41,785 nucleotides of DNA, taken from the NCBI GenBank assembly GCA_026398255.1, contig JAPLTG010000007.1:1-41785 (forward strand). The letters run 5' to 3'. The position numbers and the translations under genes were made by a program. Positions 1 through 41,785 of the stretch are shown here, piece after piece (positions within the stretch are counted from its first letter, which is position 1; each line of letters begins with the position of its first letter). The DNA is from Verrucomicrobiota bacterium. GTDB lineage: Bacteria > Verrucomicrobiota > Verrucomicrobiia > Chthoniobacterales > Terrimicrobiaceae. A model generated the notes under the pieces. That model did no database searches, was not told the DNA's origin, and saw nothing but the letters and a program-made list of their open reading frames with translations.

Positions 1-34
1 AGGCCGAGGTATTGGTGTTGATTACTACTGACAT
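1..34 (-). CDS. fliC: Flagellin, first 11 codons (runs off the left edge)
   Basis: The minus strand reads from an ATG at 34 into the window edge and gives MSVVINTNTSA. This matches the conserved flagellin N-terminus (V-I-N-T-N then a small-residue stretch) that forms the D0 helix and the export signal. Only 11 codons are visible. The identification rests on this motif plus a sigma-28-like promoter about 100 bases upstream. A GAAAG sequence about 8 bases before the ATG is a weak ribosome binding site. The gene lies downstream of dnaE in the same orientation but seems to have its own promoter. It implies that the organism can build a flagellum. Confidence 0.72.
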   Translation of the reverse strand, partial: MSVVINTNTSA

Positions 35-130
35 ATCCGTTGTCTTTCTATTGCGGAGTCCGTTCCGCTGTCGGGCCGTTTTGGTTCACTGTTCGACCTC
101 AGTGTTGGAGATTCTTCCCCTTGGTTGTAT

Positions 131-158
131 GAATCGGCAGGCCTCGCGAAGACCTTTA
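131..158 (-). promoter_or_regulatory. Sigma-28 (FliA)-type promoter for flagellin
   Basis: On the minus strand TAAA (155-158) is followed after 16 bases by GCCGATTC (131-138). The established FliA consensus is TAAA-N15-GCCGATAA, so the match is good apart from one extra spacer base and a changed last pair. Transcription would start near 124, leaving a leader of about 90 bases before the flagellin ATG at 34. The placement before a flagellin start makes a chance match less likely. Confidence 0.6.
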
Positions 159-179
159 GAAATATTTTTGAGAGGACCT

Positions 180-228
180 AAAAAAATCGCCCGCAACCTC
201 GCAATGTCTGCAAAAGCTGGTTCTAGGC
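180..228 (-). terminator. Possible intrinsic terminator of dnaE
   Basis: On the minus strand GCCTAGAACC (228-219) can pair with GGTTGCGGGC (198-189), with two internal mismatches and a loop of about 20 bases. It is followed by GA and a run of seven T. It lies 40-90 bases after the dnaE stop and upstream of the flagellin promoter, where a terminator would be expected. The imperfect stem and long loop make this tentative. Confidence 0.4.
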
Positions 229-268
229 TCTCTCCGGGCGGGTCGCCAAGCTTACTGGGCGCGGCTCA

Positions 269-3200
269 TCAAACGAACAGGCCGATGGGGATGGAGGAGA
301 AAAGGGCGCGCTCGTCGGCGACAGCGAATTCCTCGCCGGCGGGCATTTCGAGGGAGCGGCCGTTGGGGAGGACGAATTCGAGGATCAGCGGGCGATTGCC
401 AGGATTTTTTTTCACGGCGGCGAGAATCGTTTGCAGGGCGGGTTCGTCGAGGCGCTCGCGGGCAAGGCGGAGGCGAACGGGTTTGACCGAGGCTTTGGGT
501 TTGAGCGCGGCGACGGCTCCGGCAGTGGCGCGGATCGCTTCGTCTTTCCTGGTGATGCGGGTGTTGATGCTAACCGCTTTTCCGGCGACGAGGAGTTCGG
601 CGTTTTTCGCGTAGGTTTCGTCCCACGCGGTGATCTCGAGCGTGCCGGTGAAGTCTTCGAGGAAGAGGACGCCGAAGGGCTTGCCGTCCTTGCGCGAGAA
701 GCGTTTTTCAACCGTGGAGACGAGGCCGGCGAGCTTGAAGGTGCCGTTCTCGGCGGCCTCCTTGGCTTGGGCGATGGTGTTGTATTTTCCCGAATCGAAA
801 TGCCCGGCGTAGGCGTCGAGGGGGTGTCCGCTCACGAAGTAGCCGAGGAGTTCCTTTTCGTAGCCGAGGGTTTCGGCCTGTGGCCATGGCTCGATCTTCG
901 AGGATTTGCCGGATTTTTTGGTCGGTATCAGAGGCTCTTCGCCGAACAGCGAAACCTGGCCGCTGGCTCGGTCGCGCTGGATCGAGGCGGCAGAGGCGAT
1001 GGCGGACTCGATGCAGGAAAAAAGCGCGGCGCGGTTTTTGTCGATGCCGTCGAACGCGCCGCATTTCACGAGGCTCTCGAGGATTTTGCGGTTCACCGCG
1101 CGCGAGTCGAGGCGCGAGCAGAAATCCTCGATGGATTTGAAGAGGCCGTTTTTGACACGTTCGGCGATGGCGGATTCCATCGCGCCGACGCCGACATTTT
1201 TGATCGAGGCGAGGCCGAAGCGGATGCCGGGGCCGTTGGAGTCGGGCGAGAACTTGAGGTCGCTCGTGTTGATGTCCGGCGGGAGAACGGGGATTTCCAT
1301 GCGGCGGCACTCGGCGATGACGACGGCGAGGCGGTCGACATCACCAGCATCGAAGGTGAGCATGGCAGCCATGAACTCGCGTGGGAAGTGGGCCTTCAGC
1401 CAAGCGGTCTGGTAGGAAATCCAGCCGTAGGCAGCGGAGTGGGATTTGTTGAAGCCGTATTGGGCGAATTTCTCGATGAAGCCGAAGATGGCATCGGCGA
1501 CTTTCGGTGGGATTTGGTTCTTCGTGCCGCAGCCATCGACGAAACGCTGGCGCTCCTTGGCCATTTTCTCGGCATCCTTTTTTCCCATCGCGCGGCGGAG
1601 CAGGTCGGCCTCGCCGAGCGAGTAGCCCGCGAGCACGCTGGCGGCGAGCTGCACCTGCTCTTGATAAACGATGATTCCGTGCGTCTCGGAGCAGACTTTT
1701 TCCAAAAGAGGGTGGAGGTATTCGACTTTCTTCAGGCCCTTCTTGCGCTCGATGTAGTCGTCGATGAACTGCATCGGACCCGGGCGGTAGAGCGCGCCGA
1801 TGGCGATGATGTCCTCGATGGACCCGACATCAAAGCGTTTGCAGCAATTTGTGATGCCGGCGCTTTCCATCTGGAAGACGCCGAGGGTTTCGCCACGGTT
1901 GTAGATGTCGAATGCGGCCTGGTCGTCCTGCGCGATAGCGTCAAAATCAAAATCCGGCGTGTGGATTTTGATGAGCCGCACGGCCTCCTGCATGATCGTG
2001 AGGGTCTTCAGGCCGAGGAAGTCCATCTTGAGCATGCCGAGGTCTGTGAGCGGACCCATGGCGTATTGGGTGACGACTTCGTTCTCCTTGCCGCGGCAGA
2101 GCGGGATGAACTCGTCGAGCGGGCGGTCGCCGATGACGACGCCGGCGGCGTGGATGCCGGTGTTGCGACTGAGGCCCTCGAGCACGGTGGCGTAGTCCCA
2201 GAGCTGGCGGACAGCGGGCTCGTTGTCGATCGCGGCCTGAAGTTCTGGGTTTTTGGTGCGAGCCGAGTCGAGGTCGATATTGAGCTCGTTCGGGATCATT
2301 TTGGCGAGCCGGTCGCCGTCGCCGTAGCTCCAACCCATCACGCGGGCGACATCGCGCACGACGCTCTTCGCGCCAAGGGTGCCGAAGGTGACGATCTGCG
2401 ACACGGCGCGCTCGCCGTATTTTTGCCGGACATACTCGATCACCTCACCGCGCCGCTCCATGCAGAAATCGACATCGATATCGGGCGGGCTCACGCGTTC
2501 GGGATTGAGGAAGCGCTCGAAAATCAGCCCGAAGCGGAGCGGGTCGATATCAGTGATTCCGAGCACATACGCGATGATGGAACCAGCCGCCGAGCCGCGC
2601 CCGGGGCCGACGGGGATGCCTTGCTGCTTCGCGTGGTGGATGAAATCCCAGACGATGAGAAAATAACTGGTGAAGCCGGTTTTCTCGATCACCGAGAGTT
2701 CGTAATCGAGGCGCTGGTTCAGCTCCGGCTCGGAATCCACGCGAGTGCCGTAGCGGTGGCGAAGCCCATCGCGGCAGAGGTCGCGGAGGTATTGCTCGCG
2801 GGAGCGGGTGTCGGGCGCATCGAAGCTCGGGTATTTGGGAGCGCCGAACTCCATTTTAAAATCGCACCGCTCGGCGATGCGGAGCGTGTTGTCACAGGCC
2901 TCGGGCAGCTCGGCAAAAAGCGCGCGCATTTCCTCGGGCGACTTGAAGTAAAGCTCCGGGCTGTAGCGCATGCGTTTCTCGTCCACCACATTCGAGCCGG
3001 TGCCGATGCAGATGAGCACATCGTGGGCCTCGTGGTGGGATTTTTCGAGGAAGTGGACATCGTTCGCCGCGACGAGCCCGAGGTCGAGCGAGCGGGCGAT
3101 TTTGACGAGGTCGGGATTCACGCGCCGCTGGGCGTCGAGGCCGAAATTGTGGATTTCGATGAAGTAATTTTCCGCGCCGAAGATCTCGCGGTATTTCGCG

Positions 3201-3676
3201 GCGGTCGCCTTGGCTTTTTCAAAATTCCCGTCGGCGAGTTGCGAGGCGACCTCGCCCTTGAGGCAACCGCTAAGCGCGATGAGCCCCCCGGAGTGCGCGG
3301 CGAGGCGTTCGTGGTCCACGCGCGGCTTGTAGTAAAACCCCTCGAGGAATCCGGCGGTGGAGAGTTTGACGAGGTTGCGGTAGCCCTCGTCGTTCACTGC
3401 GAGGAGGGTGAGGTGGAAGGCGGCGTCCTTCGCGGATGAGGCGTTGCGATCGGTCATCGCTCCCGGCGCGACATAGACCTCACAGCCGATAATCGGCTTC
3501 ACGCCGGCCTTCACGGCGGCTTGGTAAAACGGAACCGCCGCGTGCATGTTGCCATGGTCAGTGACGGCGACGGCGGGCATTCCCAAGGCGGCGGCTTTTT
3601 TCACCAGATCGCCGGGGCGGATCGCTCCATCGAGCAGGGAAAACTCCGTGTGGCAATGCAGGTGGACGAACGACAT
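269..3676 (-). CDS. dnaE: DNA polymerase III alpha subunit
   Basis: This is the replicative polymerase of the DNA polymerase III holoenzyme, 1135 residues, which matches the DnaE family length. The N-terminal PHP domain begins at once (FVHLHCHTEFSLLDG, then TDHGNMHA). The palm domain has GPGRGSAAGSI and the catalytic acidic motif PDIDVDF. Fingers and helix-hairpin-helix regions follow (HAAGVV, YRPGPMQFIDDYI, YQEQVQ, GFNKSHSAAYG), and a C-terminal OB-fold lies around TLEITAWDETY. The frame stays open upstream to 4348, but homology begins exactly at the ATG at 3676, and the extension would run into divergent glgX. No clear Shine-Dalgarno precedes this ATG. It is divergently arranged with glgX. 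Confidence 0.97.
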   Translation of the reverse strand: MSFVHLHCHTEFSLLDGAIRPGDLVKKAAALGMPAVAVTDHGNMHAAVPFYQAAVKAGVKPIIGCEVYVAPGAMTDRNASSAKDAAFHLTLLAVNDEGYRNLVKLSTAGFLEGFYYKPRVDHERLAAHSGGLIALSGCLKGEVASQLADGNFEKAKATAAKYREIFGAENYFIEIHNFGLDAQRRVNPDLVKIARSLDLGLVAANDVHFLEKSHHEAHDVLICIGTGSNVVDEKRMRYSPELYFKSPEEMRALFAELPEACDNTLRIAERCDFKMEFGAPKYPSFDAPDTRSREQYLRDLCRDGLRHRYGTRVDSEPELNQRLDYELSVIEKTGFTSYFLIVWDFIHHAKQQGIPVGPGRGSAAGSIIAYVLGITDIDPLRFGLIFERFLNPERVSPPDIDVDFCMERRGEVIEYVRQKYGERAVSQIVTFGTLGAKSVVRDVARVMGWSYGDGDRLAKMIPNELNIDLDSARTKNPELQAAIDNEPAVRQLWDYATVLEGLSRNTGIHAAGVVIGDRPLDEFIPLCRGKENEVVTQYAMGPLTDLGMLKMDFLGLKTLTIMQEAVRLIKIHTPDFDFDAIAQDDQAAFDIYNRGETLGVFQMESAGITNCCKRFDVGSIEDIIAIGALYRPGPMQFIDDYIERKKGLKKVEYLHPLLEKVCSETHGIIVYQEQVQLAASVLAGYSLGEADLLRRAMGKKDAEKMAKERQRFVDGCGTKNQIPPKVADAIFGFIEKFAQYGFNKSHSAAYGWISYQTAWLKAHFPREFMAAMLTFDAGDVDRLAVVIAECRRMEIPVLPPDINTSDLKFSPDSNGPGIRFGLASIKNVGVGAMESAIAERVKNGLFKSIEDFCSRLDSRAVNRKILESLVKCGAFDGIDKNRAALFSCIESAIASAASIQRDRASGQVSLFGEEPLIPTKKSGKSSKIEPWPQAETLGYEKELLGYFVSGHPLDAYAGHFDSGKYNTIAQAKEAAENGTFKLAGLVSTVEKRFSRKDGKPFGVLFLEDFTGTLEITAWDETYAKNAELLVAGKAVSINTRITRKDEAIRATAGAVAALKPKASVKPVRLRLARERLDEPALQTILAAVKKNPGNRPLILEFVLPNGRSLEMPAGEEFAVADERALFSSIPIGLFV

Positions 3677-3685
3677 GGCGGGGAG

Positions 3686-3713
3686 ACTAAACCAGCGCGC
3701 GGATTTTTGTCGA
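3686..3713 (-). promoter_or_regulatory. Candidate sigma-70 promoter for dnaE
   Basis: On the minus strand TCGACA (3713-3708, five of six matches to the -35 consensus) and TTTAGT (3691-3686, four of six to the -10) are separated by 16 bases. The -10 box ends only ten bases before the dnaE ATG, so the transcript would be almost leaderless. This would agree with the lack of a Shine-Dalgarno there. It is a sequence match only. Confidence 0.28.
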
Positions 3714-3772
3714 ATGGCACTCTCATCCCTCGAACTTGCCGTTTTTCCCGCTCTCAATAGGATGTCGCGCCT

Positions 3773-5887
3773 ATGACGGTTTCCAAGGTTTCCGAACGCA
3801 CGGTGGCGGGCTATCGCGTGAGCTGCGGCCACATGGTTCCCTTCGGCGCAAGCCATATGCGGACGGGAGTGAATTTTTCTGTCTTCAGCGCGCACGGAAC
3901 TGGATGCACGCTGGTGTTGTTCAAGCACGGCCAGGCGAAACCCGCAGCCGAAATTCGGTTCCCGGCTGACTTCCGGCTCGGCCATGTCTGGGCGATGATC
4001 GTGCATGATCTGGAGCCCGGGAATTTGGAATACGGCTTCCGGATGGAGGGTCCGTGGAATCCGTCGGAGGGCCATTATTTCGACTCCTCGAAAATCCTCC
4101 TCGACCCCTACGCTCGGGAGATTGTGGGTCGCGAGGAGTGGATGCAGGCGGTTCCTTCCAGCACTAAGCCGGTCTTCCGCTCGCGCCTCCCCGCCAGCGC
4201 GGGCCAGATCGAGCCAAACCAAGCACCGCGAGTTCCCGACAGCGAGCTGATCATTTACGAAATGCATGTGCGCGGATTCACGCGCCACCCGAATGCCGGC
4301 GTGAAAAATCCCGGCACCTTCGCTGGTCTCGCGGAAAAAGCCGCGCACCTCGCGGAGCTAGGCGTGAATTGCGTGGAGCTGATGCCTGTCTTTGAATTCG
4401 ACGAGATGGAAAACAGCCGGACGAATCCGACCACCGGCGAGATTCTTTGCAATTACTGGGGCTACAGCACGGTGGGATTCTGCGCGCCAAAGGCCAGCTT
4501 CGCCGCCGGCGCGAAGGAAAGCCGCCAAATCGAGGAAATGAAGGACATGGTCCGCTCGCTCCACGGCGCCGGGATCGAAGTCATGCTTGATGTGGTCTTC
4601 AACCACACCGCCGAAGGCAACGAGACTGGGCCGGTTTTTTCCTTCCGCGGGCTCGATAACAAGACCTGGTATATCCTCGACGAGAAGGGACGGAACACGA
4701 ACTACTCCGGGTGCGGAAACACGGTGAACTGCAACTACCCCGCCGTTCGCGAGTTCATCTACAATTGCCTCCGCCACTGGGCCGCCGAATACCACATCGA
4801 CGGCTTCCGTTTCGACCTCGCCTCGATCCTCGGCCGCGACTCCAAAGGCGAACCTCTCGCCAATCCGCCGCTCCTCGAATCACTCGCGCACGACCCCGTC
4901 CTCGCCGATTGCAAACTCGTCGCCGAAGCCTGGGACGCCGGCGGGCTCTATCAAGTCGGCAACTTCCCGAGCTACGGGCGCTGGATGGAGTGGAACGGAA
5001 AATACCGCGATTGCGCACGGCGTTTTCTCAAAGGCGATCCGGGCATGGTCGGCGAAATGGTCCAGCGCATCCTCGGCTCGCCCGACCTCTACCGCGCGGC
5101 CGACCGCAAACCCACGGCTTCGGTGAATTTCATCACCTGCCACGACGGCTTCACACTCCGCGACCTCTTTTCCTACAACGGCAAACACAACCTTGAAAAC
5201 GGCGAGACCAACCAGGACGGCACGAATGACAACATGAGCTGGAATTGCGGCGCTGAGGGGGCGACCAACGATCCCGACATCCTCGCGCTGCGCTCACGGC
5301 TCTCGAAAAACGCCATGTCCCTCCTCCTCACGAGCCAAGGTGTGCCGATGATTTACATGGGCGACGAGTGCGGCCGCACCCAGCGCGGAAACAACAACGC
5401 GTATTGCCACGACTCGGATTGGAATTGGATGGATTGGGAACCCGACGCTCATGGGCGCGAGCTTTTCCGATTCACTAAAAACATGATCGCCTTCCGCAAG
5501 GCCCACCCCGCCTTGCGCCGGCCGGAGTTTTTCGAGGAGCGCGACCAAATTGGCAGCGGCTACCCGGACATCAGCTGGCACGGCGTGCTGCCATGGCATC
5601 CCGACTGGTCGGCCTCCAGCCGCACGCTGGCGTTCATGATTTGCGGACGCCACCACGAGGCCATGGGCGGTGACCCGCATTTTATCTATGTCTTGCTGAA
5701 TATGTATTACGAGCCGCTGAGCTTCGGCCTGCCGGTCCTGCCGAAGAAATTGCTCTGGCACCGCTTCGCCGACACCAGCCTCTCTGCGCCTGACGACATT
5801 TGTGAGCCGGGCCAGGAAAAGCCGCTTGAGGTTCAAAAAAGCTACGCCATCCGCGAGCGCTCGATCGCCATTCTGCTCGGAAAATAA
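3773..5887 (+). CDS. glgX: Glycogen debranching enzyme (GlgX/isoamylase type)
   Basis: This is a GH13 alpha-1,6-glucosidase that removes branches from glycogen or limit dextrins in the cytoplasm. The 704-residue length fits GlgX/TreX. An N-terminal CBM48-like domain (GVNFSVFSAHGT to about residue 130) precedes the catalytic barrel. Conserved GH13 regions are visible: DVVFNHTAEG, DGFRFDLASILGRD with the nucleophile Asp, VAEAWDAGG with the acid/base Glu, and ITCHDGFTL with the transition-state His-Asp. The ATG at 3773 is chosen because a nearer upstream ATG (at 3763) is stopped after four codons. AGGA lies about nine bases upstream. The next gene follows after six bases, so they are probably co-transcribed. 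Confidence 0.95.
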   Translation: MTVSKVSERTVAGYRVSCGHMVPFGASHMRTGVNFSVFSAHGTGCTLVLFKHGQAKPAAEIRFPADFRLGHVWAMIVHDLEPGNLEYGFRMEGPWNPSEGHYFDSSKILLDPYAREIVGREEWMQAVPSSTKPVFRSRLPASAGQIEPNQAPRVPDSELIIYEMHVRGFTRHPNAGVKNPGTFAGLAEKAAHLAELGVNCVELMPVFEFDEMENSRTNPTTGEILCNYWGYSTVGFCAPKASFAAGAKESRQIEEMKDMVRSLHGAGIEVMLDVVFNHTAEGNETGPVFSFRGLDNKTWYILDEKGRNTNYSGCGNTVNCNYPAVREFIYNCLRHWAAEYHIDGFRFDLASILGRDSKGEPLANPPLLESLAHDPVLADCKLVAEAWDAGGLYQVGNFPSYGRWMEWNGKYRDCARRFLKGDPGMVGEMVQRILGSPDLYRAADRKPTASVNFITCHDGFTLRDLFSYNGKHNLENGETNQDGTNDNMSWNCGAEGATNDPDILALRSRLSKNAMSLLLTSQGVPMIYMGDECGRTQRGNNNAYCHDSDWNWMDWEPDAHGRELFRFTKNMIAFRKAHPALRRPEFFEERDQIGSGYPDISWHGVLPWHPDWSASSRTLAFMICGRHHEAMGGDPHFIYVLLNMYYEPLSFGLPVLPKKLLWHRFADTSLSAPDDICEPGQEKPLEVQKSYAIRERSIAILLGK

Positions 5888-5893
5888 AAAATC

Positions 5894-6313
5894 ATGCCGA
5901 CCGACTGGATCGTTGCGGCGCATTTGTTCGCCACCGTTGCGATGACCGGGATCATCTGGTTCGTGCAGGTCGTCCACTACCCGATGCTCGCACGCCTGCC
6001 GCACGAGAATTTCGGGGAACTCGAGCGCGAGCACTGCGACCGCACCGGATTCGTGGTTGCTCCGCCGATGCTTCTGGAGGCCTTCACCCTAGGCTGGCTC
6101 ATTCTGGAGGGATTCGACTCACCACTTTTCCTCTTCACCGCCGCGCTTCTGGGGGTCGTGTGGCTCTCGACATTCACGCTGCAAGTTCCCGCACACCGCG
6201 CCCTTCTCCAAGGATGGAGCGAACCTGTGCACCGGCGACTCGTTTTAACGAACTGGATCCGCACCGTCGCATGGACTCTCCGCGCCGGAATTTTGGCCGG
6301 GATTTTTCTATGA
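5894..6313 (+). CDS. Small four-TM membrane protein, unknown function
   Basis: This is a 139-residue hydrophobic protein starting six bases after glgX and probably in the same transcript. Four transmembrane segments can be seen, roughly residues 4-28, 58-75, 78-97 and 118-138. Polar conserved-looking motifs lie between them: HYPMLARLP after the first segment, ELEREHCDRTGFVVAPPML before the second, and VPAHRALLQGW before the last. The His, Glu and Cys residues at the membrane edge suggest a cofactor or metal site, but I do not recognise a named family with confidence. A DUF1772-like small membrane protein is one possibility. No signal peptide separate from the first TM is seen. Confidence 0.75.
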   Translation: MPTDWIVAAHLFATVAMTGIIWFVQVVHYPMLARLPHENFGELEREHCDRTGFVVAPPMLLEAFTLGWLILEGFDSPLFLFTAALLGVVWLSTFTLQVPAHRALLQGWSEPVHRRLVLTNWIRTVAWTLRAGILAGIFL

Positions 6314-6378
6314 GAATTCCCCTTGCCCTACGGGTTCTACTCCGCTAGTTATCTCGCCCCTTTCACTAAATTCCAGTC

Positions 6379-7230
6379 ATGGCCAAAAAAGCGAATAAAC
6401 CAGCGAAGGCAAAAGCCGTTGTCAAAAAGGCGGCTCCTGCCAAAGCCAAAAAACCTGTCCCCAAGGCCAAGCCTGTGGCTGCGAAAAAGAAACCCGCTCC
6501 TGCTAAGAAGCCAGCGGTGAAAAAACCAGTGCCCGCTAAAAAGCCTGCTGCCAAAAAACCAGCGGTGAAAAAAATTGCTGCTAAAAAGCCCGCCGCCAAG
6601 AAGGCTCCCGCCAAAAAGGCACCAGCCGTAAAAGCACCCGTTAAAAAGCCTGTTGCTATTAAGAAGGTCGTTCCCGTGAAGCCCAAGGCCACGGCGAAGC
6701 CCTCCGCCAAGCCGGTGCCAAAAAATCTTCCGCCTCTCATCAAGAAGGCCGTGCCACAGGTGAAGCTCAGCCCTTGGCTCGTTAAACAGCAGGGCCGCCT
6801 CCTTCATCTCAAGGACGAACTTCTCGATGCGATGAACGGTGTCGGCCGCGACACCCTCCGCACCCGTGCCGAGGGCAGCGATGCCTCCGGCTTTGGCATG
6901 CACACCGGCGACGCCGGAAGCGACGCCTACGACCGCGACTTTGCCCTGAGCCTCCTTTCACAGGAGCGCGACTCCCTTTTCGAAATCGACGCAGCCCTGA
7001 AGAAAATCCAAGACGGCGCCTACGGACTTTGTGAACTTTCCGGCAAGCCAATCCCCCACGCCCGCCTCGAGGCCCTGCCTTTCGCGCGCTACACCGTCGA
7101 GTGCCAAGCCGACCTCGAAAAAAATAACCGTCTCCACCGCGTCCGCCAACCGGTCACCTCACTCTTCGGCTTGAACGAAGACGAGGCCGAGGGCGAAGAG
7201 GAGGAGCCCGCCACCGAATCCAAGGAATAA
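6379..7230 (+). CDS. DksA/TraR-type protein with a histone H1-like lysine-rich tail
   Basis: The protein has 283 residues in two parts. Residues 1 to about 110 are almost only Lys, Ala, Pro and Val in [10 protein letters not shown]-like repeats, resembling the DNA-binding tail of histone H1 or Chlamydia Hc proteins. Residues about 125-260 resemble DksA/TraR proteins, which bind the RNA polymerase secondary channel. A coiled-coil-like stretch contains [19 protein letters not shown]-type sequence, followed by the zinc-finger region [21 protein letters not shown] and TVECQ. Of the four cysteines of classical DksA, only the first and last remain; Ser and Thr replace the other two. The C-terminus is acidic (EAEGEEEEP). 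It precedes rpmG by five bases, so it may be co-expressed with ribosomal proteins. Confidence 0.88.
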
Positions 7231-7235
7231 CGACC

Positions 7236-7409
7236 ATGCCACAAGACAACATCACCCTCGAGTGCACCGAGGCCAAAGCCGAAGGCAAACCCGCCTCGCG
7301 CTACATCACCACACGCAACAAAAAAAGCCCACGCACCCCGAACCGGCTTGAGAAAAAGAAATTCAACCCTTTCCTCAACCGTCACACCCTCCACCGCGAG
7401 ATCAAATAA
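7236..7409 (+). CDS. rpmG: 50S ribosomal protein L33
   Basis: A 57-residue basic protein begins at ATG 7236, five bases after the DksA-like gene, and ends at TAA 7407-7409. Recognisable L33 features are an N-terminal beta strand with ITLECTEA, then [20 protein letters not shown] and a C-terminal [17 protein letters not shown]. One cysteine remains, but the two CxxC pairs of zinc-binding L33 are absent, so this is the zinc-independent type. It is followed after six bases by rpsR, forming a small ribosomal-protein pair that ends at a strong terminator. Confidence 0.93.
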
Positions 7410-7415
7410 TACGCC

Positions 7416-7655
7416 ATGCAGCCTAAAACACCACAACGCCGCACCAACTTCCGCCGCGCCAATCGCTCGATGCCACGGCGCCGCATCGACCTCAACATCG
7501 AGGCCATCGACTACAAGAATCCCGAACTTCTCAAACGCTTCGTCACCGAAAGCGGTAAAATCCTGCCTCGTCGCGTGACCGGAATGTCCGCCCGCATTCA
7601 TCGCAAGATCACCCGCGAGGTTAAGCGCGCCCGCGCCGCGCTCCTCATGAAGTAA
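7416..7655 (+). CDS. rpsR: 30S ribosomal protein S18
   Basis: This 79-residue basic protein carries the S18 signature [20 protein letters not shown] followed by [23 protein letters not shown]. It binds 16S rRNA in the platform of the small subunit next to S6. It follows rpmG by six bases and is the last gene before a strong intrinsic terminator. The family length is about 75 residues, so the gene is complete. The ATG at 7416 directly follows the L33 stop region and is the only sensible start. Confidence 0.96.
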
Positions 7656-7669
7656 TTTCCTCCTTCAAC

Positions 7670-7714
7670 GGCCCGGTCGGCGATGCCTACGCATTCCGAC
7701 CGGGCCATTTTTTT
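7670..7714 (+). terminator. Strong intrinsic terminator after rpsR
   Basis: A perfect 11-base stem (7670-7680, GGCCCGGTCGG form, with 7696-7706) encloses a 15-base loop. After one A it is followed by seven T (7708-7714). It lies 15 bases after the rpsR stop and closes the transcript that includes the DksA-like protein, L33 and S18. Confidence 0.93.
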
Positions 7715-7762
7715 GTTTCGCTGTGTCTTGAAATTCCAAAAAAACCAGCCAATCTCCCTCGC

Positions 7763-8266
7763 ATGAAAAAATTCCTCGTCCTAGCCACAGTTACCGCCAT
7801 CGCTTTTCTCCCCGCTTGTAAGAAAAAAGAAAAAGGCGATCAGTTTGCCGGCGTTGACGGCGATTTCGTGACCAGCACACCGCTTGGCGAACGCTTTGAG
7901 GGCGGCGCGAATTTCATGAGCCCGAATGTCCAGAAAGGACAGTTCTCACCTGTTTTCTTCAGCTTCGACAGCTACAGCGTCGAGCCCGCTGAGTCCTCCA
8001 AAATCCAAGCCGTCTCCTCGTCCCTTTCCGCTGGTTCCGACCGCCTCATCCTCGCTGGCTTCACCGACGAGCGCGGCACGCAGGAATACAACCGCGGCCT
8101 CGGCGAGCGCCGTGCGCAGGCCGTCCGCCAAGCTTTGATCGATGCTGGCATCCAAGGCGACCGCATTCAGACTGTGAGCTTCGGTAGCGAAATGCCCGCC
8201 GATCCCGCGAGCACCGATGCGGCTTGGGCCAAAAACCGCCGCGCGGAATTCGGCGTCGTCAAGTAA
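7763..8266 (+). CDS. pal: Peptidoglycan-associated lipoprotein (Pal/OmpA family)
   Basis: This is a 167-residue lipoprotein. The signal peptide ends in the lipobox LPAC with the acylated Cys near residue 19, followed by a KKKEK stretch. The C-terminal OmpA-like domain (about 68-167) has VFFSFDSYSVEP, LAGFTDERGTQEYNRGLGERRA and NRRAEF, which contain the family's peptidoglycan (diaminopimelate)-binding Asp and Arg. The established role of Pal is to tether the outer membrane to the cell wall with the Tol system. No tol genes are nearby. It stands alone after the rpsR terminator. Another OmpA domain occurs in the kinase fusion at 32728-35079. Confidence 0.93.
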   Translation: MKKFLVLATVTAIAFLPACKKKEKGDQFAGVDGDFVTSTPLGERFEGGANFMSPNVQKGQFSPVFFSFDSYSVEPAESSKIQAVSSSLSAGSDRLILAGFTDERGTQEYNRGLGERRAQAVRQALIDAGIQGDRIQTVSFGSEMPADPASTDAAWAKNRRAEFGVVK

Positions 8267-8276
8267 GCCCTCTTCC

Positions 8277-8301
8277 TGTAGCGCGGGCGTCTCGCCTGCG
8301 A
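8277..8301. repeat. REP-like hairpin (GTAGCGCGGGCG type), copy 1
   Basis: The sequence TGTAGCGCGGGCG-TCT-CGCCTGCG forms a hairpin with a three-base loop. The same element in opposite orientation lies at 15331-15358, where the stem is perfect. A third, weaker resemblance (AGACGCCCGCTCTAG) lies at 8387-8400 inside the probable N-terminal coding part of tgt. The element fills the gap between pal and tgt. Confidence 0.55.
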
Positions 8302-8359
8302 TTGGAACTCCACGGATGGCGAGACGGTCGTCCGACCACCGCATGCAGCGTCACGGCCT

Positions 8360-10381
8360 CTGAAAACCTCGCTCCAGTTCCGGCTAGACGCCCGCTCTAG
8401 TCAGTCCCGCGCCCGCGCGGCGACTTTTCGCACTCTTCACAACGAGGTCCGAACCCCGTTGTTCATGCCTGTCGGCACGCATGCGACGGTGAAAGCCCAG
8501 ACACCCGATTTCCTTCACGACTCGGGTTCCCAAATCCTCCTCGCCAATACCTACCACCTTCTCCTCCGTCCGGGACCCGAGGTTTTTCGCCAAGTCGGCG
8601 GCATCCACCCATTCATGAGTTGGGAGCGCTCCGTCCTCACCGACTCGGGCGGATTCCAGATTTTTTCCCTACCCCACTCACGCTCGATGACCGAAGAGGG
8701 AGCCGTTTTTCAGAGTTACCTCGACGGCCGCACGATTCTCCTCAGCCCCGAGCGCAGCATTGAAACGCAGGTCGCCATTGGCAGTGACATCATGATGGTC
8801 CTCGATCAATGCGTGCCCTCGACAGTCGATGAATCCATCGCCCGCGCCGCGATGGAACTCACCCACCGCTGGGCCGCACGCAGCCTCGCTACGCGGGGCG
8901 ATTCCCCGCAGGCCATGTTCGCCATTGTCCAAGGCGCGCTGCATTTGGGCCTCCGCAAAGAAAGTGCTGAAGCGCTGTGTGCGATGCCGTTTGACGGCTA
9001 CGCGATCGGCGGCCTCGCCGTCGGCGAGGGCAAGAGCGAACGAGAGGACACCTGCGAATTCGCCGCCTCGCTTTTGCCGGAAGACAAACCCCGATACCTC
9101 ATGGGTGTCGGCACTCCGCTCGATATTTTGGAAGCGGTCCACCGCGGCGTGGACATGTTCGATTGCATCATCCCCACGCAGGTCGCGCAGCGCGGCGGGG
9201 CCTTCACTTCGCGTGGATTCCTGCAGCTTCGGCGCGGCATTTATAAAAGCTCTAGCGAGCCGCTCGATCCCGATTGCCCCTGCCCGACCTGCGCCCGCCA
9301 CACCCGCGCCTACCTGCACCACCTCACGAAGTGCAAGGAGACGCTCGGCTGGCAACTCATCGGCCAGCACAACATTTTTTTCTACCACCGCCTCATGGCA
9401 GAAATCCGCCAGAGCATACTCGAGGATCGCTTCCTCCCGCTCTACGAGGAAAAGCGCGCCATCCTCGCCGTGGACGACCTCGACAATCCGGTGACCCCGA
9501 TGCGCCGCAATCCCCCAAAATCCCTGAAGCTCGGAGCCTACAAAATCCACACAGCCCTCGAGGGATTCTCGAGCATCCTCCACATCGACTCCGGCGAGAT
9601 CATGCACTCGCGCACCGAGCCGATGGTCGAGTCCCGCCAGCTCTACATCGAGCAGTCCCGCCTCGCCGAGCGCCTCCGCGAGGAAACCTCGGACCCTCTT
9701 GTGATCTGGGATGTCGGCCTAGGCGCTGCCGCCAACGCCATGGCGGCGATCGAGTGTTTCGAGTCGCTTGCGGAGTCCGGCCCCGTGCGTCCGATGCACC
9801 TCGTCAGTTTCGAGAACGACCTCGACTCGCTCCGACTCGCTTTCAAAAACCACGACCGCTTTCCCTACCTGCGCCACGGCGGCCCCGCCGCAATTCTTAA
9901 AAACGGCCGCTGGCAATCCAAGAAACACCCCGGTCTTTCTTGGGAGCTTCTTGAGGGGGGCTTTCTGGAAAACCTCGGCTCCGCCGTCGCGCCGGATTTG
10001 ATTTTCTACGACATGTTCTCAGGAAAAACCTCCGCCTTCGCTTGGACGCTCGACGCCTTCCGCCAAATCCTCGCGCGCTGCGTGGACCGCGATGTCGAGT
10101 TGTTCACCTACACCTGCTCCACCGCCTCGCGCGTGGCCATGCTTGGCGCGGGCTTCGGAGTCGCCCGCGGGCGCAACGCCGGGGACAAAGAAGAAACCAC
10201 GATCGCGTTCACCAATCTCGAAATCGCCCGCCGCCGCCAACGCGACGTCCTTGGCGCCGACTGGCTCGCGCGGTGGAACCGCTCCGCCGCGAAGTTTCCC
10301 AAGGATCTCCCTTCGGAGTCACGCAACGACTTTGAAAAATCCCTCCGCGCGCTCCCCCAATTCCTCGCTTTAGCGGGCTGA
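8360..10381 (+). CDS. tgt: tRNA-guanine transglycosylase fused to an MnmC-like methyltransferase domain
   Basis: The N-terminal ~340 residues are bacterial Tgt, which exchanges G34 of GUN-anticodon tRNAs for preQ1 on the way to queuosine. Visible are FMPVGTHATVKAQ, TDSGGFQIFSL, MMVLDQC (general acid Asp), GGLAVGEGKSE, GVDMFDCIIPTQ (nucleophile Asp) and a zinc site CPCPTC with a later His. PTQ replaces the usual PTR. The C-terminal ~280 residues resemble the Methyltransf_30/MnmC methyltransferase (Rossmann motif WDVGLGAAANAMAA, FYDMFSGKTSAFAWT, YTCSTASRVAMLGAGF). That family methylates a U34 side chain. The family's first strand is encoded upstream of the TTG at 8459 (HNEVRTPLFMPV). The frame is open back to 8282, but it has no ATG, GTG or TTG there. 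CTG at 8360 is the only plausible start, so the start is uncertain. Confidence 0.9.
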   Translation: MKTSLQFRLDARSSQSRARAATFRTLHNEVRTPLFMPVGTHATVKAQTPDFLHDSGSQILLANTYHLLLRPGPEVFRQVGGIHPFMSWERSVLTDSGGFQIFSLPHSRSMTEEGAVFQSYLDGRTILLSPERSIETQVAIGSDIMMVLDQCVPSTVDESIARAAMELTHRWAARSLATRGDSPQAMFAIVQGALHLGLRKESAEALCAMPFDGYAIGGLAVGEGKSEREDTCEFAASLLPEDKPRYLMGVGTPLDILEAVHRGVDMFDCIIPTQVAQRGGAFTSRGFLQLRRGIYKSSSEPLDPDCPCPTCARHTRAYLHHLTKCKETLGWQLIGQHNIFFYHRLMAEIRQSILEDRFLPLYEEKRAILAVDDLDNPVTPMRRNPPKSLKLGAYKIHTALEGFSSILHIDSGEIMHSRTEPMVESRQLYIEQSRLAERLREETSDPLVIWDVGLGAAANAMAAIECFESLAESGPVRPMHLVSFENDLDSLRLAFKNHDRFPYLRHGGPAAILKNGRWQSKKHPGLSWELLEGGFLENLGSAVAPDLIFYDMFSGKTSAFAWTLDAFRQILARCVDRDVELFTYTCSTASRVAMLGAGFGVARGRNAGDKEETTIAFTNLEIARRRQRDVLGADWLARWNRSAAKFPKDLPSESRNDFEKSLRALPQFLALAG

Positions 10382-10410
10382 TTGACACCCGCCGCCCAGC
10401 CACCCATATT
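10382..10410 (+). promoter_or_regulatory. Sigma-70-type promoter for typA
   Basis: A perfect -35 box TTGACA (10382-10387), a 17-base spacer and CATATT (10405-10410, four of six matches to the -10 consensus) lie between the tgt stop and the typA start. A short GCCCG/CGGGC inverted repeat follows in the leader of about 30 bases. Confidence 0.65.
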
Positions 10411-10445
10411 CCCTGCCCGTCCAAACCCGGGCGGAATTTGAATTT

Positions 10446-12269
10446 ATGGAAAATATTCGCAACATCGCCATCATCGCCCACGTCGATCACGGCAAGACAA
10501 CGCTCGTGGATCAACTTCTCAAGCAGGCGGGAACCTTCCGTGCCAACCAGAAAACGGATGAGCGCATGATGGACTCGATGGATCTGGAGAGGGAAAAAGG
10601 CATCACCATCCGCGCCAAGAACGCCGCTTTCCGCTGGAAGGATTACCATGTGAATATCGTGGATACTCCCGGCCACGCCGACTTCGGCGGAGAGGTCGAG
10701 CGCATCATGAAAATGGTGGATGGTGTTTTGCTCGTGGTGGACTCCCACGACGGCCCGCAGGCGCAAACAAAATTCGTTCTGCGCAAGGCCATGGAGAACG
10801 GACTGAAGCCGATCGTGGTCATCAACAAGATCGACCGCGAGAATGCCCGTCCGCACAAGGTTCTCGACATGGTGTTCGAGCTTTTCATGGAACTCGGCGC
10901 GAGCGATGAGCAGCTGGATTTCGCCCACATCTACGCCAGTGCCAAGCAAGGCTTCGCCAAAAATGAAGTCACCGATTCCAGCGACAACATGGAGCCTCTC
11001 TACGAGGCGATTGTGAAACACATCCCGCCGCCACCGAAGCCCGATGTGGACTTTTTCCGCATGCTCGTGTCGAACCTCGACTACAGCGACTACCTCGGCC
11101 GTATCGCCTACGGACGCATCATCAGCGGCAAGGTCGCGCACGGCCAACAGATCGTTTGCATCCACAGTGGCAACCGGAAGGAAAAGGCGAAAGTCACAGC
11201 GATTTTCTCGCACGAGGGCCTGGAGAAAGTTCAGGTCCAGGAGGCCTCGGCCGGCGATATCGTGGGCATCAGCGGCTTCGAGGAAATCTTCATCGGCGAA
11301 ACGCTCGTGGACACCGAGGACCGCGAGGCCCTGCCGTTTGTCGAAATCGATCCGCCGACGATCTCCATGAAGATTTGCGTGAACGATTCGCCATTGGCTG
11401 GCCGTGAAGGAAAGCTCCTCACCGCTCGCCAGATTCGCGACCGCCTCATCAAAGAGACACGCGGCAATGTTTCCATCATGGTCGCCGACACCGATGTCGC
11501 GGGCCACTTCGATGTGAAGGCCCGCGGCGAGATGCAGATCGCCGTGCTCGTGGAGCAAATGCGCCGCGAGGGCTTCGAGCTACTTGTTTCCCGCCCAGAG
11601 GTCATCTTCAGGCGCGCCGAGAATGGTTCCGTGCTTGAGCCGATGGAGAGTCTCTATGTCGATGTGCCGCCGGAAAACCTCGGCGACATCCTGCAAACCC
11701 TCGCCGGCCGCAAAGCCGAGATCATAAATATGGAGCACAATCCCCACAGCGTGCTCGTTCAGGCCACGATCCCCACTCGCGGCATCATCGGCTTCGAGAC
11801 CGATCTCGTGAACCTCACCAAGGGCCACGGCATTTGCAGCCATCTCTTCAAGGAATACGGCCCGCACAAGGGCGAGATTCCAAGCCGCAACAACGGCGTG
11901 CTCATTTCCATGGAGGGCGGCACCAGCATGGCCTATGCGCTCGACACAATCCAGGTGCGCGGACGGCTCTTCATTGGGCCGCAAGAGGAAATCTACGAGG
12001 GAATGATCATTGGCGAAAACGCCCGCCCCGACGACATGCCGGTGAACCCCTGCAAGGCGAAAAAATTGACCAACATGCGAAGCCAAGGTGACGGCAAAGG
12101 CATTTCCCTCGCTCCGCCGCTTGTGATGAGCCTCGAGCGTTCGCTCGAATACATCGCGCCGGACGAGTATGTGGAGGTCACTCCCAAATCACTCCGTCTC
12201 CGCAAAAAAATCCTCGATGCCAACGGACGCAAACGCGCCGAGAAATCGGCCGGGGTTTTCGCGGAATAA
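10446..12269 (+). CDS. typA: Translational GTPase TypA/BipA
   Basis: This 607-residue ribosome-associated GTPase has the same length as the E. coli protein. The GTPase domain is intact: G1 AHVDHGKTT, G2 GITI, G3 DTPGHADFGGE, G4 NKIDRENARP, and a G5-like segment near YASAKQGF. EF-G-like domains II, III and V follow, then the BipA-specific C-terminal domain (GGTSMAYALDTIQVRG, PCKAKKLTNMRSQGDGK). The known role is in 50S subunit assembly and stress adaptation, especially in the cold. The gene has its own promoter and is followed by a REP region, so it is probably monocistronic. Confidence 0.97.
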   Translation: MENIRNIAIIAHVDHGKTTLVDQLLKQAGTFRANQKTDERMMDSMDLEREKGITIRAKNAAFRWKDYHVNIVDTPGHADFGGEVERIMKMVDGVLLVVDSHDGPQAQTKFVLRKAMENGLKPIVVINKIDRENARPHKVLDMVFELFMELGASDEQLDFAHIYASAKQGFAKNEVTDSSDNMEPLYEAIVKHIPPPPKPDVDFFRMLVSNLDYSDYLGRIAYGRIISGKVAHGQQIVCIHSGNRKEKAKVTAIFSHEGLEKVQVQEASAGDIVGISGFEEIFIGETLVDTEDREALPFVEIDPPTISMKICVNDSPLAGREGKLLTARQIRDRLIKETRGNVSIMVADTDVAGHFDVKARGEMQIAVLVEQMRREGFELLVSRPEVIFRRAENGSVLEPMESLYVDVPPENLGDILQTLAGRKAEIINMEHNPHSVLVQATIPTRGIIGFETDLVNLTKGHGICSHLFKEYGPHKGEIPSRNNGVLISMEGGTSMAYALDTIQVRGRLFIGPQEEIYEGMIIGENARPDDMPVNPCKAKKLTNMRSQGDGKGISLAPPLVMSLERSLEYIAPDEYVEVTPKSLRLRKKILDANGRKRAEKSAGVFAE

Positions 12270-12308
12270 TCAACTCATCGGGGGCGGCGCAAGCCGCTGC
12301 CGTTATCG

Positions 12309-12476
12309 CGCAGAGACGGCGCTTTGCGCCTGAATCTTGGGGCCGCTCGGCGAGCCGCCCCTACCTTGGGGAACGATTCGCTCTTCCGCGCGGTTGGCGC
12401 GTCAGCGCCTTTCGAAAATCCTAGGTAGGGATGGATCGCCGAGCCGTCCTACTTTTGCGGCGCAGCCGCCCTTGTC
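12309..12476. repeat. REP doublet, complete copy left of the RAYT gene
   Basis: This ~168-base unit contains a strong hairpin GGGGCCGCTC-GGC-GAGCCGCCCC (ten-base arms, one mismatch), a GCGC-rich spacer, and a second related imperfect hairpin between GTAGGGATGG and CCGTCCTAC. The same unit recurs three more times at 12990-13343, on the other side of the transposase gene. Paired related hairpins around a RAYT gene are the known arrangement of REP/BIME elements. Confidence 0.85.
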
Positions 12477-12480
12477 CCTC

Positions 12481-12927
12481 CTACCCTTCCGGCAAAATCG
12501 TCCATGGCCAATCCCTCCAATCTCCGATCAATCCCGCACGAACCGGATTTTCGAGAACATACTGGGTTTTCTCTTGGAAATTTTCCTCGCCGCGTAGCCG
12601 GTGCTCGAAAAAATCCCGCTGCCAATCGAATCGAAGTGCCCGCGCCGTCCATCGTTTCCAGTCGCGGATGCTTTTGCCGACATCTGCCTCTGGCGGAAAT
12701 CCAAGAACCAAGTGCACATGATCCGGCATGATGGTGGCCGCATGGACCCACCAAATGCGCGAGTTCACGCGATGCAGGATCGAGTCTCTGATTCCTCGAG
12801 CGGTTTCGGGCGAGGCGAAAGGCATCAAACTCCGATCCTTGACGCAGCAGGTTATAAAAAACACGGCTCCGTGAACATACACCCAGAGCGGAAGATCGTG
12901 GGGCAAGGACTTGCGGCCGGCATTCAT
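12481..12927 (-). CDS. REP-associated tyrosine transposase (RAYT, IS200/Y1 type)
   Basis: This 148-residue single-strand DNA nuclease is of the Y1 transposase superfamily. The metal-binding HUH motif is present in IMPDHVHLVLGF, and the catalytic Tyr lies in QYVLENPVRAGLI near the C-terminus. Flanking family motifs are VFFITCCVKDRSLM and KRWTARAL. RAYTs occur as single copies flanked by REP sequences and are thought to mobilise or cut REPs rather than themselves. Here one complete REP doublet lies immediately downstream and three copies lie upstream, as expected. The ATG at 12927 gives the full N-terminal domain. A longer overlapping frame (12449-12937) has no homology. Confidence 0.9.
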   Translation of the reverse strand: MNAGRKSLPHDLPLWVYVHGAVFFITCCVKDRSLMPFASPETARGIRDSILHRVNSRIWWVHAATIMPDHVHLVLGFPPEADVGKSIRDWKRWTARALRFDWQRDFFEHRLRGEENFQEKTQYVLENPVRAGLIGDWRDWPWTILPEG

Positions 12928-12989
12928 GGAACAACACTCTGGAAAACCCGGGTTGGAATAAAATCCAAAAAGAGGAGGGCTGGCTGGAG

Positions 12990-13343
12990 GCCGTTGGCGC
13001 GTCAGCGCCTTTCGGAAAATCCTAGGTAGGGATGGATCGCCGAGCCGTCCTACTTTTGCGGCACAGCCGCCCTTGTCTCGCAGAGACGGCGCTTTGCGCC
13101 TGAATCTTGGGGCCGCTCGGCGAGCCGCCCCTACCCCTTGGGGGAACGATTCGCGCTTCCGCGCCGTTGGTGCGTCAGCGCCTTTCGAAAAATCCCAGGT
13201 AGGGATGGATCGCCGAGCCGTCCTACTTTTGCGGCGAAGCCGCCCTCTTGTCTCGCAGCAACGTCGCTTTGCGCCTGAATCTTGGGGCCGCTCGGCGAGC
13301 CGCCCCTACCTTTGGGAACGATTCGCGCTTCTGCGCGGTTGGC
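12990..13343. repeat. REP doublet array right of the RAYT gene (partial, complete, partial)
   Basis: Three head-to-tail copies of the unit at 12309-12476 are present: the right half at 12990-13077, a complete copy at 13079-13252 and the left half at 13254-13343. Copies are nearly identical with small indels, for example CTACCTTGGGG versus CTACCCCTTGGGGG. No spacer-repeat alternation exists, so it is not a CRISPR. Together with flanking sequence it fills the gene-free stretch 12928-13390. Confidence 0.87.
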
Positions 13344-13390
13344 TGGGGAGTGGCCAATCCAAAAATCCGAGTTCTGATTGCCGATGCCCT

Positions 13391-13444
13391 AAAAAAACCT
13401 GCCGGGTGCCGCGCCCCACACCCATGCGACGCGAACACCCGGCA
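13391..13444 (-). terminator. Intrinsic terminator of the small basic-protein gene
   Basis: On the minus strand TGCCGGGTG (13444-13436) pairs perfectly with CACCCGGCA (13408-13400), followed by GG and seven T (13397-13391). It lies just downstream of the gene at 13466-13657, with a 27-base loop, and supports that gene being expressed. Confidence 0.75.
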
Positions 13445-13465
13445 CCCGTTTTGGGGGAAGTGGTT

Positions 13466-13657
13466 TTACCTGGCGAGTTGAACTCGAACGCGGCGGGCGC
13501 GTCCGTTCTTTCCGCGGACTACCACCCGACCGCTGTCGAACAAGTCGGCCATGGCGGCGACGAGTTCGCGGCTGTTGCGGGCGCAGGATCCTACGACCGA
13601 GATAAGTTCACCGAGGCTGTATTTGGTTTTGTTGATTTTTTTGTAGATGTTTTTCAT
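13466..13657 (-). CDS. Small basic protein, winged-helix-like, unknown
   Basis: This 63-residue protein is rich in Arg and Lys. The ATG at 13657 is preceded by AAAGGAAAA at a proper distance, and the gene ends just before a good intrinsic terminator, so it has its own expression signals. The pattern SLGELISVVGSC, then an ELVAAMADLFDSGRVVV helix, then a KNGRARRVRVQLA hairpin suggests a small winged-helix DNA-binding fold. That is an inference from hydrophobic spacing. I do not recognise a named family. It lies next to the REP array and upstream of nothing co-oriented. Confidence 0.62.
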   Translation of the reverse strand: MKNIYKKINKTKYSLGELISVVGSCARNSRELVAAMADLFDSGRVVVRGKNGRARRVRVQLAR

Positions 13658-13769
13658 AGGAGTTTTCCTTTGCTGTGTTTGACAGCATCAGGAATGCCAA
13701 TGTTCAAAAAAAAATTTGACACCCCCTCAAGATGGGCGTCTGCGTAGGGTAAACGGCCCTCCGGGAGCC

Positions 13770-14075
13770 TCAGAACAGCAGAAAGGCTGCGTAAAAGTAG
13801 GCGGCAAAAATTGCTCCTGCCACCACCACTCCCGTCGCGCGGGCGAATTTTTCCGCAAAGGTTCCCCGGATTGCCTGCTCGCAGAGCAGCGCCATCGCCA
13901 CCCACAGCATCGGTAGCACGAAGATCCAGGCGCCATCGCGGGCCATCCACACGGAGAAGGCGGGAAATGTCGCCTCCACATTTTGCGCAAAGCCTCCCGC
14001 CTTCAGCAGCACATTCACTGTCAGTAAGCCGAGGGAGACGAAGACAAATTGGGTGAGTCCGATGGAAAGAATCAT
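13770..14075 (-). CDS. Small three-TM membrane protein, unknown
   Basis: This is a 101-residue hydrophobic protein. Three transmembrane segments are visible, near residues 4-26, 44-65 and 80-100. The motif AQNVEATFPAFSVWMARDGAWIF lies between the first two. Its ATG overlaps the aroE stop (ATGA), so it is translationally coupled to aroE and belongs to that operon. A longer frame over the same DNA (13654-14172) has no membrane or domain pattern and is not favoured. The function is not recognised. Confidence 0.7.
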   Translation of the reverse strand: MILSIGLTQFVFVSLGLLTVNVLLKAGGFAQNVEATFPAFSVWMARDGAWIFVLPMLWVAMALLCEQAIRGTFAEKFARATGVVVAGAIFAAYFYAAFLLF

Positions 14076-15004
14076 ATTGTGGAGAGAAGTGCCCGCCGCA
14101 TGACCTCCAGCGGCGCAGGGCGGTTGAACCAGATTTCAAAGGAGAGAGCGCCCTGATGAAGCAACATTCCAAGGCCGTTCGCGCAGCGAGCGCCCGCAGC
14201 GCTTGCGTCCTCGATCAACCGCGACATGCCTCCCGAATACACCGTGTCATAAACAAGCTGGTTCGGAGTCAGAAGCGATGGGGAGATCACCGGAGGATCG
14301 AGGCGACTCATGCCGAGCGAGGTCGCATTGATGAGGATGTCGGCATTTTCGAGTTCGCGCCGCAGAGCCTCATCCTCAAACGGAATCGCCACCAGGCGCT
14401 CGACCGGCCCGCTCACATGCTCGGATTGGAAAAACGGTGCGAGGTCTTTTTTGAGCGCTTCGATTTTTTCAAGCGAGCGGTTCACGAGCACCAGACGCTC
14501 GCAGCGTTCCCGCGCACACTGCACGGCAATCGCCCGCCCGGCCCCGCCGCCAGCTCCGAGGAGCACGACGCGCAGGTCGCGCACATCCACGCTGAATTCC
14601 TCGCGAATCGCGCGAACGAGCCCCGGCCCATCGGTGTTGAATCCATGCAATTTCCCGCCTAAGATCACGATCGTATTCACGCTCCCCGAGGCCCGTGCGT
14701 AGTCGTCCGCTTCGTCCACCACCGCCAACGCCGCCGCCTTATGGGGGATTGTGACATTCGCCCCAAGGAAGCCCGCACGCGGCAGGGCACGCACCGCATC
14801 CACAAAACGCTCCGGAGGCACATGCAGCCTCGTGTAGCGGGCGGGGATACCACTCGCAGCGAGCGCAGCATTTTGAAAAACCGGGGATCGCGAGTGGGCC
14901 ACCGGATCACCGATCACGCCAAGCCTTATGGCGGGCTCGATGGAAGAAAATTTCTCCGGGTTCGAAACCAAATCCTCGGCTGAAAAAATGTCCGGATCGA
15001 TCAT
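14072..15004 (-). CDS. aroE: Shikimate dehydrogenase
   Basis: This enzyme reduces 3-dehydroshikimate to shikimate with NADPH in aromatic amino-acid synthesis. Its 310 residues slightly exceed the usual ~275 because of an N-terminal extension. The substrate-binding serines are in AHSRSP, the catalytic Lys in NVTIPHK and the catalytic Asp in FNTDGPGLV. The Rossmann motif is GAGGGAGRA, followed by VNRSLEK with the Arg that contacts the NADP phosphate. INATSLGM and GLGMLLHQGALSFEIW are C-terminal family motifs. It overlaps the downstream membrane-protein gene by four bases. Confidence 0.95.
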   Translation of the reverse strand: MIDPDIFSAEDLVSNPEKFSSIEPAIRLGVIGDPVAHSRSPVFQNAALAASGIPARYTRLHVPPERFVDAVRALPRAGFLGANVTIPHKAAALAVVDEADDYARASGSVNTIVILGGKLHGFNTDGPGLVRAIREEFSVDVRDLRVVLLGAGGGAGRAIAVQCARERCERLVLVNRSLEKIEALKKDLAPFFQSEHVSGPVERLVAIPFEDEALRRELENADILINATSLGMSRLDPPVISPSLLTPNQLVYDTVYSGGMSRLIEDASAAGARCANGLGMLLHQGALSFEIWFNRPAPLEVMRRALLSTI

Positions 15005-15172
15005 AGCGGGAACGCCAGAAAAGCAGGCAGCCTCGATGCTGGCAAGGGCGGTGGATTTTCTACCCGCGAATGAATCGAATGACCGCGAATAAAACGGCGG
15101 GGACTCCTTGTCTTTCCGGGATTCAGGAGCTATCGGGCTTTCCCACCCCGACGAACGGATTGCGGCGCATAA

Positions 15173-15316
15173 GCATCATCGAATATCCACAACAGTCGCG
15201 AGCCTGTGATCGTTTCGCGTCGCGGCACAGAGTCTATTGGGATGCTTCCTTTGGAAGAGTGGGAAGGGCTTCAAGAAACAGCGCACCTGCTCCAACAGGT
15301 CAGGCATTTTACGTGA
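15173..15316 (+). pseudogene. Remnant of a Phd/YefM-type antitoxin
   Basis: In this plus-strand frame the DNA encodes SREPVIVSRRGTESIGML followed by PLEEWEGLQETAHLL and a stop at 15314-15316. This matches the second half of Phd/YefM antitoxins (S-R-E-P-V-x-V-x-R-R-G, then LxxEEYESLxETxYLL). A stop at 15170-15172 directly precedes it and no start codon is in frame, so the N-terminal DNA-binding half is missing. No toxin follows; a REP-like hairpin lies 15 bases downstream. The rest of 15005-15463 shows no gene. Confidence 0.6.
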
Positions 15317-15330
15317 CATCGAAAGATTTA

Positions 15331-15358
15331 CGCTCGCGGGCGGGACGCCCGCGCTACA
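15331..15358. repeat. REP-like hairpin (GTAGCGCGGGCG type), copy 2
   Basis: A perfect eight-base stem CGCGGGCG / CGCCCGCG (15335-15342 with 15346-15353) has a GGA loop and is followed by CTACA. It is the inverse-oriented relative of the element at 8277-8301. It lies in the gene-free stretch 15005-15463 after the antitoxin remnant. Confidence 0.6.
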
Positions 15359-15463
15359 TTCCAGAAGCCCAAAGGCGATCACATTTTGGAATAAGATTCA
15401 AATAAAATAAGGCCGTGACTTCCGTGGCTTCCCAAAATCGACAGGAGCCCCAAGCTTTTAGCT

Positions 15464-17185
15464 TCAATAGCGGATTACTTCAACATTTTGCGCATCCACG
15501 AATGCGTCTTGATCTATCTCTGCTTCTTTTGGAATCTGGATGGTTTTTAATTGGCTCCCCCCCATGCATTGCTTAGCTACTGATCTTACGGAATTAGGGA
15601 CCTTGAGTTTTTTTATCTTAAGTCCAGCAGGAACATGAACTAATGCTGTAAGTTGCTTGTCATAAACAACTCCATCGAGACCAGTATAGTGTTCGTTCGC
15701 CGGATCCACATTGATTTTGACCATACTGACACACCCCGATTGAAAACCAAAAAAAGTCACGCTTGCTGGAATATGAAGTTCTTTGAGTGCAGTTAAGGAA
15801 AAAGCATTTTGATTTATCGTAGATACCGATGGGGGGATATTTATTTTTGAGAGTTTTGAGCAAACAACGAAAGCACCTTGGTTTATAAATTTTATCGTAT
15901 CAGGCAAGATCACCTCCTCGATTTTAGAATTACCCATAAATGACCTGAATTCAATACCCACAACTGGCCTTCCTTCAATACTGGCAGGCACTATGACTCG
16001 CTTGGAGTTTCCAACATATTTAGTAATCGCACACCCACCACCGCAAAGCGAGACTTCAAAATCCTTCTCTGGGCATTCTTTGCCCTTGGAAGATGCGCTG
16101 GGTGAATTGAAACCTGTTTTTGCCACTTCGACAGGCGCGGAGGCGGCCGAGGTTTTGGCTTCCGCAATCATGGCTTTCAGCTTTATGGCGGCATCAAGAT
16201 CTCCGGTTTGCGTCGCCTTGCGGATGAGTTGCTGGGTGGCGAGATCGAAGCGTCTTTCCGCCGGGGCTGCGGCTATGGCAGCCGCCTTGTCGCGTTGATC
16301 GACCAACCGCACGAGTTCCTTGTCCTGCGGCGTCTTCGCCTCGTTCTTGAAATCCGCTAATTCATCGGGGTCTTCGATCACTTCCTTGAGCTTCATGGCC
16401 GCCTCGAGATTGCCGGACTGGGTAACCTTGCGGAGCAACAGCTGGGCAGCCATGTCGAAGCGTTTCTGAATCGGTGCCACGGCTTGGGCTTTCTCTTTGT
16501 TCCATTGCTCCACCAACCGAGCAATATCCGCTTCGTAGAGGGAATTGGAGTCGGCGGTTGTGGCGGGTTCAGGCGTCGCCGCAGGCTCTGGAGCCTCTGC
16601 AGGAGCAGGCGTCTCTTCTTCATTCGACTGCGCGACAACTGCATTTTCATCGGCACTCTCGGCAGGCTCGGTCGATTCCTCGTTGGTTTTAGATAAATCC
16701 CCTGGCGCGTTAATTTCCGAAGCGATTTTTTGGATTTCTTGGGCAAGCTGTCTTGCTTTATCCAAGTCTTTCCGCTCCACGGCTGCATTCATCGAGGCTT
16801 GGAGCACCTTCAAATACTGAAGCTTGGCGTCTTTCACGGAGTCATCCCGTGGCGCTTGAGCGGCTGGCGATTCTTCCGTCGGCGCAGGCTCGGCGGGCTG
16901 CTGTTCCGTCGGAGCCTCCTCGGCTGGTTCTACCTCGGTCGGTGTTTGTTCGATCGGCGCCTGGTCGCTTGGGGCTACTTCGCTGCTGGCCTGGTCGGCT
17001 GGTGCAGGCTCGGCCGGGGCTTGCTCCGTTTGCTCCTGACCTGTGGGAGCTTGCTCAGCTGGCGCTGGCTCAGCCGGCGTTTGTTCTGCCGCCTCGGTTG
17101 GGGCGGGTTTTGGTTTTGAATCGCACGATGATGACAGGAGCGAAACCAATAATAAAAGTGCGCCGGCTAGTTTGGATTTGTTCAT
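15464..17185 (-). CDS. Repeat-rich lipoprotein with BspA-type leucine-rich repeats
   Basis: This 573-residue lipoprotein starts at the ATG at 17185. The signal peptide ends at LLSSSC (Cys about 21), so it is probably anchored in a membrane facing the periplasm or surface. Residues ~25-115 are low-complexity Pro/Ala/Glu/Thr/Gln repeats of EQAP/AEPAP type. Helical repeat modules follow: LVEQWNKEKAQAVAPIQKRF with LLRKVTQSGNLEAAMKLK, and the related LVDQRDKAAAIAAAPAERRF with LIRKATQTGDLDAAIKLK. Residues ~365-573 are LRR_5/BspA repeats (SKIEEVILPDTIKFINQGAF, KLSKINIPPSVSTINQNAF). Such LRRs usually mediate binding, but no ligand can be named. It is divergent from the helicase gene. The 7-codon upstream extension to 17203 is not favoured. 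Confidence 0.85.
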   Translation of the reverse strand: MNKSKLAGALLLLVSLLSSSCDSKPKPAPTEAAEQTPAEPAPAEQAPTGQEQTEQAPAEPAPADQASSEVAPSDQAPIEQTPTEVEPAEEAPTEQQPAEPAPTEESPAAQAPRDDSVKDAKLQYLKVLQASMNAAVERKDLDKARQLAQEIQKIASEINAPGDLSKTNEESTEPAESADENAVVAQSNEEETPAPAEAPEPAATPEPATTADSNSLYEADIARLVEQWNKEKAQAVAPIQKRFDMAAQLLLRKVTQSGNLEAAMKLKEVIEDPDELADFKNEAKTPQDKELVRLVDQRDKAAAIAAAPAERRFDLATQQLIRKATQTGDLDAAIKLKAMIAEAKTSAASAPVEVAKTGFNSPSASSKGKECPEKDFEVSLCGGGCAITKYVGNSKRVIVPASIEGRPVVGIEFRSFMGNSKIEEVILPDTIKFINQGAFVVCSKLSKINIPPSVSTINQNAFSLTALKELHIPASVTFFGFQSGCVSMVKINVDPANEHYTGLDGVVYDKQLTALVHVPAGLKIKKLKVPNSVRSVAKQCMGGSQLKTIQIPKEAEIDQDAFVDAQNVEVIRY

Positions 17186-17557
17186 TGCTGCAAACCCGCA
17201 CACTAAGAGGGAAGCGGCTCCTCATGTCAATTTCGGTGGTGCCCGCGGGTATTGGCGTCGCGGGCCAAAATCTGCTTTCCGGTTTTCCCCCTTCGTGTGC
17301 TTTGTGGCTCCGAGAGAGGATGTATTTTTTCGTAACGGCGCCTGCGCGCCTGAATCTGGGGCTGCCACGGAGGACAGCCCTCCAAGGATTCGCGAGGATT
17401 CGCGGGCCAAATTTTCCGGTCTCCGGTCTCAAATTTCCGGTTTTTTTCCCTCTGGCGATCCTCCCCTTGGAATCGATTCGAACCGCGAATCCCACCAAAC
17501 CAAAATCTCTTTTGCAAAGGGCATGACGCGAGGGGAGCGAACCTGTATGGATAGTCG
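17186..17557. other. Divergent intergenic region with decayed repeats
   Basis: This 372-base stretch separates the lipoprotein gene from the helicase. It contains a CCGTG-type repeat (17291-17320) and a diverged copy of the REP-doublet left arm (about 17334-17390, with ACGGCGC then GCGCCTGAATCT-GGGGC). TCCGGTCTCCGGTCTC-like tandem matter ends in a run of seven T (about 17420-17450). Promoters for both flanking genes must lie here, but none stands out. No ORF has support. Confidence 0.5.
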
Positions 17558-19219
17558 ATGAACACATTGAATTTTGCGGACCTGGACCTGTCGCCAGAGA
17601 TTTTGAAAGCGGTGGCGGATTTGGGGTTCGAGCAGGCTTCGCCGATTCAGAGTGCGGCGATTCCGATTTTGATGGAGGGCCACGATGTGGTCGGGCAATC
17701 GCAGACGGGCTCGGGAAAGACGGCGGCTTTTGCAATTCCTGCAATTGAAATTTGTGCGGCGCAGGACCGAATGGTTCAGGTTTTGATTATGTGCCCCACC
17801 CGCGAGCTGGCCATGCAGGTGGCGGATGAGGTTCACAAACTCTCTGTCCATAAGCGCGGCATCCATGCGGTGCCAATTTACGGCGGAGCTTCGTATGAGC
17901 GGCAATTCCATGAGTTGAAAAAAGGCGTGCAGATCGTGATTGGCACGCCGGGGCGAATCATGGACCACATGCAGCGCGGAACCTTGCGACTGGAAGCCGT
18001 GAAAATGGTCGTCCTCGACGAGGCGGACCGCATGCTCGACATGGGCTTCCGCGAGGATATCGAACACATTTTGAAGGCCACGCCGAAGGAGAGGCAGACG
18101 GTGTTTTTTTCCGCGACGGTTTCGAAGCCCATTCGCGATTTGATCGATCGGAACTCCCGCGAACCGAAGTCCGTGAAGATCGAACAAAAGACGCTGACGG
18201 TGCCCGCGATCGAGCAGTGGTATTTCGAGGTGCCGCTGCGCAACAAGCGCGAGGCTCTTCTCCGCCTTGTGGATTTCCATGGATTCAAGCTGGGCATTGT
18301 TTTTTGCAACACCCAGCGAATGGTCGATGAACTCGCAGATGATTTGGTCGCGCAGGGAATCTCAGCGGACCGGCTACACGGCGGCCTGTCACAGACCCAG
18401 CGCACGCGTGTGATGAACAAATTCAAGCAGGCGGAGTTCGAATTTCTCGTCGCCACGGATGTCGCGGCGCGCGGAATCGATGTGGACGACCTCGAACTCG
18501 TTGTGAATTACGACCTGCCCTACGACGCCGAAGACTATGTGCACCGCATCGGCCGGACGGGACGCGCCGGGCGCAAAGGCCTGGCGGCGACTTTTGTGAC
18601 TGGGCGGGACATTTATAAAATCCAGCATCTCGAGCGATTCACACGCACCAAAATCCAGCGCGGCAAACTTCCCACGGCCAATGAGGTCGAGGAGCGCCGC
18701 TTGGAGAGCGTGTTCGATCAAATTCGGGAAGTCCTCGAGCGCGGCGCCCTTTCCATGGCACCTGTGGACCGGCTTTTGGAGGAAGGCTACAACTCCACCG
18801 ACATCGCAGCGGCGTTGTTCGAACTTCTCACCCCTGGATCAGCCAAGACCGAGGAATTCGCGGAGACGAAACCGAACAAACGCGACAAGGAGGACCGGAG
18901 CGAAAAGCGGGAGGATTTTTCCTCACCAACCTTGCGCCCACCCTCGCGCGGGATGCGCTGGGTGATGCTGAATGTGGGCCGCGAGGAAAGAGTATCGCCT
19001 CGAGACATCATTGGTCTTCTGGAGGATTCTCTCGGATTGCCGCCACGCTCGGTGGGAATCATTGAAATCAAACCCGGCCAGTCCTTCGCCCAAGTGCCGC
19101 AGCAATTTCTTGATGTCCTGCGCGATGGCCCGCGCGAGATCGAAACAAATGCCGCCCCAGTGAAAGTTTCGCTTTTCGACATGGAGCGACCGGAGAAGAA
19201 GAAGCGGAAGAAGGATTGA
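17558..19219 (+). CDS. deaD: DEAD-box ATP-dependent RNA helicase (DeaD/CsdA type)
   Basis: A 553-residue RNA helicase. The Q motif (FEQASPIQSAAIP), motif I (SQTGSGKTAAF), Ia (PTRELAMQ), Ib (TPGRIMDH), II (VLDEADRML), III (FSATV), IV (GIVFCNT), V (ATDVAARGIDV) and VI (YVHRIGRTGRAG) are all present. After a charged linker (KPNKRDKEDRSEKRED) a C-terminal RRM-like DbpA RNA-binding domain covers about 460-535 (MRWVMLNVGREERVSPRDII), with a basic tail KKKRKKD. Such proteins unwind structured RNA in ribosome assembly and cold response. RhlE is an alternative name, but the C-terminal domain favours DeaD/CsdA. It is monocistronic with a downstream terminator. Confidence 0.93.
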   Translation: MNTLNFADLDLSPEILKAVADLGFEQASPIQSAAIPILMEGHDVVGQSQTGSGKTAAFAIPAIEICAAQDRMVQVLIMCPTRELAMQVADEVHKLSVHKRGIHAVPIYGGASYERQFHELKKGVQIVIGTPGRIMDHMQRGTLRLEAVKMVVLDEADRMLDMGFREDIEHILKATPKERQTVFFSATVSKPIRDLIDRNSREPKSVKIEQKTLTVPAIEQWYFEVPLRNKREALLRLVDFHGFKLGIVFCNTQRMVDELADDLVAQGISADRLHGGLSQTQRTRVMNKFKQAEFEFLVATDVAARGIDVDDLELVVNYDLPYDAEDYVHRIGRTGRAGRKGLAATFVTGRDIYKIQHLERFTRTKIQRGKLPTANEVEERRLESVFDQIREVLERGALSMAPVDRLLEEGYNSTDIAAALFELLTPGSAKTEEFAETKPNKRDKEDRSEKREDFSSPTLRPPSRGMRWVMLNVGREERVSPRDIIGLLEDSLGLPPRSVGIIEIKPGQSFAQVPQQFLDVLRDGPREIETNAAPVKVSLFDMERPEKKKRKKD

Positions 19220-19257
19220 CCACAGAGGGCACCGAGAACACGGAGGGGGAGTTTGGA

Positions 19258-19286
19258 GGGCCACTCTTCGTGGCGGCCCATTTTTT
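19258..19286 (+). terminator. Intrinsic terminator after the helicase gene
   Basis: GGGCCAC (19258-19264) pairs with GTGGC and CCC (19270-19279, two G bulged) around the five-base loop TCTTC. It is followed by A and six T. It lies 39 bases after the helicase stop, behind a CCACAGAGGGCACCGAGAACACGGAG repeat-family element at 19220-19248. Confidence 0.6.
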
Positions 19287-19288
19287 GA

Positions 19289-19386
19289 GCGAATCGGGAA
19301 AGGTTGGCGCCGACGGAGCAGCGCCCTCCAATTTTTTTCGAGCTCTCCGTGACTTTGTGGCTCCGTGAGAGTCTCTGATTCTTACA
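19289..19386. repeat. Direct repeat left of the toxin-antitoxin pair
   Basis: This ~98-base element runs from GCGAATCGGGAAA through GCAGCGCCCTCCAATTTTTTTC and CTCCGTGACTTTGTGGCTCC to GTCTCTGATTCTTACA. A second copy at 19983-20157, in the same orientation, has about 75 extra bases in its middle. The two copies bracket the TA genes. The CCGTGACTTTGTGGCTCCGTG core belongs to an interspersed family seen elsewhere in the window. Confidence 0.85.
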
Positions 19387-19409
19387 CGTTGGCGACGCGG
19401 AGGTAGCGA

Positions 19410-19709
19410 TCACGCCTTTCTCAAATGGCGACGAATCCAGGAGGGACTTCTCCGGCAATCAACCACTGACCTGATCCAAACCGTATCGTCCTCAATCGTG
19501 TAGTAAATCGCGACCGGAAAACGCTTCGATAGAGCGCGGCGGAATCCTCTGACGGCGTTGCGATGGATGCCGCCGAATACTTTGAGGCTTTCAATATCAG
19601 AGAAAAGATTGGTCAGAAAAAAATCCCCCAACCCTTTTTCTTTATCCTCATAGAAATGAAAGCCGCCGATGAGATCCTCTTTCGCAAGATCGAGAATCTG
19701 GAGCTTCAT
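19410..19709 (-). CDS. RelE/ParE-family toxin
   Basis: This 99-residue protein resembles RelE/ParE toxins: a helix-hairpin start (LQILDLAKEDLIGGFHFYEDKE), GLGDFFLTNLFSDIESL, then a beta-sheet core with RGFRRALSKRFPVAIYYTI and VWIRSVVDCRRSPSWI. The C-terminal VxDCRRxP motif is typical. Members either cut mRNA on the ribosome or poison gyrase, and the sequence does not decide which. The ATG at 19709 overlaps the antitoxin stop (ATGA), so the pair is translationally coupled. The frame continues upstream to 19748, but that part lies within the antitoxin gene. Confidence 0.87.
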   Translation of the reverse strand: MKLQILDLAKEDLIGGFHFYEDKEKGLGDFFLTNLFSDIESLKVFGGIHRNAVRGFRRALSKRFPVAIYYTIEDDTVWIRSVVDCRRSPSWIRRHLRKA

Positions 19710-19924
19710 TTCACGGCTTGTTTGATCTGCTCCTTCGCTTCTTCCCAATCAATAAACCGAGCCTTTCCATCCGCTATCAATTGCTCCCGCTCATTGAGAA
19801 TGTCTTTGTGCCACTGAGGAATCTCTAGATTTTCTTCAACGCTGGAAATGTCATCCCAGATGGCCTCCATTGCGATCAGCTTTTCTTGGAGGGTCAGTTG
19901 ATGAATCTGCTCGATTACGCTCAT
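19706..19924 (-). CDS. Antitoxin, addiction module component (TIGR02574-like)
   Basis: This is a 72-residue acidic protein. The pattern IHQLTLQEKLIAMEAIWDDI, then IPQWHKDILNEREQLIADGK and a final DWEEAKEQIKQ, fits the family of putative addiction-module components regularly encoded before RelE/ParE toxins. It would bind and neutralise the toxin through its C-terminal helix and may repress its own operon. It lies directly upstream of the toxin gene with a four-base overlap. Both genes sit between two direct repeats behind the coxB stop codon. Confidence 0.87.
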   Translation of the reverse strand: MSVIEQIHQLTLQEKLIAMEAIWDDISSVEENLEIPQWHKDILNEREQLIADGKARFIDWEEAKEQIKQAVK

Positions 19925-19982
19925 GACTGAAAACTACGAAATGCCACTCAGCTCGCAATCGAATTCTTGAGTCGCCTGACTT

Positions 19983-20157
19983 GCGAATCGGGAAAATTGG
20001 GCGCTGACAACCGAGACACAGGGCGGTGGCGAGGAGGCACATCGAAGATGGCCCGAAGGGCGCAGCGAGCGTGGCGCGAGCAAGGCAAAGCAGCGCCCTC
20101 CAATTTTTTCGAGCTCTCCGTGACTTTGCGACTCCGTGAGAGTCTCTGATTCTTACA
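19983..20157. repeat. Direct repeat right of the toxin-antitoxin pair, touching the coxB stop
   Basis: This is the second copy of the element at 19289-19386. It has about 75 bases (around 20010-20090, with GCGAGGAGGCACATCG and GCGCAGCGAGCGTGGCG) inserted between GCGCTGACA and GCAGCGCCCTCC. Its last bases (TTACA) contain the complement of the coxB stop codon at 20153-20155. The repeat therefore abuts the end of the respiratory operon exactly. Confidence 0.85.
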
Positions 20158-20986
20158 GACCGGCGAGGGCGGCTTTGGCAGCGGCGGATTTTTCCGCATA
20201 CCACTTGTCAAACTCGGCCTGAGGAAGGATGCGGATTTTGGCCTTCATGTTGTAGTGGCCGGTGCCGCAGAGCTGGCTGCAGGCGAGCTCTAGCTCCGCG
20301 GGGCGAGTGGCGTTGAATTGCACCCACTTGATCGTGCGGCCTGGGACGCAATCCTGATACAGGCGGAACGACGGGACATAGAAGGAATGAATAACATCTC
20401 GGCTGCGGAGGAGAACATGCACGGTCTTGCCGAAGGGAATCACTAACTCGGTGGCAGTGAAGTCGTCCTTGGCGGCGGGGTCGTTCTGGTTCACGCCGAA
20501 TTTATTATCCATCGAAAACAAATTCGCCGCGCAGTCGCCGAGCTTGTTATCTGCTCCGGCATAGCGGAAATCCCAACCGAATTGATAAGAAACGATATCC
20601 ACCGAGACGGCATCGGGGGGGATGGGGGATGCGGTGAGTTCGTTCCAGACGCGGTTGCCCCAGATGGCGAGGGTGAGGAAGATGGCCGTCGGGATAATTG
20701 TCCACCAAAATTCCAAGGTATTGTTGCCATGGCTGTAGTGGGCTTTGTGGCCAGGGCGACGGCGGTATTTGATGAGATAGATGATGTAGACACCTTGCGT
20801 GGCTACGAAGACGACGAGCGTGAGCCAGAAGATGAAATTCAGGATGCCGTCAATTTTCTCACCGCCAACGGTGATGTTTTCTGGAGCCCAGTAGAGATTG
20901 TCGGTGCGGGTCTCGGCTTGGGCAACAGGCGCGGAAAAGCCAAGGAGCAGGAGACAGAGGGCGGTGATTCGGAGAAGTAGGCTCAT
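20153..20986 (-). CDS. coxB: Cytochrome c oxidase subunit II (CuA protein)
   Basis: This 277-residue protein has a signal peptide (cut near AQAETR), two transmembrane helices (about 45-68 and 90-110) and a periplasmic cupredoxin domain. CuA ligands are complete: the His in RDVIHSFYVP, and CSQLCGTGHYNM with both Cys, the His and the Met. Gln replaces the Glu whose backbone carbonyl binds copper, which is tolerated. CuA normally passes electrons from cytochrome c to haem a in subunit I. Here it is the last gene of the operon, eight bases after a monohaem cytochrome gene, and no coxA follows. The partner is either the CcoN-like subunit of this operon or a CoxA encoded elsewhere. Confidence 0.94.
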   Translation of the reverse strand: MSLLLRITALCLLLLGFSAPVAQAETRTDNLYWAPENITVGGEKIDGILNFIFWLTLVVFVATQGVYIIYLIKYRRRPGHKAHYSHGNNTLEFWWTIIPTAIFLTLAIWGNRVWNELTASPIPPDAVSVDIVSYQFGWDFRYAGADNKLGDCAANLFSMDNKFGVNQNDPAAKDDFTATELVIPFGKTVHVLLRSRDVIHSFYVPSFRLYQDCVPGRTIKWVQFNATRPAELELACSQLCGTGHYNMKAKIRILPQAEFDKWYAEKSAAAKAALAGL

Positions 20987-20994
20987 GGCAAAGG

Positions 20995-21711
20995 TCAGGC
21001 GGCTGGAGGCGCTGCGGGAGCGGGATTAGCCGGGGCGGCAGGGGCGGCGGCTCCGCCAGCGGAGATTGTTTCGGCCGGTATGGCTTTCAGGTCTTTTTGG
21101 GTCCAAGGTTCTTTGCGGTCGGTGGATGCAGCGCGGATTTTGGCGACGAATTCCTCGGTGATCGGAGGAGCGCTGTTGCCCCACTCGCTGCGGATGTAAG
21201 TGAGAATGCCGGCGATTTCGCTGTCTTTCAACTGCGCCCACGGCGGCATGGCGTTGTTGTAGCTCTGGCCTTTGACTTGGACCGGCCCTTGCATGCCGGC
21301 GAGCAGGATTTTTACGAGGTGGTTGTCACCCACCCAGTCACCACCGACGACCCATTCGCTTGCGACGAGAGGCGGGAATTGGCCAGCGACACCCATTCCG
21401 CTGCCTTGGTGGCACACGGCGCAGTTTTGGGTGAAGAGGCGCTTGCCGATGACTTTGGGATCGGGCGGAGCGGCAGGGCCAGCAGCGGCACCGCTGATTT
21501 CGGGATTATAGACATCCGCTTTGAAGCCACCGCTGTTGCTGGCGAGGTGAAATCCACCCCAGAAAACGAGGATTCCTGCAAAAATGACAAGCCAAAAGGG
21601 AATGGGGGAGGATTTCTCGGTGGGCTCGGCGGCTTCACGCAGAACGGGAGCGGAAACCTCAGTTGCGGGGGTATCGCTCGGCTTGTGCGGGTCGTTCGAA
21701 GGCGTGTTCAC
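20995..21711 (-). CDS. Membrane-anchored monohaem cytochrome c (CcoP-like)
   Basis: This is a 238-residue protein with one transmembrane helix near 38-57 and one class I cytochrome c domain (about 85-180). The haem site is NCAVCHQGSGMG, with the Met ligand probably in YNNAMPPWAQL. Classical CcoP has two haem-binding domains; only one is present. The C-terminal ~40 residues are a low-complexity Ala/Pro tail. It starts six bases after the CcoO-like gene, and coxB follows after eight bases. Position and topology suggest it relays electrons between the CcoO-like cytochrome and CuA. Confidence 0.9.
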   Translation of the reverse strand: MNTPSNDPHKPSDTPATEVSAPVLREAAEPTEKSSPIPFWLVIFAGILVFWGGFHLASNSGGFKADVYNPEISGAAAGPAAPPDPKVIGKRLFTQNCAVCHQGSGMGVAGQFPPLVASEWVVGGDWVGDNHLVKILLAGMQGPVQVKGQSYNNAMPPWAQLKDSEIAGILTYIRSEWGNSAPPITEEFVAKIRAASTDRKEPWTQKDLKAIPAETISAGGAAAPAAPANPAPAAPPAA

Positions 21712-21717
21712 TGTGTT

Positions 21718-22350
21718 TTACTTGGCGGTTGCGACCGGGGATTCCGGGAGCGGGTAGCTTTGGTTCAAGGAAAGAAGGTAGGCGGCAAGGGCTTTGGCCT
21801 TCTCGGTGGGAACAACTTCGTAACCGGGCTTTGGAGCACGGGGTCCAGTGAGGCCGATAACGGCTTCATTTGAGGGTTGGCCTTGGATTTTCACGACATG
21901 GTAGAGGAAGCAATACGATGGCATGTTGGACCACGGATTCACGGAACGGGGTTCGTAGAGGTGACGGTGAATGGCGTTGATGTCTTCACCGGCTCGGGCG
22001 CCGTAGTTCGAAAGGTCTTGTCCGACGCGAAGGGTGCCGGGGAGGGCGGTTTTTTCGCGGAGATAGTCGCGGGCGACGGTCTGGCGTTTCCCGAGTTCTT
22101 TGTCGATATCCGTCGTGAGCGGGGAAAAACGAACTTGCTGAGAGTGGCATTCCACACAACCATTTGCAGCATAGACTTTTTGTCCAGCCACAGCGAGTCC
22201 CGAAACGGTGGGAGGAAGGACGCCACCGGTGGCCTCATCGGGAACGGGCTGAAGGTTGCCGAGGTTTTTGAGCGGGTAATTTACGAGTCCGAGCCAAGCG
22301 GAGCCGAAGATCAAAAAGATGCCAGTGAAAAGGGATGGGAGTTTGTTCAT
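21718..22350 (-). CDS. ccoO: CcoO/FixO-like membrane monohaem cytochrome c
   Basis: This 210-residue protein has an N-terminal TM anchor (LPSLFTGIFLIFGSAWLGLV) and one cytochrome c domain. The haem motif is NGCVECHSQQVR, a CcoO hallmark, and SNMPSYCFLY carries the likely Met ligand. Other CcoO features include GQKVYAANGC, ARDYLRE and VGQDLSNYG. In cbb3 oxidases CcoO feeds electrons to the low-spin haem of CcoN. Here the neighbouring CcoN-like subunit lacks ligands for that haem, so the acceptor is unclear. Its start overlaps the CcoN-like stop by four bases, which implies coupled translation and equal amounts. Confidence 0.91.
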   Translation of the reverse strand: MNKLPSLFTGIFLIFGSAWLGLVNYPLKNLGNLQPVPDEATGGVLPPTVSGLAVAGQKVYAANGCVECHSQQVRFSPLTTDIDKELGKRQTVARDYLREKTALPGTLRVGQDLSNYGARAGEDINAIHRHLYEPRSVNPWSNMPSYCFLYHVVKIQGQPSNEAVIGLTGPRAPKPGYEVVPTEKAKALAAYLLSLNQSYPLPESPVATAK

Positions 22351-23804
22351 ACCGCAACGGGCTCCTGAGATTTTTCCTCACGCTCTGCCAACATGGCGGG
22401 CGCTTGGTTTTTGCGAGTGTCAAGCAGGATGCCGATGAAGTGCAAGGCGAAGCTCACTGCGGATCCCAAAATCAGGACGCTTCCCAACATAGCTTGGAAG
22501 CGAAAGGGCCAGGCGAACTCCATGGAGCTTCGGAAGGTGACGATGGTCTGATTCAAGGCGGCTCCTTGGATGAGACCTCCGAGGAGAAGTCCCGAAACCA
22601 CCAAACCGAATCCTGTCGCAGCCAGCCAGAAATGAAGTGAAATGAATGGGGCGCAGGGCCATTCCTTGCCAGTGAGGCGAGGCACGATGTAGTAGATGGC
22701 GCCGAAGGCGGTCATGGCAAAGAAGCCGAAGTGTCCGAGTTGATAGAGCGCCCGGTTTGTGTCGGAAAATTGTGTCATCGAATTCACCAATGGCAGGGAA
22801 TTGATGGCCGAGAGCACCCAGTAGGTCACCAGTGAGCCAATGCCGACGACCACAAAGCGGAGGGCTGGGCTCCACGCGACCGGGGCGTAGTGACCTTGGA
22901 AGGTGAGGTGGAGATTCACGCCGATCGCCAGGGCTGGAACCAAGAGCATCACACTGGCGGCGACGCCGGCGCTGGTGATCCAAGCAGGGACTGGGCCACC
23001 AATAATTTGCGCGCCACCGGTCCATGCTCCGAAGAGGAGGAGGGTCCAAAAACCCAGGAGGCTGAGGTTATTGCTGGCAATGGGAAATCCGGTGCTCTTC
23101 GGAATGATGTAAAACGCGGCGGCGACTCCGACGGGAACGAGCCAGAGATTCATGAATCCGCTGGCAAACCAGAGCGCGATGGGTGTTTGGGCTGGGGCGG
23201 CGACGGGGTTCCATACGAGGAGGGCATTCGCGGTTCCGAATAGCCAAGGAAAGGCCAGGATCGCTGTGAAAACAAACCACGCGGAGACGAAGAGAGCTCC
23301 GGATTTTCTTTCGTTGAAAGTAAATAGAACCCAAATCGCGATCAAAGCGTAGGAGACGAAAAGAATCGGTGTAGCGAATGCAGGCAAGGCGAGAAGCGGG
23401 AACGATGTGCTATTTCCAGCAATGATCGAGCAGGCTCCGACGAGAATGCCGAGGTTCCACACAATCCCGGCACTAATCAACATACGATGGTGCCTGAGGG
23501 GCACCTTGCAGAGACGAGCCGTAAGCCAAATCGCGATACCAATCGCGGCGGGAGTAGCAAAACCGTAGGCTAGAACCGTGGTGGCTGCCTGAACCACACG
23601 GCCATACGTGAGGAAGCTCAGTCCATCCAAAAACCCTGGGAAGACGAGTTGAATCGATCCCACGACTTCCAGCAGGGAGCCGAAGACCAGCCAGAATGCG
23701 GCGGAACCGAAGAAGAGCAGAACCGCGCCGCTGGTCGAGGCGTCTATCTGAGCGCGCTCAGGGGCGGTCAAGTCATCCGGCTGATTGGACAAGTCGTTGC
23801 TCAT
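22347..23804 (-). CDS. CcoN-like oxidase subunit I lacking all haem and copper ligands
   Basis: This 485-residue protein has about 12 TM helices. It follows cbb3 subunit I from SFLTYGRVV through GVAAAFYIIPK, FWTLLLFGAWTGG, PALRFVVVG, AFGAIYYIVPRLTG and LHFWLAATG. The six histidines that bind both haems and CuB in CcoN are absent at aligned positions. The helix II PLHT becomes VVQA (about 70-73), the YGHN His becomes Ser215, the adjacent HH pair becomes Gly264-Ala265, and the GHVH motif becomes ALYQ (352-355). Only His358 is near, three residues off. The reading frame is intact and hydrophobicity is kept, so it is not a pseudogene. It cannot be a working oxygen reductase by the known mechanism. 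It is flanked by CcoO-like and one-TM genes with four-base overlaps. Confidence 0.9.
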   Translation of the reverse strand: MSNDLSNQPDDLTAPERAQIDASTSGAVLLFFGSAAFWLVFGSLLEVVGSIQLVFPGFLDGLSFLTYGRVVQAATTVLAYGFATPAAIGIAIWLTARLCKVPLRHHRMLISAGIVWNLGILVGACSIIAGNSTSFPLLALPAFATPILFVSYALIAIWVLFTFNERKSGALFVSAWFVFTAILAFPWLFGTANALLVWNPVAAPAQTPIALWFASGFMNLWLVPVGVAAAFYIIPKSTGFPIASNNLSLLGFWTLLLFGAWTGGAQIIGGPVPAWITSAGVAASVMLLVPALAIGVNLHLTFQGHYAPVAWSPALRFVVVGIGSLVTYWVLSAINSLPLVNSMTQFSDTNRALYQLGHFGFFAMTAFGAIYYIVPRLTGKEWPCAPFISLHFWLAATGFGLVVSGLLLGGLIQGAALNQTIVTFRSSMEFAWPFRFQAMLGSVLILGSAVSFALHFIGILLDTRKNQAPAMLAEREEKSQEPVAV

Positions 23805-24301
23805 TGTTGGGTTTTCGATTTTTTGGTTTTCCCGGCTTTGGCTTCTGTTTTATCAACCGGAGCGGCTAAGGCATTGGCGCCAGCAGCGGCGGGCTCTCCC
23901 TCCGGGAGGGGATCGGCGGCATCCGTATCGGCTGGTGTCGCAAGACGCGTGGGCGGCACGGGTTGGCCGGTATTATCCACTACAGGGTAGGCCGGGGCGG
24001 GTTTTGTCGAGTTCAGCTTGGCCAAGACGAGGGTCATGGCTTGATTGATGGGGATTTGGACGCTTCCTTTTGCCTGATCCACCCAAGCGTAGCTATTGAG
24101 TTTTTTCTCGTTTTCGGCTTGGAGGTCGGCGAGGTTTTTCACACGCTCCGCATCGCGAGCTGGATCTTCGGGATCGGTGGTCGCCGAGTATCCGCCACGG
24201 AAGAGATTGGTCGCCAGCAAGAACAGGGCGATGAGACCTATGCCGAGGATGAAAAACCAGGCCCCGGATTTTTTCTTTTCGTTATGGGAAGTGGTATCCA
24301 T
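23801..24301 (-). CDS. One-TM protein of the ACIII/oxidase operon, unknown
   Basis: This 166-residue protein has one transmembrane helix near 13-33, so most of it is periplasmic. The segment LNSYAWVDQAKGSVQIPINQAMTL resembles a short conserved motif (GWVDxxxGxxxIPIxxAM) that I know from small proteins in other oxidase operons, especially beside alternative complex III. The C-terminus is Ala/Pro/Lys rich. It overlaps actF by one base and the CcoN-like gene by four. A role in assembly or in linking ACIII to the oxidase-like part is a reasonable inference only. Confidence 0.8.
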   Translation of the reverse strand: MDTTSHNEKKKSGAWFFILGIGLIALFLLATNLFRGGYSATTDPEDPARDAERVKNLADLQAENEKKLNSYAWVDQAKGSVQIPINQAMTLVLAKLNSTKPAPAYPVVDNTGQPVPPTRLATPADTDAADPLPEGEPAAAGANALAAPVDKTEAKAGKTKKSKTQQ

Positions 24302-25500
24302 CAGTTCTTCAAGGCAATCGATTTTTTAAGGCGCGGGTCGCGAAGTGGCCAAAGCGGAGCGTCTCCGAGGCGTTTCAGGAAAACGGCGGCGAGGGTGCTC
24401 CCGATGGCGATCAGGCACGCGATATCGAGCCAGCTCACGACCACGCCGGCTTTGTGCAAGGCGGGGAGCACGATGACATAGACATCGAGGAGGTGCATGG
24501 AAAGAATCCACAGAGCCATTCCGCAGAGGAAAGCCGGGCTTTTCTTGCCGAAATTAAACAACAAGAGCAGGAAGGGCACGAAGAAGTGTCCGACGACGAG
24601 GGCGGTGCTGAGGATTTGCCAAGTCTCGGTATTGCGGCGCAGGAAGTAGACAGTCTCTTCTGGAATGTTCGCATACCAGATGAGCATGTATTGGCTGAAT
24701 CCGATGTAGGCCCAGAAGATCGTGAAGGCCAGCATGAGCTTGCCCATGATGTGGTAATGCTCGAGCGAAACGATATTTTGGAGATATCCGGCATTCCGCA
24801 GGGCGGTGATGATGAGGACCAGCACGCAGAGGCTGCTGAGGGCGGTTCCGGCGAAAATATAGACGCCCCACATGGTCGAGAACCAGTGGTAGTCGAGGCC
24901 CATGAGCCAATCCACGGCGGCGAAGGTCAGACAAACTGCGAAAAGCGGCAGGCTGGCGAATGTGATCTTGCGGTTCAACAAGGTGTAACGAGCGGAGCCG
25001 CAGGTGTCTTGGTAGATCGAGTTCGCGCGGAGCCATGTCGCGGCGATGCCGAAGAAAAGGAAATAGAAGGCCGCACGGATCCAGAAGAATTCCTTGGTGA
25101 GGTAGGGCCACTTCTCATCGAGGAGGATGTCTTGGCCGGGGAGTTTGGTCATCCAATACCACAGCTTCGGAGCCACAAAGATCAGTGGGATGAAGAGCAC
25201 ACCCATTATGATCAAGAGGCTGGCCATATTTTCTGTCTGGCGACGGACGACTACGCTCCACTCCGCATCGACGGCGTGGTGGACAAGCGTCCAGAAAAGC
25301 CCACCCATGCAGATCGTGAGGAAGAAGGTGAACGCGAAGAGGTAGGAGAAGGCGAATTGCTTGGTGTCGCTGAAGGCGCCAAAACCCACGGCGGCAAACG
25401 CGACAATGGCCAGTGCGACGAGGCCGAGGAAACGACCGCCGACATGCTTGTAATCAAACATGTGGCTGCCGGGTTGGGATGGTTCGTGGCTGCTGCTCAT
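24301..25500 (-). CDS. actF: Alternative complex III subunit ActF (quinone-binding membrane subunit)
   Basis: This 399-residue integral membrane protein has about ten TM helices and is of the ActF (NrfD-like, second quinol subunit) type. Characteristic parts are the first-helix region with FSYLFAFTFFLTICMGGLFW followed by HHAVDAEWSVVVRRQ, then LDEKWPYLTKEFFWIR and SQYMLIWYANIPEET. In solved ACIII structures ActC and ActF are the paired NrfD-like subunits. The gene overlaps actE by four bases and the next gene by one. Confidence 0.92.
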   Translation of the reverse strand: MSSSHEPSQPGSHMFDYKHVGGRFLGLVALAIVAFAAVGFGAFSDTKQFAFSYLFAFTFFLTICMGGLFWTLVHHAVDAEWSVVVRRQTENMASLLIIMGVLFIPLIFVAPKLWYWMTKLPGQDILLDEKWPYLTKEFFWIRAAFYFLFFGIAATWLRANSIYQDTCGSARYTLLNRKITFASLPLFAVCLTFAAVDWLMGLDYHWFSTMWGVYIFAGTALSSLCVLVLIITALRNAGYLQNIVSLEHYHIMGKLMLAFTIFWAYIGFSQYMLIWYANIPEETVYFLRRNTETWQILSTALVVGHFFVPFLLLLFNFGKKSPAFLCGMALWILSMHLLDVYVIVLPALHKAGVVVSWLDIACLIAIGSTLAAVFLKRLGDAPLWPLRDPRLKKSIALKN

Positions 25501-26195
25501 TGTTTCTGCGCTTCGAGTTGGGCCCGTTCAGCGGGCGGAACATCATTGATCGCGGCACCGCCTTGCGAGAGTTGGAGGGCGCGGATATAGGCAACGATCG
25601 CCCAGCGGTCCTGCACTTGGATGCGGTCGCCGTAGCCCATCATGGTGTTTTTTCCATGAGTGATGGTGTTGAAGATTTCACCGTCCGCCATGTCGCGGAT
25701 GCGGGGTTGGTGGAGATTGGCGATGGCGACAAGGCCGTATTTGCCGGCGATTCCATTTCCAGCTCCAGTGGCTCCGTGGCAGACTTGGCAGGAGATGGCG
25801 TAGCGATCTTGGCCGCGAGCGATGAACTCCGGGGTGACTTCGTTCACTGGGATGCCGGTGCCCCACTGGTTGTCGAATCGGCCGGTATCGAAATAGGACA
25901 CGCCGTTCGAGAATTTCACCTGTTTGTAGGGGCTGGGTGACTCGCCGGTCGAGCCATCAACATCCTTGTGCATTGGCATCGCGTAGCCGAGCGGGACAGT
26001 TCCCGCGATCGGTTGGCGGTTGCCGCGTCCATCGGCAAAGAACTCGCTGGGCGATTGGGCTTTGACCTTTGGCTGGTCATCCATGTCCGGGAAAAGCTCG
26101 ATGGGTGGTTTCTGGAATTTTTGTCCACGGAAGCCGGCGACTGTCACCACCAGGACGACCACCAGAGCGAAAATGGAGAAGAAGTATTTGAGCAT
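25497..26195 (-). CDS. actE: Alternative complex III subunit ActE (monohaem cytochrome c)
   Basis: This is a 232-residue protein with an N-terminal membrane anchor or signal (YFFSIFALVVVLVVTVAGF) and one cytochrome c domain. The haem site is ISCQVCHGATGAGNG, and a methionine-rich region NTMMGYGD supplies the likely axial ligand. GYAMPMHKD and YFDTGRFDNQWG are ActE-type segments. In ACIII, ActE sits in the periplasm next to ActA and passes electrons onwards. It starts six bases after actD and overlaps actF by four bases. Confidence 0.93.
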   Translation of the reverse strand: MLKYFFSIFALVVVLVVTVAGFRGQKFQKPPIELFPDMDDQPKVKAQSPSEFFADGRGNRQPIAGTVPLGYAMPMHKDVDGSTGESPSPYKQVKFSNGVSYFDTGRFDNQWGTGIPVNEVTPEFIARGQDRYAISCQVCHGATGAGNGIAGKYGLVAIANLHQPRIRDMADGEIFNTITHGKNTMMGYGDRIQVQDRWAIVAYIRALQLSQGGAAINDVPPAERAQLEAQKQ

Positions 26196-26201
26196 GCCCG
26201 A

Positions 26202-26762
26202 TTAGTCTCCGTGGATGGTGGTGATGTTGGTTCCGCCGAGGGATTCGAGGAAATCCTGCACCGAGCGGGTGGAGAATTTGGGGTCTTCGGACTCAATGGC
26301 GACGAAGAATTTGTCCTCGGTGACTTTTTTGAAGCGGTCCCAGTTGAAAAGTTGGTGGTTGAGGCGCGGCAAGCCGTTCATGATCAACATTCCGAAGACT
26401 GCCGTGAAGGCCGAGATAAGAATGGTTAATTCAAACATGATCGGGAAAAAAGCCGGGACGGTGTAGAGGTTGGTCGGCTTGCCGGCGACGATGAGAGGGT
26501 AGAGGAACGAGGAGGTTCCGAACTCCATCGTAACTGCCGTGAGGAACCCGGTGAGACCTCCAAAGAAAACTAATTTACCGAGGATCGAGCGCTTGAGGCC
26601 CATGGCTTCGTCCATTCCGTGGATCGGGAACGGGGAAAAGACATCCCATTTGGAAAATCCGGCATCGCGGATTTTTTCGGCGGCGTGGTAGAGATCGCGG
26701 GCGCACTGAAACTCAGCGGCGACTCCGTAAACAGGTGCTGTGGGATTTCCAACGGCTTCCAT
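26202..26762 (-). CDS. actD: Alternative complex III subunit ActD (DUF3341)
   Basis: This 186-residue protein begins with a small alpha/beta domain (VYGVAAEFQCARDLYHAAEK, then WDVFSPFPIHGMDEAMG), which is the DUF3341 signature. Two TM helices follow (about 60-82 and 100-122, the latter near FPIMFELTILISAF). The C-terminal part has EDKFFVAIESEDPKFS. The soluble domain faces the cytoplasm in known structures, and its job is structural. It lies one base after actC and six before actE. Confidence 0.93.
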   Translation of the reverse strand: MEAVGNPTAPVYGVAAEFQCARDLYHAAEKIRDAGFSKWDVFSPFPIHGMDEAMGLKRSILGKLVFFGGLTGFLTAVTMEFGTSSFLYPLIVAGKPTNLYTVPAFFPIMFELTILISAFTAVFGMLIMNGLPRLNHQLFNWDRFKKVTEDKFFVAIESEDPKFSTRSVQDFLESLGGTNITTIHGD

Positions 26763-26763
26763 A

Positions 26764-28176
26764 TTAGTGATTCGCCTCCCCGTGGTGTGGGTCCGCTTCG
26801 GGCAGGACGGCTTTGACTTCGAACATACAAATCATTGGAAGGAATCGAATAAAGAGCAGGAAGAGTGTTCCAAACAATCCAAAGGTGCCGATGAAAGTGC
26901 AAATATCGACCCAGGTCGGGTGGAACATTCCCCAAGCCGATGGGGTGAAATCCCGGGCGAGCGTGGTGGCGATGATGACGAAGCGCTCGAACCACATGCC
27001 GGCATTCGGGAATTGGACGATCACCCAGACCCAAACGAGATGGGTGCGGAAGTATTTGAACCAGAATATCTGAGGTGCGACGACATTGCAGAACATCATC
27101 GACCAGTAGGCCCACCAGTAGGGACCGAAGGCGCGATACCAGAAGGCCGCGCGCTCGTAAGGGTTCGCGCTATACCAAGCGACGAACAGCTCCATCAAGT
27201 AGGCGTAGCCGACGATGGATCCCGTGAGCAGGATGATTTTGCACATCTTGTTCACATGGTCCGTTGTCACGAGGTCATGAAGCGGCTTGTAGATCGCGCA
27301 AGCCGGAATCATGATGGTGAGCACCATCGCGAAACCACCGAAGATGGCGCCGGCGACGAAGTAGGGCGGGAAAATCGTGGTGTGCCAACCCGGAACGACC
27401 GATGTCGCGAAGTCGAAGGACACGACCGAGTGCACCGAGAGCACGAGCGGGGTCGAGAGACCAGCGAGGATCAGGTAGGCCATCTCGTAGTGGCGCCATT
27501 GGCGGTTGCCGCCACGCCAGCCGAGGGCGAGGACGCCGTAGATGAATTTGCGGATTTTCGTGGTGCAACGATCGCGCAGGGTGGCGAGGTCGGGGATCAG
27601 ACCGGTATACCAGAAGAGGACCGACACAGTGAAGTAGGTCGAGACCGCGAAAACATCCCACAGGAGCGGCGAGCGGAAGTTTTGCCAGATCGCATTCGCG
27701 TTGGGAACCGGGGCCAGCCACCAGGCCATCCAGACGCGACCGACATGCAGGGCGGGATAAATGCCGGCACAGACGACGGCGAAGAGGGTCATCGCCTCGG
27801 CAGCACGGTTGATCGAGGTGCGCCACTTCTGGCGGGTCAGGAAAAGAATCGCCGAAATGAGCGTGCCGGCATGTCCGATACCGATCCAGAACACGAAGTT
27901 CGTGATGTCCCATGCCCAGCCGATGGGGTGGTTGTTACCCCAAACGCCGACGCCAGTCGAGATGAGGTAACCCAATAGCGCCAAGCACATGAGTGTGAGC
28001 GGCACAGTGATTGCCATCGAGACATACCACCAAGTCGGCGTCTTGCCCTCGACGATGGAGCTGATGTAATCGCTGATCCAACCCATCGTGCGGTTGTTAA
28101 GCACAAGCGGTTTGCGGACGAGTTGTTTTTCGTCTTCCGTAAGGTGCTCGGGATGTTCGGCGGTGGCGTTGGACAT
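26764..28176 (-). CDS. actC: Alternative complex III subunit ActC (NrfD-like, quinol-binding)
   Basis: This 470-residue membrane protein of the NrfD/PsrC family has about ten TM helices. After a short cytoplasmic stretch ([20 protein letters not shown]) the helices include [20 protein letters not shown] with an Asp and His near the quinol site. [20 protein letters not shown] carries a second conserved His/Asp pair. The family oxidises menaquinol at the periplasmic side. It starts ten bases after actB. Confidence 0.95.
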
Positions 28177-28186
28177 TTCTTAAACC

Positions 28187-31100
28187 TTAGTGGGCGGCCG
28201 GAGCGGCGTGGGCGTCGCCATGGGGCGGTTGGGCGTTGTGGGAATCATGCCCTTCGCCATGGGCGCCGTGGTGACCGGCCCCGTTGGCCATGCCGACTTG
28301 ATCGGCGCCGGGCATTTGAGGATTCGGGTTGCGAATGCGAGCGAGGTAGGAAACGCGGGGCGCAACATTCAAATACTTGAACATCACATACGCGCGGTCG
28401 TCTTTCCGGAGGCGGCTGACCGAGCTGTTCGGGTCGGCGACATTGCCGAAGACAATCGAGTCATTTGGGCAAGACTGCTGGCAAGCCACCTTGAAATTGG
28501 CGATCGGTGTTTCGCTGGCTGGGGTCGGGCCGGCTTCGACGAGGCGCGAGATTTTGGCTTCCTCGATGCGCTGGATGCAGAAAGTGCATTTTTCCATGAC
28601 GCCGCGCATGCGCACGGTGACATTCGGGTTTTTCGCCATCTTGAGGCTGTCGGCCATGCCTTTCTTGGCGAGCGGACCCCAGTAGAGTTCGTCGATAGGA
28701 CGCTGATTGTAGTCGAAATAGTTGAAGCGGCGGACTTTCCAAGGGCAGTTGTTCGCGCAATAGCGGGTGCCGATGCAGCGATTGTAGGCCATCAGGTTTA
28801 GGCCGTCCTCGCTATGGACCGTGGCATTGACCGGGCAAACCGTTTCGCAAGGAGCGTTCTCACAATGCTGGCACATGACGGCCTGTGTGAGCATTTCGGG
28901 ATCTTCGGCTTCGCCGGCAAAATAACGATCGAGGCGAATCCAGGCCATGTCGCGGTTTTTGCGGACTTGGTCCTTGCCGACGACCGGCACATTGTTCTCG
29001 GCCTGGCAGGCGACGACGCAGGCATTGCAACCGGTGCAGGTATTGAGATCCACCGTCATGCCCCACTGCTCCTTCGAGGTCAACTCGGGGTGGGTGTAGA
29101 GAGAAATATTCGGCGGGATGTGGCTATCCATGCCCATCGTTTGGGCAAAGGTATGATCTTTTTCGTAGCGCTCGATGGTGCCTTCGCGCACGAGGTCGCG
29201 GCCTTCCATGCTCTTGTGCTCCTGCGTTTGGGCGAGAGGATAATCGCGGTCGGTGACTTTGCAGGTGACGCCGCCGACGGTGCGCATGCAGTTCGAGCGG
29301 CGGAGCGGGTAGGCATTGAAACCCACACCATCCATCAACGCGGAGACTTCCTTGCGTCCATAGCCCAAGGCGATGGAAAGCGAGTTGTCGGCGTGGCCTG
29401 GAGCGACGATCGCCGCGGCTTCGATGGTGGTCGTGCCATCGGAAATTTCCACAATGTCGGCGACCAAGTCGTAGTTGACGTCGTTGCCCAATTTCTCGGA
29501 GATGTCTCCGAGAATATTGAAATTATTTGCCTTGATGCCGAGTTTTAGAGCGGTGGCGGGGCTGACGAGGATCGCGTTGTCCCAAGTGACCTTGGTGACA
29601 AAATCCGGAGTCTCGAGGAGCCAGGAATTGTTCGCGTAGCGGCCATCATCCACGCTCGGGCTTTGCAGGAAGACCAACTCCAAGCCATCCGACTTGGTGG
29701 TCGCGGACTTCGCGAGGTTGGCGGCGGCGGTGGCGTTGAAAGAGGCTTGGACTGGCGCGAAGGCCGTATTGGGTTGAAATCCGTCGCGCAGGAAGGCGTT
29801 CCAAGCGGCAGGGTCGGTGGATTTGGCAACTTGCGTGAATGTTGCTTGAACCAACGCTGGGCCGACCGGAGCGGGTGCGCCGTTGAGCGCATTCAAAATC
29901 TCGAGTTCCGAACGACCGCCCCACAGCGGGAGGATCATCGGTTGCACCGAAGTGTAGGTGCCGTCAAAAGTGCGAACATCGCCCCAGGCTTCGAGGAAAT
30001 GGGCGGCCGGAACATGCCAGCGGCAGACTTTGGCGGTTTCGTCCTCGAACAATCCGAGATGGACGGTATCGGTGACCTTCTCGAGAAGTTTGGCGAAACC
30101 CAGTTCGGCCGGAGCGCTGTGGGCGGGGTTGCCGCCGAGAATGAAGAGGCTTTTGACCTTGCCGGCGTCAATCGCCTTCGCGAGGTCGGCGATGCTGGCA
30201 GCGGCAGGAGCGTCGGTTTTGACCGCTGTGATGGTGGCGCCGATGTTGCCGAGGGCGCTGTTGATCGCGTTGACCAAAACCTGCACCGGGGCGGGCGTGA
30301 GCGGGCCGGCGACGACAATCGAGCGACCGCCATTCTTGGCGAGGTCGGCCGCGCATTCTTCGACCCACTTGGGATCAAAGGATGCTTGCGAAGCGGGAAC
30401 GGCGTTGGCGACGGCGGCCAAGTTGGCGTTGCCACTGGCTTTGGCGAGGACCAATCCGAGTTGACGGGCAAATTCGCCCATGTCGGAGACCTTCAAGCGC
30501 AGGCGGTGGTCAGCCATGCCGCCGGTGACCGTGTAGTGGTTCTCGACGACATAAAGGCGGTTCATCGGAGCGCCTTTTTGGTCGGGATTGCGGCGAGCGG
30601 CAAAGCCCTGCGCGTAACCAATGCCGGTTTCGATCGGATTCAGGAAATCGCTATCAATCGCCAAAATAATATCGGCGCGGCTGAAATTCGGAACGAGGCG
30701 AACATTCGGGCCAAACGAAGCCGCGGCGGCTGCTTCGGCGGGAGTTGCAGCGAGGGGATCATATTCAGCCCAAAGGAGATCTGGGAATTTAGCCTGCAAG
30801 TCCGCGCGGAGGCGGTTGCGAGTGGGCGAACTGACCGGCTCGGCCAAAATGGCGAGGCCCTGACCATTGCCGGAAGCCACGGATTTTACGAAGGCGTCAA
30901 ACGCGTCAGCGCTCGAGGCTTGGCCTTTTTCAGTGATTTCTTTCGAGCGGTGTGGATCGTAGAGATTCAGGATTTCCGCCTGAGCGAAGGAATCCGTTCC
31001 GCCATTCGAAAAAGGATGGAGCGGGTTGCCTTCAAGCTTGGTCGGGCGTCCGTCGCTGGTCGTGGCGATCAATGGCACGGCACCGTAACGGGCCGGCATC

Positions 31101-31399
31101 GAGGTCGCGTAATAAAGAAACTTGCCGGGAATCGTGTATTCCACGCCTTTGGTGAAAGGAACGAGGAACGCATCGGGGCGGCGGCAACCGGTCAGGCCCA
31201 CTCCCGCCAGCGCGATCGAGGCGCCCATGAGTTTGATGAAATCGCGCTTCGAAAGACCGCTATCTTCGTAAAGATCGGCTCCGCGAGGAAATTCCTGCTG
31301 GAGATGTTTCTCGAACTGCGGGTCATTCTCCAACTCACGCAGGCTACGCCAAATGCGTGGGTTTTTCTCCGGTTTCGGGTGGTGGAAATTTCTCTTCAT
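28187..31399 (-). CDS. actB: Alternative complex III subunit ActB (iron-sulfur, molybdopterin-enzyme-like)
   Basis: This is a 1070-residue protein. A Tat-type segment SKRDFIKLMGASIALAG ends in a lipobox-like LTGC, which fits periplasmic export and lipid anchoring. The long N-terminal part resembles molybdopterin oxidoreductases without the cofactor. The C-terminal ferredoxin part holds the four cluster motifs: CTGCNACVVAC, CQHCENAPCETVCP, CIGTRYCANNCP and CTFCIQR with CQQSCP. Electrons pass from the quinol site over these clusters to the ActA haems. The frame runs 55 codons further upstream to 31564, but homology begins at the ATG at 31399, which overlaps the actA stop (ATGA). The C-terminal tail is His/Gly/Ala rich. 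Confidence 0.96.
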   Translation of the reverse strand: MKRNFHHPKPEKNPRIWRSLRELENDPQFEKHLQQEFPRGADLYEDSGLSKRDFIKLMGASIALAGVGLTGCRRPDAFLVPFTKGVEYTIPGKFLYYATSMPARYGAVPLIATTSDGRPTKLEGNPLHPFSNGGTDSFAQAEILNLYDPHRSKEITEKGQASSADAFDAFVKSVASGNGQGLAILAEPVSSPTRNRLRADLQAKFPDLLWAEYDPLAATPAEAAAAASFGPNVRLVPNFSRADIILAIDSDFLNPIETGIGYAQGFAARRNPDQKGAPMNRLYVVENHYTVTGGMADHRLRLKVSDMGEFARQLGLVLAKASGNANLAAVANAVPASQASFDPKWVEECAADLAKNGGRSIVVAGPLTPAPVQVLVNAINSALGNIGATITAVKTDAPAAASIADLAKAIDAGKVKSLFILGGNPAHSAPAELGFAKLLEKVTDTVHLGLFEDETAKVCRWHVPAAHFLEAWGDVRTFDGTYTSVQPMILPLWGGRSELEILNALNGAPAPVGPALVQATFTQVAKSTDPAAWNAFLRDGFQPNTAFAPVQASFNATAAANLAKSATTKSDGLELVFLQSPSVDDGRYANNSWLLETPDFVTKVTWDNAILVSPATALKLGIKANNFNILGDISEKLGNDVNYDLVADIVEISDGTTTIEAAAIVAPGHADNSLSIALGYGRKEVSALMDGVGFNAYPLRRSNCMRTVGGVTCKVTDRDYPLAQTQEHKSMEGRDLVREGTIERYEKDHTFAQTMGMDSHIPPNISLYTHPELTSKEQWGMTVDLNTCTGCNACVVACQAENNVPVVGKDQVRKNRDMAWIRLDRYFAGEAEDPEMLTQAVMCQHCENAPCETVCPVNATVHSEDGLNLMAYNRCIGTRYCANNCPWKVRRFNYFDYNQRPIDELYWGPLAKKGMADSLKMAKNPNVTVRMRGVMEKCTFCIQRIEEAKISRLVEAGPTPASETPIANFKVACQQSCPNDSIVFGNVADPNSSVSRLRKDDRAYVMFKYLNVAPRVSYLARIRNPNPQMPGADQVGMANGAGHHGAHGEGHDSHNAQPPHGDAHAAPAAH

Positions 31400-32049
31400 C
31401 GATGGCAACCTCCGCAAGTGACGGGCGGGTTCACTTCCCACTCCTCTTTGAACTTCATGCCGATCTCGCGCTGGGTCTCTTGGCCGGTCGGTTTCCAGGC
31501 CATGTTGTAGACTTCCGAGGGCGGGCGGAGATGGTTTTCCGGGGCGCGGTGGCAATCCAAGCACCAGCTCATGCTTTGCGGCTCGTGCTGGAAGACGACC
31601 TTCATTTCGTTGATCGCGCCGTGGCAGCTGTAGCAGCTCACGCCGCGGTTCACATGCACCGCGTGGTTGAAATAAGTGTAGTCGGGAACCTTGTGGATGC
31701 GGACCCAGTTCACCGGCTGGCCGGTTTTCCAGCTCTCACGCACGGCGGCGAGTTTAGGGCTGTCGGCCTTGATTTGCGTGTGGCAGGCCATGCAGGTCTG
31801 GGTGGTCGGCACATTCGAGTGCGAGGCGACCTCGACGAAGCTATGGCAATACCGGCAGTCCATTCCGAGCTGCTGCACATGGATCACATGCGAGAAAGGC
31901 ACCGGCTGGGTGGGCTCGTAGCCGACGCGGGTGTATTTCGGGGTGAAGTAATACCAGAGACCCCCGACGATAAAGGTCACGATCGCCCCCACGCAAATCA
32001 CCAGCTTCAGCGGAAGCCAGTTGGTCCATTTTGGAAAAAAGTTCGCCAT
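31396..32049 (-). CDS. actA: Alternative complex III subunit ActA (pentahaem cytochrome c)
   Basis: This 217-residue protein has one N-terminal TM helix (LVICVGAIVTFIVGGLWYYF) and five CxxCH haem sites: CRYCH, CMACH, CYSCH, CLDCH and CGGCH. Five haems are standard for ActA. It is the first gene of the 11-gene operon that runs to coxB. Upstream (32050-32159) lies the divergent start of the DUF192 gene. I could not find a convincing promoter or Shine-Dalgarno there. Confidence 0.96.
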   Translation of the reverse strand: MANFFPKWTNWLPLKLVICVGAIVTFIVGGLWYYFTPKYTRVGYEPTQPVPFSHVIHVQQLGMDCRYCHSFVEVASHSNVPTTQTCMACHTQIKADSPKLAAVRESWKTGQPVNWVRIHKVPDYTYFNHAVHVNRGVSCYSCHGAINEMKVVFQHEPQSMSWCLDCHRAPENHLRPPSEVYNMAWKPTGQETQREIGMKFKEEWEVNPPVTCGGCHR

Positions 32050-32159
32050 GGGTCAGTGCGGAGCCGTCAGATTGTGCCTAGTCCAGCTCGCGAGAAAAGA
32101 GACGGGAAAATTGCGTGCCGGCGAAGAGTCGAATACATGTTTTTCGGGAAAGGTGCCGT

Positions 32160-32666
32160 ATGTCTCCAAATTCTGAGCCAACTGTCAACAATATCGGAAA
32201 AAATTATTTGATTTTCCCAGCGCTTGTGTGGCTCGCGCTATTCCTTTTTCACCCACTCCCATGCCCCGCGCAGAGCGGCCCACAGCCTGCTTTGTCGGCC
32301 ATCGAACTCCGCATCGGCACCAAAAAAATCACCGCCGAAGTGGCCGACGAGACCCACGAGCGCAGCGCGGGTTTGATGTATCGAAAATCCCTCGCATCCG
32401 ATTCCGGAATGCTTTTCGTAATGGATCAAGTCGCCCCGGTTGGCTTCTGGATGAAGAACACCGAGGTGCCCCTCACCATCGCCTACATTGACGCAGCAGG
32501 CCTCATCAAAGAACTCCACGATCTCCAACCTCGCGTGGAAAAGCCCGTCCCGAGCCGCTTCCCGAACATCGCCTACGCGCTCGAAATGCCGCAGGGCTGG
32601 TTTTCCAAAAACAACATCTGGCCCGGCGAACGCATCGAGGGCCTGCCGAAAGCCCCGGGCCGCTAG
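32160..32666 (+). CDS. DUF192 family exported protein
   Basis: This 168-residue protein has a signal peptide (LIFPALVWLALFLFHPLPC, cut near AQS) and a DUF192 domain (about 45-165). Family motifs are THERSAGLMYRKSL, GMLFVMDQV, FWMKNTEVPLTIAYID and YALEMPQGWF. The family is small and secreted, with no settled function. The ATG at 32160 is chosen over a GTG at 32115 because GGGAAAGG lies at the right distance before it. It is divergent from actA and convergent with the kinase gene, separated from the latter by 61 bases with no terminator seen. Confidence 0.88.
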   Translation: MSPNSEPTVNNIGKNYLIFPALVWLALFLFHPLPCPAQSGPQPALSAIELRIGTKKITAEVADETHERSAGLMYRKSLASDSGMLFVMDQVAPVGFWMKNTEVPLTIAYIDAAGLIKELHDLQPRVEKPVPSRFPNIAYALEMPQGWFSKNNIWPGERIEGLPKAPGR

Positions 32667-32727
32667 CCGTCGTCAAAGAACCACCGACGCGCCGACAAGG
32701 AGAGGCGCCTTCCGGCACCAAAGCCAT

Positions 32728-35079
32728 TCAAATTCCGTTGAGGGAAACATCGCGCGGCGTCTGGGGGTCTCGAATCCAGACCTCCACGCGCCGGTTTTTC
32801 CAGCGTCCCGCCGGTTCTAGGTTGGAAGCCACGGGCAAAGAGGCTCCATAGCCCTTGACATGGCGGACCTTCAATCCGCGTTTTTCGAGTTCGGCTGCGA
32901 CCGCCGAGGCGCTTTGAACCGAGGTTGCAAGGTCGGCAGCGTCATCTCCCGTGCTCTCATGAAATCCCGCCAGCACGAGTTCGCGCCCCCTGTTTTCCGG
33001 GAGGGCCATCAATTCGACCAACCGCCCCAAATCCGTGGCGCCCTTGGAATCGAGCGCCCCCGTTTCTCGGTTGAAACGCACATTCATGCTCACGCGCTCG
33101 GCACTCTCGAGCAGGTTTTGATATTCCGCCGGGGCGTTGCGGGGAACGAGACCGGGCTGCACAACGGGCGTTTGCTTTACGAATCCCTCGCGGCTCACGA
33201 TCTCCTGACCCTCGGGGCTCGTGGCGAAATCCAGAAATTTCCTGATCCAGGGATGTGTGCTTGCGGCCGACGCGTAAAAGTAAAGGCGCCGCGAGAGCGC
33301 GTAATCCTCGGTGGCAACTGTGAAGCGGGATGGAATCAAGGCGGGGGTGCCGTCGTCGCCGATCGCGAGCGCCTTGCAGTCGAGAATATAGGGCAGTGCG
33401 GCAAACCCGATGGCATCTTGATCGCCCGCCACCGCCCGCGAAAGATCCGTGCTGTCTTCGTAGCGGCGCGCCTCCGTAGCAAGCGTCCCGTTGCCCAGAA
33501 CAATGGATTGGAAAAATTCGAATGTGCCGGAGTTGGCATCTCTGGCGTGGAGATGAATCTTTCCGGGTCGGTCGCGCCCGAGCTCGGCCCAGTCCGTGAT
33601 TTTTCCCTCGAATACAGAGGCCACCGCATGCCGGTCGAGCTGGGATAGGGGGTTTGAGGGATGGACGAGAACCGCCAATCCATCCAGCGCGGCGATGATT
33701 TCGCTGGCGGGGGCCCGCATGTCCCCAAGCCCCTTGTTGGCGAGCTCCGCCGCATCCGACTCCCGCACCCGGGAGGAGGACATGCCGAGATCGCAAAGTC
33801 CGTCGCGAAGCCCTGAAAAGGCCGTTCGAGAGCCGTGCGCGTGGATTTCCACAAATTCCCGCCGGCTACTTCTCGCATCCAGAAAATCCACCCGGCGCTC
33901 CACACTCTGCGGCGTGCTCTCGGTTTGAATTTCTTTGTTTCCCCGGTGGGCCAAAAAACCCTCGACCAGCGCGGGAGCGAGCCGGGAGCCGATGGTATTC
34001 GAGCCGTGGATGCGAAACGCAGGCGGCGCGGGTTTTTGAAAAGCCAACCATCCCCAGACGCACAAGGCGACGGCGAGCACGGCTGCGGCTGATGCCCATG
34101 GCCAAAGCGGCCGGCGTCGCACGGGCGGTGCCGGGGGTGACGGCGCATCCATGAAGCTCAAATCGATCCGCCCCGTTCCTGCATCGGATGCGGCGGGCGC
34201 CGCTGGCTCCGGCAATAAGACCCGCGAGGTTTTTTGGAAGTTCGCGGCGAGGGGCTCCAACTGCCACAAAGCCCCGATTGCGTCGGGAGGCCTACCCTCG
34301 GGACGCCTGGAGAGGAGGGTCATGATCCAGTCGCACAAACCCAGCGGCACATCGGGCCGCAAAACAGACAAAGGCGGAGCCTTTCCCTCGAGGTGCCCCT
34401 TCAGAACTTCATTCGCGGTTTTTCCCGAGAACGGCGGCACCCCTGCCAGACAGAAATAAAACACGCACCCCAACGAATAAAGATCGGACCGTCCGTCCAC
34501 GATGCCACCCTCGAGCTGCTCCGGGGAGATCCAATGCACGGTGCCAGCCACGGCAGCCGGGCTTGCATCGCCCTCGGCGGGTTGACCCTGAAGATACTGG
34601 GCGATACCAAAGTCGAGAATCTTCACCTGAAACTGCCCGCTGGGCAAACGCACCAACATAATGTTGGCGGGCTTGAGGTCGCGATGGACAAGCCCGCTGT
34701 GGTGAGCGGCCGCGATTCCCTCGAGGCACTGGCCGGCGATGTCGCAAAAAACCGGAATTTCCAACGGAGAGCGGCGGACGGTCTGCTCGAGCGTCTCCCC
34801 TTGCACAAACTCCATAACCATGTAGGGCGCGTCCTGCTCGGTTCCAATGTCGAAAACCGAGACGATGTTGGGATGTCGGATCGAGGCGAGGCACATCGCC
34901 TCCTGCCAGGCGTCGCGGATATCCTCATCGGGCTTCGTGGCGTGGCTCAGTCGCTTCACGGCCACCGTTCGTTTCAACTGGGTGTCCCAAGCACTCAAAA
35001 CCTCGCCAGCGCCACCCTGCCCGAGCAGGGCTTTGAACTGGTAGCGTGATGGTAGAGGAGCGGGCGAATTGGACTCCAT
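32728..35079 (-). CDS. Ser/Thr kinase - TM - PstS-like binding domain - OmpA domain fusion
   Basis: This 783-residue protein has four parts. Residues ~13-275 form an active-looking Hanks-type kinase: GQGGAGEV loop, VAVKRL lysine, VHRDLKPANIM (catalytic Asp ~134), DFG at 156-158, HWISPEQLEGG. One TM helix lies at ~325-347. Residues ~354-640 resemble PstS-type phosphate-binding proteins (FRIHGSNTIGSRLAPALVEGF, LAVLVHPSNPLSQL, ARDANSGTFEFFQ, AGDQDAIGFAALPYI). Residues ~664-771 are OmpA-like (VRFNRETGALDSKG, LVLAGFHESTGDD, GRWKNRRVEVWI). Topology implies a cytoplasmic kinase controlled by a periplasmic ligand sensor that is also tethered to peptidoglycan. It stands alone between convergent and divergent neighbours. 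Confidence 0.92.
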   Translation of the reverse strand: MESNSPAPLPSRYQFKALLGQGGAGEVLSAWDTQLKRTVAVKRLSHATKPDEDIRDAWQEAMCLASIRHPNIVSVFDIGTEQDAPYMVMEFVQGETLEQTVRRSPLEIPVFCDIAGQCLEGIAAAHHSGLVHRDLKPANIMLVRLPSGQFQVKILDFGIAQYLQGQPAEGDASPAAVAGTVHWISPEQLEGGIVDGRSDLYSLGCVFYFCLAGVPPFSGKTANEVLKGHLEGKAPPLSVLRPDVPLGLCDWIMTLLSRRPEGRPPDAIGALWQLEPLAANFQKTSRVLLPEPAAPAASDAGTGRIDLSFMDAPSPPAPPVRRRPLWPWASAAAVLAVALCVWGWLAFQKPAPPAFRIHGSNTIGSRLAPALVEGFLAHRGNKEIQTESTPQSVERRVDFLDARSSRREFVEIHAHGSRTAFSGLRDGLCDLGMSSSRVRESDAAELANKGLGDMRAPASEIIAALDGLAVLVHPSNPLSQLDRHAVASVFEGKITDWAELGRDRPGKIHLHARDANSGTFEFFQSIVLGNGTLATEARRYEDSTDLSRAVAGDQDAIGFAALPYILDCKALAIGDDGTPALIPSRFTVATEDYALSRRLYFYASAASTHPWIRKFLDFATSPEGQEIVSREGFVKQTPVVQPGLVPRNAPAEYQNLLESAERVSMNVRFNRETGALDSKGATDLGRLVELMALPENRGRELVLAGFHESTGDDAADLATSVQSASAVAAELEKRGLKVRHVKGYGASLPVASNLEPAGRWKNRRVEVWIRDPQTPRDVSLNGI

Positions 35080-35220
35080 AAGGAATCAAATTTTCTAACC
35101 CTGTCCAAATTCTGACCGGGTGCCGTTAAATGTGACAATTTTGTAATACTCCGCTTTCGAGGATCAGTTTTTTCCTCGCCCCGTCGATCAAATTGCAACC
35201 GCCAAGGAGGTGATCACCCG

Positions 35221-35328
35221 ATGCCGGATGAATCAGGGCTTGAAATAACATCCCACAATGACACTCGTGGAACCCGTGAACATCGGAATCCTTGGCGCGC
35301 GCGGTTATGTCGGCACTCGGCTCAGTAA
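35221..35328 (+). CDS. Candidate short upstream ORF with ideal ribosome binding site
   Basis: AAGGAGGTGATC (35204-35215) is a twelve-base perfect complement of the 16S rRNA 3' end, five bases before an ATG at 35221. That ATG opens a 35-codon frame (starting [14 protein letters not shown]) ending at TAA 35326-35328. It overlaps the start of the epimerase gene at 35258 in another frame. The epimerase ATG itself has no good Shine-Dalgarno, so this frame may serve to load ribosomes by coupling. The peptide has no known family and may not be functional. Confidence 0.35.
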   Translation: MPDESGLEITSHNDTRGTREHRNPWRARLCRHSAQ

Positions 35329-36163
35329 AATGACGGTCGCCGCCGGCCACTCGATTGTTCCTTTCTCGCGCGGTGGCGCGGCGGGCTTTCGCCAAATCCT
35401 TGCCGACGATCCGCTGGATTTTTCAGGACTCGACGCGGTGGTGAACCTCTCCGGCGAGCCGATCCTCGGGCTTTGGACGAAATCCAAGAAAAACGAAATC
35501 CTCCGCAGCCGCGTGGAGACCACTCACCGAGTCGTCGAGAGCCTCCGCCCCGGCGGTCCGCGCGTGCTCATCAACGCCTCCGCCATCGGTTTCTACGGCG
35601 ACACCGGCGAGAACGAAGCAACCGAGTCCTCTCCCGCCGGCAGCGGTTTTCTCGCCGAAGTCTGCCAAGCCTGGGAAGCCGCCGCGCAGCCCGCCGAAAA
35701 CCTCGGAGTTCGCACCGTGCTCTTGCGAATCGGCTTCGTCACCGGCCCGGGCGGCGCGATGCGATTGATCGGCCCCCTTTTCAAACTCGGCCTAGGCGGA
35801 AAGCTCGGCAGCGGCCGCCAGTGGATGAGCTGCATCCATGTGGATGATGTCGCGGGCATGATCCTCTGGGCCCTCGAAAACAACGCCGTTCGCGGACTGC
35901 TCAATGCCGTAAATCCCGACCCCGTCCGAAACTCCGAATTCACCCAAATCCTCGCCCGCGTCCTGCATCGCCCGGCATTCCTCCCCTCGCCCGCCTTCGC
36001 TCTGCGACTCGCGCTCGGCGAACTTTCCCACCTGATGCTCGACAGCGCCCGCGTGCGCCCCGCCAAGGCCCTCGCGCTCGGCTTCCGCCACCGCCACCCA
36101 ACCCTCGAAGACGGCTTCCGCGCGGAAAAGCACTCTGAACCCTTTCCCCCTGATCCCTTCTGA
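35258..36163 (+). CDS. TIGR01777-type NAD(P)-binding epimerase (SDR39U1/YfcH)
   Basis: This 301-residue extended SDR protein has the nucleotide-binding [13 protein letters not shown], then [53 protein letters not shown] and [14 protein letters not shown]. The C-terminal DUF1731 region has [14 protein letters not shown] through [20 protein letters not shown]. All are family hallmarks. The reaction is unknown in bacteria. The ATG at 35258 matches the family start; ribosome loading may come from the strong site at 35204-35215. A CCGTG-type repeat follows, then the GDP-fucose synthase gene. Confidence 0.93.
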
Positions 36164-36166
36164 ATT

Positions 36167-36194
36167 TCCTCCGTGCCCTCCGTGTGCTCCGTGG
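36167..36194. repeat. CCGTG-type interspersed repeat
   Basis: CTCCGTGCCCTCCGTGTGCTCCGTGG lies between the epimerase and GDP-fucose synthase genes. Related elements occur at 17291-17320, 19220-19248 (inverse), inside both repeats around the TA genes, and at 38697-38720. They always lie between genes or at gene ends. Confidence 0.6.
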
Positions 36195-36209
36195 TTAATT
36201 AATCTAACC

Positions 36210-37145
36210 ATGTCGCCCGACTCGAAAATCTTCGTCGCCGGCCATCGCGGCATGGTTGGCAGCGCCATCGTCCGCGCCCTCGCCAGCCAAGGCTTCACCC
36301 AAATCCTCACCCGCCCCCGCGCCGAACTCGACCTCCTCGATCGCTCTGCCGTCCGCGAGTTTTTCAAAACCGAACGCCCCGAATTTGCGGTCGACGCCGC
36401 CGCACGCGTAGGTGGCATCGTGGCGAACTCCGAAAAGCCCGTCGAATTTCTCCTCGAAAATCTCACCATCCAAAACAACATCATCGAAGCCGCCGCTGAT
36501 TTCGGCTGCGCCAAGCTCCTCTTCCTCGGCAGTTCCTGTATCTACCCCAAACACGCCCCCCAACCCATCCGCGAAGACGCACTCTTGACCGGCCCCCTCG
36601 AGCCCACGAACGACGCCTACGCCATCGCCAAGATCGCCGGTATCAAGCTCTGCCAAGCCTACGCCCGCGAATACGGAAAGAATTTCCTCTCCGCCATGCC
36701 CACGAATCTCTACGGGCCGCATGACAACTTCGACCTCCACACCTCCCATGTCCTCCCCGCGCTCATCCGAAAAATCCACGAGGCCAAAAAATCCGGCGCT
36801 CCCGAGGTTTTGGTTTGGGGAACCGGGACGCCCCGCCGCGAATTCCTCCACGCCGACGACCTCGCCGACGCCTGTGTTTTCCTGCTGAAAAACTACGACT
36901 CTTCGGAACTCATCAACATCGGCTCCGGCACTGATGTGACCATCCGCGAACTCGCCGAACTCGTCTGCGAAGTCCTCGGTTACGACGGCACCCTCGCCTT
37001 CGATCCCACCAAACCCGACGGCACCCCCCGCAAGCTCATGGACAGCTCCCGCCTTTTCGCCCTTGGCTGGAAACCCCGCATCCCCCTCCGCGAAGGCATT
37101 GCCCACGCCCACGCGTGGTTCCTCGAAAACCAACCCGCGTCCTGA
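36210..37145 (+). CDS. fcl: GDP-L-fucose synthase
   Basis: This 311-residue SDR enzyme converts GDP-4-keto-6-deoxymannose to GDP-L-fucose with NADPH. The nucleotide loop is [12 protein letters not shown], followed by [17 protein letters not shown]. The catalytic triad is Ser in LGSSCIYP, and Tyr and Lys in [24 protein letters not shown] and [14 protein letters not shown] are typical of Fcl/WcaG. The gene usually sits beside gmd, which makes its substrate; gmd is not in this window. No clear Shine-Dalgarno is visible, and an AT-rich TTAATTAATC lies just before the ATG. The product would feed surface polysaccharide. Confidence 0.94.
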
Positions 37146-37186
37146 TTTTCGCCCCCTCCCCTTGCGCTGGATGCGAGTCCTGATTC

Positions 37187-37645
37187 ATGCCACTCTCCGG
37201 CGCGATCATGAAAAAACAAACCGCCAAGTCTTCCGCCAAAGCCCCGCTGCGCCTCTTGGGCAAAGCCTCCGCGCTGCCCACCGAGCCCTCGCGCCAAATT
37301 CTCGATTCGTTTCCGAATAGCCACCCCGGCCGCGACTACACGATTTTTTTGGAGACCGAGGATTTCTCATCCGTGTGCCCAGTAACCGGCCAGCCGGACT
37401 ATGCCGAAATCTCGATCGAGTATGTCCCCGCCGCGCGCTGCATCGAGACGAAGTCCCTCAAATACTACCTCGCCTCGTTCCGAAACACCCCGGCCTTCAA
37501 CGAGCAAATCGTGAACCGCATCCTCGAAGACCTCATCGCCACCTGCTCGCCAAAACGCATGACTGTCCGAGGAGCCTTCGCCTCGCGCGGCGGTCTTTCA
37601 CTCACCGTGGAAGCCACGCACGAAGCGCGCGGACGCAAACGCTAG
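37187..37645 (+). CDS. queF: QueF-type preQ0 reductase (7-cyano-7-deazaguanine reductase)
   Basis: This 152-residue type I QueF reduces preQ0 to preQ1 with NADPH, the step before Tgt in queuosine synthesis. The catalytic Cys and Asp are present in SVCPVTGQPDYA, and the NADPH-binding ETKSLKYYLASFRN segment is intact. The usual FHE motif reads FNE, so the conserved His is Asn while the substrate-binding Glu remains. TVRGAFASRGGLS closes the fold. An ATG seven codons later (37208, MKKQTAK) is an alternative start; neither has a strong ribosome binding site. The gene converges on the S41-like gene with a four-base gap. Confidence 0.9.
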   Translation: MPLSGAIMKKQTAKSSAKAPLRLLGKASALPTEPSRQILDSFPNSHPGRDYTIFLETEDFSSVCPVTGQPDYAEISIEYVPAARCIETKSLKYYLASFRNTPAFNEQIVNRILEDLIATCSPKRMTVRGAFASRGGLSLTVEATHEARGRKR

Positions 37646-37649
37646 GCCG

Positions 37650-38678
37650 CTACTTCTTGAAAAAACCAATCGCGGTGACGAGATCCAGCGCGCGCTGAAG
37701 CACCGTGTCGCGCGGTGTTGGCGCCGCTTTCTCGCGGGCTTCCCCGCCGATTTCGGGGTTCGTATTTGCCACGAGCGCCGCTTCATTCAGCCGCGGCGGA
37801 TCGACATCAAACGCAAATCTCCCCACGCCCTCTTTTCCGGCCTGATCAAAAATCTTGTCGCGGGTCTCGCGATCGAGCCGCACGAAAATATCGGGCGACA
37901 CACCCTTGGGAAAAAGCCCCCCGCTTTTCGGCGTCGATGCTTGAGATACCGCCACGCGCACCGAACGCCCCCCGCCGAGCGGGAAGTCCGCGAATTCCAC
38001 CGCCGCGCCAGCGGTTGGAGCGCCGACCAACATCGCTTTCGCATTGTCGCGAAGCGTGGCCGCCAAAACCTCGGCCTGGCCTTGCGTGTCGGAATCGATC
38101 AGCACCACGAGAACGCCTTCAAAGGCGGGCGCGCCGTCGTTCGTGACAATCCGCTCCTGTTTGGCATTCGGTTTTTGAACCGTGAAAAGAACCCCGCCCT
38201 TGGGACAAAATCTCTTCGCAAATTCCGCGCTGCCATCAAATCCCGGCTCCACCGGAATGCCCCGCAAATCCAGAATCACCGCGCCCAGGGATTTCTCCCC
38301 AAAATTTTTCAGCGTCGTGTCGAATTGCGTGAGTGCGGAGGAGTCCAATTTCCCGGGCCGAATGTAGCCGGCTCGTCCATCGAGGATTTCCGCGAGAAAG
38401 GGGAAACCCGCCGCCGTTTCCGGCGCGGAGTCGGTTTCCACGATCGAAATCCCCGGCCCCAACTGCTCGGTCAAACCCTGCAAAAGCGCTCGCTGGCTCG
38501 CCTTTTCGAGTTGCTCGGAAGAAAGGAAATTCGCTCGCGCGGCCTCCAAGGCTTTTTGCACCTGCGCGTCATCGAGCGAATCGACCGATTGATTCAGCTC
38601 AAGAGCCTGTGCCACCGAGATCAAAAAAAGACCCGCAATTCCGAGAACAAAAGCTTTGCGAGAATGACGGGCTTTCAA
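37650..38678 (-). CDS. S41 peptidase-like exported protein without catalytic residues
   Basis: The product has about 342 residues with a signal peptide (KAFVLGIAGLFLISVAQA). The C-terminal half resembles the S41/CtpA core: AVILDLRGIPVEPGFDGSAE, VLFTVQKPN, VLVVLIDSDTQGQAEVLAATLRDN and AMLVGAPTAGAAVEF. In active members the third segment carries the nucleophile in SASASE and the fourth the Lys in TFGKG. Here they read TQGQAE and TAGAAV, so both are lost, and no PDZ domain is evident. The frame is open up to the purD stop (ATG at 38825), but that extension is repeat DNA. TTG 38678 after AGAGG gives the natural signal peptide. The start is therefore uncertain. Confidence 0.78.
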   Translation of the reverse strand: MKARHSRKAFVLGIAGLFLISVAQALELNQSVDSLDDAQVQKALEAARANFLSSEQLEKASQRALLQGLTEQLGPGISIVETDSAPETAAGFPFLAEILDGRAGYIRPGKLDSSALTQFDTTLKNFGEKSLGAVILDLRGIPVEPGFDGSAEFAKRFCPKGGVLFTVQKPNAKQERIVTNDGAPAFEGVLVVLIDSDTQGQAEVLAATLRDNAKAMLVGAPTAGAAVEFADFPLGGGRSVRVAVSQASTPKSGGLFPKGVSPDIFVRLDRETRDKIFDQAGKEGVGRFAFDVDPPRLNEAALVANTNPEIGGEAREKAAPTPRDTVLQRALDLVTAIGFFKK

Positions 38679-38696
38679 AACCCTCTTCTGAAAGAA

Positions 38697-38800
38697 CTCC
38701 GTGTTCTCTGTGTCCTTTGACTCGCTCGCTCCCGCTAGTCTCGCCCCTCCGGGGCCAACCTTCGGTTGCTCTACCTCCCGCCTGCCCCGGCGCTCGGTTG
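38697..38800. repeat. Interspersed repeat between purD and the S41-like gene
   Basis: CTCCGTGTTCTCTGTGTCCTTTG (38697-38720) is a CCGTG-type repeat. It continues into TCGCTCGCTCCCGCTAGTC and GCCCCTCCGGGGCCAACC (a short GGCCCC/GGGGCC-type palindrome). In the minus frame it would encode the unlikely N-terminal extension of the S41-like protein, so it is more probably an insertion between two formerly adjacent genes. Confidence 0.5.
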
Positions 38801-38824
38801 TGGTCAATTCCTCAAGAAACCTCA

Positions 38825-40087
38825 TCACGCGCCAATATCATTCCGACGCTGGATGCCGTCGAAGAAAATTCGATCGGCGGCGAGGTAGCCCTGTCGCCTA
38901 GCCTCGTCGAGATTAGCCCCCAAAGCAGTGACTCCCAGCACGCGCCCGCCATTCGTGACGATTTGACCATCGACCACCTTCGCTCCCGCGTGAAAAATCT
39001 TCACTCCCTCCAACTCCCCAGCCGTATCGAGCCCCGAAATCACTTGGCCCTTCTTGTAAGAACCAGGATAGCCGCCGGAAGCCAGAATCACGCAGACCGC
39101 CACGCGGGCATCCCACTCGGGCCTCTCCTTAGCCAGCGTTCCATCCGCAGTCGCTTCGAGGAGCGGCAACAAGTCCGAACTCAACCGCCGCACCAGCACC
39201 TGCGTCTCGGGATCACCCCAGCGGCAGTTGAACTCGAGCACCTTCGGCCCCTCGGCCGTGAGCATCAGCCCAGGAAACAGCATCCCGCGAAAAGCGATCC
39301 CGTCCTTTTGAATCCCCGCCAAAAATGGATCGAGAACCTCCCGGCAAATCCTCGCGCGCAGGGCCTCGTCCACCGAGCCGGACGGCGAAATCGTTCCCAT
39401 GCCGCCGGTGTTCGGGCCGGTGTTTCCGTCAAAAGCCTTCTTGTGGTCCCGGCAGTCAGGCAGGAGCAAATACGACGAGCCATCCACCAGCGCGTGGATC
39501 GAGCATTCGACGCCTTCCAGAAATTCCTCCACCACGATGCGCTTCCCGGCCGCACCGAACGCCCCGTCCTCGAGACACATCCTCACCGCCCCCTCCGCCT
39601 CGGCGAGGTTTTGCGCAATGATCACGCCCTTGCCGAGCGCGAGCCCATCGGCCTTCACGACCAGCGGGTATTTTGCGGAGCGGCAAAATTCCAGCGCCTC
39701 CGTGCAATCGGTAAACTCCCGGTAATCCGCAGTCGGGATTCCATGGCGACGCATGAATTCCTTCGCGAATGCCTTCGAGGATTCGAGTCGCGCGGCGGCA
39801 GCGGGTGGACCAAAAATTTTCAGCCCCGCTTTTTGAAACGCATCCACGACTCCGGCTGCCAGCGCGTCATCCGGACCGACGATGGTAAAATCAATCCGGT
39901 TCGCCTTCGCAAACTCGACGAGTTTTTCGACATCCTCCGCCACGATCGCGACATTCTCCCCGACTTGCGCGGTGCCGGAGTTCCCAGGCGCAGCGTAGAT
40001 TTTTTCGATCTGCGGCGACTGTGAGAGTTTCCATGCCAGCGCGTGCTCGCGCCCTCCGGAGCCCATGACGAGAACCCGTTTCTTCAT
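38825..40087 (-). CDS. purD: Phosphoribosylamine-glycine ligase
   Basis: This 420-residue ATP-grasp enzyme forms glycinamide ribonucleotide in purine synthesis. Hallmarks are VLVMGSGGREHALAWKL, TIVGPDDALAAG (family usually GPExPL), SSKAFAKEFMRRHGIPTA, VVKADGLALGKGV, VVEEFLEGVECSIHAL, DHKKAFDGNTGPNTGGMG and the metal-binding EFNCRWGDPETQ. The ATG at 40087 gives the family N-terminus and overlaps the stop of the upstream lipoprotein gene by four bases. The frame is open to 40375, but that part overlaps the lipoprotein gene. Confidence 0.96.
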   Translation of the reverse strand: MKKRVLVMGSGGREHALAWKLSQSPQIEKIYAAPGNSGTAQVGENVAIVAEDVEKLVEFAKANRIDFTIVGPDDALAAGVVDAFQKAGLKIFGPPAAAARLESSKAFAKEFMRRHGIPTADYREFTDCTEALEFCRSAKYPLVVKADGLALGKGVIIAQNLAEAEGAVRMCLEDGAFGAAGKRIVVEEFLEGVECSIHALVDGSSYLLLPDCRDHKKAFDGNTGPNTGGMGTISPSGSVDEALRARICREVLDPFLAGIQKDGIAFRGMLFPGLMLTAEGPKVLEFNCRWGDPETQVLVRRLSSDLLPLLEATADGTLAKERPEWDARVAVCVILASGGYPGSYKKGQVISGLDTAGELEGVKIFHAGAKVVDGQIVTNGGRVLGVTALGANLDEARRQGYLAADRIFFDGIQRRNDIGA

Positions 40088-40776
40088 CGATTGAATGCCA
40101 GTGTCACCGGCTGCGCGGGGAGCATTTGGCGGGAGAAAGTCACCGTCGTGCCCTGCACTCCGCGCACATCGCCGTGCGACCAATTTCCCGCCGATCCCAT
40201 CGGAATCACGACCTTCGGCCGCAACTGCCCGAGCACCGCCTGACGCGACTCCCCGGCGAGCGAATCCATCGGCATAAACAAAATATCCACCGCTCCCATC
40301 TGTGCGAGTTGATCGGCATCGAACGGCTTCGATTGCCGGCCGAGGAAACAAAACCGCATCCCATCCATCACCCAAGTGTAGGTGAGATTCATCCCGTCCA
40401 CGGAAAGGATCTGCGGGTTGCGGTAGGTCGGAATTCCTCGGATCGGAATGCCAGTGATCGTGCTCAAACCCATGCCCACCCCACCACGCAGGATGGCGGG
40501 CTGGTTCTCAATCGCGTTGATGTTATTCGAATCCGGACGCTCGGTCGTGATGAGGACGATGTCGGTCTTCAGCGGGCTGGGCAAAGTGCGTCCACCGGTT
40601 TTTGCAGCGTAGGGATTCGTGAGGATCGAGGTGCCGATCGGCGAGGTGATGCGATAACACTGGTTGCCGAGCCAATCGATCCGCGTGTAGCGCGGGGAGG
40701 ATTTGGGCGTGGGTTCTCCCCCTCCGCATCCCGCCAAAGCCAGGATGCAGGCCAAACCGAAAACAAGACGACGCAT
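40084..40776 (-). CDS. Lipoprotein resembling a metallo-beta-lactamase fold without the metal motif
   Basis: This 230-residue lipoprotein has a signal peptide ending LALAGC (Cys about 17). The body follows the UlaG/COG2220 MBL pattern: YTRIDWLGNQCYRITSPIGTSILTNPY, then TDIVLITTERPDSNNINAI where THxHxDH is expected. MDGMRFCFLGRQSKPFDADQ stands where the family has G-D, VDILFMPMD is conserved, and PKVVIPMGSAGNW stands where PMHY is expected. Only the Asp of the first motif remains, so metal-dependent hydrolysis is unlikely. It lies two bases after nuoG and overlaps purD by four bases. The frame is open upstream to 41142 inside nuoG. The ATG at 40776 gives the signal peptide. Confidence 0.82.
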   Translation of the reverse strand: MRRLVFGLACILALAGCGGGEPTPKSSPRYTRIDWLGNQCYRITSPIGTSILTNPYAAKTGGRTLPSPLKTDIVLITTERPDSNNINAIENQPAILRGGVGMGLSTITGIPIRGIPTYRNPQILSVDGMNLTYTWVMDGMRFCFLGRQSKPFDADQLAQMGAVDILFMPMDSLAGESRQAVLGQLRPKVVIPMGSAGNWSHGDVRGVQGTTVTFSRQMLPAQPVTLAFNR

Positions 40777-40778
40777 GA

Positions 40779-41785
40779 TCAGGCGGGAAGGCTCAACTGG
40801 AGTCCAAGATCGCCGACCCGGCTGATGGTCAGGCCCTGCAACGCGGGAGTCTCCGAGGCCATGACCTTGAAAACCTCCTCGATTGAGTAAACGCCATTCG
40901 AGCCGCCAACGGCCTGCACGAGATCGCGCAAAACCTCCCAGTCGTCCCGAGCCTGCCCGGGCGGTTGGATGGCTTGGTTGAGGCGCTGAATGCGGCCCTT
41001 GATGTTGATCATTGTGCCACGCTTCTCGGCCCAGGCACTCGTCGGCAGAACCACCGACGCGTGGGGCGAGGTCTTGTTCGCGAGGATTCCGGCAAAAACC
41101 AGCGCCTCGAGTTTTTTCAAGGCACCCTCGGAAATTCCACAATCCACGGCGTCCTCGCCGAGCACGATCAGCGCCGTGATTTCGCCCGACTCCACGCGGC
41201 GCGCAATCTCGGAGAGCTTGCCAGTGGCGAGGCCGAGCAACTTCGCGCCACCCGTGTTCGGGTTTCCATCATCGGAGATCAAGAATCCGTCGCCCTTCTG
41301 TGGACGCAGTAACACATCGAAATTCTCGATTTTAAGAGCTGAGGCGAGGCGGCGGGCGAGGAAGAGTTCCTCGTTCGTCATCCGCGCGGAGGCGATCAAA
41401 GCGGTCTTGGCAGGATCGCGACCCTGCAGTTTCTCGGCAGCGCCGGCGAGGGCGCGCGTCCACTTCGACGGGGCTTCCTCCCCCTTCACAAGCGGCGAGA
41501 CGAGGCGTTCGTCGCTGTGGAGATAGTGGAAATTCATGCGATGGCTGTCAGGCATCCAGCACGAGTTCACCTCCTCGTTTTCGCGAGGCGTGATGCGGTA
41601 GACAATGTTCTCGCGGCTGCCGATCACGATATTGCAACCCGTGCCACAAGAGACATCGATGGTTTGGGTTTCCTTCAAAAACCACACGCGCATCTTGAAT
41701 CGAAAATCTTTGCTCGTGAGCGCGCCCACCGGGCAGATGTCCACCGTGTTCAGAGAGTAATTATTGTCGAGCCGCTTGCCGGGAT
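40779..41785 (-). CDS. nuoG: NADH-quinone oxidoreductase subunit G, C-terminal part (runs off the right edge)
   Basis: The frame is open to the window edge. It begins there with PGKRLDNNYSLNTVDICPVGALTSKDFRFK, shown here in positions only beyond 20 residues: the VDICPVGALT segment (about 41715-41745) holds the last Cys of an iron-sulfur site of NuoG. VSCGTGCNIVIG follows, starting the molybdopterin-oxidoreductase-like domain with RENEEVNSCWMPDSHR. ALIVLGEDAVDCG, VVLPTSAWAEKRGTMIN and GRIQRLNQAIQPPGQARDDW are typical of the distal part. The protein belongs to the peripheral arm of complex I. Upstream nuo genes should lie beyond the window. About 335 residues are visible. Confidence 0.93.
   Translation of the reverse strand, partial: PGKRLDNNYSLNTVDICPVGALTSKDFRFKMRVWFLKETQTIDVSCGTGCNIVIGSRENIVYRITPRENEEVNSCWMPDSHRMNFHYLHSDERLVSPLVKGEEAPSKWTRALAGAAEKLQGRDPAKTALIASARMTNEELFLARRLASALKIENFDVLLRPQKGDGFLISDDGNPNTGGAKLLGLATGKLSEIARRVESGEITALIVLGEDAVDCGISEGALKKLEALVFAGILANKTSPHASVVLPTSAWAEKRGTMINIKGRIQRLNQAIQPPGQARDDWEVLRDLVQAVGGSNGVYSIEEVFKVMASETPALQGLTISRVGDLGLQLSLPA

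Follow-up and report, generated by a model that had tools for sequence, protein, structure and literature searches.

Locus and operon

The window, meaning the whole stretch of DNA that was analysed (41,785 nucleotides), is positions 1–41,785 of contig JAPLTG010000007.1 in the Verrucomicrobiota bacterium assembly GCA_026398255.1 (Terrimicrobiaceae). Its central feature is an operon in the order ActA-ActB-ActC-ActD-ActE-ActF, 166-aa protein, CcoN-like subunit I, CcoO-like protein, cytochrome c and COX2 (Table 1). The six Act genes identify it as an ACIII operon: pentahaem ActA, ActB, ActC of the NrfD family, ActD, the cytochrome ActE and ActF stand in sequence, with ActF recognized by position and similarity. 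From ActC onward the genes are separated by 10 bases or fewer or overlap slightly, and the CcoN-like gene shares four bases with each neighbour. ActB likely starts at the ATG at 31399; the mechanical open reading frame reaches 31564. A canonical CcoP is absent from the operon and a CuA-bearing COX2 is present instead. The 166-aa protein evolves fast and occurs in most ACIII-CcoN operons.

Two observations concern the flanks. Just downstream of COX2, at 19410–19924 (minus), is a small addiction-module antitoxin (PF09720) with an adjacent short open reading frame that may be its partner. At 32728–35079 (minus), a 783-aa protein combines a protein kinase, a phosphate-binding-protein-like domain and an OmpA domain.

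Table 1. Genes of the ACIII operon, with coordinates in the window
Feature	Coordinates	Strand	Basis
COX2 (CuA motif); no second COX2 found in the genome	20153..20986	minus	PF00116, PF02790; genome search
Membrane-anchored monohaem cytochrome c (CAVCH)	20995..21711	minus	PF00034/PF13442
CcoO/FixO-like monohaem cytochrome c (CVECH)	21718..22350	minus	PF02433, E 2e-15
CcoN-like subunit I, 485 aa, predicted 12-TM fold, six haem/CuB His and catalytic Tyr replaced	22347..23804	minus	
166-aa protein, one apparent membrane segment	23801..24301	minus	no Pfam/NCBIfam family; synteny
ActF (ACIII membrane subunit)	24301..25500	minus	no Pfam match; position and cross-operon similarity
ActE, monohaem cytochrome c	25497..26195	minus	PF13442, PF00034
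ActD	26202..26762	minus	PF11821, E 5e-61
ActC (NrfD family)	26764..28176	minus	PF03916, E 2e-16
ActB, molybdopterin-oxidoreductase-like with Fe-S domain	28187..31399	minus	
ActA, pentahaem cytochrome c	31396..32049	minus	translation

Family, fold and ligands of subunit I

The CcoN-like protein matches PF00115 (COX1) over residues 27–442 (E 2e-33), well above the gathering score (116 bits versus 34.8). The solved chains that it matches are CcoN (3mk7_A, E 2.6e-25; 9g83_t, E 7.7e-26). An AlphaFold2 model (pLDDT 88.8, pTM 0.91) predicts the 12-TM CcoN fold and superposes best on 3mk7_A CcoN (TM 0.87/0.90, rmsd 2.2 Å). The protein misses the cut-off of the NCBIfam ccoN model TIGR00780 (121.9 bits versus 583). 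Relatives with intact ligands score 235–256 bits on the same model, so the whole ACIII-linked subfamily lies below this cut-off. The ancestry of the protein is that of a C-type (cbb3-like) oxidase subunit I.

We read the ligand columns in a 130-sequence alignment that includes 3mk7 as numbering reference, taking the ligand roles of its residues from established knowledge of the structure. In the window protein both axial ligands of the low-spin haem b are gone (H60 to A74, H347 to Q355), as are the haem b3 ligand (H345 to L353), all CuB ligands (H207 to S215, H257 to A265, H258 to Q266) and the catalytic tyrosine (Y251 to G259). A preliminary description of this DNA had aligned the protein with cbb3 subunit I over its full length, which the Pfam match, the CcoN chains and the superposition bear out, and had reported all six haem and CuB histidines replaced, which the alignment confirms while adding the tyrosine. 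Two of its motif pairings were offset by one residue: helix II PLHT pairs with QAAT rather than VVQA, and the HH pair with Ala-Gln rather than Gly-Ala.

Assembly error can be rejected, because an independent MAG carries the same losses (locus L034, 84% identical). We call a copy dead if it keeps at most three of the six histidines; the tyrosine is gone in every dead copy. The preliminary description had also considered that ligand histidines might be shifted to equivalent positions. The alignment and the distribution of the remaining histidines lead us to reject this: every copy of the nearest dead clade has H105, H299 and H391, yet so do intact relatives with canonical ligands. H358 is in practice confined to the window and L034, and neither H358 nor H455 is common even to close relatives. 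To judge from the aligned residues, a haem-copper site cannot form in the window protein, nor can haem b bind through the known ligands. Loss of the metals from this subunit is near certain.

Other oxidases of the genome

Besides the CcoN-like protein, the genome to which the window belongs (2.6 Mb, completeness 100) encodes a single PF00115 protein, the A-type COX1 of contig C17. Its neighbours there (locus L033, 7051–12858), named from sequence, are CtaA, CtaB, COX3, SCO and a DUF420-like protein. The aa3 oxidase genes are therefore split, with COX1 and COX3 in a C17 run that has no COX2 and the sole COX2 in the ACIII operon. The genome search found neither a second COX2 nor a cytochrome bd. 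Since the window COX2 is the only one found, the C17 COX1 very probably pairs with it. With a metal-free subunit I in the window, the oxygen reductase must be the A-type COX1.

Intact, dead and intermediate relatives

A match to the CcoN-like protein was found in 50 of 58 related genomes, the weakest matches being separate cbb3 fusions. The named relatives are Spartobacteria/Chthoniobacterales MAGs of Verrucomicrobiota, and a phylum search recovered homologues from many further families of the class Verrucomicrobiia; nearly all sequences compared are MAGs. The 130 aligned rows include 59 orthologues with all six histidines and the tyrosine, and 66 dead ones. None of the six histidines remains in 24 of the 66, the window copy included (hand count). 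Another 22 have lost the binuclear site but keep both low-spin haem b ligands; the reverse pattern, a binuclear site without the low-spin pair, does not occur in the 130-row alignment.

Udaeobacter-type copies (L062, L064, L070, L071, L076, L086, L090 and others) read HN[SA][QT]RYH, with the b3/CuB site gone and the low-spin ligands kept, and are possibly one-haem membrane cytochromes b derived from an oxidase. In two copies the damage is confined to one or two positions (L015, HRYHHHH; L018, HHCSHHH). In L018 (genome G021) Tyr251 is Cys and one CuB histidine is Ser, and no other haem-copper oxidase was found in that genome; possibly a contig is missing or the loss is recent.

Intact and dead orthologues share one operon slot throughout the class, even inside one genus (L042, L044 and L046 intact versus the window and L034–L041). 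In both states the gene order ActA-F, 166-aa protein, CcoN, CcoO, cytochrome c hardly varies. In relatives, COX2-COX1-CtaA-CtaB-COX3-SCO often follows this cassette as one run. Such aa3 genes also lie downstream of CcoN copies that are intact; having them is thus not enough to explain the loss. In two genomes with an intact copy (G034, G035) neither an A-type COX1 nor a COX2 was found, which makes it probable that the intact form works as an oxidase.

Two candidate correlates of the dead state were rejected. In the order sample, A-type COX1 is present in 32/32 genomes with dead copies versus 13/16 with intact or nearly intact ones (Fisher p 0.03, shared ancestry ignored), a difference too weak, and uncorrected for ancestry, to establish that dead copies occur only where A-type COX1 exists. 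The copper factor CcoG tracks separate CcoNO-fusion oxidases and not the state of this gene.

Selection and conservation

Dead copies are under strong purifying selection. Pairwise dN/dS (Nei-Gojobori), a measure that does not separate relaxed from changed constraint, is 0.11 at dS 0.96 between the window gene and L034, and 0.04–0.20 for other dead pairs versus 0.03–0.09 for unsaturated intact pairs. The preliminary description had held that frame and operon position are preserved, as they are in all 66 dead copies across the class, and that selection seems to keep the protein for some task other than reducing oxygen, which the dN/dS of the dead copies supports. It had named as contrary evidence relatives that keep the ligands beside a relaxed window copy. 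Such relatives exist (the 59 intact orthologues), but the relaxation does not follow, as dead copies still give values of 0.04–0.20.

The cofactor motifs of the operon partners persist. In dead operons CXXCH is retained in CcoO (64/65), cytochrome c (60/60) and ActE (44/45); ActA has its five CXXCH in 27/28 dead and 31/31 intact operons, and the CuA motif of COX2 is kept in 22/23 dead operons. Within dead CcoN the best-conserved region is the loop 267–273 (0.77 versus 0.87 in intact copies), periplasmic by analogy with CcoN. Helices VII and IX, beside the pocket, are among those whose conservation drops most (dead/intact ratios 0.62 and 0.53). The Ser240 equivalent is Ala in 48/66 dead copies and the Tyr317 equivalent is Phe, Leu or Val in 31/44 all-lost copies; we take both positions to be parts of the cbb3 proton channel. 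The window residues there are S248 and L325. An Arg or Lys occupies a CuB position (H257 or H258) in 49/66 dead copies, accounting for 23/39 distinct patterns in many lineages; the window has Ala-Gln and neither basic residue.

Number of losses

The losses are recurrent. A concatenated ActA-F tree, expected to track the organisms better than the CcoN tree, interleaves dead and intact copies and needs eight changes, of which well-supported branches force seven. On the CcoN gene tree four suffice, two of them for the two damaged copies, but this tree is unsafe because many of its branches are long. It unites the dead copies of the window's own family (98/99), and the genus as a single clade is rejected by an AU test (p 0.03). 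For that family the CcoO and cytochrome c trees give two changes. A single origin of the dead form, which the grouping in the CcoN tree might suggest, was rejected in view of the eight changes on the ActA-F tree. In the window's own genus (L034–L046), the trees of CcoN, CcoO and cytochrome c separate dead from intact copies, but those of ActA-F and COX2 mix both. This suggests that the three genes were swapped as a unit or changed in parallel.

Interpretation

Our preferred reading, held with moderate confidence, is that an oxygen reductase subunit has become a metal-free platform on which c-type cytochromes sit between ACIII and the aa3 oxidase. The gene descends from a C-type oxidase subunit I, which in Verrucomicrobiia lies in the ACIII operon alongside CcoO and cytochrome c. 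The window's lineage, and others, would have lost first the oxygen-reducing haem b3/CuB site with the catalytic tyrosine and second, judging from the intermediates, the low-spin haem b, leaving the membrane platform. ACIII (ActA-F) would oxidise menaquinol, and its c-haems would deliver the electrons to the two cytochromes c, CcoO-like and monohaem, which the dead CcoN would hold in place. From these, electrons would reach CuA of COX2 and then A-type COX1; the dead CcoN itself would neither carry electrons nor reduce oxygen.

We infer this path, from the haems of ACIII by way of the cytochromes to CuA, from the parts present. A scaffold role, assembly into an ACIII-aa3 supercomplex and this order of carriers are what the model proposes, and the cytochromes might work without a platform. 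The wider proposition is that conversion in a fixed order (binuclear site, then low-spin haem) into a cofactor-free subunit of an ACIII-aa3 supercomplex happened repeatedly across Verrucomicrobiia, often with Arg or Lys replacing CuB. We give it an even chance.

Dead CcoN could instead have acquired a new function in its own right, for example conducting ions or protons, or binding a quinone or a lipid where the haem used to sit. The recurrent Arg or Lys at the CuB position speaks for this, as do several other dead-specific residues that recur. We nevertheless consider it unlikely: the window copy has no Arg there, the pocket-side helices VII and IX are among those whose conservation falls furthest, and polar residues lining the pocket have turned to Ala, Phe or Leu. 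A quinone or ion role had been offered in the preliminary description and finds no direct support; a scaffold holding cytochromes fits better. A second alternative confines the protein to assembly: without the CcoN fold, CcoO, cytochrome c or COX2 would not be inserted or would not mature, and the protein would have no place in the working complex. Although the gene overlaps both neighbours and CcoN, CcoO and cytochrome c are inherited together, the other genes of the operon encode structural subunits of respiratory complexes and the intact relatives resemble true oxidase subunits; a role in assembly only is also unlikely.

The remaining two explanations have very little probability. A functionless relic, open by chance and decaying, would match the somewhat faster evolution and long branches of dead copies, but is hard to reconcile with 66 of them keeping frame, operon slot and low dN/dS class-wide, or with an order-wide search that met no internal stops. 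Least probable of all is a relocation of ligands to non-homologous positions, with haem b still bound and an oxidase or cytochrome still at work. The invariance of His 105, 299 and 391 in the nearest dead clade invites this idea; the same residues accompany canonical ligands in intact relatives, H358 and H455 are not common even to close relatives, and the catalytic tyrosine is lost as well.

The haem-copper oxidase superfamily is defined by its haem and copper ligands. In the subunits studied here those ligands have disappeared several times, with fold, operon slot and purifying selection retained, which makes the structural and catalytic parts of subunit I separable. The copies with only the low-spin haem pair offer natural intermediates, and the wiring from ACIII to the oxidase becomes a testable question. 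The family is class-wide and has both forms; it is not an isolated oddity. Annotation of such genes as 'cbb3 oxidase' can mislead when read as a sign of low-oxygen respiration in Verrucomicrobia: about half of the sampled copies lack the residues needed for oxygen reduction.

Comparison with known systems

Verrucomicrobia are already known to have ACIII next to a C-type oxidase. In verrucomicrobial methanotrophs and Opitutaceae, ACIII genes adjoin cbb3-type oxidase genes, according to the parts of the sources available to us (PMC8498564, citing Refojo et al., 2010; PMC6688271). The intact relatives described here appear to be of the same kind. Those same parts mention no ligand loss, whereas the window subunit is metal-free (PMC8498564; PMC6688271). 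We found no account of a ligand-free subunit I in the open-access literature; subscription papers such as Refojo et al. (2010) lie outside that scope. Pseudomonas aeruginosa has orphan CcoN proteins, additional versions of subunit I that have specialised functions and support respiration; the available text describes them as oxidase subunits and not as ligand-free (PMC5697931).

The ACIII-aa3 supercomplex of Flavobacterium johnsoniae contains an A-type oxidase and needs no extra cytochrome c (Sun et al., 2018, as reported in the available parts of PMC8361435 and PMC8498564). Its contact with ACIII is through oxidase subunit III, and the same excerpts mention no CcoN-like subunit (PMC8361435; PMC8498564). 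The pairing of ACIII with an A-type oxidase, proposed here from gene content, is common to the two systems. Compared with the cbb3 CcoN of Pseudomonas stutzeri (PDB 3mk7), the window protein has a similar fold over its whole length and its gene likewise adjoins a CcoO-like gene. It differs in having none of the six metal ligands and no equivalent of Tyr251, and in an operon that carries a CuA COX2 and not a canonical CcoP.
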